Shown here: positions 1-64,000 of the stretch, in pieces
Layout: each line of letters begins with the position of its first letter
How positions within the stretch are numbered: position 1 is the first letter of the stretch
Source of the DNA: Natrialba magadii ATCC 43099
GTDB taxonomy: Archaea > Halobacteriota > Halobacteria > Halobacteriales > Natrialbaceae
Length of the DNA stretch: 64,000 nt
Direction: 5' to 3'
Assembly: GCF_000025625.1 (NCBI RefSeq)
Contig: NC_013922.1
Location: forward strand, 3,162,001-3,226,000
Program-made: the position numbers and the translations under genes
Notes under the pieces: model-generated
What the model was told of the DNA's origin: nothing
Seen by the model: only the letters and a program-made list of their open reading frames with translations
The model's database searches: none

Positions 1-170
1 TGGGGATCACCAGGCATATCCTGCGTGTCGAGCACGGTCTGGTCCGCGTACTCGCCATACGACAGTTCCTGGTCGTCGTCGCCGCTCAGCTCGTCGAGAC
101 AACCGGCGAGGCCGGTGAGGCCAGCAGCCCCCGCCGCCCCAAGCGAGCCGAGGTACGTCCGTCGCTCCAT
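1..170 (-). CDS. Secreted lipoprotein, N-terminal part only
   Basis: Only the first 56 residues are in the window; the gene runs off the left edge. Residues 1-24 form a signal peptide with a twin arginine at 3-4, a Gly/Ala/Leu-rich core and a lipobox LAGC (Cys24). The lipobox predicts export, probably by the Tat route usual in haloarchaea, and lipid anchoring on the outer face of the membrane. The residues after Cys24 are acidic (DELSGDDD), as in haloarchaeal lipoprotein spacers. The ATG at 168-170 is the only start that gives a complete signal. The mature domain is not visible, so its function cannot be stated; a binding protein or a redox protein are both possible. Confidence 0.75.
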   Translation of the reverse strand, partial: MERRTYLGSLGAAGAAGLTGLAGCLDELSGDDDQELSYGEYADQTVLDTQDMPGDP

Positions 171-779
171 AGGGGTTACTGTGGACGGCGTGAGCAAAGG
201 TTCGTTGGTTTCTCTCCCGAAAGCACCGGACAATTCCCGAACATATACGCTCACTCCTGTGGGTGTCGATGGGTGGTCGATGTTCGCCGTTTCTGGCTGT
301 GTTTGCGTCTACTCTCATCCATGCTCGTGCCAACACTTGAAGCTACGTGCTACATCTCGGTTCAGACCGTGTCTACAGGCTGTACAGGACGATTAACCCG
401 GGGTCGGACGGACGACTGTGATTGCCGTGACTGAGCGGAGCGAAACTTTGCGGGGTCCGCGGAGTCCGCGAGACCTTCGGTCTCGCTTGATGAGGAGAAT
501 AGTTGTCCCTCGAACCACCTGCCCCCGAAGAGTTCACACAGCAACGCAACGGTTTCCAGTCACAACCAGGTAGTATCGTCCAACGCTATCGAACGACATC
601 GCGGGGACTCGACGGCGTTCGAAGGAATCTGAGGCAACCCGAAGGAACCGGTTGCCACCTCTTTGCCCCCGTCTTGTCCGCGTAAACCGAACCATATCGG
701 ACGGAACGATGCCAAACGGTCGAAAACCGTCACGGTACGGCGGTGATAACTAACCCCGATCCACCACTATCAGTGTGGC
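171..779. other. Intergenic region, about 600 bases, no convincing gene
   Basis: No reading frame here has a haloarchaeal-like composition or a recognisable domain. The one clear structure is a perfect hairpin at 468-486 (GCGAGACC, loop TTC, GGTCTCGC) inside a GC-rich stretch. It could be a terminator or the remnant of a repeat. The stretch at 171-330 presumably carries the promoter of the leftward lipoprotein gene. Confidence 0.4.
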
Positions 780-956
780 ATGTCTCGATCAGAACACTCG
801 ACTATGCCGATCGGCTGCCCGGAGTGCGATTCGACAGTTGACGCCGCCGTTCCCGCCGGCCCAGGTCTCGTCGCCGACCGCGAACCAACCCGGTTACGCG
901 GAACGGAGACAACCTGTCGCAACTGTGGGCACGAACTCGAGTTGTACTTCTACTGA
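780..956 (+). CDS. Small zinc-finger protein, 58 residues
   Basis: A short frame starts at ATG 780 and stops with TGA at 954-956. It has two cysteine pairs: CPEC at residues 13-16 and CRNCG at 46-50, separated by about 30 residues. This matches the two-knuckle treble-clef/zinc-ribbon pattern of the abundant small haloarchaeal zinc-finger proteins with CPxCG-type motifs. These are usually under 70 residues and some are implicated in regulation. The acidic/hydrophobic tail after the second knuckle (HELELYFY) also fits. The cysteine spacing in one uninterrupted frame is unlikely by chance. No partner is suggested by its neighbours. The exact target is unknown. Confidence 0.75.
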   Translation: MSRSEHSTMPIGCPECDSTVDAAVPAGPGLVADREPTRLRGTETTCRNCGHELELYFY

Positions 957-1168
957 GCCGGCTGTGGGCTGTGATTGGGTGTGTTTCTCGGCGTCGGGAG
1001 GGAACATGCGGCTTATTTTCGAGGGATGGCTGGTTCCGTTTATCGCCGTAGTAGACTCTCACACCGTCTGAACGGTCTGTTCAGTGGAAACAGTAGGGGG
1101 AAAGTAATAGACCACCTGCGGCTGCAGGCCACGAAGCAACCAGTGGCGACGCTGTTCTGTTTCAGCGA

Positions 1169-3349
1169 ATGCGAGTTCCCGACGAGCAGTCGTCGACGCA
1201 CACGTATAATCTTCGAGCTGACGGGTCTGGGCGAGATCACGACCGAGAACGACCGAGTGACGCTGAGTTCGAATTCGAATCTGCATCTGCATCTGAAGCT
1301 GAATCCGGCCGCGAACACGAGCACGAGTGTGAAGCCGAGTCAGATAGCGAGTCCGCAGGAACAGACGGTGACGCGACACCGGACACAGCGACGGCGTCAG
1401 CGTCGAGTTCGGATTCGGATGCGGGTTCGGACTCGGACTCGAACTCGGACTCGGACTCGGACTCGGACTCGGACTCGGACTCGGACTCGGACTCGGTTCC
1501 CGAATCAGACGCAGACCATGATCACGCGACCAACGCACGCACAATGCAGTCTTCTCCACCCACCGACTGTCCTGACTCTCTCATCGTCGTCTCGAACCGA
1601 CAGCCGTACCGGCACACCTACGACGAGGAGTCGGTTGCGGACAACGACGACGAGAATGAGGATGAGGATGAGGATGAGCACGCTACAGACACGACGAACA
1701 CGTCCGAGACGGACGCAACGTCGCCGCCAATCTCCGTCGACGAGCCTACCGGTGGACTAACCGCCGGACTCGACCCTGTCCTCCAGGAAGCCAACGGCAC
1801 CTGGATTGCCTGGGGCGACGGTGACGCCGACTTCGACGTCACGAACCAGCGCGACTGCGTTCGCGTTCCACCAGGCGACGAGGACTACACGCTCCGGCGC
1901 ATCGACCTCTCCGAGGAAGCCGTCGACGCCTACTATCGCGGGTTCAGCAACCGCGTCCTCTGGCCGCTCTGTCACGGCTTCGCCGAACTCGTCGATGAGC
2001 GTCCGAACGATCTCGAGTGGTACCGAACCGTCAACGAGCGCTTCGCTGCAGCGGTCGCCGACCACGCGAGCGACGAGTCGGTCGTCTGGCTACAGGACTA
2101 CCACTTCGCACTCGCACCCCGCATGATCCGCCAGGCGATTCCCGACTCGGCGAGTATCGCCCAGTTCTGGCACATCCCCTGGCCGGCACCCGCGACGTTC
2201 GACTACTGCCCTGCCGGCGAGGAGGTACTCGAGGGACTCCTCGGCAACGACCTCCTTGGATTCCACGTCGAGCGCTACGCAAATGCGTTCCTCGACTGTG
2301 TCCGACGGTTTCTGCCGGATGCGACGGTCGACCACGAGCAGGGGACGATTCAGTACGAGGGTCAGATCACCCGCGTCGTCGCGACGCCGATGGGCGTCGA
2401 CGCCGAATCGTACGACCAGCACGCACACGACGCCGACGCAGACCAGTTGCTCTCGCTGTTCGACCGCTACGATATCCCGCGGAACTCGGCGATCGGACTC
2501 GGCGTCGACCGACTCGATTACACGAAGGGGATCCCGGAGCGCTTGACTGCACTCGAGCGCTTCTTCGCCGAGAACCCGAGCTGGCACGGTGACTTCACGT
2601 TCATCCAGAAGGCAACACCGTCGCGCACTGAAATTCCGGCCTACGCGCGCCACGGCGACCTCGTCCGCAGCGAAGTCGACCGGATCAACCGCCGGTTCGG
2701 CACCGACGACTGGCAACCGATCGTCTACACCGAGGACTACGTCGAACACGACGATCTCTGTGCGCTGTATCGCCACGCCGACGTGATGATCGTCAGCCCG
2801 CTGATCGACGGCATGAACCTGGTCGCACAGGAGTACGTCGCTGCGAGCGTCGACGCCGACGGCACGCTGCTGTTGAGCGACCGTGCGGGCGCACACGAGC
2901 GTCTGAGTTCGCACGCACTCACTATCGACCCCACTGACGTACAGGGCTTCGCGACAGCCATCGACGACGCGCTTTCGATGCCACCACAGGAGCGGACAAC
3001 GCGGATGAAGGCCCTCCGGTCGAACGTCTTCGACGGCGACATCGCCGACTGGATGGCAACCCAGTTCGACCTGTTGCGCCGCGTCCACGAGGGCGCGGAC
3101 TCGAGTAACAGTGCGGAGCGGGTGCCACAGTCACAGAGACAGAGACAGTCGGTCTCGAAGACTGGATCGGGGAGAGAGTACGGAGTGGAATCAGAGATGA
3201 GGTCGGAATGGGAATCAGATTCTGGCACGGATGCAGACTCGGGTTCTGATTCTGATTCTGATTCAGACTCAAATTCAGATTCGGACTCGGACTCGGACTC
3301 GGACTCGGACCCGGACCCGGACTCGCGCGAACGAACCCCACCGGTGTAA
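1169..3349 (+). CDS. otsA: Trehalose-6-phosphate synthase (GT20) with Ser/Asp-repeat tails
   Basis: Transfers glucose from a nucleotide sugar to glucose-6-phosphate to make trehalose-6-phosphate in the cytoplasm. The GT20 core spans about residues 138-645: SNRQP at 142, the EPTGGLTAGL glycine loop, WLQDYH, the phosphate/UDP-binding DRLDYTKG at 447-454 (Arg448, Lys453) and the DGMNLV nucleotide-sugar motif at 547. The frame is much longer than usual GT20 enzymes (about 460-500 residues) because (Ser-Asp)n tracts lie before (about residues 80-112) and after (about 690-720) the core. A second in-frame ATG at 1544 would start just before the core and drop the N-terminal tail, so the true start is uncertain. 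otsB follows 116 bases downstream on the same strand, so the two probably form one unit. No sulfotransferase for 2-sulfotrehalose is adjacent. Confidence 0.9.
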   Translation: MRVPDEQSSTHTYNLRADGSGRDHDRERPSDAEFEFESASASEAESGREHEHECEAESDSESAGTDGDATPDTATASASSSDSDAGSDSDSNSDSDSDSDSDSDSDSDSVPESDADHDHATNARTMQSSPPTDCPDSLIVVSNRQPYRHTYDEESVADNDDENEDEDEDEHATDTTNTSETDATSPPISVDEPTGGLTAGLDPVLQEANGTWIAWGDGDADFDVTNQRDCVRVPPGDEDYTLRRIDLSEEAVDAYYRGFSNRVLWPLCHGFAELVDERPNDLEWYRTVNERFAAAVADHASDESVVWLQDYHFALAPRMIRQAIPDSASIAQFWHIPWPAPATFDYCPAGEEVLEGLLGNDLLGFHVERYANAFLDCVRRFLPDATVDHEQGTIQYEGQITRVVATPMGVDAESYDQHAHDADADQLLSLFDRYDIPRNSAIGLGVDRLDYTKGIPERLTALERFFAENPSWHGDFTFIQKATPSRTEIPAYARHGDLVRSEVDRINRRFGTDDWQPIVYTEDYVEHDDLCALYRHADVMIVSPLIDGMNLVAQEYVAASVDADGTLLLSDRAGAHERLSSHALTIDPTDVQGFATAIDDALSMPPQERTTRMKALRSNVFDGDIADWMATQFDLLRRVHEGADSSNSAERVPQSQRQRQSVSKTGSGREYGVESEMRSEWESDSGTDADSGSDSDSDSDSNSDSDSDSDSDSDPDPDSRERTPPV
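1409..1497 (+). repeat. Hexanucleotide repeat (ggactc)n in otsA N-terminal region
   Basis: A nearly pure run of the 6-base unit ggactc, with a few variant units at its left end, encodes alternating Ser and Asp. A second, more degenerate tract lies at 3236-3330 in the same gene. Both are in frame. Confidence 0.9.
3236..3330 (+). repeat. Hexanucleotide Ser-Asp repeat at otsA C terminus
   Basis: Degenerate units (gattct, gattca, ggactc, ggaccc) encode (Ser/Pro-Asp)n just before the otsA stop. The mixed codons suggest an older tract than the purer one at the N-terminal end. Confidence 0.85.
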
Positions 3350-3465
3350 CGAACCCGTGTCCACCAGCCACTCCATCACTCGACCGCGAGGTCTCTCGAG
3401 CGACAACCATCCGGGAGCAACAGCCGCTGATACCCCCACTTCCGCAGTTTCCGATCCAGAGAGCC

Positions 3466-4437
3466 ATGTCTGAGCAGCACTCATCGACCGAACCGACCCG
3501 CGAACCTGACGAGACGACCCAGCACAGTTCGACAGACGACCGCCCTACACCGCTCACCGGTGAGCACCTGCCACAGCTCCGCGCGACGCTCGCGGACGCC
3601 AGCCATCTGCTCGTCTGTCTCGACTTCGACGGCACGCTCGCGCCAATCGTCGACGACCCCGACGCCGCAGCGCCGACGGCCGCAAACGAGACCGCGGTAG
3701 CGTCGCTCGCCGCAGCCAAACCAGTCACCACCGCAATCGTCAGCGGCCGCGGTCTCAACGACGTTCGCACGCGCGTTGACGAGCCACGGATCTACGCCGG
3801 TAACCACGGCCTCGAACTCGCCTGGGACGGCGCACTCGCAATGCATCCCGCAGCCCGCGAGCGCGCTGCTCGCGTCGAGGCCGTCTGCGAAACGCTCGAG
3901 ACGGTCCTCGAACCGATCCCGAACGCGCGCGTCGAAAACAAACGACTCACCGGCACTGTTCACGTCCGAACCGTTCCCGCTGGCGCGCGTCCCGTCGTCC
4001 GCCGACTCACTCGCTCTGTCGTCGAGCGTCTCGGCGGCGACGATCTCGAACTCTCACCCGGCAAACGAATCCTCGAGATCGGTCCCGATGTCGACTGGGG
4101 AAAAGGCGACGCCGTCTCGCTCATCAGTTCCGAACTCCCAGCGGAGACCGTCCCAATCTACATCGGCGACGACGTCACCGACGAATCCGCCTTCCGCGCC
4201 GTTGCGCCGGACGGAATCGGAATCAGAGTTGGTGATGACGAGCCGTCCGCTGCCAGCTACCGCGTCGACTCCCCTGACGATGTCGCGGGGGTACTCGAGT
4301 GGCTCGGTGCTGCTGGAGTGTCACTCGTTACTGAGGGGAGTGCTACTTATCCAGACCAGTCGGACGCGAGGCACGACGACGACCAGCGCTTCGAGCGAGG
4401 CCCGAAGCGCTGGTCGGTGTCGATGGCGAATGAATAG
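3466..4437 (+). CDS. otsB: Trehalose-6-phosphate phosphatase (HAD superfamily)
   Basis: Removes phosphate from trehalose-6-phosphate to give trehalose, the step after OtsA. HAD motif I is DFDGTLAP with the catalytic aspartates at 53 and 55; motif II is the IVSGRG segment; motif IV is GDDVTDE, the acidic Mg2+ site typical of OtsB. At 323 residues it is a little longer than usual (about 250-290) because of an acidic, probably disordered N-terminal stretch of about 45 residues. The C-terminal 35 residues after the core look like a variable tail. It lies directly downstream of otsA on the same strand. ATG 3466 is the first in-frame start after the otsA stop. Confidence 0.92.
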   Translation: MSEQHSSTEPTREPDETTQHSSTDDRPTPLTGEHLPQLRATLADASHLLVCLDFDGTLAPIVDDPDAAAPTAANETAVASLAAAKPVTTAIVSGRGLNDVRTRVDEPRIYAGNHGLELAWDGALAMHPAARERAARVEAVCETLETVLEPIPNARVENKRLTGTVHVRTVPAGARPVVRRLTRSVVERLGGDDLELSPGKRILEIGPDVDWGKGDAVSLISSELPAETVPIYIGDDVTDESAFRAVAPDGIGIRVGDDEPSAASYRVDSPDDVAGVLEWLGAAGVSLVTEGSATYPDQSDARHDDDQRFERGPKRWSVSMANE

Positions 4438-4656
4438 GGTGTGTGGGGTAGTGCCGGCATGGTGGAGTGCCGTACAGCAAACCGGGGTGTGGATGGGTGT
4501 TTGTAATTCACACGCCTGGCTTGCTTCCCCTTTGTTACAAAGGCTCGCCCCAACATATAGTCTTACCGATAGGGATTACCAATGGATTCTGGTGAGGCGG
4601 AGCCGAAAGTATTAGTTACCAGTGGAAATCAAGGTATAGTACGAGAGTGATTGAGA

Positions 4657-5034
4657 GTGAAGCTACGCCAACCAACTGACTTTCTGATCCTCGAGGCACT
4701 CGAGGACAAGGGTCGAAACGTCGCGACGAACCTGGCTGCACACACCGGAAAGAGTCGAAAGAACATCAACACGAGGCTGCCAGTTCTCGAAGATTACGGA
4801 CTCGTCGAAAAGATTGGTCCGGCAGAGCGCTCCGGCCTCTACGAGATTACGTCGATGGGCAAGGCAGCACTGGTCTACCAGGATCAGTACGACGAAGTCG
4901 ACGACTTCGAAGACCTTATCGAAGGACCCAGCGCCGGCGATATCGAAGTGGATGCAGACGCAGACGCACAGACTGCGTTCGTCCGCGGCGAGAACGACGA
5001 TGTCGACGACGATGTCGACGCAGACGAAGAGTAA
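4657..5034 (+). CDS. Winged-helix regulator, PhiH1-repressor-like
   Basis: Residues 1-75 make a compact winged helix: KLRQPTDFLILEAL, then a helix-turn-helix with NVATNLAAHTGKSRKNINTRL, then a wing ending ERSGLYEIT. The opening KLRQPTD...EAL and the recognition helix are characteristic of the haloarchaeal family annotated as PhiH1 repressor-like or MarR-like. The remaining 50 residues are very acidic with a (D-A-D)/(DVDDD) tail. I place the start at GTG 4657 because family members begin at this KLRQPTD; a TTG at 4651 would add two residues. A TATA-like gtatta lies near 4606-4613. Its location after otsAB suggests, but does not prove, a link with trehalose. Confidence 0.8.
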   Translation: MKLRQPTDFLILEALEDKGRNVATNLAAHTGKSRKNINTRLPVLEDYGLVEKIGPAERSGLYEITSMGKAALVYQDQYDEVDDFEDLIEGPSAGDIEVDADADAQTAFVRGENDDVDDDVDADEE

Positions 5035-5248
5035 GATCAGGGGGCTGGGATTGGAGGGATCGGGATAACTACTCCCTTCAATCACTGGTAGCCATCTGTG
5101 GTCCGGCGAGCGGCTGTGGCGAAAGCAAGCTTCCTTACTGTCTGGGCACAGGTTCATACGGATCGGTACAACGCGTTACCGGTGATCGATCCGACGGGGG
5201 CAGCGATCACCAGTACAGAACGACAATGGACCGTTTCAGTCACACTGT

Positions 5249-5539
5249 TCAGTCACAGTTACCGTCGTCGTCCGGCGGGTCACGCCGCCGCGTATCGACG
5301 ACACGCGTTGTGTCCCCATCGATTCTGATTTCGGCCCACCGCGGCAGTGAATCGGGCTCAACGGCCGCCAACAGGAGGAGCGTCTCGCCTGGCAGTTCGA
5401 CGAGCCAGCGTTCTGTCCTGTGCTCGCGGAGACAGAGCTGCCAGGGACCGTGCTCGAGTTTTGCACAAACCTGTTGTTCGGTGTAGTAACGGCCGTTCGA
5501 GCCGGCGAGCACTGTTTCGAGCGGCGAGGTATCTACCAC
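5249..5539 (-). CDS. Conserved-looking hypothetical protein, 96 residues
   Basis: The frame starts at GTG 5537-5539 and has a codon-position composition typical of its neighbours. The sequence is well mixed rather than repetitive: SPLETVLAGSNGRYYTEQQV near the start, then alternating hydrophobic strands (WQLCLRE, RWLVELPGETLLLL, RWAEIRID), suggesting a small alpha/beta domain. It ends in a charged tail. I do not recognise the family. It lies alone between the winged-helix gene and the large Bat-type regulator. Confidence 0.6.
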   Translation of the reverse strand: MVDTSPLETVLAGSNGRYYTEQQVCAKLEHGPWQLCLREHRTERWLVELPGETLLLLAAVEPDSLPRWAEIRIDGDTTRVVDTRRRDPPDDDGNCD

Positions 5540-6019
5540 GAGTGCTCACACTCCCGCGCCCGGTCCTGTGTCGTCGTCTCTGCCCACCTTCGTTCCAGTT
5601 CTGATTGCTGCCTATTCTTGGGTTGTCCCTGTCTACGATTCCAATCTCGCACCCGGATTCGGATTCGGGCCCGGTCCCGACACGTCGCCCGAGTCCGATA
5701 AGCCGAGTGAGCCAGCCGAGTCAGCAGCACCATCGTCTCGTTACAGCCACGCCGTCCCTATCGCCGCTCGGGTTCACATAGGCGACCTTTATAGGATCTT
5801 GAGTGTCTGTCTTTCCTGAATTAGGTAGGAAGATTTTATCAGTTGACACTCATTACAGAGTGTCTCTCTTGTACGTTGACCATCGAAACTAGCCACTCGT
5901 TGGATGGAGAGCCCTAGCCCACGATCCACTCACGATCTGCTCAACTTTCGTCCCGCTCAACTCTCGTCCCGCTCAACTCTCGTCCCGCTCAACTGTTCGT
6001 CCGATCGTCCGTTCTCGCC
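5540..6019. other. Intergenic region of 480 bases with a tandem repeat
   Basis: No frame here looks coding. An AT-rich stretch at 5785-5850 could hold promoter elements. A 16-base tandem repeat lies at about 5938-6000, just past the 3' end of the leftward Bat-type gene. Confidence 0.5.
5938..6000. repeat. 16-bp tandem repeat, about 3.7 copies
   Basis: The unit tcccgctcaactctcg occurs at 5951-5966 and 5967-5982. A third copy from 5983 has a changed end, and a partial copy precedes the first. It lies immediately downstream of the stop codon of the gene ending at 6020. Confidence 0.85.
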
Positions 6020-8332
6020 TCACTGGCTCCCGTCGGCACCACCGCCAGCAGTGTTTCCTTCCGCGAAAAACTCCGTGAGAACCGTCTTCAACGCCTTCCG
6101 CAGATGCTGGTGCATCGTCGGCGGCGTCACTCCCAACGCCTCGGCAATCTCCTCGCCCGTACTCGAGCGCGGCCACTCGAAGAACCCGCCGAAGTACGCC
6201 AGTCGAAGGGTCGTCAACTGCCGATCCGTCAACTCGCCCAGGACCCGGTTTCGGCGCTCGATAGCGGTATGGACCGGTCGGTCGACCTCGTGGCGAGCGG
6301 TCAGTTCCGTATTCTCGTAGACGACCGATAGCGCCTCCGCGACATCACGGACGTCACCGTGCTGTGGCACCTCGACGACACAGGTGCCGACGCCGTCTTC
6401 GACCCGCACATCCCTGATCGTCGCACCGTGGTTTGCGAGCGTCCGCACGCCGGACTTGGTCAGGCGCATCTCGATCGTGCAGTGGTCGTGTCCGTCGTGG
6501 ATGAGCCGACACGACTCTACTGATTCGTGTGCCGTCGCTTCCTCGAGTACGGTCTCTCCGTCGAGTCCGTCGATTCGAACGTACTGGATCGGTTGCCCGT
6601 CCGAGGTCGTTCCCGACCACTCGAGTACACACGTACAGTCGTAGGTTTCGGAGAGGTCGAACGAGAACGTCTCGCCGCCGTCGATCCGGAACTCGAGTTC
6701 GGTGACAGTGTCAGCAAACAGGAGTTGCCGGTTTTTGACGGCCATGATCGAGAAGCCCATGGTCTCGCCGAGCAGTCTGAACTCTTCCTGTTCGGTGTCA
6801 GAGAACGCCTCGGCGCGACTGGCGAGGACGGTCAGGACGCCGTAGGTCGTCTGTTCGTGGACGATTGGGACCGAGATTGCCGCGCGGACGTTGTCGGCGT
6901 GAGCGGCTTCCTGCAGTGGCTCGGGAAGGGGTTCTGTTTTGAGGATGTTGTTGACGGAGGTGATTTCGCCGGTGATTCCTGTATGTTCGGTTGGCCGTCG
7001 TTGGCGTTCTGTGGTTTTGTTGTCGGTGTTTGTGTCAGCACTTGTGTTCGTGTTAGCGCCAGTGGTGGTGTCCGTGTCCGTGTCCGTGTCCGTGTTTGTG
7101 CCTAGGTCCGTTTTGGCATTGGCATCGGCATCGGTATCAGCATCGGCATCGGTATCAGCGTCGGCATCGGCATCACCGCTCATTTCCTCGTACGGCGTCG
7201 CCGACGACAGCGCGCTCGCATCGTCCTCTAGCTTGCGAATCGCTTCGAGATAGGTCGTCGCTTCCCCCGCACCCATTCGATAACGAAACTCTCCGGCACC
7301 CGTCCGTTCGGTAATCCAACAGCCACAGTACAGTTCAGAGTTGACGAGTTCTGCACAGACTTTCCGTTCGATGGCGTCGCGCGTCGGCGCATCGACCAGC
7401 GTCTCGATCACCTGTCGGATGACCGCATTGATCCGGTTGAGCGTCTCAAGTTCGGCTTCGCGCTGTGCTCGTTCGGTAACGTCACGTGCGAGCCAGATCA
7501 CCGCTCGTTTGCCGTCGATCCGCTCGTCGATCGGAACGACCCGCGCCTCGAAGAGTCGCTCTTCGCCCCTCGTCTCGGCAGGATACTCGATTGTTTGGAC
7601 ATCCTCGGTCTCGATGGCGCGAGTCACGCATTCAGAGAGCGACGACGCGGTTTCCTCGGGGAAAATGTCGTCCAGCGAAGCGCCGACGAGGTCGGTAGCC
7701 GGTGAGGTGTACAGTTCGGCAGATGCGGGTCGAAGCTTCGCTTCCAGGTAGATGCCGTCCTCGTCGATGACGAACGCCTCGTCGGGCAGTTCGTTGGCGA
7801 TGATTCTGTGGTACTCGTCGTCAGGTGTCGATGCTGTCGGCTCGGCAACCGTCTCGAGTACGCGGTTGAGAGCATCCTCATCTGACGGGACGTACTGATC
7901 GACGTCCTGGCGGAGTGCCGCAGCCGCGAGTGCCTCGTTGCCGTCCTGTGGCGCGACGACGCGCGCCGAAGATTCGATCGCAGGATCGTGGTGACCGTCG
8001 ACCCAGTCGAGGGCCGTCTCGAGTGCTGCTGGTTCGTCGACATCGATAACGACGGCATCGACATCGTCTGGCAGCCCGTTTGCCGTGCCACCCTCGGCGC
8101 GCTCGAGGTCCGCGAGCGTCCGTTCGATGATGGTCAGGTGGTCAGGTTCGATGTGTGAGGTGGCAGTGATCTCTGTGGTGGTGTCGGTGTCTGCAACTGC
8201 GGAGGCGTTAGCACCGCCAGTGCTCGACCCAGCGTCGACACCACGCTCTGAAAGAGCAACCGAAAGTCGGTGCTGTCGGTCCGCTGTCCCCGTTACACAG
8301 ATGAGTGCATATCGCTGCTCCGACTGTTCCAT
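6020..8332 (-). CDS. PAS/GAF sensor with Bat-type HTH, transcriptional regulator
   Basis: A 770-residue sensor-regulator related to bacterio-opsin activator (Bat). The domain order is: a receiver-like N-terminal region (about 1-155) with a DAVVIDVDEP strand; a PAS domain (about 165-290) ending WLARDVTERAQREAE; a GAF-like region (about 300-530); a Bat-family beta domain (about 545-690); and a C-terminal HTH_10 (about 700-765) with LTDRQLTTLRLAYFGGFFEWPR and GVTPPTMHQHLRKAL. The GAF region is interrupted at about 383-440 by an Asp/Thr/Ala/Asn low-complexity insert. No kinase domain is present, so the protein probably senses redox, light or a ligand and binds DNA directly. The target is unknown. 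It is transcribed alone. Confidence 0.88.
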   Translation of the reverse strand: MEQSEQRYALICVTGTADRQHRLSVALSERGVDAGSSTGGANASAVADTDTTTEITATSHIEPDHLTIIERTLADLERAEGGTANGLPDDVDAVVIDVDEPAALETALDWVDGHHDPAIESSARVVAPQDGNEALAAAALRQDVDQYVPSDEDALNRVLETVAEPTASTPDDEYHRIIANELPDEAFVIDEDGIYLEAKLRPASAELYTSPATDLVGASLDDIFPEETASSLSECVTRAIETEDVQTIEYPAETRGEERLFEARVVPIDERIDGKRAVIWLARDVTERAQREAELETLNRINAVIRQVIETLVDAPTRDAIERKVCAELVNSELYCGCWITERTGAGEFRYRMGAGEATTYLEAIRKLEDDASALSSATPYEEMSGDADADADTDADADTDADANAKTDLGTNTDTDTDTDTTTGANTNTSADTNTDNKTTERQRRPTEHTGITGEITSVNNILKTEPLPEPLQEAAHADNVRAAISVPIVHEQTTYGVLTVLASRAEAFSDTEQEEFRLLGETMGFSIMAVKNRQLLFADTVTELEFRIDGGETFSFDLSETYDCTCVLEWSGTTSDGQPIQYVRIDGLDGETVLEEATAHESVESCRLIHDGHDHCTIEMRLTKSGVRTLANHGATIRDVRVEDGVGTCVVEVPQHGDVRDVAEALSVVYENTELTARHEVDRPVHTAIERRNRVLGELTDRQLTTLRLAYFGGFFEWPRSSTGEEIAEALGVTPPTMHQHLRKALKTVLTEFFAEGNTAGGGADGSQ
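7014..7183 (-). repeat. Low-complexity 6-bp repeats inside the GAF domain of the Bat-type regulator
   Basis: On the plus strand, runs of gtccgt and gcatcg/gtatca units occupy this segment. On the coding strand they specify (Asp-Thr)n and (Asp-Ala)n. The reading frame is kept. It divides the GAF domain between two structured halves. Confidence 0.85.
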
Positions 8333-8658
8333 AGACGTCTTGTGTTCAGTGTCGACGCACGCCCAACTCCGTGTCCGGTACCACCGCCGTCACGTTGTTC
8401 TTTCTATCTACTATCGGATATACAATAAAACTCGGGGTCAGTGTCGGTATTGACACGTCACCCGCCAGTCGAGAGAACGAACGTGTGGTTTGCAGTGGGG
8501 GAGCGCCTCTGATTGCCCAGGTCGGCCACCGGTCGAGCGACCGAGGCGGACAGCAGCGTGCGGTTCGTGCCGTCTCCCGTGTCGCTTCGTTTGCGCTTCG
8601 TTTGCGCTTCGTTTGCGCTTTCGCTTCGGTGGCGCTATACCGCTCCGCCGTTCTCCTG
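8333..8658. other. Intergenic region of 326 bases
   Basis: The left part should carry the promoter of the leftward Bat-type gene; an AT-rich patch with tatacaataaaa lies at about 8418-8430. The right part holds an 11-base tandem repeat at 8588-8620. I see no gene. Confidence 0.45.
8588..8620. repeat. 11-bp tandem repeat, three copies
   Basis: Three perfect copies of cgtttgcgctt stand end to end, followed by a degenerate copy. They lie 38 bases past the stop of the leftward MTH865-like gene. Confidence 0.85.
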
Positions 8659-8910
8659 TTACAGTTCACCCTGGTCTTTGAGGTCGTCGATGATGTCATC
8701 GACGAACGTCTCTGCATCGTCGTACGGGAAGTCTCCGCCCGACGTCTTTGTGTTCAGTTCCATCGCGGTCATCGAGAACTCTCCCGACTCGAACTTCGTT
8801 CCCGGGCCGTTCGGGAGCGCGGGGACGAGGTCCATCGGACTCGAGATGGGGTAGTCAGCACCTTCGAACGCGTCGATCATCTGCTCACGGATTTCGTCTT
8901 CGTCTGCCAT
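8659..8910 (-). CDS. MTH865-like small protein
   Basis: An 83-residue acidic protein that matches the archaeal MTH865 family along its whole length: an N-terminal helix (EIREQMIDAFEGADYPI), the conserved core SPMDLVPALPNGPGTKFESG, and a C-terminal DFPYDDAETFVDDIIDD helix. The family has a small helical-bundle fold and no established function. The length is normal. It is monocistronic. The start at ATG 8910 has an AT-rich stretch (aataataaattt) 20-35 bases upstream that could be its promoter. Confidence 0.82.
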   Translation of the reverse strand: MADEDEIREQMIDAFEGADYPISSPMDLVPALPNGPGTKFESGEFSMTAMELNTKTSGGDFPYDDAETFVDDIIDDLKDQGEL

Positions 8911-9117
8911 TGCGTCTCCCCGTTGCGTCCGATAAATAATAAATTTGTAGGTAGTTGCGTACAGGCTCCGTTCGGTCGACGCTCTCGTTCACTGGCGTTT
9001 CCTGGACTCTATTCGTTCTGATAGGCATTCTCTTTCACTCTGAACGGGGGCTGTGTGTTCCACTCAGCAAACACGTTCCCGAAACAGTAATTATGTCCCA
9101 GCGTGCACGTTGAGGAC

Positions 9118-9513
9118 ATGGCTAAAGATACCGTCAGGTACCCAGACGAGGTCGTCGATCAGATCGATGAACTCGTCGAAGACGGTATGTTCGAGAGCAA
9201 ATCCGAGTTCTATCGGTTCTCCGCGGAGTACGTCCTTACGCTGGTTGACTCCGACCACGACGTCAAGACGTTCAACTTCGACGAGATTAAATCCGAACTC
9301 GACATCAGCGAGGCTGACCACGCGAAGGCGCTCGGCACAGACGGCGGGACGTTCTTTTTGGATGCCGTCATCACGGTCCGGAAACAGGGACTGCGCGGCA
9401 ACTACGAGGCCGCAGAGCGCTTCATCGATTCGCACTACGAGCCGACCGATCAGGAGTGTATCATCCTCGAAGAACTGCTCGGAACGTACCGCGACGGGGC
9501 GAATAGCGCGTAA
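9118..9513 (+). CDS. Ribbon-helix-helix (CopG-like) regulator
   Basis: The N-terminal 45 residues fit an RHH DNA-binding domain: a short strand (DTVRYP), helix 1 (EVVDQIDELVEDG) and helix 2 after FESKSEFYRFSAEYVL. The remaining 85 residues form an acidic helical domain that could mediate ligand binding or oligomerisation. I prefer ATG 9118 over GTG 9103, because it starts directly at the ribbon strand and a TATA-like taattatg lies about 30 bases upstream. It faces away from cbiP, separated by 42 bases at their 3' ends. The architecture recalls the longer haloarchaeal RHH proteins such as CdrL, but no ftsZ gene is near, so I do not assign that name. Confidence 0.75.
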   Translation: MAKDTVRYPDEVVDQIDELVEDGMFESKSEFYRFSAEYVLTLVDSDHDVKTFNFDEIKSELDISEADHAKALGTDGGTFFLDAVITVRKQGLRGNYEAAERFIDSHYEPTDQECIILEELLGTYRDGANSA

Positions 9514-9555
9514 CCGACCACTTCAATTCTCGGCACCGACCGCTGGCTCGTCGCA

Positions 9556-11247
9556 CTACCCGTTTACCAGTCGTTCAACCACCTCCGCATCGACGTTCTC
9601 CCGGAGCAACGACGCCGCCCGGTCGAACGGCGACTGTCCCCTCTGCCCACCAGTTCGCGCTGTCTGCGCCCCAGTCGGGCTCGCCGGCGGCCACTCGAGT
9701 CCCCGCTCTCTCGCAACTGCCTCGAGAAACGCCGTCCGAACCCCCTCGTTGTCGAACAGCCCGTGGAGGTAGGTCCCGAGAACCAGTCCGTGTGCCGCGC
9801 TCGACTCGCCGAGCGGGCTGGCGACGGACTCGTGGTCGAGTATGCGCGTCCGCCCGGCGTGAATCTCGTAGCCCGATGCGGTGCCGGCTGCGCCGGCGAG
9901 CAAGGGGCTCGCCGCGCCGTCGACGGGGACCGTCGTCCGTTCGAGGTGTTTCGTCTCGTCGAAGCGGGTTTCGACGGGGAGGAGACCGAGACCCGGAACG
10001 GTGTCGCACTGGCTGGTGTCGGTGCTCTCGAGTGCGGCGTTCGTCAGCCGTTCGCCGAGAAGCTGGTAGCCGCCGCAGATGCCGACGATGGGACCGTCGA
10101 ACGAGCGCAGTGCGTCGGCGAAGCCCGCGGCGTGGAGCGCACGGCAGTCGTCGACGGTGTTCTTGGTACCGGGGATGACGACGGCGTCGGCGGTGGCGTC
10201 GAGGTCGATCTCGATCTCGGCGCTCGCGAACGAACCGCTGGACACCGCCTCTGCGTTGGCGTTCGTCCCCGAATCGTCGACCGGGAGATAGACCACCGTA
10301 ACACCCGGTTCTGCGGCGAGTGCCTCGAGATCGGTCGCGTTCGAAATCCGCGGGAGTCGCGGTACCGCGATCCGGAGGCGCTGCTCGTCGGGGACGCCAT
10401 CATCGCCGCCGCGTACCCCCCGTGAATCCGCACTCGGAAGGCCAACGCTGTCCTCCTCGGGCAATCCGGGATCGTCGTACGGCAGCACGCCCAGAATCGA
10501 CACGCCGGTTCGGGATTCGATCTCAGCGATGCCGGACTCGAGTAGCGACGGATCACCGCGGAACTTGGTGATGACCGCACCAACGACGCGCTCTCGGATA
10601 TCGTCGGGGAGGAGTTCGATCGTCCCGTAGAGGCTGGCGAACGCGCCGCCGCGTTCGATGTCGACGAGCAGAAGGATCTCTGCGTCGGCGAAGCGGGCCG
10701 TTTCGACGTTCGCGAGGTCCTGGTCGTGGAGGTTGATTTCGGCGATGCTGCCTGCGCCTTCGGCGACGATGACGTCGTGGTCAGCGGCAAGTCGCTGGTA
10801 GGACTGTGCGGCGGCGTCGCGGGCGTCGTCCCAGTATTCTTCGTAGTAGCTGCCTGCGGGGACGTGCTCGCGGGCCTCGCCCTGAACGATGAGCTGGCTC
10901 TCGCCGTCGCCGCGCGGTTTCAACAGGATGGGATTTACGTCAGTCGTCGGTGTGAGTCGGGCCGCACGGGCCTGGGTGAACTGCGAGACGCCGATTTCGC
11001 CCCACTGGTCGGCGGCTTTCATTGTTGCACCGTCTCCAGTCGGACGCGATTCCTGCCCCTTCACTTCGCCTTCTTTTCCATCTACGCCAGCCGCCCGCAC
11101 GACGACCCGCGCATTGTTGCTCATGTTCTGCGCCTTGAACGGCGCGACGGAGACACCATGGTCGGCGAGCAGGCGACAGAGGCCCGCGACGACGGTCGAT
11201 TTGCCGACGTGGCTGGCGGTTCCGGCGACGAGAAGCGTCCGCGTCAT
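9556..11247 (-). CDS. cbiP: Cobyric acid synthase
   Basis: Glutamine- and ATP-dependent amidase that amidates four side chains of adenosyl-cobyrinate a,c-diamide in cobalamin synthesis. The N-terminal half is a dethiobiotin-synthetase-like ATPase with [15 protein letters not shown] (P-loop) and [12 protein letters not shown]. The C-terminal half is a class I glutamine amidotransferase with [10 protein letters not shown], nucleophile Cys391, and a later YLHGLFDN histidine. At 563 residues it is longer than the usual ~480-510; the extra residues are acidic insertions (for example around 58-72 and 270-290). The cobalamin gene cobA is 4 kb to the right on the same strand but not contiguous. It appears to be transcribed alone. 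Confidence 0.93.
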
Positions 11248-11378
11248 TCACACCCACGTGTTCTGGCGTGGGCTATCGGCCTGTCGATTCCGGCTTGGCT
11301 GCCAGTGCCAGCTAGCTTGCTGCCGGCATCGGCTGACCTGTCAGCACCGACTGGTTCGTCGTCTCCAACGAACAGCGT

Positions 11379-11639
11379 TTACTCGTCGTCCTCATCGTCG
11401 CTGTCGCTCTCCTCATCAGCACCGCTTTCCTCGCCGCTCCCACGAACCTCAAGCGTCTCCTCGCTCCCGAACACGACTTTCTCCTCGGGATGTGGTTCGA
11501 TGTGGCTCAGAATCTCGTGGGGAACGTAGCCGATATTGTACCCCTCCTCGTTGTGCAAGACGATTCCCTGATCGTACTCGCGAAAGTCGTAGCAGTTGAT
11601 CTCCTCGTACGCGTTACCGGGTTTGTAGACGACTTTCAT
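11379..11639 (-). CDS. Small haloarchaeal protein with acidic tail
   Basis: 86 residues. Residues 1-60 are well ordered: MKVVYKPGNAYEEINCYDF, then VLHNEEGYNIGYVPHEILSHIEP, predicted as a small beta-rich domain. Residues 65-86 are almost all Glu, Asp, Ser and Gly. I recognise the style as a conserved hypothetical of Halobacteria but cannot give a function. It lies between cbiP and the ABC-2 transporter genes, all leftward, with about 140 bases on either side, so it is probably independently transcribed. Confidence 0.7.
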   Translation of the reverse strand: MKVVYKPGNAYEEINCYDFREYDQGIVLHNEEGYNIGYVPHEILSHIEPHPEEKVVFGSEETLEVRGSGEESGADEESDSDDEDDE

Positions 11640-11777
11640 ATTTCTCCCCTCTCCGTCCGGCCGTTTTTCCGCACTCCTTGCAGGTGAAGGGTAGTTCCAG
11701 CTGTCCGATCGGTTCTCGTGTTGAGGGGACAGGATGCCGACGAAGCGCTGAATTGGTGCACACGAGGGTTGCTCGCC

Positions 11778-13352
11778 TCACCTGGTATCGCCGTGGCGAT
11801 ACTGCTCATCCCACTTCGGCCCCGCACGACTCGAGAGCACTGCGCCAATCGCGCCGAACCCGATACCGACCCCGGCAAGCGCGAGCGCGATTTCGGGCGT
11901 CGGTGGCACGACGACGAAGCCCGCGACCAGCGCCGGGACGAGCGCAACCGCGACGCCGACGGTGAACTGCCCGAACCGGACCGAATCGAAGAGGAACTCG
12001 TTCGGATCGAAGCCGGCGATGTAGACCGTGAGGCCGTAGTAGTACAACCCGAAGCCGGCGAGCAATAACGCGCCGACGAGCGCATCGATGAGCGCCGCCT
12101 CGAACCAGCGGACTGCGGCGAGGTAGGGCACGGCCACCGCCGGCGCACCGACGAGGACGAACGCCGTCCGCTTGGCACGGAAGACGTCGGCGATCGTCAC
12201 CGGATACGCGAGGTAGGACTCGAGTGCGTCGAACTGTGTGAGCCAGTTGTAGGTGGTGAACGCCGAGAGGCCGAGCACGCCGCCGAAGAAGATACCGGGG
12301 GCGGGTTCGATCCCGGTAATCTCGTGGACGACGCCGACGAGCGCAGCGACGAGCGCGAGCAGAATGCCGGCGGAGACGAACGGCTTCCAGACGCCGCCGG
12401 CGGAGCGCGAGAGGTCGAGTAGCGTCTTGACGACCAGCGGATCGTTCGCGCCGGTCGCGCCAGGGACGGTGTCGCCGAGGCTGCGAAGTCGCGCGAACTG
12501 GTCGGCCGTCGTTCGGGTCGGCTTCCCGTACGTCGGATCGTACACCGCGAGCGACGCGGTAGCAACGAGCGCAGTTGCACCCGCGAGCCCAGCGCCTGCA
12601 GAGAGCGACGCGGACTGTGGAACCACCAGCGTCTGAGCCGCCGTGAGCGTCGCTGAACCAGAGCCGAGGACACCGCTCGCGAGGGCAGCGACGGCGACGA
12701 GAGCCAGCAGCGACCACGTCGGGACGCCCCGCGTTCGCAACGCGATCAGCGCGACTGTCACGGTCATCCCGGCAGCGAAGACGAGCGAGAGCGAGAGCCA
12801 TAGCGCCGCAACGTCGATCGGCGTCGTCGCCGACAGACCCGCGAGGGGAATCGCCGCGGTCGCCATCGGCAGGACGAAGACGACGGCGTAGAACAGCGCG
12901 TCCTTCACGAGGAAGATACCGAGCAGTCGTCGCCGTGAGAGCGGGAGTGTCGCAGCCGTTCCAAGGACGAGCGAGAGGCCGCCGAAGACGTTCTCGAGCA
13001 TGCTCGAGCCCGCGAAGCCGGCGGTGCCGCTGTAGAGTCCGAAGCCGAGCGCGAGGACGTGGAGACCAAGCACGACCGTCGAGGCGGCGGTTCCCGTCTC
13101 TACGAGTGCAACCGTCGCGCCCGCGGCGAGCACGGCGATCAGCAGCGGGAAGGAGAGAAAGCGCCCGCCGCCGAACAGCTGGGTGTGCAGCCGCCACTCC
13201 TCGCGCAGCAGTGCGGCGAACAGCAGCCGGTTCGTCCCGTCGCCGACGAGGCTCGAGCCGCCGCGCTGAGGGCCGGTGCTATCTTGCTGGTAGCCGGAAC
13301 TCCCTCGCTGGCCCTGTGCAGGTGACGGCGTGTCAGTACCGGCCCCGCTCAT
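11778..13352 (-). CDS. ABC-2 type transporter permease
   Basis: A 524-residue membrane protein with about 10-12 hydrophobic segments in two groups (for example LSFPLLIAVLAAGATVALVE, VFVLPMATAAIPLAGL, TWSLLALVAVAALASGVLG, then a second half with IFFGGVLGLSAFTTYN and VGVAVALVPALVAGFVVV). The N-terminal 45 residues are hydrophilic. The gene begins 4 bases inside the ATPase gene (ATGA overlap), so the two are translationally coupled and together form one exporter. The substrate cannot be inferred: homologous pairs are annotated only as ABC-2 or gliding-motility/Cu-processing-like exporters. The hydrophilic segment at about 260-310 (TYGKPTRTTADQF) may be a cytoplasmic coupling loop. Confidence 0.85.
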   Translation of the reverse strand: MSGAGTDTPSPAQGQRGSSGYQQDSTGPQRGGSSLVGDGTNRLLFAALLREEWRLHTQLFGGGRFLSFPLLIAVLAAGATVALVETGTAASTVVLGLHVLALGFGLYSGTAGFAGSSMLENVFGGLSLVLGTAATLPLSRRRLLGIFLVKDALFYAVVFVLPMATAAIPLAGLSATTPIDVAALWLSLSLVFAAGMTVTVALIALRTRGVPTWSLLALVAVAALASGVLGSGSATLTAAQTLVVPQSASLSAGAGLAGATALVATASLAVYDPTYGKPTRTTADQFARLRSLGDTVPGATGANDPLVVKTLLDLSRSAGGVWKPFVSAGILLALVAALVGVVHEITGIEPAPGIFFGGVLGLSAFTTYNWLTQFDALESYLAYPVTIADVFRAKRTAFVLVGAPAVAVPYLAAVRWFEAALIDALVGALLLAGFGLYYYGLTVYIAGFDPNEFLFDSVRFGQFTVGVAVALVPALVAGFVVVPPTPEIALALAGVGIGFGAIGAVLSSRAGPKWDEQYRHGDTR

Positions 13353-14107
13353 GTCTGGATCGCGTCCCGCTCGAGTGACGGGAGATCACGCGCGTTCGCA
13401 TCGTCGACGTGGTCGAGGAACGTCTCGAGGAGGTCGTCGCTCGTCTCGTTCGCAACCGAGCGTTCGGTGACGATTTTGCCGTCGGCGACGATGCCGACGC
13501 GGGTGCAGATATCCGCCGCGACGTCGATGTTGTGCGTCGAGACGAAGACGGCGTTGTCCGCTGCGGCGTAGCTCGTGAGGAACTGCTTGACCTGCTCCTG
13601 GACGAGCGGGTCCAGATTCGCCAGTGGCTCGTCGATGAGCACCAGGTCGGGTTCGTGGAGGAACGCCTGGGCGATCATCACCTTCTGCTGCTGGCCCCGT
13701 GAGAGGTCGGTGTGGAGCGTCTCGAGTTTGCTCTCGAAGCCGAGCCGTTCGGCCCAGCGGTCGATGCCGTCCGCGACGACCGCCGCGTCGAGGTCGCGCA
13801 CGTCACCGACGAACTCGAGATACTCCCGTGGCGTGAGAAAGCTCGGCGGTGTCGCCTGTTCGGGGAGGATGCCGACGCGCGTTCGCGTTTCGATCGGCGC
13901 TGTCGTCGGATCGGTTCCGAGCACGTCGATTGTGCCCTCGTCGGGGACGATCTGACCGGTCAGCGAGCGGATCGTGGTCGTCTTCCCGGCACCGTTGGGG
14001 CCGAGAAAGCCGAACAGTTCCCCGCGCTCGACGTCGAAGGACATGCCGTCGACAGCCCGAACGTCGCCGTACGACTTGCGCAACTCGTCGACTCGAAGGA
14101 CTCCCAT
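13349..14107 (-). CDS. ABC transporter ATP-binding protein
   Basis: A canonical 252-residue ABC ATPase: Walker A GPNGAGKTTT near residue 38, the Q-loop region GILPEQATPPSFLTPREYL, signature LSRGQQQKV, Walker B DLVLIDEPLANLD and switch His in STHNID. The signature has Arg in place of the usual second Gly (LSRGQ), a common variant of this exporter subfamily. It powers the permease encoded by the next gene, with which it overlaps by 4 bases. The start ATG 14107 is the first one that precedes the LRVDELRKSYGDV strand. A divergent membrane-protein gene starts 168 bases away. Confidence 0.92.
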   Translation of the reverse strand: MGVLRVDELRKSYGDVRAVDGMSFDVERGELFGFLGPNGAGKTTTIRSLTGQIVPDEGTIDVLGTDPTTAPIETRTRVGILPEQATPPSFLTPREYLEFVGDVRDLDAAVVADGIDRWAERLGFESKLETLHTDLSRGQQQKVMIAQAFLHEPDLVLIDEPLANLDPLVQEQVKQFLTSYAAADNAVFVSTHNIDVAADICTRVGIVADGKIVTERSVANETSDDLLETFLDHVDDANARDLPSLERDAIQT

Positions 14108-14274
14108 CAGTATCAGCTGACCGATCGTTCACAGTGACTGGTAATAACTGTGCTGGCACCAGTTTCTGTCATACCGGTTTGGTTTTGTGCTATCGCTCCC
14201 AGGCGGGGATGTCCGAGTTTTGTACGCTGTAGGTAATCCCGAAAATACATGGTAATGCATACTATTCGTCATGT

Positions 14275-15027
14275 ATGACTGTTCGGTGGTCCATCCTCAC
14301 CCTCCTCCTTCTCGGGATCAGCCTCGCGTTCGTCGGCGTCGGGCTGTCTGACAGCGCCTATGCCTCACCGTACGAGGACCCGAGCGAGTACCCACACTAC
14401 ATCGCACCCGAATCGACGGCAACGTTCGAAACGCACGTCGACGACGCTAACCGGGACGAACCGATTCCCGTCGACGAGTTCTCCCCACTGGCCCAGGAGT
14501 TCATCGAACGGACACTCGAGGAAGGGACCAACAGCGGGGCAACACAGGGGGAGGTTCCCTACTGGGAACCGAACGTCTGTACGGATGTCGTGATCTACTG
14601 CGCCGACGGCTACGAAGCGCCCCCATCCTCGTTCGAGTATCACGACGCCGAAAATGGGGCGGTTCTGTTCGAAGACGGCGACGAAGTGTTCCTCTTGCTG
14701 ACGTACGACGCGTCACAGGACTCCGGAACACCGTGGCACTTCGATGACTGGTTCGAGGGTGTCGTTCCAGCGCTGACGCTGTTTCTTCCGGCGCTCGGTC
14801 TCGGCGCGTTCGCTGTGAAGACACAGCCCTCGACGCGAACGACCGTCCGTGTCTCCGGGTTCGGAATCGCTCTCCTACTGCTGGCTCTCGGGACGCCGTA
14901 TTTCGTCATGGCCGGTGTGAGCCGGACAGTCCTCGTTTTCGTTGGAATCCTCGGTTCGGCCGTCTTCCTCGCATTCCTCGGACAGCTCGTTCGTCGCTCT
15001 GCTGGCTCGAGTCCGACTAGCGCGTGA
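14275..15027 (+). CDS. Membrane protein with an extracytoplasmic domain
   Basis: 250 residues. Residues 6-30 are a signal or first membrane helix (WSILTLLLLGISLAFVGVGL). About 30-155 is an acidic extracytoplasmic domain containing a cysteine pair in NVCTDVVIYCADGY that could form a disulphide. Three membrane helices follow: VPALTLFLPALGLGAFAV, VSGFGIALLLLALGTPYF and VFVGILGSAVFLAFL. The protein ends in a short basic tail. It is the type of haloarchaeal protein annotated only as hypothetical. The upstream AT-rich region (aatacatggtaatgcatact) may hold the promoter. It converges on cobA. Confidence 0.72.
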   Translation: MTVRWSILTLLLLGISLAFVGVGLSDSAYASPYEDPSEYPHYIAPESTATFETHVDDANRDEPIPVDEFSPLAQEFIERTLEEGTNSGATQGEVPYWEPNVCTDVVIYCADGYEAPPSSFEYHDAENGAVLFEDGDEVFLLLTYDASQDSGTPWHFDDWFEGVVPALTLFLPALGLGAFAVKTQPSTRTTVRVSGFGIALLLLALGTPYFVMAGVSRTVLVFVGILGSAVFLAFLGQLVRRSAGSSPTSA

Positions 15028-15047
15028 GGTGCACACCGACGATTCAG

Positions 15048-15767
15048 CTAGAATTCCGTCCCGCGACGAGCCCGCTGCCCAGCCTCGATTGGATGCTTCT
15101 GCTTGCGAACGTTCGTCATCAGATCCACCCGCTCCGCCAGATACGTCGGCTCCTCGTGACCGCCGGAGAGGACCAACTCGAGTCCGTCTGGTTTCGCATC
15201 CAGTAGCTCGTGCACGTCGGCTTCACTGATCAGGCCGCGCTCGGCGGCGTAGAGCACCTCGTCCAGAATCAGCATGTGGACGCCGTCGGCCGGGTCGCCC
15301 TCGAGTGCGAGCGGCGCGCTGAGGTCGGCCTCGGCCGCCGCGTCGATGACCTCGCGGGCGCGCTCAAGTCCGGCCTGTGCTTCGGCCTCGTGCTGGGCTT
15401 CGTCGCTGCCGTCGGCCATCCCGTGCCAGCCGTAGTGGCCCAGATTCTCGTAGCTGATCCCCGGCAGGGCGTCGATCGCGTTGTACTCGCCGCGGACGGC
15501 GTCGACGCTCGACGCGCCGCCCTTCATGAACTGGAGGACGTGCACGCGGTAGCCGTGGCCCGCAGCGCGCATCCCCATCCCGAGCGTCGCCGTCGTCTTC
15601 CCCTTGCCGTCGCCCCACCAGACCTGCACGAGTCCGAACTCCTCGGGGGCGTCGGCCTCGATCCGCTCGGCTTCGGGCGTCCGTCCCTGGCCAGGGGTGT
15701 TCTCGAGTACCGATTCGCTTGGCGGCTGCTCCTCGCTCATAGCCCAGTCGTCGGCGTGGGTGTACAT
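15048..15767 (-). CDS. cobA: Cob(I)yrinic acid a,c-diamide adenosyltransferase
   Basis: Adenosylates cob(I)alamin precursors using ATP (BtuR/CobO/CobA family). The P-loop is WGDGKGKTTATLGMGMRAAG near residues 51-70. Other family segments are HVLQFMKGG, EVIDAA, MLILDEVLYAAERGLI and ELVLSGGHEEP with DLMTNVRKQKHP near the C terminus. The 45-residue N-terminal extension is acidic. The first ATG (15767) gives MYTHADDWAM; a second ATG at 15740 gives MSEEQPPS, which looks more like a haloarchaeal N terminus, so the start may lie there. It works with cbiP in cobalamin synthesis or salvage, but the two are not one operon. Confidence 0.92.
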   Translation of the reverse strand: MYTHADDWAMSEEQPPSESVLENTPGQGRTPEAERIEADAPEEFGLVQVWWGDGKGKTTATLGMGMRAAGHGYRVHVLQFMKGGASSVDAVRGEYNAIDALPGISYENLGHYGWHGMADGSDEAQHEAEAQAGLERAREVIDAAAEADLSAPLALEGDPADGVHMLILDEVLYAAERGLISEADVHELLDAKPDGLELVLSGGHEEPTYLAERVDLMTNVRKQKHPIEAGQRARRGTEF

Positions 15768-15890
15768 GTAGTTACTCCTCGCCGGGCATCGTTCGAATTC
15801 CCAGTTTCCAGCGGTTTGGGTTCTAGCGGCTCGATCTTGGCCATCTGAAACGTTGCGGGCGAGAGTAGAAGGGTGAGCGTAACCAGTGCG

Positions 15891-16649
15891 TTACTGGGAG
15901 AGGTAGCCGCCTTCAACGGGGAGCGTCACACCAGTAACGCGCGAGGAGAGATCCGAGCCGAGGAAGAGTACGGCGTTCGCGATTTCCTCGGGCTCTGCGA
16001 GACCTGGCATCGGTTCGGTTTCCTCGAACTGTTCTTCCATCTCGGGGTGTTCCTCGATCGTTCGCTCGATCATCTCGGTGCGGACGATACCGGGTGCGAC
16101 TGCGTTCGCGCGGATGCCCTCCTCTGCGTACTCGATGGCCGCGTACCGGGTGAGCTGGCCGACTGCGGCCTTCGCCGCACCGTAGCCGCTGTACTGGGGC
16201 ACGGCGACCTCGCCGCCGATCGAGGAGGCGCTGATGATCGAGCCGCCGCCGTCCTCGAGCATCGCCTTGATGCCGTACTTCATCCCGTACCAGACGCCCT
16301 TGAGGTTGACGTCGATAACCTGCTCGAAGGCGTCGTTCTCGTAGTCGTCGAGTCGTGCGACTGGCCCCTCGATGGCGGCGTTGTTGAACAGCACGTCGAG
16401 ACCGCCGTACTCGTCGACGGCGGTGTCGACCATCACCTGGGCATCGTCGAGGTCCGAAACATCCGTCTCGACAAACGTCGCTTCGCCACCATCGTCCGTG
16501 ATCGTCTCGACGGTCGCTCGTCCGCCCTCAGCGTCCACGTCTGCGACGACGACCGACGCGCCGTGGTCGGCGAACGTCGTCGCCGTCGTTCGTCCGATGC
16601 CGGAGCCAGCGCCTGTGATGACTGCAACGCGGTCGTCAACGAGAGTCAT
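15891..16649 (-). CDS. SDR-family oxidoreductase
   Basis: A classical short-chain dehydrogenase/reductase of normal length (252). The cofactor site is TGAGSGIG near residue 12, followed by VVVADVD; an Asp after the second strand favours NAD(H). Later motifs are NNAA, the catalytic SASSIGG serine, and YGAAKAA with the Tyr-x3-Lys pair, then a PG motif (VAPGIVRTEM). The sequence resembles the FabG/glucose-1-dehydrogenase/3-hydroxyacyl branch, but the substrate cannot be fixed from sequence. It is transcribed leftward, divergent from the STAS-like gene. A perfect inverted repeat (16690-16709) 40 bases upstream of the start is a possible operator. Confidence 0.9.
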   Translation of the reverse strand: MTLVDDRVAVITGAGSGIGRTTATTFADHGASVVVADVDAEGGRATVETITDDGGEATFVETDVSDLDDAQVMVDTAVDEYGGLDVLFNNAAIEGPVARLDDYENDAFEQVIDVNLKGVWYGMKYGIKAMLEDGGGSIISASSIGGEVAVPQYSGYGAAKAAVGQLTRYAAIEYAEEGIRANAVAPGIVRTEMIERTIEEHPEMEEQFEETEPMPGLAEPEEIANAVLFLGSDLSSRVTGVTLPVEGGYLSQ

Positions 16650-16689
16650 GAGTTATTAATTCACACTATCGATAGATAGATGTTTGGTG

Positions 16690-16709
16690 TGTCGTGGTAA
16701 TCCACGACA
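16690..16709. promoter_or_regulatory. Inverted repeat upstream of the SDR gene, possible operator
   Basis: TGTCGTGG, spacer TAAT, CCACGACA: a perfect 8-base inverted repeat, 41-60 bases before the start codon of the leftward SDR gene. This is where a repressor or activator site would be expected relative to its promoter. The binding protein is unknown. Confidence 0.4.
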
Positions 16710-16783
16710 ATACGCTCTACAGTCACCCAGGGACCAAGATACAGGTTCACATTCAATTACCACTTCTATTATGTTTGGCGAGA

Positions 16784-16794
16784 ATATTTATTTA
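16784..16794 (+). promoter_or_regulatory. TATA box of the STAS-like gene
   Basis: The AT-rich atatttattta is centred 29 bases before ATG 16818. The spacing predicts transcription starting at or just before this ATG (leaderless) and supports it over ATG 16797. Confidence 0.55.
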
Positions 16795-16817
16795 GAATGT
16801 TCATAATTACTTCTGTA

Positions 16818-17207
16818 ATGGCATACTACGACCGCGATCATCTGACGATCGAGTGGGACAACGATCTCGAGACTGTCCTCATGAACTGGCAGGCATTCGC
16901 GAAAGGTGATGACTACCGGGACGGCCTCGATGCCGGCCTCGACCTCGCGATCGAGCACGGTGCGGAAAACTGGCTCGCCGACCTCCGGGATCTGGGGACA
17001 GTCACCCAGGACGACCGCGACTGGACCCACGACGACTGGCACCCGCGCGCGTTCGAGTCCTCGCTCCAGAACATGGCGATCGTCCAGCCTGCAAGCGTCG
17101 TCAGCAACATGTCCGTCGAGGAGATGGTAACCGAAGTCGGCGAGAACACGACATCACGTATCTTCGATAATCGAGACGACGCACGCGAGTGGCTGCGTAA
17201 CCAGTAA
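16818..17207 (+). CDS. STAS/SpoIIAA-like single-domain protein
   Basis: About 129 residues with the pattern of stand-alone STAS/SEC14-like proteins: a first strand (LTIEWDNDLETVLMNWQAFAKG), a helix (YRDGLDAGLDLAIEHGAENW), the core strand LADLRDLG, the DWTHDDWHPRAFESSLQNMAIVQP segment and a C-terminal IFDNRDDAREWLRNQ helix. Proteins of this type are cytoplasmic and of unknown or regulatory function. The ATG at 16818 is chosen because it starts just before the first strand and has a TATA-like sequence 29 bases upstream; the upstream ATG 16797 would add seven hydrophobic residues. Family assignment is by pattern only. Confidence 0.68.
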   Translation: MAYYDRDHLTIEWDNDLETVLMNWQAFAKGDDYRDGLDAGLDLAIEHGAENWLADLRDLGTVTQDDRDWTHDDWHPRAFESSLQNMAIVQPASVVSNMSVEEMVTEVGENTTSRIFDNRDDAREWLRNQ

Positions 17208-17265
17208 CCAGTAACCAGTAATCCAGGTCTTCGGGGACAAGGGTGTCCGACCACGTACTCACTCC

Positions 17266-18492
17266 TCACCCATCCTGATCGACCAGATCAGCATCCGTCG
17301 GCCCACGGCCATCGAACTCGTCGACGAACGCATCGAGTTCGCTCGCCGACGAGGCACCGATCAGTTCTCGCCCGGCCGTCGTACTCGAGTTCCCCACCCC
17401 AAGCCGATCCGCAACCAGATCGGAAACGGACTCGGCCATCCGCCGGTACGTGGTGAGTTTGCCGCCGACGATACTGACGAAGTTGGCGACGCCGTCCTCG
17501 GCGTGATCGAGTTGAACGAACCCGCGCGAGATACCGCGGCCGCCGCGAGCCGCCTCGTCGGGTTCGTACAGCGGGCGGATGCCCCACCACGTCCGAACCT
17601 GTGGGGCGTCGGCCACGGCGGGGAGCATCGTCGCACACTCGCGGATCGTCCGCTCGACTTCCTGCTGGTCGCGCTCGAACTCGTCGAGATCGTCGACCGG
17701 CACGCTCGTCGTCCCGAGCACGACCTCGTCGTCGTGCGGAACGATGATATCGCCGTCCGCTGGATCCCGACAGCGATTGAGCACCGGTTCGAGGCCGTCG
17801 TGGTCGACCGAAACCATCACGCCTCGCGTCGGGCGCATTTCCACTGTCACGCCCGCCATTGCTGCGACCGCGCCGGCGTGTGGCCCCGTCGCGTTGACAA
17901 CGAATTCGGGTTCGACGACGGTCTCTGCTGCGCCGCCGAGCGAAACCGAGTCGATGCGCTCGCCCTCGAGTACCATCGATTCCACCGGTGCGTGTGTCAG
18001 AATGCGAGCGCCGTGTTCGCGAGCGTCGGCGGCAGTAGCCGCGACCAGCCGCGAGGGGAGGACGACGGCGTCCGGCACCCACATCGCGCGTTCGACAGCT
18101 GCGGCGAGTCCGGACACCGCCTCCCGCGCGTCGTCGCCGTCGACGACTTCGACCGGAATGCCCAGTTCCTCGCAGGCCGCACGTTTCTCGTCGAAGTACG
18201 CCGAGTCGTCGCCGGCCACTTGCACGAAGAGACCGCGAGTCTCTCGGATGCACTCGCCCGCAATCTCCCGCAGGATTTGGTTCTCCTCGAGGCACTCGAG
18301 TGCACCCTCGGCGTCGGCTTCGGCGTAGCGGGCGCCGCTGTGAAGGAGGCCGTGTGAGCGCCCGGTGGTGCCGGCCGAGAGGCCGCCGCGTTCGGCGAGT
18401 GTGACGTCGACGCCGCGAAGGGTGAGGTCGCGGGCGATTCCAGTTCCGGTTGCGCCGCCGCCGATGACGAGGACGTCGGTTGTGATGGGCAT
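17266..18492 (-). CDS. FAD-dependent glycerol-3-phosphate dehydrogenase-like oxidoreductase
   Basis: DAO-fold flavoprotein: VIGGGATGTGIARDL (ADP-binding Gly motif) at residue 9, TTGRSHGLLHSGARY (the GlpA/GlpD flavin signature), FVVNATGPHAG, RPTRGVMVSV, RTWWGIRPLYEP and VGGKLTTYRRMAE. The match is closest to GlpA-type sn-glycerol-3-phosphate dehydrogenase. It is only 408 residues, so the C-terminal [2Fe-2S]-type (BFD-like) domain of full-length GlpA (about 540-580) is absent. No glpB, glpC or glycerol kinase gene is adjacent. It may therefore be a paralogue acting on another hydroxy-acid or polyol phosphate. The C terminus is acidic. Confidence 0.8.
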   Translation of the reverse strand: MPITTDVLVIGGGATGTGIARDLTLRGVDVTLAERGGLSAGTTGRSHGLLHSGARYAEADAEGALECLEENQILREIAGECIRETRGLFVQVAGDDSAYFDEKRAACEELGIPVEVVDGDDAREAVSGLAAAVERAMWVPDAVVLPSRLVAATAADAREHGARILTHAPVESMVLEGERIDSVSLGGAAETVVEPEFVVNATGPHAGAVAAMAGVTVEMRPTRGVMVSVDHDGLEPVLNRCRDPADGDIIVPHDDEVVLGTTSVPVDDLDEFERDQQEVERTIRECATMLPAVADAPQVRTWWGIRPLYEPDEAARGGRGISRGFVQLDHAEDGVANFVSIVGGKLTTYRRMAESVSDLVADRLGVGNSSTTAGRELIGASSASELDAFVDEFDGRGPTDADLVDQDG

Positions 18493-18596
18493 TGCGTGTA
18501 CCAGTGCGTATTAGCAGGTTTCAGTGATGTCGTGCCATAACAGGAACCAACTCTTCCGAAGCTGTCACGGCGACAAACTCCCTCAGTCCGTGTCCG

Positions 18597-19130
18597 CTAC
18601 TGCGTCGCCGTCGCATCCGACCCAAACTGCTCGCGCACCTTCTCGACCTTCGGTGCCGCATGCATCGAACAATACGCGTCGTTCGGGTTCTTCTCGAAGT
18701 AATCCTGATGATACTCCTCGGCCTCGTAGAACGTCTCGAGTGGCTCGATTTCGGTAACGATCCCCTCGTACAGCCCTTCGTCTTCGAGTGCCGCCGCAAA
18801 CGCCTCGGCCGTCTCGAGTTGGTCCTCGTCGTGAGCGTAGATCGCAGAGCGGTACTGCGAGCCGATATCCGGCCCCTCTCGATCCTTCGTCGTCGGGTTG
18901 TGAATCGTGAAGAAGACTTCGAGCAGGTCCTCGTAGGCGATCTGGTCCGGCTCGTACTCGAGTTGGACGACTTCCGCGTGACCAGTCTCGCCGGAGCAGA
19001 CCGCTTCGTAGGTGGGGTTCTCGGTGTGGCCGCCGGCGTAGCCGGAGGTGACGGACTCGATGCCGTCGAGGGCCTTGAACGCGGCTTCGACACACCAGAA
19101 GCAACCGCCGCCGAAGGTGGCTCGTTCCAT
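18597..19130 (-). CDS. msrA: Peptide methionine-S-sulfoxide reductase A
   Basis: Repairs oxidised methionine (the S epimer). The catalytic motif GGGCFWC begins at residue 7; other family segments are SGYAGGHTENPTYE, GHAEVVQLEYEP, FFTIHNPTTKDREGPDIGSQYRS and FYEAEEYHQDY. The resolving cysteine is probably the one in YCSMHAAP near the C terminus. I place the start at ATG 19128-19130, giving 177 residues as expected for the family; the longer frame to 19232 would add 34 residues with no homology-like character. It is followed on the same strand by no obvious partner (no msrB in the window). It lies about 80 bases downstream of arfC. Confidence 0.93.
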   Translation of the reverse strand: MERATFGGGCFWCVEAAFKALDGIESVTSGYAGGHTENPTYEAVCSGETGHAEVVQLEYEPDQIAYEDLLEVFFTIHNPTTKDREGPDIGSQYRSAIYAHDEDQLETAEAFAAALEDEGLYEGIVTEIEPLETFYEAEEYHQDYFEKNPNDAYCSMHAAPKVEKVREQFGSDATATQ

Positions 19131-19213
19131 GTGCTGGGGTATGTGATGCGTGAGGAAAGGTGTGACGGGATACGGGACGGTGGGAGACCACGTGGTGGGC
19201 GGCAAGAATCCAG

Positions 19214-19876
19214 TTAGTCCGCGACGCGCCACGTCAGTAACACACCGCCGTCGAGGCGCTCGACCTCGCCCAACTCGAGTTCGGGAAAGTTCTCAACGAA
19301 GCCATCGCCGTCGGCCAGCGTCGGCGCGTCCCGCCCGCCGATCACTTTGGGGCCGACGAACACCGAAAGGTCGTCGACCAGGCCCGCCTCGAACAGCGAG
19401 AAGATGAGTTCGCCGCCGCCCTCGACCATCACCCGTTCTATGCCCTGTTCCTGCAGCGCGGCGAACGCCCGCAGGAGGTCGACTCGCTCCTCGCCCGCAG
19501 TGATGAGGTCGGCGTGCTCGGCGAGCGCCGCTCGCTGCTCGACCGGCGCTGCGTCGCTCACGCAGACGTAGGTCGTCGCGGCGTCGTCGAGGACTTCGGC
19601 GGAGGATGGCGTCCGTGCACTCGAGTCCACGACGACGCGAGCGGGGTTCGCTGGCTTGCCGTTGGTTCGGCGCTCATCACGAAGGTTCTCGTCCTTGACG
19701 GTGAGGTGTGGGTCATCCGCGAGAACGGTGCCGACGCCGACGACGACGGCGTCGCTGTCGGCGCGGAGTCGGTCGACGCGGTCGAAGTCTGCGTCACCGC
19801 TGATGGCGATCTGTTCGCGCCGGCGCGAGGAGAGTTTCCCGTCCGCGCTCATGGCGGCGTTGACGACGACGTGCAT
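19214..19876 (-). CDS. arfC: 2,5-diamino-6-ribosylamino-pyrimidinone 5'-phosphate reductase
   Basis: NAD(P)H-dependent reductase of the archaeal/fungal riboflavin and deazaflavin route (RibD C-domain, Rib7, MJ0671 type). Visible motifs are NAAMSADGKLSSRRREQIAISG (substrate/NADPH region), ADSDAVVVGVGTVLADDPHLTV, PARVVVDSSARTP, and the C-terminal MVEGGGELIFSLFEAGLVDDLSVFVGPKVIGG. The length of 220 is normal. The product feeds riboflavin, FAD and F420 precursors. A creatininase-family gene of the type that includes the upstream deformylase ArfB lies at 46150, not nearby. It may be co-transcribed with msrA (leftward, 83 bases apart). Confidence 0.9.
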   Translation of the reverse strand: MHVVVNAAMSADGKLSSRRREQIAISGDADFDRVDRLRADSDAVVVGVGTVLADDPHLTVKDENLRDERRTNGKPANPARVVVDSSARTPSSAEVLDDAATTYVCVSDAAPVEQRAALAEHADLITAGEERVDLLRAFAALQEQGIERVMVEGGGELIFSLFEAGLVDDLSVFVGPKVIGGRDAPTLADGDGFVENFPELELGEVERLDGGVLLTWRVAD

Positions 19877-19932
19877 ACGTCCGCTGTGGTGGGGATCCCC
19901 AAGAAGATGGTGTGTTTCGGCCGACAGGGAGC

Positions 19933-20514
19933 TCAGCCGTTGTATGCTTCTTCGAACACTTCCTCGTTGTCGCGTCCATCGACGACGGTTACCTCGACCG
20001 TAGTCAGGTGAGCATCGTCGACAGAGACTCGAACGAGTCCTGCCGGGAACATCGGTGCTTGGTCGCCTTCTTCTGCGTTGTCCCCGATTGCTCTCACCGT
20101 CCCAACGAGTGTATCCCCAGACAGCGTTAGATTCTCCACCTCGATTTCAGACTGGTTGGTCAGTGGCCATTCCGTTACGACGTAGATCAGGAGTTCGGAC
20201 TCGAAGTCAGTCGCGTCGATGAACGCTTCGTTCGTCGAACGGCGATCAGCGAGCGGACCCAGATCCAGCGGTACGCTACGATATGCCTCCTTCGATGACT
20301 CGTACAGTTCTACTGCCCCAACTGAGGACTCGGTATCGAAGCGAAGTGAGGAGGCGTGCGTAGCGAGCACTGCCCCCAGCTGGTGGGTATCATAGCCGAC
20401 GTCGCTTCCAGCCGTGGCTGAGCCTTCATTGTTGGAAGAGCCACCCTGTAGACAGCCGGCTGTCGCGAACGACAGAGACGCACCGATTGTCGTTAGAATA
20501 TGGCGACGCTTCAT
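19933..20514 (-). CDS. Haloarchaeal lipoprotein of unknown function
   Basis: 193 residues. It begins MKRRHILTTIGASLSFATAGC: twin arginine at 3-4, hydrophobic core and lipobox Cys21, followed by a Gly/Ser/Asn spacer, so it is exported (probably Tat) and lipid-anchored. The mature part has alternating beta segments (ELLIYVVTEWPL, VENLTLSGDTLVGTVRAIGDN, LVRVSVDDAHLTTVEVTVVDGRD), suggesting an immunoglobulin-like or beta-sandwich domain. I do not recognise the family. It stands alone between arfC and the Lrp regulator, both leftward. Confidence 0.72.
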   Translation of the reverse strand: MKRRHILTTIGASLSFATAGCLQGGSSNNEGSATAGSDVGYDTHQLGAVLATHASSLRFDTESSVGAVELYESSKEAYRSVPLDLGPLADRRSTNEAFIDATDFESELLIYVVTEWPLTNQSEIEVENLTLSGDTLVGTVRAIGDNAEEGDQAPMFPAGLVRVSVDDAHLTTVEVTVVDGRDNEEVFEEAYNG

Positions 20515-20602
20515 AGGCGTTTTTTACACAGTAGTATACATGAACGTTGTCACCACTCAAAACAGTGTTTCAGCTTGGAGCGATTCAGTGAGTGGAAACA
20601 GC

Positions 20603-21103
20603 CTACCGCTCCTGATCGAGTAGTTCGTCGACCAGCGTTTCCATCGAGTACTGCTGCAGTGGCTCGTGGCCGTCCCGGAGCGTGCTGATCGTGAACGTCG
20701 ATTTCGTGCGCACGACGCCGTCCATCGACTCGAACTCGCTCACCAGCGACTCCACCATCGAGCGATCCGAGAGCTGCGAGATAGCGATGAAGTCCGTATC
20801 CCCGGCCGCGAAGTAGACCTGCGTCACGCCGTCGATCTCGAGGAGACGGTCGCCCACGTCCTCGCGGTAGCCCTCGCCGTGTTCGGCGATGACCTCGACG
20901 ATGAAGGTGATGGGAAAGCCCAGTGCGGCCATGTCGATGTCGTAGTGGTCGTTGCGGATGATGCCCCGCTCCTGGAGGGAGTCGATCCGATAGTGCACCG
21001 TCGAGAGCGGAACGTTCGTCAACTCGGCGATTCGCTCGGGGCTGCGCGTTTCCTCGTCCGCGATGGCCTTCAGAATACGGAGATCCTTCCTGTCGACGTC
21101 CAT
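20603..21103 (-). CDS. Lrp/AsnC-family transcription regulator
   Basis: 166 residues with the usual layout: an N-terminal HTH (LRILKAIADEETRSPERIAELTNVPLSTVHYRIDSLQERGII) and a C-terminal RAM/ACT-like domain (ITFIVEVIAEHGEGY, VTQVYFAAGDTDFIAIS, VRTKSTFTISTLRD). The family responds to amino acids and often controls adjacent amino-acid genes. The gene is divergent from an alanine dehydrogenase/ornithine cyclodeaminase family gene, with 264 bases between them that contain two inverted repeats, so that gene is a likely target. Length and start (ATG 21103) are normal. Confidence 0.9.
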   Translation of the reverse strand: MDVDRKDLRILKAIADEETRSPERIAELTNVPLSTVHYRIDSLQERGIIRNDHYDIDMAALGFPITFIVEVIAEHGEGYREDVGDRLLEIDGVTQVYFAAGDTDFIAISQLSDRSMVESLVSEFESMDGVVRTKSTFTISTLRDGHEPLQQYSMETLVDELLDQER

Positions 21104-21144
21104 ACGCGGTCCTCACCGTCCAGCCCCACAAGCACTCCGGTTGT

Positions 21145-21162
21145 GTTAGAGTATTCTCTAAC
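21145..21162. promoter_or_regulatory. Inverted repeat close to the lrp start
   Basis: GTTAGAG, spacer TATT, CTCTAAC: a perfect 7-base inverted repeat, 42-59 bases upstream of the leftward Lrp-type gene. The position fits an autoregulatory site or an element overlapping its promoter. Confidence 0.4.
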
Positions 21163-21229
21163 TGCCTGCTGTCGGCCATTCTTGCGAGCTGTCTGTGTTC
21201 CGTACTTTTGACGCAGCTCGCGGACGTTC

Positions 21230-21268
21230 GAAGGATTTATGCAATTTATTGTTATTGCAGTATCCTTC
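21230..21268. promoter_or_regulatory. Nested inverted repeat between lrp and the dehydrogenase gene
   Basis: Outer arms GAAGGAT (21230-21236) and ATCCTTC (21262-21268) enclose inner arms GCAAT (21241-21245) and ATTGC (21254-21258). The AT-rich centre is centred about 120 bases before the rightward gene. It is a plausible Lrp operator. A separate pair, GCGAGCTG/CAGCTCGC, lies at 21184-21221. Confidence 0.4.
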
Positions 21269-21367
21269 AACACTGGATCGATATGGGCTATAGAGTTGGA
21301 GTCCCATACAACTATTTCAGCCATCGTAGGAAGAAAGACTAAGTAGTGGCCGTGACATCGATACTGC

Positions 21368-22357
21368 ATGGCAGACGCACCCACGGGAACCCGAATTATC
21401 GACAGCGACGCAGTCACTGAACTCGTCGACCACGAGGAAGCGATCGACGCCGTCGAAGCGGCGTTTCAGGCCCACGCGACGGGCGACGCACAGATGCCGG
21501 CGAAGTCCTACATCGACATTACAGAAGAGAACGGCGACTTTCGATCCATGCCGGCCGCCGTCGGCGAGGGTGCCGGCGTAAAGTGGGTCAACGTCCACCC
21601 GGACAACCCCGAGCGCTTCGGCCTTCCGACCGTCATGGGACTCGTCGTCTACAGCGACCCAGCTTCCGGTTACCCGCTCGCCGTCATCGACGGTACGAAC
21701 CTCACCCGCATCCGCACCGGAGCCGCAGCAGGTGTCGCGACGGACCACCTCGCACGTGAGGACGCAGAGACGCTCGGCCTGCTCGGTGCCGGCCAGCAGT
21801 CTCACACCCAGCTTGCGGCGATTGCGGCCGTACGAGACCTCTCGGAAGTCGTCGTCGCCGACCTCGACGACGAGGCCATCGAGCGGTTCATCGAGGCAGA
21901 ATCCGACCGAGACCTCACCGTTCGCGGCGGCTCCCCCGAGGAGGTCGCCGGCTGTGACGTTATCTCGACGACGACCCCATCCCGCGAGCCGATCCTCCGC
22001 GAGGAGTGGGTCGAGCCAGGAACGCACATCAACGCGATGGGCGCGGACGCCGAGGGCAAGCAGGAACTGGCGACCGATCTGCTTCTCTCGGCCGACGTGG
22101 TCATCGACGACTGGGAACAGTGCTCGCACTCCGGCGAAATCAACGTCCCAACCGCTGCAGGCGACTTCGAACGCGACGACGTCTACGGCCTCCTCGGCGA
22201 TCTCGTCGACAGCGAGCAGGGTCGCCCGGACGCTGAAGCAGTCACTATCTTCGACTCCACTGGCCTCGCGATTCAGGACACCGCAGTCGGCTCCGTCGTC
22301 TACGAGGCTGCGGTCGCGGACGATGTCGGGACGGTTACCCAAATCGTCGACCAGTAA
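21368..22357 (+). CDS. ala: Alanine dehydrogenase/ornithine cyclodeaminase family protein
   Basis: A 329-residue mu-crystallin/OCD-fold enzyme. Substrate-site residues are seen in AKSYIDI, RSMPAAVGEGAGVKWVNVHP and IDGTNLTRIRTGAAAGVATDHL. The NAD(P) fold follows with GLLGAGQQSHTQL and VVVADLDDEAI, then TTTPSREPIL and THINAMGADAEGKQEL, the family's catalytic-aspartate segment. The archaeal members studied are alanine dehydrogenases; others are ornithine cyclodeaminases or imine reductases, so the symbol is tentative. The divergent Lrp gene suggests amino-acid control. It is followed after about 110 bases by rpa1. Confidence 0.82.
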   Translation: MADAPTGTRIIDSDAVTELVDHEEAIDAVEAAFQAHATGDAQMPAKSYIDITEENGDFRSMPAAVGEGAGVKWVNVHPDNPERFGLPTVMGLVVYSDPASGYPLAVIDGTNLTRIRTGAAAGVATDHLAREDAETLGLLGAGQQSHTQLAAIAAVRDLSEVVVADLDDEAIERFIEAESDRDLTVRGGSPEEVAGCDVISTTTPSREPILREEWVEPGTHINAMGADAEGKQELATDLLLSADVVIDDWEQCSHSGEINVPTAAGDFERDDVYGLLGDLVDSEQGRPDAEAVTIFDSTGLAIQDTAVGSVVYEAAVADDVGTVTQIVDQ

Positions 22358-22465
22358 TCCTCGTTTCGGCACCCGATCTTCTTTCTGACCGCCGTCTCCA
22401 GTCAGCGGCCACACCACTTTCACCCCGCTGCGGGAACGCTTTTGAAGCCCCCACACGAAAGGCAA

Positions 22466-23785
22466 ATGATGGAACTCGACGATCATGCCGAGGATCTCGC
22501 CTCCGACCTCGGTGTTGACAAAGAGGAGGTCAAATCCGACCTGCAGAACCTCGTGGAGTACAGCGTTCCGATCGACGAAGCCACACAGAGTCTTCGCCGC
22601 AAATACGGCGACGGCTCGAGTGGTGGGGGCGGCGCGCCCTCGAGTAAGAACATCGGCGAGATCACGCCCGACGACGGCAACGTCACGGTCACCGGCATCG
22701 TGCTGACCGCTGGCAAGCGCTCGATCCGCTACCAGGGCTCCGACCACGTCATTGTGGAGGGCGAACTCGCCGACGAAACCGGGACAATCGATTACACGGC
22801 CTGGGAGGACTTCGGCCTCTCGGCGGGCGATACGATCACCGCCGGCAACGCCGGCGTCCGCGAGTGGGACGGCGAACCGGAACTCAACCTCGGTGAGAGC
22901 ACCTCGCTCTCGTTTGTCGACGACCCGATCGAGATCGACGCGACGATCGGCGGCAACGCAACCCTCGCCGACCTGCAGACCGGCGACCGGGCCGTCTCCG
23001 TCGAGGTCGACGTAGTCGAGTGCGAGCGCCGAACGATCGACGGCCGCGACGGCGAGACGGATATCCTGAGCGGCGTCTTTGGTGACGAGAGCGGCCGGCT
23101 CCCGTTCACGAACTGGGACCCAGCCCCCGAAATCGAGGAAGGAGACCCAGTCAGAATCGAGAACGCCTACGTCCAGGAGTTCCGTGGGGTTCCCGAGGTC
23201 AACGTCTCGGAGTTCTCGACCGTGAGTGCGATCGACCGCGAAATCGATGTCGGCGCTGACACCACCTCGATGGACGTCGGCGAGGCTGTCCACACGGGCG
23301 GCATCTACGACGTCGAGGTCGCTGGCAACGTGATCGAAGTGCGTGATGGCTCCGGACTGATTCAGCGCTGTCCGGAGTGCTACCGCGTCATCCAGAAGGG
23401 CCAATGCCGGACCCACGGCGACGTCGACGGCATCGACGACCTTCGCGTGAAGGCGATCCTCGACGATGGGACGGGCTCCGTAACGGTCGTCCTCGACGAC
23501 GAAATTACCGAGGACGTCTACGGCGGGACGCTGGACGATGCACTCGAGCAGGCCCGCGAGGCGATGGATCAGTCGGTCGTCGCCGACACGATTCGTGACA
23601 ACATCGTTGGCCACGAGTATACCGTCCGCGGCCACCTCTCGGTCGACGAGTACGGTGCGAATCTGGACGCAGAGCAGTTCGGCGAGAGCGACGACGACCC
23701 GCAGGCACGTGCGAGTGCGTTCCTCGCGGACGTCGATAGCAGGACAGACGATGGTGTCGCCGCGGACGAGGAGGTGGACGCATGA
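22466..23785 (+). CDS. rpa1: Single-stranded DNA-binding protein RPA1
   Basis: A 439-residue archaeal RPA with repeated OB folds. The first follows a helical N terminus and a Gly-rich linker (about residues 50-150, VTVTGIVLTAGKRSIRYQGSD). Two more OB-like regions lie at about 155-255 and 260-380. A zinc finger sits in the third (CPEC at 302-305, CRTH at 314-317). The size and three-OB layout match haloarchaeal RPA1 rather than the shorter RPA3. I chose ATG 22466; TTG 22442 would add eight residues, and a TATA-like cttttgaag lies about 25 bases before the ATG. rpap1 overlaps the stop by 4 bases, then a phosphoesterase, as in the known Haloferax rpa1-rpap1-rpe operon. Confidence 0.9.
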   Translation: MMELDDHAEDLASDLGVDKEEVKSDLQNLVEYSVPIDEATQSLRRKYGDGSSGGGGAPSSKNIGEITPDDGNVTVTGIVLTAGKRSIRYQGSDHVIVEGELADETGTIDYTAWEDFGLSAGDTITAGNAGVREWDGEPELNLGESTSLSFVDDPIEIDATIGGNATLADLQTGDRAVSVEVDVVECERRTIDGRDGETDILSGVFGDESGRLPFTNWDPAPEIEEGDPVRIENAYVQEFRGVPEVNVSEFSTVSAIDREIDVGADTTSMDVGEAVHTGGIYDVEVAGNVIEVRDGSGLIQRCPECYRVIQKGQCRTHGDVDGIDDLRVKAILDDGTGSVTVVLDDEITEDVYGGTLDDALEQAREAMDQSVVADTIRDNIVGHEYTVRGHLSVDEYGANLDAEQFGESDDDPQARASAFLADVDSRTDDGVAADEEVDA

Positions 23786-25629
23786 GCGCGAACGGGTCCG
23801 ATGACGACGAGATTCCGGGGCGAGAGATTGCCTACCGACTCTTCGCGGCGGAGTACGACGATGCCGAGTTCTCCTACGCCGAAAGCGACGAGGAGCGCGC
23901 ACCGAACTACGTCGTGTCTCCCACCGGCGCACGGCTCAACCGCATGTTCGCCGTCGGGACGCTCACCGAGATCACCTCGGTCAACGACGAAATGCTTCGC
24001 GCCCGGATCGTCGACCCGACCGGCGCGTTCGTCGTCTACGCCGGACAGTACCAGCCCGAAGCACTGGCAGTTCTCGAACAGCTCGCCCCACCCGCGTTCA
24101 TCGCGGTCTCGGGCAAGGCTCGAACGTTCGAACCCGAGGACGGCGACCGCGTCTACACCTCGATCCGACCGGAGAGCATCGCCGAAGTCGACGCCGCGAC
24201 CCGCGACCGCTGGGTCGTCAGCACGGCCGAGCAGACGCTCGACCGGATCGGCACCTACGCCGAAGCTGCGACGGTCGATGCCCACGGCGACGCGCTGACG
24301 GACGCACTTCACGAGGCCGGCGTCGAGTCCGGGCTCGCAGCCGGCATCCCGCTCGCACAGGACCACTACGGCACGACGCCGGCATACCTCGCGGCGCTTC
24401 GCGACTGTGCCACTGAAGCGGTCGAGGTCGTCGCAGACGAGCGCGACGAGGTCAGCGGCTTTTCGATACAGCCCGACGCGAGTGGCAGTGGTGACGTGGC
24501 GTTCGACACACTCACCTCGCTCGCGGCTGTCGACGGCCAGGACCTCGACCTCGAGGCTCACACACCCACGGCTCCAGCCGAGACGGGAGCGACGGACGAG
24601 GCTGGCGAGCAGGACCCAGAGCCCGAGCCAGAACCGATCGCGGCAACGGCCGACGCGAGCGACGAAACCGCAGCCGCAGCAGGCACCGCGACCACGAGCG
24701 AACCGGAGACGGCTGCCGTCGAGTTCGACGAGTCTGCGGGGGACTCGAGTACGAGTCCTGCCGACGCCGAGGATGAGTCCGGAACTGCGGTCGAGGCGGA
24801 GACCGAATCTGAATCTGAACCGGAGTCTGCGTCTGTGCCGGAGTCAGAATCAGAGTCGGAACTGGAGGCAGAAGCGGAGTCCGAGTCCGAGCCAGTAGCC
24901 GAGACGGAGTCCGAGATCGACTCTGAATCCGACTCTGAATCCGAGCCGGAGCCCGAGTCCGAACCAGCGCCCGAGGGAGAGGCCGAAGCTGCGGCTGACT
25001 CGGACGACGCCCTCGGCGACTTCGACGGCGGCGACCCCGGTATGTACGAGATGGACGAGGAGGAACGCGAGCAGATCGAAGACGAGTTCGGCACCGAGTT
25101 CACGACGGGTGCCGAGGTCGACGAACCTGGTGAGGCGGATATCGACGTGCCGTCGGATGGGGACGACACAAGCGACGAGCCGGAACCAGCATCGGATGAG
25201 TCGCCAACTGGCGAGGCATCGACCGCTGCAGACGACGAACTCGGCGAGCCGCCAGCGTCGACGGTTGACGATGACGCTGCTGACGAGCCAGCAGCGGATA
25301 CGAATGACGAGACAGACGAGGCAGACGAGACCGTCGAGCCTGACGAAACAGCGGACGCCGAGTCCGACGCCGACCAGACTGAATCGGACAGCGACGACGC
25401 AAGCGACGAACCGGCGGACGAACCCGCTGAAGACGTCGACCTGCAGGAGTACGTCGTCGACACCATGCAAGACCTCGACGACGGCACCGGCGCTGACCGT
25501 ACGGAACTCGTCGACACTGTCGCTGCCGACACCGGAGCGTCCGAGGCAGACGTCGAAGACGCCATTCAGGACGCACTCATGGGCGGCCAGTGTTACGAAC
25601 CGGACGACGAGACGCTGAAAGCGATCTAA
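23782..25629 (+). CDS. rpap1: RPA-associated protein RPAP1 (COG3390)
   Basis: 615 residues, beginning 4 bases inside rpa1 (ATGA overlap). Residues 1-130 form an OB-fold region (REIAYRLFAAEYDDAEFSY, MFAVGTLTEITSVNDEMLRARIVDPTG) that is conserved in the COG3390 family. About 130-260 is helical. Residues about 270-555 are a long, very acidic low-complexity region of Glu, Asp, Ser, Ala and Pro. The last 60 residues (LQEYVVDTMQDLDDG, ELVDTVAADTGASEADVEDAIQDALMGGQCYEPDD) resemble the winged-helix end found in RPA-related proteins. In Haloferax volcanii RPAP1 forms a specific complex with RPA1, so the same partnership is expected here. Confidence 0.88.
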   Translation: MSANGSDDDEIPGREIAYRLFAAEYDDAEFSYAESDEERAPNYVVSPTGARLNRMFAVGTLTEITSVNDEMLRARIVDPTGAFVVYAGQYQPEALAVLEQLAPPAFIAVSGKARTFEPEDGDRVYTSIRPESIAEVDAATRDRWVVSTAEQTLDRIGTYAEAATVDAHGDALTDALHEAGVESGLAAGIPLAQDHYGTTPAYLAALRDCATEAVEVVADERDEVSGFSIQPDASGSGDVAFDTLTSLAAVDGQDLDLEAHTPTAPAETGATDEAGEQDPEPEPEPIAATADASDETAAAAGTATTSEPETAAVEFDESAGDSSTSPADAEDESGTAVEAETESESEPESASVPESESESELEAEAESESEPVAETESEIDSESDSESEPEPESEPAPEGEAEAAADSDDALGDFDGGDPGMYEMDEEEREQIEDEFGTEFTTGAEVDEPGEADIDVPSDGDDTSDEPEPASDESPTGEASTAADDELGEPPASTVDDDAADEPAADTNDETDEADETVEPDETADAESDADQTESDSDDASDEPADEPAEDVDLQEYVVDTMQDLDDGTGADRTELVDTVAADTGASEADVEDAIQDALMGGQCYEPDDETLKAI

Positions 25630-25638
25630 CGGTCTCCG

Positions 25639-26598
25639 ATGCCTGCTCCCCGCTCTGGCTCCGGTTCCTGCTCTGATCTCGGTTCTACTCCCACCCCCTC
25701 CACTGGCCCGCGGGTCGAACCAGTGCCCGGCGAACCCGCTGCAATTGCGACGCTCGACCTCGAATCCGGGGACACGTCGGACTCTCCGCAGGCACCCGAA
25801 CGCGCCCTCCTCATCGCCGACTACCACGCCGGCTACGAGGCCGGCCTCCGCTACGAACGCGGCGTCGACGTCCCCAGCAACGCCGCCGAGCGCCGCGAGC
25901 GACTCTTCTCTCTCATCGAACGCACCAACCCCGACCATCTCGTTGTCCTCGGCGACCTCATGCATTCCATCGGTGACCCAGGTGGTGCAGAGCGAGGTGA
26001 ACTCGAGTACCTCTTCGAATCCGACCCGCTCCGGTCACTGGATGTGACGGTTGTTAAGGGGAATCACGATGGGGCGATCGAGACGTGGCTGGATGCGGAT
26101 GTGAACGGGTCGGCAGCAGCGGAACCGGCATCGGCATCCGCGCCACCACCATCGCCGACCTCACTCACCATCACCCCCGGCGACGGAATTGCCCTCGGCG
26201 ACGGCTCGGTCGGCGTTTGCCACGGCCACACCTGGCCATCACTGGCGGTACTCGAGTCCGACGTGCTCTGTCTCGGGCACGAGCACCCGTGCGTGCGCGT
26301 TGAGGACGAAGTTGGCGGGAGTCGTGTCGAACGAGTCTGGTTGCGCGGCCAGGCTAATCCGACGGTGTTTCGAGAGCACCCCGGACTCGACCGTGACGCG
26401 CTGCCGGCGTGGGTAATGGACGATGATGTCGAACCGCCGAAGGTGGTCGTGGTGCCGGCGTTCAACGAGCTGGTGGGGGGGACCTGGGTGAACGTTACGG
26501 GCCAGTCGTTTCTGTCGCCGTTCCTCCCTGATGGTGTGTGCGGCGGTGAAGCGTATTTACTCGATGGGACGCGGCTCGGACCGTACGAGTCTGTGTGA
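25639..26598 (+). CDS. rpe: Calcineurin-like metallophosphoesterase of the rpa operon
   Basis: 319 residues with the dimetal phosphoesterase motifs in order: ADYHAGYEAG (DxH), VLGDLMHSIGD (GDxxH), VKGNHDG (GNHD), CHGHTW and LGHEHP (GHxH). The first about 55 residues are Ser/Pro/Gly-rich and probably disordered, and a short Ala/Pro/Ser insert lies between the GNHD and GHTW motifs. It begins 9 bases after the rpap1 stop, so it is in the rpa1-rpap1 operon. The equivalent gene in Haloferax is called rpe. The substrate is not known; nucleic-acid ends or nucleotides are reasonable guesses. Its stop codon lies in the first unit of a 26-bp tandem array. Confidence 0.85.
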   Translation: MPAPRSGSGSCSDLGSTPTPSTGPRVEPVPGEPAAIATLDLESGDTSDSPQAPERALLIADYHAGYEAGLRYERGVDVPSNAAERRERLFSLIERTNPDHLVVLGDLMHSIGDPGGAERGELEYLFESDPLRSLDVTVVKGNHDGAIETWLDADVNGSAAAEPASASAPPPSPTSLTITPGDGIALGDGSVGVCHGHTWPSLAVLESDVLCLGHEHPCVRVEDEVGGSRVERVWLRGQANPTVFREHPGLDRDALPAWVMDDDVEPPKVVVVPAFNELVGGTWVNVTGQSFLSPFLPDGVCGGEAYLLDGTRLGPYESV

Positions 26599-26740
26599 CG
26601 GTGGTGCGCCGGACAGCGGTGTGACGGTGGCGCGCCGGACAGCGGTGTGACGGTGGTGCGCCGGACAGCGGTGTGACGGTGGCGCGCCGGACAGCGGTGT
26701 GACGGTGACGCGCCGGACAGCGGTGTGACGGTGACGCGCG
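26593..26740. repeat. 26-bp tandem array, five full copies and a partial
   Basis: Units begin at 26593, 26619, 26645, 26671 and 26697, with a partial copy from 26723. Each begins gtgtgacggtg and ends cgccggacagcg; the bases between vary (gtg, gcg or acg). The first unit supplies the TGA stop of the phosphoesterase gene. The array lies between the rpa operon and the next gene. Confidence 0.92.
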
Positions 26741-26801
26741 ACTGCGCTACGCATGCGTGCGCAGGCCCCAGTCCCATCATACGATTTGGCGAAGGCCGAC
26801 T

Positions 26802-27104
26802 ATGCCACGACAGACATACAGGCTTGCAGTCTCCGAGACAGACGACGGAGCGGGTGGACTCGACGCGACGATCTACGACGAGGACGAAGCGATTGTCGCG
26901 TCCACACGAGTCGCTTCCGAGGAGTACGATTTCGAACCGCCGTCGCAGGGTGTCTCTGACGCGGAGACATCATTCACGGCAGATGTGACGACGATCGACC
27001 TGCAGTTCGTCCACGACAGTGCGAGTATCGTGTTTCGCGTACTCGGTGATCGGGATGAGATTGCGACGGTTCGGCTCCCGGACGAAGGCGAATCAGTCGG
27101 GTAA
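26802..27104 (+). CDS. Small hypothetical haloarchaeal protein
   Basis: About 100 residues from ATG 26802: a short polar start (PRQTYRLAVSETDDG), then strands such as LDATIYDEDEAIVASTRV, TIDLQFVHDSASIVFRVLGD and EIATVRLPDEGE. The alternation suggests an all-beta domain. I prefer this ATG over the frame's first start at 26757, because the extra residues are basic and unlike the rest. It follows the 26-bp array by about 60 bases. I do not recognise the family; it could be a small structural or regulatory protein. Confidence 0.6.
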   Translation: MPRQTYRLAVSETDDGAGGLDATIYDEDEAIVASTRVASEEYDFEPPSQGVSDAETSFTADVTTIDLQFVHDSASIVFRVLGDRDEIATVRLPDEGESVG

Positions 27105-27334
27105 GCCACGACTGCTTCGGTAGCAGGTGGTCACGCTGTGGGCACTGTTTTGTTTTCATCGCAGTTGAGCCATCGCTCGACTGGCGGATATCCTGCCAGG
27201 AGATGCCGTCTGTGAGCCATTGACTGCGCCAGAGAAAGCGGTCACTCCTGTTCATCTTTGTCCTGTCTCGGACATACAAAATTTAAATACTCTAACAACA
27301 TCGAGTGATAGCACGCAGCGAATGGTGCACCATA

Positions 27335-27378
27335 ACATATATCATGGCGTCATGGGAAACAGTGGCACAACGGAGGGT
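27335..27378 (+). promoter_or_regulatory. Promoter and ribosome-binding site of livH
   Basis: A TATA-like acatatatc lies at 27335-27343. GGAGGG at 27373-27378 is a clear Shine-Dalgarno sequence 4-5 bases before ATG 27383. It also rejects an ATG at 27379, which stops after six codons. Another AT-rich box, atttaaatac at 27281-27290, may be an alternative promoter. Confidence 0.5.
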
Positions 27379-27382
27379 ATGA

Positions 27383-28495
27383 ATGTCGACTGTAGATGAC
27401 GTCGTTACACGGGGAAGGAGTCTGTCAACGGAGCAGATCCTGCTAATTGCCGTTGGCATCGGTGTCGTACTTCTGGTGGGAGATCTCGTCCTCGGCGTCC
27501 TTGACGGCTCGTACAGTATCTCGCGTATCGGCAGGTACGTGATGGAAGGAATCCTCTACGGATTGATTATGGGGCTTGCTGGCATCGGGCTCTCGATGAC
27601 CTACAGCATCCTCAACTTCGCCAACTTCGCCCACGGAGATACCATCACCGCGGGCGCGTTCATCGGCTGGGGTGGCACGTATCTCATCGCGGGCTGGGGT
27701 GCGGCGAGTATTGGTCACCTGGCGCTGGTCGGACCACAACGTGGTCTCGGTGGCCCGCAACTGGGCATCTCGGTCACGTCGACGCCGATCGCAATATTCG
27801 GCGGACTACTCCTTGCCGGGGTCGGTACCGCACTGTTCGTGGTGCTGATCGATCGCCTGGCGTACAAGCCGATGCGCGGTGCCGGTGGTATCCCGCTGTT
27901 AATCACCAGTATCGGTGTCGCGTTCGCGCTCCGATACATCATCATGTTCGTCTACTCGAGTCAGTCCCGGGGAACGACGGCGAGTGTGCCCTCGGCCGAC
28001 CTGTTACTTGTCGACGGCTACGTGTCGCTGGACGCCCACGACGGGACGTTGATCGGAGCGGCCGTGGTGTTGATGCTCGGAGTCCACCTGATGCTCCAGC
28101 GGACGAAGCTGGGGAAGGCGATGCGGGCGATGTCCGACAACAAGGATCTGGCGCTCGTGACGGGGATTCCAACCGAGCGCGTGATCCGCTGGACCTGGAT
28201 GATCGGCGGTGGACTCGCTGGCAGTGCGGGATACCTGATGGTGCTGTGGACGGGGACGATCGACTGGCAGTTCGGCTGGCTGCTCCTGTTGTTAATCTTC
28301 GCTGCGGTGATCCTCGGCGGGATTGGCTCGATCTACGGTGCGATCGTCGGTGGGCTCGTCATCGGTGTCAGTATGCACATGTCGATGATCTGGCTCCCCG
28401 GCGGTGACTTTACGACCATCACGGCGTTCCTGATGATGATCCTGGTTCTGTTGATCAAACCATCCGGGCTCTTTGGAGGGAAGACGACAGCATGA
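27383..28495 (+). CDS. livH: Branched-chain amino acid type ABC permease (LivH)
   Basis: A 370-residue membrane permease with 8-9 helices. It contains the LivH signature YGLIMGLAGIGLSMTYSILNFANFAHGD, in which the FANFAHG motif starts the conserved transmembrane domain. The C-terminal half has GKAMRAMSDNKDLALVTGIP, the cytoplasmic EAA-like loop that contacts the ATPases. It is the first gene of a livH-livM-livG-livF operon in which consecutive genes overlap. The substrate class (branched-chain amino acids, amides or urea) cannot be set from the permease alone. The length is slightly above the usual 290-320 because of an N-terminal extra helix and a longer loop near residues 95-140. Confidence 0.93.
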   Translation: MSTVDDVVTRGRSLSTEQILLIAVGIGVVLLVGDLVLGVLDGSYSISRIGRYVMEGILYGLIMGLAGIGLSMTYSILNFANFAHGDTITAGAFIGWGGTYLIAGWGAASIGHLALVGPQRGLGGPQLGISVTSTPIAIFGGLLLAGVGTALFVVLIDRLAYKPMRGAGGIPLLITSIGVAFALRYIIMFVYSSQSRGTTASVPSADLLLVDGYVSLDAHDGTLIGAAVVLMLGVHLMLQRTKLGKAMRAMSDNKDLALVTGIPTERVIRWTWMIGGGLAGSAGYLMVLWTGTIDWQFGWLLLLLIFAAVILGGIGSIYGAIVGGLVIGVSMHMSMIWLPGGDFTTITAFLMMILVLLIKPSGLFGGKTTA

Positions 28496-30006
28496 GTTCG
28501 ACAGCACACGCAGACAGACGCACACAACTGGAATCGCTGTGGGAACACGACGCGATCAAGATCATCGCCGTCATCGGTGCGATCTACATCGTCTACGCCC
28601 TGATCGGGTTGATCCTCGGCTACTCGCTCGACGGTATCATCAACACCCTCCGGCGGATGACGTATCTGATCGCGGTCTACGGGATGGTCACGCTCGCGTT
28701 GAACCTTCACTGGGGATACACCGGTCTGTTCAACATCGGCGTTGCCGGCTTCATGGCGATCGGCCTGTACGTCACCATGATGCTGGCGAAACCAGTCGAT
28801 CCAGGTGGGGCAGCCCAGTACTCCGGTCTCGGGCTGCCGATGCCGATCGCAATCATCGGTGGCGTCGTTGCGGCCGGACTGGCCGGCCTCGTCGTCGCAC
28901 TGCCCGCGTTGCGGTTGCGAGCCGACTACTTCGCGATTACGACGATCGCGTTTGCAGAAATCGTTCGTCTCGGGGTCACGTCGGACGCGCTGCAACAGTT
29001 CACGATCCTCGGTGCGGAACTCGGTACTGGCGGGGGTCGTGGGCTCATCCGAAACTACGACGACCCGATGAACGTCATCTTCCAGCTCGAGATCTTTTCC
29101 TCGTTCGTCAACCTGACGAACAGCCTGTTCGGCTTCGGGCCGACGCAGGCACGGGCGCTCGCATACTCCATCGTGCTCGTGATCGTGCTTGCCGGCATCT
29201 ACTGGCTCATCCAGCGCACGAGCCGGTCGCCGTTTGGCCGTGTGCTCAAGGCGATCCGTGAGGACGAGGAAGCGGCCCAATCGCTCGGAAAGAATACGAA
29301 CATGTTCAAAATCAAGGTGTTCGTGCTCGGCTGTGCGCTGATGGGGCTCGCCGGCATCCTCTGGCGGTTCCGCCGAACTGGCGTGACGCCCGAGGCGTTC
29401 CGCCCGCACGTCACCTTCTACATCTGGATCGCGCTGATCATCGGTGGTGCAGGCTCGAACACCGGGAGCATCCTCGGCTCGGGCCTGTTCGTGGCTGTCC
29501 TCTTCGAGGGTCCACAGTACCTCCGCCGGGTGATCGACCAGCTGGTTGCGGTCGGTGATGCGCCGAATACGTTTGCAGGTGCTGTTGGCCCGCTCCTCTC
29601 TGCAAATCCGGTTCCGCTGGTCCGGTACACCTTCGCCGAGTTCCTGACGCTACAGTTCGTCATCATGGGGGTCGCGCTGATTCTCCTGATGCAACGTCGG
29701 CCAGACGGGTTACTTGGCCATCGTGAGGAAACAGCGGCCGCCATCCCGCTTGGGGCACGCCCGAGCGCGGCTGGCGGCGGGAGCGGTGGCGGTGGCGGTG
29801 GCGGTGGCGGCGGTGGCAACGGCTCCGATAGCGGATTCGCCCACAGCCAAACCCGCGACCAGCACGACGACTCCGACCAGCAGACTGACGGCGGTATCGA
29901 CGCTGACGGGGCCCGGACGCAGGCCGGCACCAGCGAGAGTAGTAATGAAAGCAGTGGCAGCACCGATCAAACCGATGACTCAGTCACCGACGGTGAGACA
30001 CAATGA
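28492..30006 (+). CDS. livM: Branched-chain amino acid type ABC permease (LivM) with Gly-rich tail
   Basis: The second permease of the importer, overlapping livH by 4 bases. About residues 1-415 are the LivM membrane domain: VTLALNLHWGYTGLFNIGVAGFMAIG (family signature), ALRLRADYFAITTIAFAEIVRL and the GRVLKAIREDEEAAQSLGKN cytoplasmic loop. The final 85 residues are not part of the family: a run of glycines at about 427-442, then a Ser/Asp/Thr/Gln-rich acidic tail (TSESSNESSGSTDQTDD). This tail is probably disordered and cytoplasmic, placed next to the ATPase interface. It overlaps livG by 4 bases. Confidence 0.92.
   Translation: MSSTAHADRRTQLESLWEHDAIKIIAVIGAIYIVYALIGLILGYSLDGIINTLRRMTYLIAVYGMVTLALNLHWGYTGLFNIGVAGFMAIGLYVTMMLAKPVDPGGAAQYSGLGLPMPIAIIGGVVAAGLAGLVVALPALRLRADYFAITTIAFAEIVRLGVTSDALQQFTILGAELGTGGGRGLIRNYDDPMNVIFQLEIFSSFVNLTNSLFGFGPTQARALAYSIVLVIVLAGIYWLIQRTSRSPFGRVLKAIREDEEAAQSLGKNTNMFKIKVFVLGCALMGLAGILWRFRRTGVTPEAFRPHVTFYIWIALIIGGAGSNTGSILGSGLFVAVLFEGPQYLRRVIDQLVAVGDAPNTFAGAVGPLLSANPVPLVRYTFAEFLTLQFVIMGVALILLMQRRPDGLLGHREETAAAIPLGARPSAAGGGSGGGGGGGGGGGNGSDSGFAHSQTRDQHDDSDQQTDGGIDADGARTQAGTSESSNESSGSTDQTDDSVTDGETQ
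29779..29818 (+). repeat. (ggtggc)n repeat encoding poly-glycine in livM
   Basis: A run of ggtggc units encodes Gly repeats at the junction of the LivM membrane domain and its hydrophilic tail. The frame is preserved through it. Confidence 0.8.
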
Positions 30007-30896
30007 GTGATAGCTCGACCGACGTCCAGTCAACCGAACCGGGCACAGCAGCCGACACGGCGGAGACGTCGTCCGATGCACCAATCGACGCGGACGCCAT
30101 TGCACCGTCTGCAGTCGACCGTACCGGCGAAATCGAACTCGCCGTCGACGGTCTCGTCAAACGCTTCGGCGGCATCACGGCCGTCGACGGGGCGTCCTTC
30201 GAGGTCGAATCCGGGTCAATCACCGGGCTTATCGGCCCCAACGGCGCCGGTAAGTCGACGACGTTCCACTGTATCACCGGCATCCACCAGCCGGACGAGG
30301 GCTCCGTCGCGTTCCAGGGACAGGACATCACCGGCATCGCACCCTACGAGTGTGCCGACTACGGCCTCGTCCGTACCTTCCAGATCGCTCGCGAGATGGC
30401 CAACATGACCGTCCTCGAGAACCTCATGCTCCCGGCGAGACAGCAACAGGGCGAAGCCCTCTGGCGCTCCGTCATGCCACTCGCCAGACGCGAGGTCGAA
30501 GAACAGGAACGCGAACTCCTCGAGCGCGTCTGGGACACACTCGAGTTCTTCGAAATCGAGCACATTGCAGAGGAAAAGGCGGGTAACCTCTCGGGTGGCC
30601 AGCGAAAGCTCCTCGAGATGGCGCGGGCGCTGATGACCGAACCGGAGATGTTGTTACTCGATGAACCGTTCGCGGGGGTCAACCCGACGCTCGAACGGAA
30701 GCTACTCGAGCACATCCACGAGTTGCGAGCGGAGGGGTACACGTTCTTGATCGTCGAACACGACATGGATCTGATCATGGAACACTGCGAGCACGTGATC
30801 GTCATGCACCAGGGATCGGTGCTGGCAGAGGGCGCGCCCGGACAGGTGACCTCGAACGAGCAGGTGATCGAAGCCTACCTCGGAGGTGAGGTCTGA
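30003..30896 (+). CDS. livG: Branched-chain amino acid type ABC ATPase (LivG)
   Basis: 297 residues. After an acidic N-terminal extension of about 38 residues comes the ABC domain: Walker A GPNGAGKST near residue 79, GLVRTFQIAREM (Q-loop), the signature NLSGGQRKLLEMARAL and Walker B MLLLDEPFAGVNP. The longer region between Q-loop and signature and the C-terminal ending (VTSNEQVIEAYLGGEV) are the LivG hallmarks. It drives the LivH/LivM pore. The start overlaps livM by 4 bases; the last base of its stop is the first base of livF. Confidence 0.93.
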   Translation: MSDSSTDVQSTEPGTAADTAETSSDAPIDADAIAPSAVDRTGEIELAVDGLVKRFGGITAVDGASFEVESGSITGLIGPNGAGKSTTFHCITGIHQPDEGSVAFQGQDITGIAPYECADYGLVRTFQIAREMANMTVLENLMLPARQQQGEALWRSVMPLARREVEEQERELLERVWDTLEFFEIEHIAEEKAGNLSGGQRKLLEMARALMTEPEMLLLDEPFAGVNPTLERKLLEHIHELRAEGYTFLIVEHDMDLIMEHCEHVIVMHQGSVLAEGAPGQVTSNEQVIEAYLGGEV

Positions 30897-31600
30897 TGGC
30901 GATGCTCGACGTAGCGGGACTCGATGCGGGCTACGGTGATTTGCAGATCCTGAGCGACGTGGATCTCGAGGTCGAAGCAGACGAGTACGTCGTTATCGTC
31001 GGCCCGAACGGGGCCGGCAAGTCGACGGCGATGAAATCCGTCTTCGGATTGACGACGTTCATGGGTGGTGCCGTGGAGTTCAACGGTGAGGACATCACAG
31101 GTCGCTCGCCGGACGAGATCATCCACAAGGGAATTGGCTACGTCCCCCAGACGGAGAACGTCTTCCCGTCGTTGACGGTCCAGGAGAACCTCGAGATGGG
31201 CGCGTACATCCTCGACGAGGTGCCCGAGGAGGCGCTGCAGGACGTCTTCGATCAGTTCCCAATTTTGCGCGAGCGTCGCGACCAGAAGGCGGGATCGATG
31301 AGCGGCGGCCAACAGCAGATGGTCGCGATGGGACGGGCGCTGATGCTCGATCCGGATCTGCTGTTGCTCGACGAGCCAAGCGCGGGGCTGGCACCCGATC
31401 TGGTCGACGAGATGTTCGACCACGTCGACGCGATTAACGAGGCCGGAACGGCGGTGCTCGTCGTCGAACAGAACGCGAAGGAAGCGCTCCGTCGCTGTGA
31501 TCGAGGCTACGTGCTTGTCCAGGGACAGAACCGGTACGTCGACGACGGCGACGCGCTGTTACACGACGAGGAAGTCCGCCAGCAGTTCCTGGGCGGCTGA
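30896..31600 (+). CDS. livF: Branched-chain amino acid type ABC ATPase (LivF)
   Basis: 234 residues, the usual LivF length. Motifs: GPNGAGKST at about 38-46, GYVPQTENVFPSLTVQENLEMGAY, signature SMSGGQQQMVAMGRALM, LLLLDEPSAGLAPDL and VVEQNAKEAL, where LivF has its usual Gln in the H-loop region. It is the last gene of the livHMGF operon. A GC-rich ggaccc repeat (31605-31627) follows the stop and may act with later T-rich bases as a terminator. The binding-protein gene lies opposite, converging on it. Confidence 0.94.
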   Translation: MAMLDVAGLDAGYGDLQILSDVDLEVEADEYVVIVGPNGAGKSTAMKSVFGLTTFMGGAVEFNGEDITGRSPDEIIHKGIGYVPQTENVFPSLTVQENLEMGAYILDEVPEEALQDVFDQFPILRERRDQKAGSMSGGQQQMVAMGRALMLDPDLLLLDEPSAGLAPDLVDEMFDHVDAINEAGTAVLVVEQNAKEALRRCDRGYVLVQGQNRYVDDGDALLHDEEVRQQFLGG

Positions 31601-31767
31601 GCCCGGGCCCGGACCCGGACCCGGACCTCGGCACGGCCTCGGTTTTTGCCGTGATGTGTGGAGTCACCGTGGTGATGGCTGAAGAGCCCCGTCTCTCCGC
31701 TGCTGTGGAACATCGCGGTGAGAAAGTGCTGTTGCGAGACGGGCCGGGTAGCCGGCTACTGCCGTGT

Positions 31768-33045
31768 CTACTCAGCGAGCGCGGACTCGAGTTCGCCGGT
31801 GTAGGAACCCTGCTCGGCTTCGAACGAGACCGTGTTGAGTTCCTCGCCGCCCTGATCGTCGGCGAACGAGTCGATGAATTGCTCTGAGAGCTGCTGTCCG
31901 TAGTCGTTGTTGACGTACAGCGTCGCAGCGGTCTCGCCATCGAGTCGATCAGCGGCCACTTCGGCCATGACCTGTCCCTGCAGGAGGTCACTCGGTGCAG
32001 TTCGGAAGAAGTAGCCGTCGTCTTCGACGTTCGATAGCGAGAGTGCCGTACTCGCAGGTGAGCATTGGACGACGTTCGCACCGCTGGTCTCGCCGACGAG
32101 CGGGACGGAGTTCCCGGACGATGCGGCACCGATGATGGCCGGGTAGCCAGCGTCGATGAGCGCCCCGCCGTTCGAGAGTGTTGTGTCTTCGTCAGTTTCG
32201 GTGTCTTCGATCGCGAGGTCGATTTCGAAGCTCGTCCCCTCGAACTGGTCGGCTGCGAGTTCGCCGGCCTGAATCATCGGGCTTCCGAGCTCACCCAGGT
32301 CCCCCGTTTCGGGGAGCAACATCGCGACCATGACCTCGCGATCCGTGCCGCCCGGCGAGTCGTCTGCCATCTCGCCATCTGGGTCGTCGCCCTCGAAGGC
32401 GATTGTGTCGATCGTCTCGGTCCCATCATCTCCGAACTCCCAGACGTCGTAGCCTGCGTCCGCGGGATCGCCGACGTCGTCGAAGTTGACGCCACTCGAG
32501 GCGCCCTGGTAGGAGATTTCATCGCCATCAGCAGCGGCCTCGGCGGCTTCTTGCAGTTCGCCGGGTCCGTACTCGTCCCCGCCGGGATTTGCGACGCGGC
32601 GCATCTGGTCACGGACCGCTTCTCCGTCGTTGTCGCCGGCGGCAATGTTCGCGAGGATGCAGACCGCGACCGCGTCGAACGTGTGAGAGTTGAAAACGCC
32701 TGGTGAGGAGTCGAACTCGTCTTCGTACAGGTCCTCGAAGGCGGCCTCGTTTGGCCCCTCTGAGGCAGGTGCGGTTCCGAGGACGTTGTCCATGTCGTTG
32801 CCGACCTCTCCCGGCAGATCGTCGTCCTGGAGCCCGTCTGGAACGATAATATCTGTTCCATCGTCGAAGTTCGAGTAGTAATCGCGGAAGATCTGTATCC
32901 CGCTTTCGGGATAGCCGATGATGTTCAGGACATCTGGTCCTCCCTCGGTAACCTCCTCTTCGTCTCCGATACAGCCTGCAAGACCTGCAATTCCTGCTGC
33001 ACCGACACCACTGAGCACCCGTCTTCGGTTGAGTTCCCAAACCAT
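31768..33045 (-). CDS. livK: LivK-type binding lipoprotein, apparently circularly permuted
   Basis: 425 residues. Residues 1-25 are a Tat-style lipoprotein signal (RRR at 7-9, lipobox LAGC, Cys25) with an acidic spacer. Residues about 37-225 match what is normally the second half of a type I periplasmic-binding fold: DVLNIIGYPESG, GVFNSHTFDAVAV, IAAG, RRVANPGG, YQGASSGVNF and DVWEFG. A Gly/Asp/Pro linker follows. Residues about 238-425 match the usual first half: VAMLLPETGDLGELG, GAASSGNSVPLV, FFRTAPSD and LYVNNDYG, ending YTGELESALAE at the stop. In ordinary relatives ALAE runs directly into PDVL. The order is therefore swapped. It converges on livF and probably feeds LivHMGF. The start at 33045 has a TATA box about 24 bases upstream. 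Confidence 0.88.
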   Translation of the reverse strand: MVWELNRRRVLSGVGAAGIAGLAGCIGDEEEVTEGGPDVLNIIGYPESGIQIFRDYYSNFDDGTDIIVPDGLQDDDLPGEVGNDMDNVLGTAPASEGPNEAAFEDLYEDEFDSSPGVFNSHTFDAVAVCILANIAAGDNDGEAVRDQMRRVANPGGDEYGPGELQEAAEAAADGDEISYQGASSGVNFDDVGDPADAGYDVWEFGDDGTETIDTIAFEGDDPDGEMADDSPGGTDREVMVAMLLPETGDLGELGSPMIQAGELAADQFEGTSFEIDLAIEDTETDEDTTLSNGGALIDAGYPAIIGAASSGNSVPLVGETSGANVVQCSPASTALSLSNVEDDGYFFRTAPSDLLQGQVMAEVAADRLDGETAATLYVNNDYGQQLSEQFIDSFADDQGGEELNTVSFEAEQGSYTGELESALAE

Positions 33046-33063
33046 GGTATATGGTCACAGCCA

Positions 33064-33074
33064 TCATATAAAAG
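33064..33074 (-). promoter_or_regulatory. TATA box of livK
   Basis: On the minus strand this reads tcttttatatg, centred about 24 bases before the start codon at 33045. This implies a leaderless or nearly leaderless transcript and supports the start that includes the full signal peptide. Confidence 0.5.
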
Positions 33075-33177
33075 AGTTTAGGTGGCCGACACGATGCCTC
33101 ATCGAAGCTGACGGGTGATTTTGCCCGATGCGATTCAGGCAGCGCTGGCTATCGTCGCCACCGAAAGTCAGTGACTA

Positions 33178-33262
33178 CTATAGTAGCCACTGCAAGTCAC
33201 TGCACACCTGATCGCCAGCCTGCTCGGCGATCAGTGTGTAACTAGTTGCAGTTGTTACTATC
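33178..33262 (+). repeat. Palindromic dispersed element, copy 1 (MITE-like)
   Basis: An imperfect palindrome of about 85 bases. Its ends are CTATAGTAG and TTACTAT(cg). The middle is a strong hairpin, TGATCGCC - agcctgctc - GGCGATCA. Between them, ACTGCAA on the left pairs with TTGCAGT on the right, and CACACC/TGTGTA flank the central stem. It is nearly identical to the reverse complement of 58373-58458. It contains no frame and lies between livK and the NSS transporter gene. Confidence 0.85.
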
Positions 33263-33317
33263 GTCTCTGGGCCAGCATCGAGCCGCCCGCAAAAAAGTCA
33301 GCAAGCGATTACCGACG

Positions 33318-34691
33318 TTACAGGTTTTCGTCGAGCCACCCGGCGAAGTCACCGGTGAGGAAGTCGACGTACTCGACGACCCCCAGGTACAGCGAGATGA
33401 TCAACACGATGACGATCGGGATCCGGAGCGCCCAGATCCAGACCTGGCCGAGCGTTCCGAGGTTGCCGATCCCCTTCTCGAGTTCATCGACGGCAGCCTG
33501 CGGAGCGATCCAGCCGACGAGGATCGTCAGCATGAGCGCACCGAAGACGAGCAGGATTGCGTCGGCGAAGTAGTCGAGCAGGTCGAGGAAGATCAGGTCG
33601 TAGGTGACCGGAACGCCGAGGAGGTAGATGACACCACCCATTCCGATCGCAGCCTTCCAGCGCTCGATACCGATCTCGTCGATCGCGTAGGACGTGACAA
33701 CCTCGAGCAACGAGATTGCACTCGAGATGGCCGCGATTGCGACCGTCGCGAAGAAGATCAGGCCGAGGAACTGCCCGCCCGAAACGTCCGCGAACGCCTG
33801 GGTCATTGCGACGAAGATTTCGCCGGGACCACCGGAACCGGGTTCAGTGAGTGCGCCGGCCCACATGATCGGGAAGACGACGAGGCCGGTGAGGAACGCG
33901 ATCCCGGTGTCGAAGCCGATGATGGTGATGCCGTCCCTGGTGAGGTTTCGGTCTTCACCGAGGTAGGAGGCGTAGGTAATCATCACACCCATTCCGAGCG
34001 AGAGTGTGAAGAACGCCTGTCCGGCGGCGGCCGGCAGGAGTTCGGCCCAGTTCGCAGCGATGACGCTGAAGTCCGGCGAGAGGTAGTACTCGTACCCGCC
34101 ACCGGATTCGGGCAGCGTGAACGCCCAGATGGCAAGACCAACTAGCAGGAGTATAATCGCGGGGACCATCACCTTCACGGCGAGTTCGATACCCTGGCGG
34201 ATGCCAAGGGCGACGATGCCGACCGTGATCGCCATGAAGACGGTGTGCAGGATGAAGGCGTCGAGTCCGGTCGACAGCGCACCGAACATAATCTCCGGAT
34301 CGCCCTCGTACGCTGCGATGTGGCTGGCGTAGTCGCCGCGGAAGCCTTCAATTGCGTAGCGGATGAACCAGCCGCCGATGACGCTGTAGTACGAGAGGAT
34401 GATGAATCCAGTTGCGATGAAGATACCGCCGACGTACTTCCAGGCGCCGCCACCGTACGCTTTGAGCGCACCGACCGGGTTCCGGTCAGTCCGCCGGCCG
34501 ACGACGAATTCGGCCAGGATTGCTGGGAACCCGATCAGTGCGACGAACAACAGGTACACCAGCAAGAATGCTGCACCGCCACCTTCGCCGGTGACGAACG
34601 GGAATCGCCAGATATTACCAAGGCCAACTGCGCTGCCGACAGCAGCAAGGATAAACCCTGTTCTCGTTGCCCATGTCTCACGTTGTGCCAT
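33318..34691 (-). CDS. Sodium:neurotransmitter symporter (NSS/SNF) family transporter
   Basis: A 457-residue membrane protein with 11-12 helices. The start shows the LeuT-fold signature (residues 8-33: TRTGFILAAVGSAVGLGNIW, RFPF), with the unwound helix 1 that binds Na+ and the amino acid. Further segments are AILAEFVVGRRTDRN, YSVIGGWFIRYAIEG, FFTLSLGMGVMITYASYL (helix 6) and ISSAISLLEVVTSYAIDE (helix 8). It probably imports an amino acid or osmolyte with Na+. The substrate is not evident. ATG 34691 has a TATA-like gttatatataag about 27 bases upstream, implying leaderless expression. It is divergent from pccB. Confidence 0.92.
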   Translation of the reverse strand: MAQRETWATRTGFILAAVGSAVGLGNIWRFPFVTGEGGGAAFLLVYLLFVALIGFPAILAEFVVGRRTDRNPVGALKAYGGGAWKYVGGIFIATGFIILSYYSVIGGWFIRYAIEGFRGDYASHIAAYEGDPEIMFGALSTGLDAFILHTVFMAITVGIVALGIRQGIELAVKVMVPAIILLLVGLAIWAFTLPESGGGYEYYLSPDFSVIAANWAELLPAAAGQAFFTLSLGMGVMITYASYLGEDRNLTRDGITIIGFDTGIAFLTGLVVFPIMWAGALTEPGSGGPGEIFVAMTQAFADVSGGQFLGLIFFATVAIAAISSAISLLEVVTSYAIDEIGIERWKAAIGMGGVIYLLGVPVTYDLIFLDLLDYFADAILLVFGALMLTILVGWIAPQAAVDELEKGIGNLGTLGQVWIWALRIPIVIVLIISLYLGVVEYVDFLTGDFAGWLDENL

Positions 34692-34712
34692 GACTACGCT
34701 GTTTAAATAGGA

Positions 34713-34724
34713 CTTATATATAAC
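34713..34724 (-). promoter_or_regulatory. TATA box of the NSS transporter gene
   Basis: The minus strand reads gttatatataag, centred 27 bases upstream of the start at 34691. The same AT-rich block may also serve the divergent carboxylase operon. Confidence 0.5.
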
Positions 34725-34842
34725 TTTCCGTGAGTATCATTACCTGTCAATATGTCGTCTATTAATCGTGATGGAGTTACGGAATCCTTTTCCTATTGGT
34801 CCGCACACAACGGCGTATGAATCTGAGCGGGGTGTTTCCTGC

Positions 34843-36766
<1,924 letters not shown>

Positions 36767-36875
36767 ATCCAGCTGCCCGCGACACACATCTTCACACGCG
36801 TTTCGGCGACGGCGAACTGATTCTCGCCTCGTTGCGAAAAAGTAAGGTAGTGCCCCCGCAACCGTTCCCACAGGA

Positions 36876-38711
36876 ATGTTCAGGAAGGTTCTCGTGGCGA
36901 ACCGCGGCGAGATCGCGGTCCGCGTGATGCGGGCGTGCGAGGAGTTGAACGTTGGGACTGTCGCAATCTACTCTGAGGCTGACAAGGGCTCGGGACACGT
37001 TCGGTACGCCGACGAGGCGTACAACGTCGGTCCCGCTCGCGCGGCGGATTCGTATCTCGATCACGAGGCCGTTATCGAGGCCGCACAGAAAGCCGACGCT
37101 GACGCGATCCACCCCGGCTACGGCTTCCTCGCGGAGAACGCGGAGTTCGCGAGCAAGGTCGAGGCAGCCGATGGAATCACCTGGATCGGCCCGTCCAGCG
37201 ACGCCATGGAATCGCTCGGCGAGAAGACGAAGGCCCGCCAGATCATGGACGAAGCAGCGGTGCCGATCGTCCCCGGAACGACGGACCCGGTCACCGACCC
37301 CGACGAGGTCGCTGCCTTCGGCGACGAACACGGCTACCCGATCGCCATCAAGGCCGAAGGTGGTGGCGGTGGCCGCGGCATGAAGGTCGTCTGGGACCAA
37401 AGCGAGATCGAAGACCAGTTAGAGAGTGCAAAGCGCGAGGGTGAGGCGTACTTCGACAACGACTCTGTCTATCTGGAGCGCTACCTCGAACAGCCCCGCC
37501 ACATCGAAATCCAGATTCTCGCGGATGGACACGGCAACGTCCGCCATCTCGGTGAGCGCGACTGTTCACTCCAGCGCCGCCACCAGAAGGTCATCGAGGA
37601 AGGCCCATCCGCAGCCCTCTCCGAGGAACTGCGCGAAAAGATCGGCGAGGCCGCCCGCCGCGGGGTCGCCGCCGCGGACTACACCAACGCCGGCACCGTC
37701 GAGTTCCTCGTCGAGGAAGAGCCCGGACGCGGCCCCGAGGAACCCCTCGGTCCCGACGCGAACTTCTACTTCCTCGAGGTCAACACCCGGATCCAGGTCG
37801 AGCACACGGTCACCGAGGAAATCACGGGCATCGACATCGTCAAGCGCCAGATTCAGATCGCAGCGGGCGAGGAAGTCGATTTCACACAGGAAGAGGTGGA
37901 CATCGACGGCCACGCGATGGAGTTCCGAATTAACGCCGAGAACGCGGCCGAGGACTTCGCCCCCGCGACCGGCGGCACACTCGAGACGTACGATCCGCCA
38001 GGTGGGGTCGGCGTCCGGATGGATGACGCGCTCCGACAGGGCGACGAACTCGTCACAGACTACGACTCGATGATCGCGAAGCTGATCGTCTGGGGCGAGG
38101 ACCGCGAGGAGTGTATCGACCGCTCGCTGCGCGCCCTGAGTGAGTACGAAATCGCGGGCATCCCGACGATTATCCCGTTCCATCGCCTGATGCTCACCGA
38201 CGAGGAGTTCGTCGCGAGTACGCACACGACGAAGTATCTCGACAACGAACTCGACGAGAGTCGGATCGAGGAAGCCCAGGAGCAGTGGGGCGGCGACACC
38301 GGCAGCGGTGCCAGCGACGACGAGGAGACCGTCGAACGCGAGTTCACCGTCGAAGTCAACGGCAAGCGCTTCGAGGTCGAACTCGCAGAGCACGGCGCGC
38401 CGGCAATTCCGGTCGGTGACGTCGACGCAAGCGGCGCGTCCGGCCCGCCACAGCCCGCGGGCGGCGACAGCAGCGGTGACGACGATATCGCTGGCGACGG
38501 CGAGACCGTCGACGCTGAAATGCAGGGAACGATTCTGGACGTCGCCGTCGAAGAGGGTGACGAGGTCGCAGCGGGCGACGTGCTGGTCGTCCTCGAGGCG
38601 ATGAAGATGGAGAACGATATCGTGGCCTCCCGCGGCGGCACCGTCACCGAAATTGCCGTCGAGGAAGAACAGAGCGTTGACATGGGCGATACGCTGGTCG
38701 TTTTGGAGTAA
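36876..38711 (+). CDS. pccA: Acyl-CoA carboxylase biotin carboxylase/BCCP subunit
   Basis: 611 residues. The biotin carboxylase domain (1-450) has [18 protein letters not shown], the glycine-rich ATP lid [24 protein letters not shown] and [15 protein letters not shown]. Then come a short linker rich in Gly, Ser and Asp and the biotin-carrier domain at about 540-611, with EAMKMEN carrying the biotinylated Lys577. The linker domain [14 protein letters not shown] lies between. It acts with PccB and PccX; biotin must be attached by a ligase not in this window. The ATG at 36876 gives the exact family start. Confidence 0.95.
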
Positions 38712-38736
38712 CGCCGAACGGCGGACACCGGACCGA

Positions 38737-39198
38737 TCAGCAACAGAACATGAACGGGTAGACCAGCGCGACTCGGTCGCCGTTTTCGAGTTCCGTATCG
38801 AACCCCGCGTCGTGTTCGTTGAACCGACCGTTGATACAGACCCGCGCGTAGGGCCGCGTCTGCTCACCTTCTGGATTCTTGCGCCAGGTTCCCGGCAGTT
38901 CGTCGGGGACCGGTTCCCAGCCGCGTGCGGTGGCGTCGGCCTCTGTTTCGGCGATCAACATTTCTTCGAGGTCGTGCGCGTCGAACTCGTCGAAGAACGA
39001 CTCGATAAACTCACGAAGTCGCGTTCCCGGGAAGGTGTACTCGAGTTCGTGTGTTCCAAGAGCGGTTCTGACGTGGCCGGTGCAGCGGACGGTGACGGTG
39101 GTCGTATCCGTGCCAGCGCTTGTACCCGACTCTGGGTCACCATCGACCGGCGACGAACTGGAATCGGGACTGTCGTCAGTGGGCGCGTCGGCAGTCAT
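38737..39198 (-). CDS. MoaD/ThiS-like beta-grasp protein without terminal GG
   Basis: 153 residues. The first about 35 are acidic and disordered. A beta-grasp domain follows: VTVRCTGHVRTALGTHELEYTFPG, LREFIESFFDEF and RVCINGRFNEH...GDRVALVYPFMF. The VALVYPF motif near the end is typical of MoaD/ThiS and the haloarchaeal SAMP modifiers. The chain ends FMFCC instead of the diglycine that is adenylated in sulfur carriers and ubiquitin-like proteins. The family is often annotated as MoaD/ThiS, but thiocarboxylate chemistry would not work on this terminus. The role is unknown; it may bind a partner of the cofactor pathway or use its cysteines. Confidence 0.78.
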   Translation of the reverse strand: MTADAPTDDSPDSSSSPVDGDPESGTSAGTDTTTVTVRCTGHVRTALGTHELEYTFPGTRLREFIESFFDEFDAHDLEEMLIAETEADATARGWEPVPDELPGTWRKNPEGEQTRPYARVCINGRFNEHDAGFDTELENGDRVALVYPFMFCC

Positions 39199-39311
39199 AC
39201 TCGAGTACAGGCCGTCAGGAACAAAGCAACTGTATCCGAACGTGTTCGGCCGCTGTTCGAATCCGTTTCGGGAGGAGAGTTAGTCTGTGCGGTATTCGCT
39301 GGATATGGTGG

Positions 39312-39337
39312 CAGTCCCAGTCCCAGTCCCAGTCCCT
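39312..39337. repeat. Short cccagt tandem repeat
   Basis: About four copies of the hexamer cccagt stand between the universal stress protein gene and the MoaD-like gene. No coding function is seen. Confidence 0.7.
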
Positions 39338-39348
39338 CGAACACCCTG

Positions 39349-39972
39349 CTACGGCGCTGGCTCCGTGACAGTCCGGACATCACCCGAGACGGCGTCGACG
39401 CTGAGTCGAACGGGGTCGTCCGCCTCCGGCGTTTCGAACTGGAAGTACCAGGTGGCACTGGTTCGGCGCGGTTCGGCAGCGAGTGCGTCGACGGCGTAGC
39501 CTTCTTCGGCAGCTCGTTCGCGTGCGCGTGCTTCGGCGTCCTCGAGGTCCGTGAGCTGGATTTCATCGGTCGCGCGAACCGTGACGATTGGCATCTCCGC
39601 CATGCGGACGACTCGTTCCGTGACGCTACCGACCAGCACCCGATCGAGCCCCGTTCGTCCCTGGGTTCCCATGACGATCATGTCGACGTCGTTCTCGTCG
39701 GCGTACTCGAGTATCACCTCGTGTGGGACGCCGTTTTCGACGCTGGTTGTCGCCTCGATGCCGGCGTGTGTGGCTTCGGCGGCGACGTGGTTGACCGCGT
39801 GGTGCGCCGTCGGCGTCGCTTCCTCGCTCTCGAGCGTGCCGAGCGGTCCTTCCGGGACGACCGAGAGTGCGTGGACTCGTGCGTCGAATTGCTCCGCGAT
39901 AGTGAGTCCGTGTGCGATCGAGCGGCGAGTTCCGTCGCTCCCGTCAGTTGGGATGAGGACGTCCTGATACAT
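39349..39972 (-). CDS. Universal stress protein with C-terminal extension
   Basis: 207 residues. Residues 1-142 are a UspA domain: MYQDVLIPTDGSDGTRRSI at the start and the nucleotide-binding pattern GTQGRTGLDRVLVGSVTERVVR at about 103-124 (G-2x-G-9x-GS), so it probably binds ATP. About 60 extra residues follow: a helix (DAEARARERAAEEGYAVDAL), then WYFQFETP and RLSVDAVSGDVR. The VDAVSGDV pattern resembles the second strand of PepSY-type domains. UspA proteins support survival in stress; the role of the extension is unknown. It is monocistronic. Confidence 0.85.
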   Translation of the reverse strand: MYQDVLIPTDGSDGTRRSIAHGLTIAEQFDARVHALSVVPEGPLGTLESEEATPTAHHAVNHVAAEATHAGIEATTSVENGVPHEVILEYADENDVDMIVMGTQGRTGLDRVLVGSVTERVVRMAEMPIVTVRATDEIQLTDLEDAEARARERAAEEGYAVDALAAEPRRTSATWYFQFETPEADDPVRLSVDAVSGDVRTVTEPAP

Positions 39973-40110
39973 TGCTCTGGATACCCAGGATTGGCGGTAC
40001 AGACGTAAATAGGCTTGACTGTGCCGGGGTGGAGTCCCCTGTGAGCGATCCAGCCACCACCACTGGCAGTCATAACGCCGGAAGGTAGCTGACCATACAG
40101 TTTAAACAAT

Positions 40111-40127
40111 GTAAATATTTTTTATGC
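40111..40127 (+). promoter_or_regulatory. TATA box of the acyl-CoA ligase gene
   Basis: An AT-rich gtaaatattttttatgc is centred about 32 bases before ATG 40153. The spacing is right for transcription starting close to the start codon. Confidence 0.5.
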
Positions 40128-40152
40128 CACGCGACAACGTACCGCTCGGTAC

Positions 40153-41763
40153 ATGACAAATCTCGTCACGAACGTCGCGGCGGCCGTCGAGGAGCACGGA
40201 TCGAACACCGCGATCGGCTTTCAGGGGGACGACACCAGCTACGAGGAGTTCTGGGCACAGACCGGAGCCTTCGCGACTGCACTCGAGTCCCGCGGCGTGG
40301 GCGAGGGTGATCGGGTTGCGCTCTACCTGCCGAACGTGCCGCCGTTCCTGATCGGTTTCCACGGGACGCTGCGCGCCGGCGGGGTCGTCGTGCCAATGAA
40401 TCCGCAGTACAAGGCCCGCGAGATCAGCCACCTGCTGGGCGACAGCGAGGCAAAGGTGGTCGTCACGCTGGCAGATCTGGTTCCGTTCGTTACGGAAGTA
40501 CAGGACGAGACGAGCGTCGAGCACGTCGTCAGTGTGGGCGGCGAGGCCGAGGGCGCAACGGAGTTCACGGCGTTCCTCGAGCGCGGTGCGCCGGACATCG
40601 CCGACCGCGCGGACGACGACGTGGCGGTCCAGCCCTACACGTCGGGGACGACGGGCAAGCCGAAGGGCGTCCAACTCACCCACAGCAACCTCGCCTCGAA
40701 CGCGAAGGCGTCGGCGGAGCTGGTCCCAGACGGAATCCGCCCTGACGACAAGCAACTGGGCGTTCTCCCGCTGTTCCACATCTACGGGATGACCGTCACG
40801 ATGAACGGGGCACTGTTCAACGGCGCGGGCTACTACCCGATGCCCAAGTGGGACGCTCAGGACGCCGTCTCGCTCGTCGCGGACGCAGGAATCACGATTT
40901 TCCACGGCGTGCCGGCGATGTACAACGACGTGATCAACCAGCCCAACGCCGAGGAATTCGACTTCTCCTCGGTTCGCCTCTGTGGTGTCGGTGGTTCCGG
41001 CATCCCGACCGAAGTGCTGCGCCGGTTCGAAGAACTCTACGAGCCCGACGTCTACGAGGGGTACGGACTCACGGAGACAGCCCCGATTACGCACTTCAAT
41101 AGTCCGATCGAGGGCCGGCGCGTCGGGAGCATCGGGAAAACGGTCCCCGGCGTCGACTCGAAGGTCGTCGATAGCGATTTCGAGGAGGTCGACCCCGTTG
41201 AGGAAGGTCCAGTCGACGAAGACGAGGTCGACCTGACGGAGACGACAGGCGAGATCGTCGTCGCTGGACCGAACGTGATGAAGGGCTACTACGGCCTGCC
41301 CGAGGCCAACGAGGAGGCGTTCACCGAAGCGGGCGGGCGAACCTGGTTCCACACCGGCGACATCGGTTATCAGGACGAGGACGGCTTCTTCTACGTCGTC
41401 GACCGCGAGAAGCACATGATCGTCACCGGCGGCTACAACGTCTACCCGCGCGAGGTCGAAGAGTTACTCTTCGAGCACGAAGACGTGGCCGACGCCGCCG
41501 TCGCGGGGATTCCGGACGATCGGCGCGGCGAGACGGTGAAGGCGTTCATCGTGCCGACGCCCGATGCCGATGCGACCCCAGAAGATCTCAAGGAGTACTG
41601 CCTGACCAACCTCGCGGAGTACAAACACCCACGCGAGGTCGAGTTCGTGGAGGAACTGCCCCGAACGACGACCGGCAAGGTTCAGAAGTTCAAGCTCCGC
41701 GAGCGCGAGGAGGACGCTGAAGCGGCCGATGAAGACGCAGACGCAGAGACGGGGGCCGAATGA
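40153..41763 (+). CDS. Long-chain/medium-chain acyl-CoA ligase (AMP-forming)
   Basis: A 536-residue adenylate-forming enzyme: TSGTTGKPKGVQLTHSNL (ATP/AMP P-loop), GVGGSGIPTEVLRRFEELY, YGLTETAPITHFN, TGDIGYQDEDGFFYVVDREKHMIVTGGYNVYPREVEE (hinge and A8 motif) and the TTGKVQKFKL lysine near the end. It activates a carboxylic acid to acyl-CoA; chain-length preference is not evident. An acidic tail of about 17 residues follows. It overlaps the next enoyl-CoA hydratase gene by 4 bases, so both are co-expressed and act in sequence in fatty-acid or aromatic-acid breakdown. Confidence 0.93.
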   Translation: MTNLVTNVAAAVEEHGSNTAIGFQGDDTSYEEFWAQTGAFATALESRGVGEGDRVALYLPNVPPFLIGFHGTLRAGGVVVPMNPQYKAREISHLLGDSEAKVVVTLADLVPFVTEVQDETSVEHVVSVGGEAEGATEFTAFLERGAPDIADRADDDVAVQPYTSGTTGKPKGVQLTHSNLASNAKASAELVPDGIRPDDKQLGVLPLFHIYGMTVTMNGALFNGAGYYPMPKWDAQDAVSLVADAGITIFHGVPAMYNDVINQPNAEEFDFSSVRLCGVGGSGIPTEVLRRFEELYEPDVYEGYGLTETAPITHFNSPIEGRRVGSIGKTVPGVDSKVVDSDFEEVDPVEEGPVDEDEVDLTETTGEIVVAGPNVMKGYYGLPEANEEAFTEAGGRTWFHTGDIGYQDEDGFFYVVDREKHMIVTGGYNVYPREVEELLFEHEDVADAAVAGIPDDRRGETVKAFIVPTPDADATPEDLKEYCLTNLAEYKHPREVEFVEELPRTTTGKVQKFKLREREEDAEAADEDADAETGAE

Positions 41764-42578
41764 TGTCCCTCGGCGAGGCCGTCCATCTCGAGTCCAGCGA
41801 CGACGGACACGTCGCGACAATCACGCTCGACCAGCCAGACCGTCGCAACGCGCTCTCACGCGAGATTAACGCTGGAATCACCGAGGCGCTCGACGTGATC
41901 GAAGACGACGAGGTGTATGCCGATGCCCGCTGTGTCGTCATCGAGGGCTCGGGTGGTTCGTTCTCCGCCGGCGGCGATATCGAGGCCATGATCGAGGGGC
42001 TGGAGGGAGACATGCCCCTCGACGAGCGCGTGCGGGCACTCGAGCGCCGGACGAATCAACTCATGGCCCGACTCGTCTCGTTCCCGCTGCCGACGATTGC
42101 GCTAGTCGACGGTCCCGCCGTGGGTGCCGGGGCGAACCTGGCCATCGCGTGTGACATGCAGCTCGCAACCGCAGACGCCGCCTTCGGCTTCGTCTTCCGC
42201 CAGGTCGGGCTGAGCATCGACGCTGGCACGTCGTACCTGCTCCCGCGAATCGTCGGCGAAAACGTCGCACAGGAACTCGTCCTGACGGGTGACATCATCG
42301 GCGCGGACCGCGCGGCCGACCTCGGACTGGTCAACCACGTCTACCCGAGCGAGGAGTTCGACGAGCGCGCCGAGGAGTTCGTCGAGAAGATCGTCGCCGG
42401 GCCGCCGGTCGCGATGCGCCACATGAAACGGCTCATTGGCGAAGGACTGGACAAGTCACTCGAGCAGGCGCTGACTGACGAGGCGACGGCACAGGGGATC
42501 GTCTTCCAGACCGACGACCACGCAGAGGGTGTGAGCGCCTTCTTCGAGGACCGAGAGCCCGAGTACGAGGGTCGCTAA
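41760..42578 (+). CDS. Enoyl-CoA hydratase/isomerase family protein
   Basis: 272 residues with the crotonase fold: TITLDQPDRRNALSREI, the oxyanion-hole segment GGSFSAGGDIEAM, the second Gly site ALVDGPAVGAGANLAIACDMQLA and FGFVFRQVGLSIDAGTSYLLPRIVG. Where the classical hydratase has its two catalytic Glu residues, one is replaced by the FRQVGLS context, so the exact reaction (hydratase, isomerase or lyase) is not certain. A second ATG at 41763 differs by one residue. It is translationally coupled to the acyl-CoA ligase upstream. Confidence 0.9.
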   Translation: MMSLGEAVHLESSDDGHVATITLDQPDRRNALSREINAGITEALDVIEDDEVYADARCVVIEGSGGSFSAGGDIEAMIEGLEGDMPLDERVRALERRTNQLMARLVSFPLPTIALVDGPAVGAGANLAIACDMQLATADAAFGFVFRQVGLSIDAGTSYLLPRIVGENVAQELVLTGDIIGADRAADLGLVNHVYPSEEFDERAEEFVEKIVAGPPVAMRHMKRLIGEGLDKSLEQALTDEATAQGIVFQTDDHAEGVSAFFEDREPEYEGR

Positions 42579-42608
42579 CCGACGCACCCCTCGTTCGCTG
42601 CACGCTCG

Positions 42609-43067
42609 TCACCGAACGAGCGTCGAAACGCGCGCGTTCTCCTTTATTTGTATCCCACCGTCGGCAACCGACAGCGGCACCAACGGCAGGTGCGATCGAA
42701 CCTGCACCGTCGGATGCGAGCCGCCGCGAGCCAGCAACTCGTTTCGCGGCTGCAGCTGGAGCGGTTCCTCGAGATCGCCCAGAAACTCGTTGTGCTGGAC
42801 GACGTACTGACCGCCGCCGAGGTCCCACCAGCCGAACTCGTCGTCCGGCGCTCGCAGTTCCGTCGGCACCGGCTCGAGATCGGCATCTTCGAGTTCGTCA
42901 CCGCCGAAATCGAGTTGGCCAGGGCCGGCGACCTCGTAGATCGCGCTCACCGTCAGATCGACACCGCCGTCGTGGATCTGCGTCGGCTCGTGTACCAGGT
43001 TTTCGACGGCCGAAGCGAGCGATTCGTCTGCAGTCGAATCGGCGTCTGGGTCGGAGTCGATTGACAT
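42609..43067 (-). CDS. dCTP deaminase/dUTPase-fold protein
   Basis: 152 residues from ATG 43067. It matches the trimeric dUTPase/dCTP-deaminase superfamily: TQIHDGGVDLTVSAIYEVAG (substrate strand pair), then PLQLQPRNELLARGGSHPTVQVRSHLPLVPLSV, ending GGIQIKENARVST. The usual S-x-ARLG motif reads RSHLPLVPL, so catalytic identity is uncertain and it may not be a true dCTP deaminase. The longer frame reaching 43529 would add Cys-rich repeats translated from the complement of the CAG-type repeat in the opposite gene and is rejected. It converges on the hydratase gene, 30 bases apart. Confidence 0.72.
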   Translation of the reverse strand: MSIDSDPDADSTADESLASAVENLVHEPTQIHDGGVDLTVSAIYEVAGPGQLDFGGDELEDADLEPVPTELRAPDDEFGWWDLGGGQYVVQHNEFLGDLEEPLQLQPRNELLARGGSHPTVQVRSHLPLVPLSVADGGIQIKENARVSTLVR

Positions 43068-43094
43068 CTCGGGGAAGACTGACCGCAGAGATGA

Positions 43095-44748
<1,654 letters not shown>

Positions 44749-44879
44749 TACGGTTTCCCGTACGTCAGCCCCGGCGCAACCACGACCCATGCGGCGGTTG
44801 CGCCGGTACATCGGTACAGCAATCCGTATGAGTGTACCGCGCCCTGACCTTGATATGGGCTCGGCGGGAGGGGTCAGCT

Positions 44880-45584
44880 ATGGTCGACGTTCTCGCAGAC
44901 GAGATCAGGCGTTTCGTTCGCGCGGTCGGTCCCGAACCCGACGAGACGCTGGCGGAGATGGACCGCTTCGCCGAGGAACACGGATTCCCACACGTCGGGC
45001 CGGAGGTTGGCGCGTTCCTTCGGTTCGTTGCCCGCATGAGCGACGCCGAACGCATCTTTGAGTTCGGTTCAGGCTATGGCTACTCCGCCTACTGGTTCGC
45101 CGACGCGCTCCCAGACGATGGAAGCGGCGAGATCGTCCTCACCGAGGTCGACGAAGACGAACTCGAGCAGGCCCGTGAGTACATGGCCGCAGGCGGCTAC
45201 GACGACCTCGCACGGTACGAACTCGGTGACGCGGTCGAGACCGCAAAAGGGTACGACGGCCCCTTCGACGTGGTGTTGATCGACATCCAGAAACACCAGT
45301 ACGAAGATGCCTTCGAGGCGATTCGATCGAAAATCCCGGTTGGAGGCGTCATCGTTGCCGACAACGCCATCTCGGCGAGCGTTATCGAATTCGAGAACCT
45401 GCTCGATATGGTCGAGGCCGCACAGGCCGGCGACGACGCGGCACGCCGCGTCATCGAAGCCGAGAGCAACGAACACACGCGCGGCATCGCGGACTATCTC
45501 GACCGCGTGACGGCAGATTCGGCGTTCGAGACGGTCGTCATCCCGCTTGGAGAAGGAATCGCAGTGAGCTACCGCGTCGAGTAA
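44880..45584 (+). CDS. Class I O-methyltransferase (caffeoyl-CoA type)
   Basis: About 234 residues. The SAM-binding fold shows IFEFGSGYGYSAYWFADAL (motif I), EIVLTEVDEDELEQAREYM, YELGDAVETAKGYDGPFDVVLIDIQKHQYED (acidic metal-site region) and VADNAISASVI. The context matches the divalent-metal-dependent O-methyltransferases (COG4122). The substrate is unknown; in haloarchaea these genes are annotated only generically. I prefer ATG 44880 to the frame's earlier start at 44832, as it begins directly with the N-terminal helix. Its 3' end overlaps the convergent membrane gene by 16 bases. Confidence 0.87.
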   Translation: MVDVLADEIRRFVRAVGPEPDETLAEMDRFAEEHGFPHVGPEVGAFLRFVARMSDAERIFEFGSGYGYSAYWFADALPDDGSGEIVLTEVDEDELEQAREYMAAGGYDDLARYELGDAVETAKGYDGPFDVVLIDIQKHQYEDAFEAIRSKIPVGGVIVADNAISASVIEFENLLDMVEAAQAGDDAARRVIEAESNEHTRGIADYLDRVTADSAFETVVIPLGEGIAVSYRVE

Positions 45585-46027
45585 TCCGAGGTGTCGCCCT
45601 CGAGCACCTGTTCTTCTGGCGTGTCGACACCGACTGTCGCGCCGTACTCTCGGAAGCCGAGGAACGTCGTTGCCGCACAGGCGGTTAGCAGGGTAGCCCA
45701 GGTGAGCACCGTGAGCCCGAGCGCGACCGCGCCCTCCGGCCCGGGTGTTACCGCGCCGACGGTTCCCAGGCCGACGAGGTGCGTCGCGGAGATGGCGAGG
45801 AAGCCACTCCAGAGTGCAAACGCGTGGATAGCGAGCGACCGGCGCGAGATGCGATTCGCGTAGCGTGCACCGGTGTAGACGCCACCGATGGCGAGCACCG
45901 TCGCTCCGAGTGTGAGGCCAAGTCCGTCGGCGGTCGCCCCGGCAGCGCCCGCGACGCCAAAGCAGGCAAACGATACGGCGAGCAGGTGTCGATCCGAACG
46001 GAGTGTTGTCGGAATCACGTCGTGCAC
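45569..46027 (-). CDS. Small membrane protein, four helices
   Basis: About 152 residues from GTG 46027 (GTG 46018 is also possible). Four hydrophobic segments are visible: HLLAVSFACFGVAGAAGA, LTLGATVLAIGGVYTGA, LAIHAFALWSGFLAISATHLVG and VALGLTVLTWATLLTACAATTFLG. The C-terminal 30 residues are acidic. I do not recognise a family. The rest of the long frame towards 46549 is antisense to the creatininase gene and is rejected. The stop lies inside the end of the O-methyltransferase gene. Confidence 0.65.
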   Translation of the reverse strand: MHDVIPTTLRSDRHLLAVSFACFGVAGAAGATADGLGLTLGATVLAIGGVYTGARYANRISRRSLAIHAFALWSGFLAISATHLVGLGTVGAVTPGPEGAVALGLTVLTWATLLTACAATTFLGFREYGATVGVDTPEEQVLEGDTSDYSTR

Positions 46028-46149
46028 CGCGTTGCTGGCAGGTATATCCGGCCGAATATATAGCTGTTGGCTCGGGTACGTGCCGTGACGGACAGCGTGG
46101 GTATCATATACGTCCGAGGGAAGGAGCCCCTCGTTACCGCTCGTCGCCA

Positions 46150-46971
46150 CTACACTCCTTCTCGACCGCTTCCCGGCTGCGTATCGACGTGTGACTCGGG
46201 CATGAGTGCCTCGAAGGGCTGTTCGTCGAGCCACTCGAGTAGCGCCACCAGTTGCTCGGTCGCAGCGTCGAACAGTTGCTCTCCTACTTCGGGCGTGGCG
46301 TCGGTCTGGTCGCCGAAGACGCCGTTGGGACTGTTTTCGATGGCGTCGTAGAACGTCGTCGCGCCGTGGACGCGCGCAGCGTCGCCGTCGAAGTCGACGC
46401 CGCCGTCGCGGGCCTCCTCGAGGCGGTCCTCGCGGACGAGTTCGTTCGCGATGTGCATGATCATCGCCGTTTCCTTGGGGCCGCCGTGGGGGCCGGGCGT
46501 CTCGAAGACCTCCTCGATCAGGTTGGGGATGGATTCGTCCCACATCCATTCGATGGCGTAGGCGGTCTCGTCCTGATGAAGTCGGCGGCCGACCTCTCGG
46601 AGATGGGCAACGTTGCCGCCGTGGGCGTTGACGTAGACGATGCGGTCGATGCCGTGATAGGTGAGGTTCCGCGAGAGGTTCTCGACGTAGTCACGAAAGA
46701 CCGGTGCATCGACCCACATCGTGCCGTGAAACTGCCGGTGGTGGGAGCTGACGCCGATCGAAATCGGTGGGGTGCAGAGATAGCCAGTCTGCTCCGTTGC
46801 GGCGCGCGCCAGCGCCTCGGCGATCATGTGATCCGTTCCTTCAGGCAGGTGTGGGCCGTGTTGCTCGGTCGAGCCAAGCGGGACGACCGCGAGCGATTCC
46901 GACTCCGACTCGATGTAGTCGGCGAGGTCGGGCCAGGTATGGGCTGGAAGATACATTCGATAGTGGAGCAT
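46150..46971 (-). CDS. Creatininase-family amidohydrolase
   Basis: 273 residues with the metal-site motifs of the creatininase/ArfB/MftE family: [19 protein letters not shown] (Glu, His, Asp), [23 protein letters not shown] and WDES. One archaeal branch, ArfB (MJ0116 type), deformylates the first pyrimidine intermediate of riboflavin and F420 synthesis, upstream of the reductase ArfC, which is encoded at 19214. This gene could be arfB, but the family also has creatininase and peptide-processing members and the two genes are unlinked, so I give no symbol. ATG 46956 (MYLPAHTW) is an alternative start. It is divergent from nikR. Confidence 0.83.
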
Positions 46972-47061
46972 CGTACCGAATCCGCAAAACAGTGCCTGCT
47001 ACAATGCAGTTTCAGCAAGAACTCGACCAAGCCGAGCGACGACGCTACGCGAGATGATAAA

Positions 47062-47070
47062 CCTTAATAG
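47062..47070 (+). promoter_or_regulatory. TATA box of nikR
   Basis: ccttaatag is centred 27 bases before ATG 47093, as expected for a leaderless transcript. It excludes the longer frame starting at 47054, inside or before the box. Confidence 0.55.
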
Positions 47071-47092
47071 ATTTCTGCCGTTGAGTTATTAT

Positions 47093-47521
47093 ATGGCAGT
47101 CGTCAGCGTCTCGATGCCGGACGAACTTCTCGATCGACTCGACCAGTTTGCAGAGGAACACGGCTACACCGGCCGCAGCGAAGTCGTCCGGGAGGCCTCC
47201 CGCAACCTCCTCGGCGAGTTCGAAGACACCCGTCTCGAGGACCGCGAACTCATGGCGATCGTCACGGTCCTCTTCGACTACGAGACAACCGCCGTCGAGG
47301 AGCGCATGATGCACCTGCGCCACGAACACGAAGGTCTCGTCGCGTCGAACTTCCACAGCCACGTCGGCGATCACTACTGTATGGAACTGTTCGTTCTCGA
47401 GGGTGAACTCGAGGAAATCTCGACGTTCGTCGGGAAGATTCGCGCAACGAAGGATGCGCTGACAGTCGACTACTCGGTGACGCCGGTCGACAGTTTCGAT
47501 CCGCTCAGTCAGGATCACTGA
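47093..47521 (+). CDS. nikR: Nickel-responsive regulator NikR
   Basis: 142 residues. An N-terminal ribbon-helix-helix ([37 protein letters not shown]) is joined to an ACT-like metal-binding domain. The nickel ligands of Escherichia coli NikR (His76, His87, His89, Cys95) are matched by His77, His88, His90 and Cys96 in [11 protein letters not shown]. It therefore should bind Ni2+ and repress nickel uptake or related genes. No nickel transporter or urease gene is in the window, so the target lies elsewhere. The start is fixed by the TATA box 27 bases upstream. Confidence 0.92.
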
Positions 47522-47604
47522 GACCGACGGTGAGCCGGAACTGAACCCGTTCCCGAATTGCACTGAACGCGTACCTTTACTGTGATCCGCGCCAAGAGTC
47601 AGCC

Positions 47605-47982
47605 ATGTCCTACCGGAAGGTGAACTACGAGGAGGTCGATCAGGTGTCGAGCGCGATGCACGTCCTGAGCGGCCCACTCGAGACGGAGCAGGTCGGGGTG
47701 ACGGTCGCCCGCTGCGATCCGGACTGGAAGAGCAAGCCCCACGATCACACGGACAACGACCACGAGGAGGTCTACGTCCTCATCAAGGGCGAGGCGACGG
47801 TCGTGGTCGACGACGAGCCAGTCGAAATGGAGACCGGTGATGCGCTGTGGATTCCGCCCGAATCCACGCGACAGATCCGCAACGGTGACACGGAGAGCGC
47901 ATTCGTCCTCGTGAGCGCCCCGAGTCTGCAGAACGGCGACGATAACGACGGCGAGTGGCTCCTCTCCGGCTTCGCCGGGTAG
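47605..47982 (+). CDS. Cupin-domain protein
   Basis: 125 residues. Cupin motif 1 is seen as HDHTDNDHEEVYVLIKGEATVVVD (two His, Glu), and motif 2 as METGDALWIPPESTRQIRNGD, so a metal site with His-x-His and Glu is likely, although the second-motif His is replaced by Gln. The family is very diverse (isomerases, dioxygenases, storage or sensor proteins), so no activity is assigned. The size is typical of single-domain cupins. It follows nikR by 83 bases on the same strand and may be co-transcribed, but a functional link is not shown. Confidence 0.82.
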   Translation: MSYRKVNYEEVDQVSSAMHVLSGPLETEQVGVTVARCDPDWKSKPHDHTDNDHEEVYVLIKGEATVVVDDEPVEMETGDALWIPPESTRQIRNGDTESAFVLVSAPSLQNGDDNDGEWLLSGFAG

Positions 47983-48135
47983 CGACCTCGAGCGAGCAGT
48001 CGCGCACACTGACCAGTTACACGCCGTCGCACGTTCACCCGTTCCCGGACGCCGTGCCAGAACGACGATGACCAGGCCGAGACAGACGCTTCCCGTGGTC
48101 ACTACACCCGCGAGGCGAGCTTCGAGCGGGTCGCA

Positions 48136-50853
48136 ATGAGCCGCGCACACGTCCTCTGTGTGAGCCACGATCCGTCGACGCGGGCCAGACTTACCCTGGC
48201 GCTCACCGATGCACCCATCCGCGTGAGCGTCGTCTCGGACACCGAGGCGGCCATCGACCAACTCGAGTGCGGACGAGACCGTCCCCACCCGCAGCGTCAC
48301 GACTCGGACGATGGTGAGACGCAACCAGAGCACCAGTACGGAGGGCACGACCACATCGACGCTGTCCTTCTTGACCCCCGGATGGTTCGCTCACTACCGG
48401 AGACGACACGTCGACTCGAGGAGGCCGCGCTGTCCCCAATCGCGGTGTTCGCGTACTGGGAAGCTGATGCTGGGGCAGGGAGTGATGCTGACGCTGATCC
48501 AGGATCGGATTTCGGTTCAGGATCGGGCCTGGAACCGAGTTCAGCCCCGGATACTGGTCTCGATACGTCGTCACAGCCAGTGCTCGCTGAACTGTCGACC
48601 ACGCGATTGGAGGACGGAACGCAGTTAGAACCACAACGGAATCGATCAACGGCGAATGGGTCAACGGCGAATCGGTCAACAGCGAGTCGATCAACGGCGG
48701 GACGAACGGAAACAGGATCTGCCGATATCGCCTCGACCATTCTCACCGGTATCGACGCGGAAACTGGCTCCGACGGATCCGGCTTCCCCGAACTCGGGGT
48801 GACGAGAACGAGAGTGGGTACTGCCGCCACTGCCGCCATCGCCGCCACCGCCGCCACTCCCGAGGGGCCCGATTCAGCCGAGGAGACGACCGACGTTGCT
48901 CATCCGTCACTCGTCGCGACTGTTCGACGTGAACTGGCCGACACAACCTCGCCACAGACCGTCGAGCGGGTGCTTCGGACCGTCTTCACGGAGCACGAGG
49001 AATTCGTCTTCGCCTGGGTCGGCGAGTACGACCGCGGCGAGCACGCCGTCGTCCCCTGGGCGACCGATCCCGACGCAACGGCGTGGCCCATCCACCGCAC
49101 GTTCCGCGTCGGAAACGGCGCTAATCCGCTCCTCGAGCGAGCGCTGTACGCACAGCAACTCCAGACGCAGGACCTCGCCTCACAGCCTAACCTGGCCATC
49201 ACGGGCGGTGCGTTCACCCCCGCGCCGTTTCACGAACAGGCACGCGAACACGGCGTCCGATCCATCGCTGTCGCGCCGCTCGCGACGGACACAGACCGAT
49301 ACGGCGTCCTCATCGTCTACGCACCGACGACGTTCACAGCCGGCACCCGACAGACGATCCGTGCCGTCGCCGACGTTGCCTCGCACGTCCTCGAGACGAT
49401 CGCAATTCGCGGCCAACTCGAGCAACAGGAGCGAACGTTACACCGGTATGAACGCCTCGTGAAAACCGCGGGCGACGGCATCTTCGTTCTCGACGGCGCT
49501 GGTCACGTAATGACGGTGAACGACGCGTTCGTCGAGATGACTGGCTACAGCCGCGAGTGGCTCCTCGGAGAACACATCTCACTGCTCTTTGACGAGCAGA
49601 CCATCGAGCACGCCACGGAAACGGTCCGGGCGCTCATCGAGGCCGATGGTCGCTCGACGACGATCGAAGTCCCACTGGAGACGAAAGACGGCTCGTACGT
49701 CACCTGTGAGGCCCAGATTGCCATCCTCGATCGTACCGATAGTGGTGGAAATGGCAGTACTAGCAACGGTAGCAACGACACCGACAGCGACCCTGACACC
49801 AACACCAGCACTGTCACCGACACCGATACCGTCACCAACACCAGCACTGTCACCGACACCGATACCGTCACCAACACCCACACCCAGACCGACACCGACA
49901 CCGACAGCACGTTCGGCGGCACCGTCGGCGTCCTCCGCGACATCACCGAACGAAAGCAAAACGAGCGCCGCCTGCGCAAACAGAACGAGCGCCTCGACGC
50001 CTTCGCACGCATCGTCAGTCACGACCTGCGCAACCCACTCGGCATCGCGCAGGGCTACCTCGACCTCATCGACGAAACGGAGTCACTCGAGTACCTCCCG
50101 ACGGCCAAGCGGAGCCTCGATCGCATGGAGGCGATCATCCACGACGTGCTCGCCATCGCCCGCGACGGGACGTGGGCGAGCGACACCGAGCGCGTCGACC
50201 TGGAAACCGTCGCCAGCGAGGCATGGGAGCACGTCTCGACGGGCGAGGCCACACTCACGCTGACCGGTACAACAACGTTCATGGCCGACCGCTCCCGACT
50301 CCTGCGCGTCTTCGAGAACCTGTTTCGAAACGCGATCGAACACGGCTGTCCGGACGAGGAGGTCGGTGAGTTGGCTGTTCGTGTGGGGGTACTCGAGTCC
50401 GAGTCGGAGTCCGGGTCCGAGTCCGGGTCCGACGACCAGCGACGGACTCCGATCACGGACGGCGACGACGGAGACGGCGGAGACGGCGGAGACGGCGGAG
50501 ACGGCGGAGACGGCGGAGACAGCGGAGACAGCGGAGACAGCGGAGACAGCGGAGACAGCGGAGACAGCGGAGACAGCGGAGACAGCGGAGACAGCGGAGA
50601 CAGCGGAGACAGCGAGCAGGTGGGCGAGCCGTGTGGCTTTTTCGTCGCGGACAACGGGTCCGGATTGCCGGACGATCTGGCAGCAAACGACGATCTGTTC
50701 GATCCGTCGATTTCGTCCGAGACGGACAGTCTGGGGATTGGCCTCTGGATCGTTCGGGAGGTGGCGACGGGCCACGACTGGCAGGTACGTGCGCGTGAGA
50801 GCGAGGCTGGTGGCGCACGATTTGAGTTCGTGACTGCGGACGCCGACCAGTAG
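48136..50853 (+). CDS. GAF-PAS sensor histidine kinase with repeat inserts
   Basis: 905 residues, cytoplasmic. The N-terminal 120 residues look like a degenerate receiver (HVLCVSHDPSTRARLTLALTD, AVLLDPRM). A disordered stretch with repeated STAN/STAS units follows. Then come a GAF domain (about 275-420), a PAS domain (about 435-610, RLVKTAGDGIFVLDGAGHV), a HisKA domain with the phospho-acceptor His629 in SHDLRNPLG, and an ATPase domain with N-box FENLFRNAIEHG, G1 VADNGSGLP and LGIGLWIVREV. Asp/Thr-rich insertion at about 533-590 splits the PAS domain, and a long Gly-Asp-Ser repeat at about 753-828 lies between the N and G1 boxes. No response regulator is adjacent. Confidence 0.9.
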   Translation: MSRAHVLCVSHDPSTRARLTLALTDAPIRVSVVSDTEAAIDQLECGRDRPHPQRHDSDDGETQPEHQYGGHDHIDAVLLDPRMVRSLPETTRRLEEAALSPIAVFAYWEADAGAGSDADADPGSDFGSGSGLEPSSAPDTGLDTSSQPVLAELSTTRLEDGTQLEPQRNRSTANGSTANRSTASRSTAGRTETGSADIASTILTGIDAETGSDGSGFPELGVTRTRVGTAATAAIAATAATPEGPDSAEETTDVAHPSLVATVRRELADTTSPQTVERVLRTVFTEHEEFVFAWVGEYDRGEHAVVPWATDPDATAWPIHRTFRVGNGANPLLERALYAQQLQTQDLASQPNLAITGGAFTPAPFHEQAREHGVRSIAVAPLATDTDRYGVLIVYAPTTFTAGTRQTIRAVADVASHVLETIAIRGQLEQQERTLHRYERLVKTAGDGIFVLDGAGHVMTVNDAFVEMTGYSREWLLGEHISLLFDEQTIEHATETVRALIEADGRSTTIEVPLETKDGSYVTCEAQIAILDRTDSGGNGSTSNGSNDTDSDPDTNTSTVTDTDTVTNTSTVTDTDTVTNTHTQTDTDTDSTFGGTVGVLRDITERKQNERRLRKQNERLDAFARIVSHDLRNPLGIAQGYLDLIDETESLEYLPTAKRSLDRMEAIIHDVLAIARDGTWASDTERVDLETVASEAWEHVSTGEATLTLTGTTTFMADRSRLLRVFENLFRNAIEHGCPDEEVGELAVRVGVLESESESGSESGSDDQRRTPITDGDDGDGGDGGDGGDGGDGGDSGDSGDSGDSGDSGDSGDSGDSGDSGDSGDSEQVGEPCGFFVADNGSGLPDDLAANDDLFDPSISSETDSLGIGLWIVREVATGHDWQVRARESEAGGARFEFVTADADQ
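48643..48705 (+). repeat. 15-bp tandem repeat in the histidine kinase gene
   Basis: Four degenerate units of the type tcaacggcgaatcgg encode STAN/STAS-rich repeats in the linker before the GAF domain. The frame is maintained. Confidence 0.8.
50456..50612 (+). repeat. 9-bp (ggagacggc/ggagacagc) repeat in the histidine kinase gene
   Basis: A run of ggagacggc units (Gly-Asp-Gly) becomes a run of ggagacagc units (Gly-Asp-Ser), about 17 units in total. It lies in the ATPase domain between the N and G1 boxes. A second insert, at 49735-49910, uses gacacc/accgac units in the PAS domain. Confidence 0.93.
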
Positions 50854-50975
50854 TGTTGCCATAGACAGCGACGGCTCAGGTGTCGCAACCGTCAAAAAAC
50901 ATCGAATCGATCGCTGTCCCTGTTCACGGCCGGCATCTGGCTGTGTTCAGTTCCAGTTACTATTCGAGTTCGCTC

Positions 50976-52949
50976 TTACTTCCCTTCGAAGTCCGGCTCG
51001 CCGTCACCCATGAACGCCGTAATACCCTCCATCAGGTCGTCCGTCGCCATCAGGTGACCGAACGCGGAGGCCTCGTACTCGAGTCCCGCCTCGGTGTCGT
51101 CGCGGCCGGCGAGCATCGCGCGCTTGGTGAACTTCTGGGCGATCGGTGGGCCGCCGGCGAGTTTCGCGGCGAGATCGAATGCGGCGTCCTCGAGGTCGTC
51201 GTTCTCGACGACGTCGTTGACGAAGCCGTAGTCTTCCATCACGTCGGCCTCGTAGCGCTCTGCGGTGAAGATGATCTCCTTTGCGCGGCCCTCGCCGACG
51301 ATCTGGGAGAGGCGCTGGGTGCCGCCCCAACCGGGAATCAGGCCGAGGTTGAGTTCTGGCTGGCCGAACTCCGAGCGCTCGCTGGCAACGCGCAGATCGG
51401 CACAGGTGGCGAGCTCCATCCCGCCGCCGAGACAGAAGCCGTCGATACCGGCGACGACCGGCAGGTCACAGGACTCGAGTTCGCCGAAGGTGGACTGGCC
51501 GTCCTTCGAGAGTTCGATCGCACCGAGAGAGTCCGCGCCGCCGGCAGCCATGCTCTGGACGTCGGCACCGGCGGAGAAGGCCTTCTCGCCCTCGCCGGTG
51601 ATGAGGATCGCACGGACCTCCTCGTCGTCTTCGAGCAGGTCGATGGCCTCGGAGAGTTCGGCGAGCAGGTCGTCGCTGATCGTGTTCATGCGGTGTGGCC
51701 GGTCGAGAACGATGTGGCCCACCATTTCGCCGGGGTACTCGACGCGGATGGCGTCGAAGTCGACGCCGTCCTCCTCCTCGTCGCTCTCGTAGAAGCCGCC
51801 CTCGTCGGCGCGCTCTGCGAGGAAGTCAGCCGGCTCGTAGCGTTCGTGACCGGTCTCGTCGTAGGCCTCCTCGAGCGTCTCGAGCAGGGTATCGAGACCG
51901 TATTCGTCGACCAGTTTGACCGGCCCATCCGGGAAGCCAGCACCGAGCTGTACTGCCTCGTCGATCGACGCTGGCGGCGCGACGTCGTTGCCGATCAGCT
52001 TCGCGGCCTCGTTGGCCATCGTCGCCAGCAGGCGGTCCTTGACGAACTCCGACTGTTCGTCAGTCGGAATCTCGGCACCGGAGCCGTCCTCGTAGTCGTA
52101 GAAGCCCTTGCCCGTCTTCTTGCCGAGCTCTTCGTTCTCCACCTTCTCCTCGAGCAGTGGCGCTGGCTCGTAGGCTTCACCGAGCACGTCGTGCATGTAC
52201 TCGAGTACGTGGAAGCTCACGTCGTTGCCGACCTGGTCGCCGAGTTCGAAGCTGCCCATCGGGAGGCCCATGTCGTACTTCGTCGTCGAGTCGACCTCCG
52301 AGATGGTCGCTTCGTCCTCACTGACGAGCCAGGAGGCTTCGTTCATCAGGGGGACGAGAATGCGGTTGACGATGAAGCCGGGCGAGTCCTTGTGGACGCG
52401 CACTGGCGTTTTGCCGAAGTCGTCGGCGAGTTCCTCGATGACGTCGAGCGTCTCGTCGGAACTCTCCGCACCCGAAATTACTTCGACGAGCTGCATCCGG
52501 ACCGGCGGGTTGAAGAAGTGCATGCCACAGAACTGCTCGGGGCGCTCGGTCACGTCGGCGAGGTCCGTGATCGAGAGGCTCGAGGTGTTCGTCGCGAAGA
52601 TGGTGTGGTCGGGCGCGTGCTCCTCGACCTCACCGTAGACGTCCTTCTTGATCTCCATCTTCTCCGGGACGGCCTCGATGACGACGTCGGCGTTGCCGAC
52701 GGCTTCCTCGACATCAACGATCGGCGTGACGCGCTCGAGTGCGGCGTCGGCTTCGTCCTGGCTGAGCTGATCCTTTTCGGCGAGCTTGTTGAGCGACCAC
52801 TCGATCTGCTCGTAGCCGTTCTGGACGAACTCTTCTTTGATATCGCGCAGTGCGACGTCGTAGCCGGCCATCGCGGCGACCTCCGCGATGCCGTGTCCCA
52901 TGTTCCCTGCACCGAGAACTGCGACGGTGTTGATATCTTCCAGTTCCAT
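50976..52949 (-). CDS. Fused 3-hydroxyacyl-CoA dehydrogenase / enoyl-CoA hydratase
   Basis: 657 residues, two enzymes in one chain. Residues 1-390 are the dehydrogenase: VAVLGAGNMGHGIAEVAAMAG (NAD site), VIEAVPEKMEIKKDVY, FATNTSSLSITDLA (catalytic Ser region), GMHFFNPPVRMQLVEVI (catalytic His) and KTGKGFYDYE. Residues about 400-657 are the hydratase: VLDRPHRMNTISDDL, KAFSAGADVQSMA, VAGIDGFCLGGGMELATCADLRVA and PELNLGLIPGWGGTQRL, with the two catalytic Glu residues in place. The order (dehydrogenase first) is the archaeal type rather than the bacterial FadB order. It works in beta-oxidation with the divergent acyl-CoA dehydrogenase gene. Confidence 0.95.
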   Translation of the reverse strand: MELEDINTVAVLGAGNMGHGIAEVAAMAGYDVALRDIKEEFVQNGYEQIEWSLNKLAEKDQLSQDEADAALERVTPIVDVEEAVGNADVVIEAVPEKMEIKKDVYGEVEEHAPDHTIFATNTSSLSITDLADVTERPEQFCGMHFFNPPVRMQLVEVISGAESSDETLDVIEELADDFGKTPVRVHKDSPGFIVNRILVPLMNEASWLVSEDEATISEVDSTTKYDMGLPMGSFELGDQVGNDVSFHVLEYMHDVLGEAYEPAPLLEEKVENEELGKKTGKGFYDYEDGSGAEIPTDEQSEFVKDRLLATMANEAAKLIGNDVAPPASIDEAVQLGAGFPDGPVKLVDEYGLDTLLETLEEAYDETGHERYEPADFLAERADEGGFYESDEEEDGVDFDAIRVEYPGEMVGHIVLDRPHRMNTISDDLLAELSEAIDLLEDDEEVRAILITGEGEKAFSAGADVQSMAAGGADSLGAIELSKDGQSTFGELESCDLPVVAGIDGFCLGGGMELATCADLRVASERSEFGQPELNLGLIPGWGGTQRLSQIVGEGRAKEIIFTAERYEADVMEDYGFVNDVVENDDLEDAAFDLAAKLAGGPPIAQKFTKRAMLAGRDDTEAGLEYEASAFGHLMATDDLMEGITAFMGDGEPDFEGK

Positions 52950-53032
52950 GGGTCAGTGTGCAATGGGAACCCGTTTGAACGTTTCCCTCTTCGCGGAAGG
53001 AAACTATCTTTGAGTTTACTGCCGGTTACAAA

Positions 53033-53042
53033 GCTCTTTATC
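53033..53042 (+). promoter_or_regulatory. TATA box of the acyl-CoA dehydrogenase gene
   Basis: ctctttatcg lies centred about 28 bases before ATG 53065, consistent with a leaderless start there rather than at GTG 53059. Confidence 0.45.
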
Positions 53043-53064
53043 GCTCGGATAGTAACGATTGTGC

Positions 53065-54216
53065 ATGGAATTCGGTCTCTCCGAAGAGCAACAACAGATC
53101 CGCGAAGAGGTACAGCGGTTCGCCGAGAACGAAATCGTTCCCGTCGCCGAGGAGTACGACACCGAGGAGAAGTACCCACACGACGTCATCGACAAGGCCG
53201 CCGAGATGGGGCTGACCGGCTCGTACATCCCGATCGACTACGGTGGTGCCGGCTACTCCATCCTCGACACCGCGATCATCACCGAGGAACTGTTCTCCTA
53301 CGACCCAGGTATCGCGCTGTCGATCGTCTCGACCTCCTTCGGCTGTGAGGCGATCATGAACTTCGGCACTGAAGATCAGAAGGAGCGCTTCCTCGAACCC
53401 GTCGCGATGGGCGAGAAGATTTCCGGTGCCGCGATCTCCGAGCCTGACACCGGCTCAGACGTCTCCTCCGTCTCGACGCGCGCCGAGAAGGACGGCGACG
53501 AGTGGGTGATCAACGGCAACAAGATGTGGATCACCAACGGGACCGTTGGCGACTTCTTCGTCGTCCTCTGTAAAACCAACCCCGACGCACAGGGCCGCTA
53601 CAACGGCTTCAGTCAGATCATCGTCGAATCCGACCGCGACGGCTTCTCCGCCGAGAAGATCACCGGCAAACTGGGCATTCGCGCCTCCGACACCGCCGAA
53701 CTCGTCTTCGACGACGTTCGCGTCCCAGAGGAGAACCTCGTCGGCACCAAGGACGCCGCGTTCATGCAGCAGATGCAGTTCTTCGACGAAACCCGGACCG
53801 CCGTCGCCGCACAGGGCGTCGGCATCGCGAAGGGTGCCACGCGCGCTGCACTCGAGTACGCCCAGGACCGCGAGCAGTTCGGGCAGTCGATTTCGGAGTT
53901 CCAGGCGATCCAGCACAAGCTTGCTGAGATGGCGACGGACACCGAGGCAGCCCGTAACCTGACGTACAAGGCAGCCTGGAACGTCGACCAGGGCAACGAC
54001 ATCACGAAGCTGGCCTCGATGGCGAAGGAGTACGCCTCCCGTATCGCCGTCGACGTTGCTGACGAGGCTGTCCAGATCCACGGCGGCGCTGGCTACGTCA
54101 ACGACTTCCCGGTCGAGCGACTCTACCGCGACGCGAAGATTACGCAGATCTACGAGGGGACCTCGGAGATCCAGAAGAACGTTATCGCGCGCGAGATGCT
54201 CGGCAAGGGCTTCTAA
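53065..54216 (+). CDS. Acyl-CoA dehydrogenase
   Basis: 383 residues, the family's usual length. Landmarks: [22 protein letters not shown] (N-terminal helix), [18 protein letters not shown] and [25 protein letters not shown] (FAD-binding middle domain), and the C-terminal [42 protein letters not shown] with the catalytic Glu in the YEGTSE motif. It oxidises acyl-CoA to enoyl-CoA and passes electrons to an electron-transfer flavoprotein not in this window. It is divergent from the hydroxyacyl-CoA dehydrogenase/hydratase gene and shares the 115-base control region. A nested palindrome directly follows its stop. Confidence 0.95.
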
Positions 54217-54291
54217 CAACCTTTTACTCTGCGGTCTTTCGGGCTCACGACAGGTTCTGTCGTGAGCCCGCTGTCCCTCGGTAAAAGGTTG
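54217..54291 (+). terminator. Nested palindrome after the acyl-CoA dehydrogenase gene
   Basis: An outer perfect inverted repeat, CAACCTTTTAC (54217-54227) with GTAAAAGGTTG (54281-54291), encloses an inner perfect 13-base stem, GGGCTCACGACAG (54241-54253) with CTGTCGTGAGCCC (54257-54269), loop GTT. It starts right after the stop and could be a transcription terminator or an RNA-stability structure. Confidence 0.7.
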
Positions 54292-54545
54292 ATCAAAAGC
54301 ACTCCTCGCTTCCGGAGTCGCTCGTCGGCCCGAGCGCTGCGCGGCGCGCAGCGCTCGGAGAACGGCGTCACTCGGGTTCTTCGAACCGCTCGTTCGCCGA
54401 GAGATGGCTCCTCCAAAATGTAGGGCTGTTCCTTGCACGCGGCGCTACTCTTTCTCGCACCTCACTCTTCGACCGTGTGGCGAGTTTCCGCCTCGAGACG
54501 ATCCCGTGGAGAGGATGTAGAAGGAGTTGTCCTCGTGAGACGACG
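54292..54545. other. Structured intergenic segment between convergent genes
   Basis: A second perfect 13-base hairpin lies at 54330-54358 (CCGAGCGCTGCGC, loop GGC, GCGCAGCGCTCGG), then a third small one at 54376-54388 (GGTTC-TTC-GAACC). I see no coding frame with normal composition. The leftward permease gene ends at 54546, so this lies between convergent genes. Confidence 0.6.
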
Positions 54546-55958
54546 CTAGTCGTCGCTGGGACCAGGAGCAGGATTTGGTTTGTCGTCCACGGGAGCGGCG
54601 TCCTCAGCATCGAACAGCGGGCTCTGCTCACCGGGGACGATCGTGTTGAGAATCAGCGCCGAAAGCGCGGTCAGGATCACCGGTTCGCCGAAGAACGTCT
54701 GGGCCGCGTTCGGCAGCCCGCTGATTGCTTCGGGAGTGGTCGCAATACCGAGTCCGAGGCCGAGCGAGACGGCGACGATGACCATGTTGCGCCGGTTGAG
54801 TTCAGTGTGCAGGACGATCAGCCGGAAGCCGCTGGCGGCGACCATACCGACCATCAGGAGGACCGCGCCACCGAAGACGGCGCTCGGAATGGTCGTGACA
54901 AACCCGCCGATCACCGGACTGAGGCCGAGTATCGCGAGAATCACGCCGCTAATACCGACGACGTGGCGGCTCATCACGCCCGTGAAGGAGATAATACCGA
55001 CGTTCTGGGAGAACGAGGTCACCGGGAACGTGCCGAAGATCGAGCCGAGCGAGCTCAGTGAGCCGTCGTTGAACAGCGCGCCGCGAAACTCGCGGTCGTC
55101 AGGGTTGCGCCCCTCCGCGGCGGTGACACCAGACATGTCGCCGACGGTTTCCATCGCGGAGACGAGGAAGAGGAACGCGAAGACGAGAATCGCGATCGGT
55201 TCGAACTCGAGACCAAAGTGCATCGGTGACGGGAACGCGACCGGGTCGGCACCCCGCACCGACGAGAAGTCCACGAGGCCGAAACCGTAAACGAAATCCA
55301 GCGCGAGTGCGGCGGCGTAGCCGACTACGATCGCGGCGAGAATACTAAGCAATCGTGTTACCCCGCGCGTGAGCATGTTGAGACCCACTGCGATGGCCAG
55401 CACGAGCGCCGCCAGGCCGATGTGGTGGACAGCGCCGAACTCGCCGGCCTCCTGTGCTGCGGAGCCGCCGGCAGCGTAGTCCATCCCCGTCGGGATCAGG
55501 TAGAGTCCAATAATCACGACGACGAGTCCGGTCACGAGCGGCGGAAAGAACGGTTTGATGCGCTTGAACTGCCAGCCGATGACGCCCTCGACGACAAAGC
55601 CGGTGACGAGAATCGCCCCGAAGACGGCGGCCATACCGAACTCGATGCCGATCGTCGTCGCCGCGCCGACGAACGTGAAACTCGAGCCCATGACGATCGG
55701 CAGTTTCGCGCCGACGGGACCGATCGTGTACGCCTGGATAACAGTCGCCAGCCCCGAAAAGAGCAACACCATCTGGACGATGTAGGCCGTGTCGGCCGAA
55801 CTGAGCCCGACGTTGCCGGCGACGATGTACGCCACCGCCGTCGCCGGCACGATCATCACCGCCACGTGTTGCAACCCGAGCAGGATCGACTTTGCCATCG
55901 GCGGCTTCTCGTCGAGGCCGTACTCGAGTTCGATGCCATCCCCTGGTTCGTTCGTCAT
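54546..55958 (-). CDS. Xanthine/uracil permease family (NCS2) transporter
   Basis: A 470-residue membrane protein with about 14 hydrophobic segments, of the NCS2 purine/pyrimidine symporter family. Family landmarks: LGLQHVAVMIVPATAVAYIV, PIVMGSSFTFVGAATTIGIEFGM (the QH and NAT-type regions), the ETVGDMSGVTAA signature in helix 8 (residues about 263-276) and TSFSQNVGIISFTGVMSRHV. The ETVGD glutamate is the substrate-binding residue. Substrate (uracil, xanthine or guanine) is not fixed by sequence. The neighbouring purine phosphoribosyltransferase gene on the same strand suggests a purine. Both tails are acidic. Confidence 0.9.
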   Translation of the reverse strand: MTNEPGDGIELEYGLDEKPPMAKSILLGLQHVAVMIVPATAVAYIVAGNVGLSSADTAYIVQMVLLFSGLATVIQAYTIGPVGAKLPIVMGSSFTFVGAATTIGIEFGMAAVFGAILVTGFVVEGVIGWQFKRIKPFFPPLVTGLVVVIIGLYLIPTGMDYAAGGSAAQEAGEFGAVHHIGLAALVLAIAVGLNMLTRGVTRLLSILAAIVVGYAAALALDFVYGFGLVDFSSVRGADPVAFPSPMHFGLEFEPIAILVFAFLFLVSAMETVGDMSGVTAAEGRNPDDREFRGALFNDGSLSSLGSIFGTFPVTSFSQNVGIISFTGVMSRHVVGISGVILAILGLSPVIGGFVTTIPSAVFGGAVLLMVGMVAASGFRLIVLHTELNRRNMVIVAVSLGLGLGIATTPEAISGLPNAAQTFFGEPVILTALSALILNTIVPGEQSPLFDAEDAAPVDDKPNPAPGPSDD

Positions 55959-56159
55959 CTATGACTGGGGTCTGATGATCGAGGGGTAAAAAATTTCGTA
56001 TATGCGCTTAGAACTGCGCCTGGATTGCCCCATAATATGCACTATTGTGTATATAATCTGGTTCCGTGGAACGCAGCATGTGCACAGCACACGCTCATCA
56101 GTTCGTGTATGGGGTGAGTGTGCTCCGTACTCGAGTCCGATTCGGTTACAAAACCGCGA
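55959..56159. other. Control region between the purine phosphoribosyltransferase and permease genes
   Basis: 200 bases. On the minus strand, an AT-rich aaattttttacccc at 55985-55999 is placed to act as the promoter of the permease. A further AT-rich stretch with gtgtatataatc lies at about 56048-56059. No gene is visible. Confidence 0.4.
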
Positions 56160-56705
56160 TCAGTGAACGACGACCTCGCCGTCCTCGACCGTGATGTCGA
56201 TGAGACTCGTCGCGTCGAACTCGGTGTCGTCGAGGGCGGAGGGGCCGACTTTTCGCATGACGACGACGATATCGGAGATGTCAGCGCCGATGTCGTCCAG
56301 GGCGGTACAGATTGAGGCAAGGGTGCCGCCAGTCGAGAGCATGTCGTCGATGATGACGACGCGGTCGCCGGGTTCGACGTCGTTGATGTACATCTCCGAT
56401 TCGGAGTAGCCGGTCTCCTGGTGGAGCGAGACCTCGCCCTCGAGGCCGTATTCGCGCTTGCGGATGACGACGAGTGGGATGTCCGTCTGGAGCGAGACGG
56501 CGGTTGCGAGGTGGATGCCCATCGCTTCGGGGGCGACGATTTTGTCGACGTTCAGGTCGGCGGTTTGCATGACTTCGATGACGACCTCGCGCAACAGTGC
56601 GGGGTCGAGCATCGGGACGCCGTTGCTGATCGGGTGGACGAGGTACTCGTAGCCGTCCTTGTCGACGATTGGTGCGTCGTCGAGCGACGCGAGGAGTCGA
56701 TCCAT
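56160..56705 (-). CDS. hpt: Hypoxanthine/guanine-type phosphoribosyltransferase
   Basis: 181 residues. The PRPP-binding motif [18 protein letters not shown] (residues about 115-132) is classical. Other parts match the archaeal Hpt/Apt-like branch: [24 protein letters not shown] at the start, [35 protein letters not shown] and [14 protein letters not shown]. It converts free purine bases and PRPP to nucleotides (salvage) in the cytoplasm. It lies upstream of the permease on the same strand, 200 bases apart, forming a purine uptake and salvage pair. Preference between hypoxanthine and adenine is not certain. Confidence 0.88.
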
Positions 56706-56810
56706 GGGGTGGGTTGGGTCAATCGTGGCAAAAGGGGTTCGTTCTCGGCTCCGGTTGAGGGTGGTTCGCTCAGGAGGCCAGGAGATCGTGGGTGTTGGTG
56801 CTGTCTCCGG

Positions 56811-57470
56811 TTATTCGTCGTGATCCGAGTTGGCGTCACCGTTGTCACTGTCTGAGTCGGTGTCACCGTTGTCACTGTCTGAGTCGGTGTCGCCGTTTGC
56901 GCGGTCTGAATCGGTGTCGCCGTTTGCGCGGTCTGAATCGGTGTCGCCGTCGTCGGCATCCGAATCGCTGTCTGTATCAGTATCACCGTAGTCGTCGTTC
57001 GAGTCGCTATCAGAATCTGTGTCGCTATCGCTATCCGTATCGGTATCGCCGTCGGTACTCGAGTCAGAATCCGAATCTCGCCCGCCTGGCGGGTGCATCA
57101 GCGCAGTTTCCGGGTCGGCTGGCTCCGTCTCAGTCACAGTCACAGTCTCAGTCTCAGTATCTGTCACAGGGCCAGTATCGACCTCGCTACGTGCTTTGGA
57201 ATCGTTTTTCCTCTTCTCGCCGTGGTCGCTCTCAGCAGCGGCTGCACGCTCGCGAATCCGGTCCGGTGCCAGCAGATACAACGCGATCGGCGGGACGACG
57301 TAGCTGGCGACCGCGAGCGCGGCAAACCACGGATCGAGAAAGACGAGCAGCCCGAAGATCGCGAGTCCCGCCGCGGCGGCCGCGTGCGCAGCTGTCTTCG
57401 TATAGTTGCGGTAAAACACCCAGAAATCGCTGAGTGCTGCCACCGCGTGGGAGTTTGCTGACCGCCCCAT
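56811..57470 (-). CDS. Membrane protein with long Asp-Ser-Thr repeat tail
   Basis: 219 residues from ATG 57470. Residues 1-65 hold two hydrophobic helices: KTAAHAAAAAGLAIFGLLVF and WFAALAVASYVVPPIALYLL, preceded by ALSDFWVFYRNYTK. Residues 66-125 are charged. Residues 128-219 are a low-complexity tail of Asp, Ser, Thr, Gly and Asn (DTDSDSD/NGDTDSDS units). The upstream part of the long frame (to 57524) is not used, as this ATG starts before the first helix. The DNA of the tail is a set of repeats related to gtcggtgtc on the plus strand. Function unknown. Confidence 0.7.
   Translation of the reverse strand: MGRSANSHAVAALSDFWVFYRNYTKTAAHAAAAAGLAIFGLLVFLDPWFAALAVASYVVPPIALYLLAPDRIRERAAAAESDHGEKRKNDSKARSEVDTGPVTDTETETVTVTETEPADPETALMHPPGGRDSDSDSSTDGDTDTDSDSDTDSDSDSNDDYGDTDTDSDSDADDGDTDSDRANGDTDSDRANGDTDSDSDNGDTDSDSDNGDANSDHDE
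56815..57085 (-). repeat. Asp-Ser-Thr low-complexity repeats in the membrane protein gene
   Basis: 18-30-base units around gtcggtgtcaccgtt, with variants, repeat across the 3' half of the gene. Two duplicated blocks around gttgtcactgtctga and gtttgcgcggtctga each appear twice in a row. All are in frame. Confidence 0.85.
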
Positions 57471-57529
57471 GCGAACTGTACACGACCAAGCGGGAAACCA
57501 TTTGTCGCACGGGCCCCTACACACAGCCG

Positions 57530-58318
57530 ATGAGAGAGTTCGTCTTCGCCCTGGAGTACGAACCGGGAACCAACCCGGTCGCCGACGTCCTCGCGGACCA
57601 CCCTGACGCGTCGGTCCGCTCCCTGTCGTGTCACGTCAGCGCCGACAGCCTCTGGCGCGTCGACCTCGCGACTGGCTCCGAGACCGCCCTCGCTGAACTG
57701 GAGGCCGCCTACGAGACGGCGGACTACTTCGCCGACTGTCTCGTGAAGGACGACTGCGGTGCAGACTGTGAGGTCCAGGTTCTCGACCGCTCGAGTGATA
57801 CGCTCGTCGTCTACACCTACTGGGACCGAACCGATGTCTGCACGTCGGTCCCCCACGTCGCCCGCGAGCACCTCGGCGACGGAATGCTGTTCGAGACCTA
57901 CCGTGAAGGCGGACGCTACCGCTGGCGGATCGTCCTCGCGAGCGATGCACCGATCCACGCGTTCTTCGACGCACTCGGCGAGGAGGTCGGCGAGTGTACC
58001 GGCATGGAGATGCTCCGGCTGACGGAACTCGATCCGGAACACGGCGGGAACGGCGCGGCTGCCGGTGCCGAAACCGGCGGTGTCGCCAACGGCGCTCTCG
58101 CTGACTCCCTCCCGACGGAACAGCGCGAGGCCCTACAGGCGGCGGTCGACCGCGGCTACTACGAGACGCCTCGCCGGATCGACCTCTCGGAACTCGCCGA
58201 GGAACTCGACGTCCCGCGCTCGACGCTCTCCTATCGCCTCCGCCGAGCCGAGGCGACGCTTGCAACGACGTTCGTCAGCGAGGCAGACTCGATCGAGCAG
58301 TTAGCTGCTGGACTCTAG
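57530..58318 (+). CDS. Bat-type HTH transcriptional regulator
   Basis: About 262 residues from ATG 57530: an N-terminal beta-rich ligand domain of the Bat/HTH_10 family (EFVFALEYEPGTNPVADVLADHPDA, WRVDLATGSETALAEL, DTLVVYTYWD) and a C-terminal HTH at about 205-255 (QREALQAAVDRGYYETPRRIDLSELAEELDVPRSTLSYRLRRAEATL). It has no PAS or GAF sensor domains. The paired Cys in DCGADCEV could bind metal or sense redox. It is divergent from the membrane protein above, 59 bases apart, but no target is known. The ATG was chosen because the frame before it is basic and unlike the family. Confidence 0.88.
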   Translation: MREFVFALEYEPGTNPVADVLADHPDASVRSLSCHVSADSLWRVDLATGSETALAELEAAYETADYFADCLVKDDCGADCEVQVLDRSSDTLVVYTYWDRTDVCTSVPHVAREHLGDGMLFETYREGGRYRWRIVLASDAPIHAFFDALGEEVGECTGMEMLRLTELDPEHGGNGAAAGAETGGVANGALADSLPTEQREALQAAVDRGYYETPRRIDLSELAEELDVPRSTLSYRLRRAEATLATTFVSEADSIEQLAAGL

Positions 58319-58372
58319 TCCGCAGTTTCTGGCCTTTTCAGCTACTCGCCAGCCCGTCCTGGCAACACTTGG

Positions 58373-58458
58373 CTATAGTAACAACTGCAACTAGTTACAC
58401 ACTGATCGCCGAGCAGGCTGGCGATCAGGTGTGTATTGACTTGCAGTGGCTACTATAG
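58373..58458 (-). repeat. Palindromic dispersed element, copy 2 (MITE-like)
   Basis: An 86-base imperfect palindrome ending ctatagta at the left and tactatag at the right, with the central hairpin TGATCGCC - gagcaggct - GGCGATCA. As the reverse complement it is nearly identical to 33178-33262 (differences around gtcaatac/gtcactgc and at the end). It lies between the Bat-type gene and the protease gene. Confidence 0.85.
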
Positions 58459-58577
58459 AGTCTGGTGTCGCTGTGGTACTCGAGTACAGCTGAGAGAAAG
58501 AATATGTGAGAGAAGGCACTCTCTCGCGCTACTGACCAGTCCACAACACTGTTACTGGTGCCAACCAATTCTCAAAC

Positions 58578-59774
58578 GTGCCGCCGACACCGAACCGACA
58601 ACTGCAGATTCGAATCGCTGGTGCGCTCGCGCTGGTGATCGCTGTCAATGGCGTTCTCCTCGCGGCGCTGGCCTGGAGCGCCGTCGCCATCCTCGGGGCG
58701 GGTGGCTGGTCGGTGTCGTTCGATGGTGGACTGCCTGTGGCGGTCGCACTCGTCCTCGTGAGTGCCGTGGCTCTCGTCGCGATGCAGGCCCGCTACGGCA
58801 CGCGAACCGTCGTCTCGGGGCTCGACATGACCGAAATAGAGGGCGATGGCCCCCGAACCGTCGGCGGACGCGTTCGACGACTGGCCGCACAGGCGGACGT
58901 CCCGCTCCCGTCGGTCGCTGTCGCCGACCGAGACGAACCCGCCTGTCTGACCGTCGGCACCCAGCGCTCGCCGACAATCGTGGTCACCACAGGGCTGCTC
59001 GACCAACTCGACGACGACGAACTCGACGCCGCGCTCGCACACGAAGTCGCCCACATTGCAAATCGTGACCTCCCGGTCGTCACGGCCGTCGCCGCAGCGG
59101 TCGCAATCGGCGACCGACTACTCGAACGTGAACGGAAACTCCGCGGTGTACTCGAGGGAGTGGCGATGATCGCTCTTTTCTCGGGCATTGGTGCCATCCT
59201 TTTCGCGGTTCCGATTCTCGTACTTGCGGTGATCTTCCTCCTCGTGAGTACCGTTGCACGTGTGGTGCTCGCGATGAACTCGATTGCGCTTGGGCTGTTT
59301 TCGAAGACGCGCGAGTACGCTGCCGACCGTGGTGCGAGTCAGCTCACCGGCGATCCGGCCGCGGTCGCGAGCGCGCTTGCGGTGCTCGACGACGAGTGCA
59401 ACATTCCGACACGGGACGCGCGCCTCCACGCGAGTGCAACGCTTGGAATCGTTCCCCAGCCGCTGCCGCTTGAGCGGGCAGCCGACGATGACGGTGACGC
59501 TGGCGATGATACCGAGGAAGAACACTGGTTCGATCGCTGGTTCGTCAGCCAGTTCCAACTGGAGACAGTCGACGCAGACGACTCGGATGAGAGCGAATCA
59601 CCGGGATACATCGACCGACAGGTGGGACGAATCAAGGCGTGGATTCGGCGAACGATCGTATCCCCGATTCGATCCGGCGCTCGGCGGGTACTCATGTGGC
59701 GACCGCCGACTCACCCGTCGACCGAGTCACGGATCGAGCGTTTGCAGGCGGACGACCGTCGGTATCGCCGATAA
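58578..59774 (+). CDS. htpX: HtpX-like M48 membrane metalloprotease
   Basis: 398 residues. Two N-terminal membrane helices (AGALALVIAVNGVLLAALAW, LPVAVALVLVSAVALVAM) are followed by the protease domain with HEVAH (His155, Glu156, His159, the zinc site) and EYAADRGASQLTG (third zinc ligand Glu). Two more hydrophobic segments (LEGVAMIALFSGIGAILFAVP, LVLAVIFLLVSTVARVVLAM) lie between. It probably degrades misfolded membrane proteins. The translation starts at GTG 58578. The C-terminal half is acidic, then basic. It follows the palindromic element. Confidence 0.9.
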   Translation: MPPTPNRQLQIRIAGALALVIAVNGVLLAALAWSAVAILGAGGWSVSFDGGLPVAVALVLVSAVALVAMQARYGTRTVVSGLDMTEIEGDGPRTVGGRVRRLAAQADVPLPSVAVADRDEPACLTVGTQRSPTIVVTTGLLDQLDDDELDAALAHEVAHIANRDLPVVTAVAAAVAIGDRLLERERKLRGVLEGVAMIALFSGIGAILFAVPILVLAVIFLLVSTVARVVLAMNSIALGLFSKTREYAADRGASQLTGDPAAVASALAVLDDECNIPTRDARLHASATLGIVPQPLPLERAADDDGDAGDDTEEEHWFDRWFVSQFQLETVDADDSDESESPGYIDRQVGRIKAWIRRTIVSPIRSGARRVLMWRPPTHPSTESRIERLQADDRRYRR

Positions 59775-59871
59775 CAACCGTTTGCTTTCCGTCAGCAGCT
59801 GTGTCTCACAGCTTACTCCGTTGTGGCCTCGGCTGTGACAAATGCGTAGTTGGCGTCTCCCGACTCCCGAG

Positions 59872-59885
59872 TTGGCGCACGCCAA
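59872..59885. promoter_or_regulatory. Palindrome before the metal P-type ATPase gene
   Basis: TTGGCG-CA-CGCCAA: a perfect 14-base palindrome, 38-51 bases before ATG 59923 and next to an AT-rich ccaaataacc that could be the TATA box. It is a candidate site for a metal-responsive repressor. Confidence 0.35.
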
Positions 59886-59922
59886 ATAACCTGTATGCTA
59901 TCTCAGCCAGTAGACACTGGTA

Positions 59923-62703
59923 ATGAGAGATTCCACCCCCGGTGTGCCGCCCGATTCGGCGGATTCGGCGGGCTCGACGGATGCGACGGACGCGAATCAG
60001 TGTGCGGATGACTGCTGCTCGGACGAGAACTCGAGTACCACACGCACACTCGAGTTACGGATCCCCGAGATGGACTGTCCCTCCTGTGCGGGTAAGGTGA
60101 CGAACAGCGTCGAGCGACTCGAGGGTATCGACGACCTCAACGCGCAGGTGACGAGCGGCCGGCTGCTGGTGTCCTACGACGAGACAGCGACGAGAGAGTC
60201 GGAGATCCGAGACCGCGTTCGTGCGGCGGGGTACGAAATCGTTGGCGAGCGTAGTGGCAGCGATGCCGGTGCTGACGGAACTGCCGGAACCGCCGGTACC
60301 GCATCGGCAGGCGAGCACTCGTTCTCGGTCCCCGAAATGGACTGTGCCTCGTGTGCATCCAAGGTCGAGAACGCACTCGAGTCCGCCGACGGCGTGAGCA
60401 AAATCGAGACCCAGCCCACGTCGGGCCGTGTCACCGTCTCGACCGACGGCGACACCGACACCGCAACTGTCGTCGCCGCCATCGAATCTGCCGGCTACGA
60501 CGCCACGCCGATCGACGACGGCAGCAACCGGATGGGCGACAAACAGGCCGTCTGGAAGAGCCGCCGCGCCGTCGGCACCGCACTCGGTGGCGTCCTCGTC
60601 ACGGTCGGGATGGTACTCGAGTTCGTTCTCCCCGCGCTCGATCCGGCGCTCGGGACCGTCGCGGGTCGGACTTACGAACTCTCGCACCTGCTGTTCATCG
60701 CGGCGGTCGTGGTTGCGGGGACGCCGATCATCCGGAACGGCTACTACTCGGCGCGAAACCGGAGTCTGGATATCGACTTCCTGATGACCGCCGGTATCCT
60801 CGCCAGCGTCGCGGCTCACCACCCCTTCGAGGGGGCGATGCTCGCGGTGCTCTTCTCGGTTGCAGAGCTTTTGGAGCGCTTCTCGATGGACCGTGCGCGT
60901 GACTCGCTGCGAGAACTGATGGATCTCTCGCCGGAGACGGCGACGGTCCGCCGTGAGGACGGCACCGAGGAAACGGTGCCCGCGGGCGAACTCGAGGTCG
61001 GCGACGTGGTCGTCGTTCGACCGGGTGAGAAGCTCCCGGCCGACGGCGTCATCGTCGAGGGCGAGAGCGCGATCGACCAGTCGCCGATCACGGGCGAAAG
61101 CGTCCCGGTCGACAAAACGGCTGGTGACGAGGTCTTCGCCGGCACGATCCTCGAATCCGGTTACCTCGAGGTCGACGTCGAGAGTGAGGCCAGCGAGTCG
61201 ACCATCGCGCGTATCGTCCGAATCGTCGAGGACGCAGAGCGCGAGCAGACCAAACGCGAGCAGTTCGTCGACCGCTTTGCGAGTGCCTACACCCCGATTG
61301 TCGTCGTGCTCGCACTCGCCGTCGCAGTTGCCCCGCCGCTCGTCGCCGGCGCGTCCTGGAACACCTGGTTCCTGCGCGGGCTCACGCTACTGGTCATCGC
61401 CTGCCCCTGCGCGTTCGTCATCTCGACGCCGGTCAGCGTCGTCTCGGGGATCACGAGCGCCGCCCGCAACGGCGTGCTGATCAAGGGTGGCCGCCATCTC
61501 GAGGCGACCGGCGAGAGCGATGTCCTCGCGGTCGACAAGACCGGGACGCTGACCCAGGGCGACCTTTCCGTGACGGACGTGATCCCACTCGAGGGCGCGA
61601 CGGAGGAAGACGTGCTCCGCCGTGCTGGCGCAGTCGAGCGACGCAGCGAACATCCGATCGGCCAGTCGGTCGTCGGGTACGCCGAAGAACAGGGTGTGGC
61701 CGTCGACGAACCAGACGTTTCGGCGTTCGAGGCGCTGACCGGCAAGGGGGTCCGTGCGGATCTCGACGGCGAGACCCACTACGTCGGGAAACCGGGCCTC
61801 TTCGATGGGCTGGCGGATCTGGAGCACGTTCATGCGACGACTGACGGCGGTATCAACGTCGACGGCTCGACGAGTCCGCAGGGACAGCGCGAGCGCCAGT
61901 GCGAGCACGAGAACTGTCTCGACGTGCTCGAAGACGTCGTCCCAGAACTCGAGGCGGAGGGCAAAACCATCGTCATCGTCGGCACCGAAGACGGCCCGAT
62001 CGGCGTGATCGCCGTCGCGGATCAGGTCCGTCCGGAGGCCGCCTGGGCCGTCTCGCAGCTTCAGGAACAGGGCGTCCGCGTCGTGATGCTCACCGGCGAC
62101 AACGAGGGTACCGCCCGCGCTATCGCGACCGAGGTCGGCATCGACGAGTTCCACGCGGAGCTGCTCCCCGAGGAGAAACTCGAGTGGATCGAGCGACTGG
62201 AGCGCGAGGCCGGCGGAGGCGAGGACGGTGTGATCGGCGGCGACGGTACCGGCCACGTCGCCATGGTCGGCGACGGCATCAACGACGCGCCCGCGATGGC
62301 GACCGCAACCGTCGGTATCGCCATGGGCGCGGCTGGAACGGATACCGCACTCGAGACGGCCGACGTAGCGCTGATGGGCGACGACCTCACGCGCCTGCCG
62401 TACCTCTACGAACTCTCGGGGAAGGCAAACGGCGTTATCCGGCAGAATATCTGGTCGAGTCTGGCCGTGAAGGCGGTGCTCGCGGCCGGGGCACCGGTCG
62501 GAATCGTCACGGTGATCCACGCCGTCGTCATCGGCGACATGGGGATGAGCCTCGGCGTGACGGGGAACGCGATGCGCTTAGCGAACGTGGAGCCGGAGAC
62601 GCCGGCTGACGCGGAGTTCGAATCGGTTGCTGGCTCCGCTGATGCTGTTGCCCCCGCTGATTCCGTTGACTCCGCAACTGAGGCAAACGCAGTAGCAGAG
62701 TAA
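59923..62703 (+). CDS. zntA: Heavy-metal P1B-type ATPase, Zn/Cd/Pb group
   Basis: 926 residues. A Cys-rich start (QCADDCC) is followed by two HMA metal-binding domains with CPSC (Cys52, Cys55) and CASC (Cys141, Cys144). The membrane CPC motif (494-496) is in CPCAFVISTPVSVVSG, closer to the Zn/Cd (ZntA) group than to the copper group, which usually reads CPCALGLA. Other landmarks: TGES actuator, DKTGTLTQG with the phosphorylated Asp538, GDGINDAP at 783-790 and a final DMGMSLGVTGNAMRL helix. It exports divalent metal from the cytoplasm. An in-frame acidic insertion lies in the nucleotide-binding domain (about 650-665). The symbol is tentative. Confidence 0.9.
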   Translation: MRDSTPGVPPDSADSAGSTDATDANQCADDCCSDENSSTTRTLELRIPEMDCPSCAGKVTNSVERLEGIDDLNAQVTSGRLLVSYDETATRESEIRDRVRAAGYEIVGERSGSDAGADGTAGTAGTASAGEHSFSVPEMDCASCASKVENALESADGVSKIETQPTSGRVTVSTDGDTDTATVVAAIESAGYDATPIDDGSNRMGDKQAVWKSRRAVGTALGGVLVTVGMVLEFVLPALDPALGTVAGRTYELSHLLFIAAVVVAGTPIIRNGYYSARNRSLDIDFLMTAGILASVAAHHPFEGAMLAVLFSVAELLERFSMDRARDSLRELMDLSPETATVRREDGTEETVPAGELEVGDVVVVRPGEKLPADGVIVEGESAIDQSPITGESVPVDKTAGDEVFAGTILESGYLEVDVESEASESTIARIVRIVEDAEREQTKREQFVDRFASAYTPIVVVLALAVAVAPPLVAGASWNTWFLRGLTLLVIACPCAFVISTPVSVVSGITSAARNGVLIKGGRHLEATGESDVLAVDKTGTLTQGDLSVTDVIPLEGATEEDVLRRAGAVERRSEHPIGQSVVGYAEEQGVAVDEPDVSAFEALTGKGVRADLDGETHYVGKPGLFDGLADLEHVHATTDGGINVDGSTSPQGQRERQCEHENCLDVLEDVVPELEAEGKTIVIVGTEDGPIGVIAVADQVRPEAAWAVSQLQEQGVRVVMLTGDNEGTARAIATEVGIDEFHAELLPEEKLEWIERLEREAGGGEDGVIGGDGTGHVAMVGDGINDAPAMATATVGIAMGAAGTDTALETADVALMGDDLTRLPYLYELSGKANGVIRQNIWSSLAVKAVLAAGAPVGIVTVIHAVVIGDMGMSLGVTGNAMRLANVEPETPADAEFESVAGSADAVAPADSVDSATEANAVAE

Positions 62704-62745
62704 CGTCAGTTCGGCCATACCGTTGGTCCGGGTCACTCGAGTACA

Positions 62746-63009
62746 TCACTCCCGCGACCTGTTCCTGACCCACCGCACGAGTCCAATCGTGCCGAGTATG
62801 GCGAGAACGAGCCACATCCCGATGATAAGTACGGCAAGGACCTGAACGACGACGGCCCGGGGATGCTCGACAGAGGAATCCAGCACCGCGAGTTCGATGC
62901 TGACCCACTGGATGACAGCGAATCCTCCGACGACGAGACAGAGTACGAGCAGCCGGTCCCGGAAGAACTCGCGGCTCAGGTAGTACTCCAGGTAGTCGTC
63001 TTTGTCCAT
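62746..63009 (-). CDS. Small two-helix membrane protein
   Basis: About 87 residues from ATG 63009: an acidic start (DKDDYLEYYLSREFFRD), then helices LLVLCLVVGGFAVIQWVSIEL and VVVQVLAVLIIGMWLVLAILGTIGLV, ending with basic WVRNRSRE (positive-inside). The upstream frame start at 63039 adds ten basic residues and is not used. Its composition and helix pattern are those of a real small membrane protein; no family is recognised. Confidence 0.65.
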   Translation of the reverse strand: MDKDDYLEYYLSREFFRDRLLVLCLVVGGFAVIQWVSIELAVLDSSVEHPRAVVVQVLAVLIIGMWLVLAILGTIGLVRWVRNRSRE

Positions 63010-63182
63010 GCGCGTTCGGTCCCTCGTCCCGGTGAACACGGCTGGGCAGGAAGAGTCTTTCTCTTGTGTTGGTCATACTGCCGGACAGAACTATTCGAAG
63101 ACCGGTCGCGCTACTGCGGCCGTCCCCGAGGTGACGGCCGCGACTTTCCAACCGGCTTCTCACTGACTTCTGTCCGACAGTA

Positions 63183-63737
63183 TCACTCGCCACGGGCGGC
63201 CCGAACGATCGGTTCCGTTCCAGGATAGCCGTCGGCCCGCCAGAGCGCGATCCCGGCAACGAGGATCACCGCCTCGAGCCACAGCGTCGTGACTGTTATC
63301 TCGAGTGCCGGTACGGTTCCGAGCGGTTTCGTCCCCGTGTACTCGGGCATCGGCGTGAGCGGCCAGAGCAGAAACCCGAGTTCGTGGAAATCACCCGAGA
63401 GCACGTGCCACGGGATATCCGTCGCGATATGCGTCCCGTAGCCGATGGCGAAGGCAATCCCGAGCGCTTGCTGGCCCCGTACTCGAGAGACGAGCCAGAC
63501 GGCGGCGACGACCGGAATCGCAAACAGTAGTGAGTGCCCGATCGTTCGTCCGACGTCGACGAGGCCGGCGAGCCAGATCGGCTTATCGAGCAGGTCGGGG
63601 AGCGCCGCGCCTGCAATGGCGACGAGCGCTGCCGTCTCGGTTGGGATACGTCCGGTACGCCAGCGCGTGTACAGCGCATAGCAGATGTACCCCACTGCGA
63701 GGTGAACGACCGGTTGCACGAGTGGTGAGTACGACAT
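63183..63737 (-). CDS. Membrane-bound metal-dependent hydrolase-like protein (YdjM/DUF457 type)
   Basis: About 184 residues from ATG 63737. It has 4-5 membrane segments with the conserved polar residues of this family: VVHLAVGYICYAL, ALVAIAGAALPDLLDKP (the LPDxLDKP motif), IGHSLLFAIPVVAA, GTHIATDIPWHVL (H-x3-D) and FLLWPLTP. The motifs resemble phospholipid-related membrane hydrolases, but the activity is not proven. The longer frame to 63833 adds 32 polar residues and is not used. Confidence 0.8.
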   Translation of the reverse strand: MSYSPLVQPVVHLAVGYICYALYTRWRTGRIPTETAALVAIAGAALPDLLDKPIWLAGLVDVGRTIGHSLLFAIPVVAAVWLVSRVRGQQALGIAFAIGYGTHIATDIPWHVLSGDFHELGFLLWPLTPMPEYTGTKPLGTVPALEITVTTLWLEAVILVAGIALWRADGYPGTEPIVRAARGE

Positions 63738-63843
63738 CGGAGGCGAAAAATGTCCGCGTAGCGATGCCGTGGTGTTGGGTTGCTGTAGTCTACTCCTGAT
63801 CGAGCCCGCTGTCAGTGAGGGTTCACCTGTCACTTCGATCAGG

Positions 63844-64000
63844 ATGGGGCAAACGAGTACCGAACCGATAGTCAGAGTGCTGAGACCTGTCGAGAGCGAC
63901 GGGCTGGCGACTGGCTACTGTTACACGTGCAGGCACTACCACTGCCATCCTGTGCTCACTGGTCACGGGAATTCAACGGCCAGCAACCGTGTCTATTCGA
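63844..64000 (+). CDS. Possible start of a gene with a Cys/His cluster, cut by the window end
   Basis: An open frame of 52 codons runs from ATG 63844 to the edge, with CYTCRHYHCH at about residues 26-35, which could bind zinc. The codon composition is less typical than in its neighbours, so this may be chance. Nothing else is visible between 63738 and 64000. Confidence 0.25.
   Translation, partial: MGQTSTEPIVRVLRPVESDGLATGYCYTCRHYHCHPVLTGHGNSTASNRVYS

Follow-up and report, generated by a model that had tools for sequence, protein, structure and literature searches.

Natrialba magadii ATCC 43099 possesses a gene for a LivK-type substrate-binding lipoprotein in which the two halves of the type I binding fold are confirmed to be in swapped order. 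The gene was found in the window, the 64,000-nucleotide stretch of DNA that was analysed, next to genes for a LivHMGF transporter. It very probably encodes a functional binding protein that serves this transporter, has its membrane tether on lobe 2, and arose at its present locus more than once, probably through a tandem duplication that was followed by fusion and trimming. Among haloarchaea the permutation most likely happened three or four times.

Order of the Two Halves

The frame runs on the minus strand from an ATG at 33045 to a stop codon at 31768-31770, and its parts are given in Table 1. A sequence-only reading, which gave no strand, had described an intact Tat lipoprotein signal, and both the RRR motif and the LAGC lipobox (Cys25) are present. 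R7, R8, G24 and C25 are conserved in a 53-row alignment of permuted proteins. AlphaFold2 gives pLDDT below 50 over residues 1-33, which take in the signal and most of the stalk. The C-half then starts at PDVLNIIGYP and closes with the native C-terminal strand, whose last residues are TIAF.

Proteins of the HAAT/LivK family (PF13458) are expected to have an N-half followed by a C-half in one collinear order. This order was not found here. The PF13458 profile matches both halves of the fold, in two stretches (E 6e-24), and positions 2-187 of Pfam Peripla_BP_6 match residues 238-423. With the structure of T. maritima LivK (3td9), residues 16-200 of the chain correspond to 237-422 of the query and residues 204-328 to 36-157. 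The N-part of 3td9 thus matches the end of the query and the C-part its start, so the order is reversed. A normal-order paralogue from the same genome also aligns as two pieces in opposite order. Both segments are homologous, complete and reversed, with no loss at the cut, as in a natural circular permutation.

These alignments bear out the swapped halves of the earlier reading, which had named an alignment with ordinary LivK, giving two segments in reversed order, as the check; the paralogue and 3td9 both give this. The half boundaries that it drew were right within a few positions. It had also favored a natural permutation over an assembly artefact and had suggested looking for the same order in relatives. 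The permuted form occurs across many haloarchaeal genera, in scores of independent assemblies, and these exclude an artefact.

Table 1. Features of the permuted livK gene and the adjoining transporter genes in the window.
Feature	Coordinates	Strand	Basis
LivH-type permease	27383..28495	+	NCBIfam best match LivH
LivM-type permease	28492..30006	+	NCBIfam best match LivM
LivG-type ATPase	30003..30896	+	NCBIfam best match LivG
LivF-type ATPase	30896..31600	+	NCBIfam best match LivF
Circularly permuted LivK/HAAT-type substrate-binding lipoprotein, 425 aa	31768..33045	-	Pfam, 3td9, paralogue, relatives
Tat-type signal (RRR) and lipobox LAGC, Cys25; residues 1-25	32971..33045	-	Sequence
Short acidic stalk, lipid anchor to first domain; residues 26-36	32938..32970	-	Sequence, pLDDT
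C-half of type I fold, now first; residues 37-218	32392..32937	-	
Linker, old C-terminus to old mature N-terminus; residues 219-236	32338..32391	-	
N-half of fold, now last; residues 237-425; EVMVAMLLPETG to ...SYTGELESALAE	31771..32337	-	

The Cut Site

Normal orthologues read ...SYTSxLxSAL-xxx-PDxLxVIGYPxSG... across the site of the cut. The window protein begins after the stalk at PDVLNIIGYP and finishes at SYTGELESALAE, so the cut lies where it had been placed earlier, between ALAE and PDVL, and the comparison with normal orthologues supports that position. The cut had been thought to fall between secondary-structure elements, and in the AlphaFold2 model a helix lies on one side of it and a strand on the other. 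This helix-strand loop belongs to lobe 2. All permuted clades are cut within a few residues of one another, after the SYTSxLxxAL helix and before the PDVLxVxGYP strand. No other cut site was found in about 150 loci with a query that favors the present cut, so that others may be missed. Since the query itself carries this cut, the search shows recurrence at one site and not exclusiveness.

The livHMGF Locus

The 3' ends of livF and the permuted livK face each other, and this layout is conserved in relatives. In nearly all loci the permuted gene is convergent, tail to tail, with livF-livG-livM-livH. Normal-order orthologues occupy the identical place in Natronomonas, Halogranum, Halobium, and many others. 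Within the window's own family, permuted (L023-L032) and normal (L138, L139, L147, L149, and L151) loci have the same biotin-dependent carboxylase neighbors. With both orders at the same locus, the permuted and the normal form are orthologues, and the change or replacement took place within the locus.

Other features of the region were also observed. Genes for an acyl-CoA carboxylase beta subunit and a biotin carboxylase/carrier (34768-38711, plus strand) flank the livK-livFGMH module, and in Natrialbaceae this flank accompanies permuted and normal livK alike. A gene for a sodium-dependent (NSS/SLC6-like) transporter (33318-34691, minus strand) adjoins livK in Natrialba; relatives have it elsewhere or lack it. 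The C-terminal tail of LivM (29700-30006, plus strand) contains a long glycine run (GGGSGGGGGGGGGGGNGS). Haladaptatus has two permuted livK genes in tandem (L034: 7980-9380 and 9489-10805), and the same pairs are present in a genus with another family code (g50, f17). These pairs indicate that livK duplicates at this locus.

Fold and Binding Site

The permuted protein was modelled by AlphaFold2 with 53 relatives, which gave a confident two-lobed fold (pTM 0.81, mean pLDDT 83). A normal orthologue (L079) was modelled with pTM 0.78. The strands and helices of the two models correspond one for one, in rotated order. In Foldseek, which keeps chain order, the normal model matches 3td9 over 379 columns (TM 0.88) and the permuted model over about 190 columns (TM 0.44). 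A match of half the length is expected of a permutation when alignment keeps chain order. The fold and the ligand cleft have probably been kept.

The positions that hold the amino acid (Ser/Thr, Tyr, Asp/Glu) were taken from LivJ and placed by alignment, and are presumably the same here. Among 53 permuted proteins the likely ligand positions Y45, D70, S310, T333, and Y382 do not vary, nor do their counterparts in 13 normal proteins. From these residues it appears that the permuted protein would still bind an amino acid for LivHMGF. The membrane tether would now be on lobe 2 and no longer on lobe 1.

Distribution and Selection

A sample of 392 haloarchaeal genomes of the order, from 95 genera, was searched with the permuted protein at a threshold of E<=1e-75. 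Matches were found in 161 of the genomes and 36 of the genera. Among the matches listed, nearly all cover both halves of the query in a single alignment. Normal-order genes match it in two pieces, at best with about 1e-61. When the frames of the first loci were classed by the order of their halves, 73 were permuted and 31 normal. The scan of contigs placed permuted relatives in Natrialba, Natronorubrum, Haloterrigena, Halopiger, Halorussus, Haladaptatus, Halorubrum, Haloferax, Halobellus, and others. All of the bacterial relatives retrieved have the normal order.

The permuted gene is under strong purifying selection. Between Natrialba species, dN/dS is 0.035-0.085 over its whole length, with the linker also under constraint. 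One Natrialba genome (G001; L010, about 1286-2319) has a permuted livK disrupted by frame breaks and a TGA. Two permuted relatives (L030: 8001-9293 and L031: 7944-9326) keep the twin-arginine signal and have lost the lipobox Cys; these two proteins may therefore be secreted free.

Separate Permuted Clades

Natural circular permutations are usually regarded as old, single events. The permuted proteins fall into clades I (the window and most of the named genera), II, and III, and IV, one deep sequence that alone represents its clade in the tree. The tree of de-permuted proteins has four order changes, and one permuted clade was recovered in 0 of 200 bootstrap trees. A single permuted clade was rejected by the AU test on the binding-protein tree (p=0.004), as were the pairs I+III (p=0.008), II+III (p=0.013) and, only marginally, I+II (p=0.042); the groups tested were named after the first tree had been seen, so these p-values are somewhat optimistic. 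The deep forks of this tree are poorly resolved. Clade III forms a clade at 100/99.8 with four normal-order relatives (L125, L139, L141, and L147), and shares GFPQSG and GVLMPETGDLG with them. Trees of the N-half and of the C-half each keep I, II, and III apart, so chimeras do not explain the separation. The first half-trees had a single permuted clade because they were confined to the best 80 loci; that picture was overturned once permuted clades with weaker matches and further normal-order relatives had been added.

The neighboring livHMGF genes, which are not permuted, were also used. Their tree places III beside its normal-order relatives, joins IV to II, and rejects a single permuted clade (p=7e-9). 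Unless several reversions took place, the trees call for at least two permutation events, and the simplest count is three gains (I, II+IV, and III).

The linkers begin at the stop position of normal proteins and end at the start of the normal mature domain. They are alike in length across the permuted clades. Linker scores between clades I, II, and III are about 19-26, against 18-23 for shuffled sequences, and within a clade they are 80-109. Compared in this way, the linkers of these three clades are unrelated. Those of clades II and IV are Gly/Ser-rich and resemble lipoprotein stalks. In clade I the linker is conserved, with G224, G232, and R236 invariant in 53 proteins, and was modelled by AlphaFold2 with pLDDT near 87-92. 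It is unexpectedly conserved and predicted to be ordered, and so may have a role beyond joining the halves.

Origin of the Permuted Gene

Tandem duplication would be the simplest route to the permuted gene. An ordinary livK that stood at this locus would have been duplicated in tandem, and the C-terminus of the first copy fused in frame to the mature N-terminus of the second. The first N-half and the last C-half would then have been lost. The original signal and stalk would now lead directly into the C-half, and the membrane tether would thereby enter lobe 2, not lobe 1. No duplicated, fused or half-trimmed intermediates and no leftover fragments were found beside about 150 loci, so this route is unsupported by intermediates. 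The same lack speaks for a fission of livK into two genes, which were then re-fused in the other order. Separate half genes were not found either. Tandem livK copies do exist at the locus, in Haladaptatus and another genus, and the linkers of clades II and IV look as if they were left over from the Gly/Ser-rich lipoprotein stalk of a second copy; fission and refusion are therefore considered unlikely. A still smaller probability is given to a single ancient permutation, with the normal order regained several times in scattered lineages. It would account for a cut that is identical within a few residues in all clades and for linkers of like length, and the weak deep forks leave room for it. However, the similarity between the linkers of I, II, and III does not exceed that of shuffled sequence, clade III is nested among normal-order relatives that have no linker, and the bacterial outgroups have normal order. 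On the neighbor tree, one origin without regain also costs more changes than three gains. Reversion to normal order may be part of the history.

Other explanations concern the gene itself. The permuted protein could stand outside transport, as a relic or in another role such as a sensor; the broken gene in one Natrialba genome and the two relatives without a lipobox Cys are in line with this. Yet dN/dS is below 0.1, the likely ligand positions are invariant, and the linkage to livHMGF has lasted across many genera, which makes such a role very improbable. An artefact of assembly or annotation in this genome can be set aside almost entirely, as the same order is present in dozens of independent assemblies from many genera, under purifying selection. 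Why the permutation recurred can be answered only tentatively. Permutation could have been selected repeatedly because a shift of the anchor from lobe 1 to lobe 2 alters how the protein is presented to the ABC transporter, with Gly/Asp-rich lipoprotein stalks as ready-made linkers by which the change comes easily. This suggestion is held to be doubtful.

Significance and Comparison With Known Systems

Permuted and normal orthologues share a locus in related archaea, so that the origin, tolerance, and benefit of the permutation are directly testable by gene swaps. The permuted genes indicate that evolution can re-wire such a binding protein without breaking it. They also offer naturally proven permutation sites for biosensors that are built on binding proteins. 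A warning is needed for annotation, as profiles label the permuted genes as ordinary substrate-binding proteins. In the open literature, of which coverage was incomplete, no report was found of a natural permuted LivK or other permuted substrate-binding protein (haloarchaea, ABC transporters), nor of the repeated in-place permutation of one transporter gene. The open literature also held nothing relevant on proteome evidence in Natrialba.

The closest known system is the HAAT-type LivJ/LivK (PF13458; 3td9). Both halves of the permuted protein are homologous to it, and the lipoprotein export signal, the linked livHMGF, and invariant motifs of the amino-acid pocket are shared. Unlike LivJ/LivK, the permuted protein has swapped halves with new termini in lobe 2, a new linker of 18-20 residues, and the lipid tether on the C-half.

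An ancient domain dislocation has been proposed as the step by which type II periplasmic binding proteins arose from type I (Fukami-Kobayashi 1999, as cited in PMC9815098). It is likewise a topological rearrangement within the same superfamily. However, it was an ancient swap between folds, whereas in the permuted livK the fold is unchanged, as far as the models indicate; identity is about 50%, and normal orthologues are present at the same locus. Circularly permuted halves of ribose-binding protein have been engineered (PMC9815098). These also have a permuted type I binding protein fold, but they are man-made single lobes, and the permuted livK is natural, full-length, and widespread. Natural circular permutation, and a route to it by duplication, are known for DNA methyltransferases and saposin/swaposin (PMC3320104). 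The livK permutation is similarly natural and probably arose by duplication. It differs from these in that one gene, at one conserved locus, has been permuted repeatedly at one cut site.
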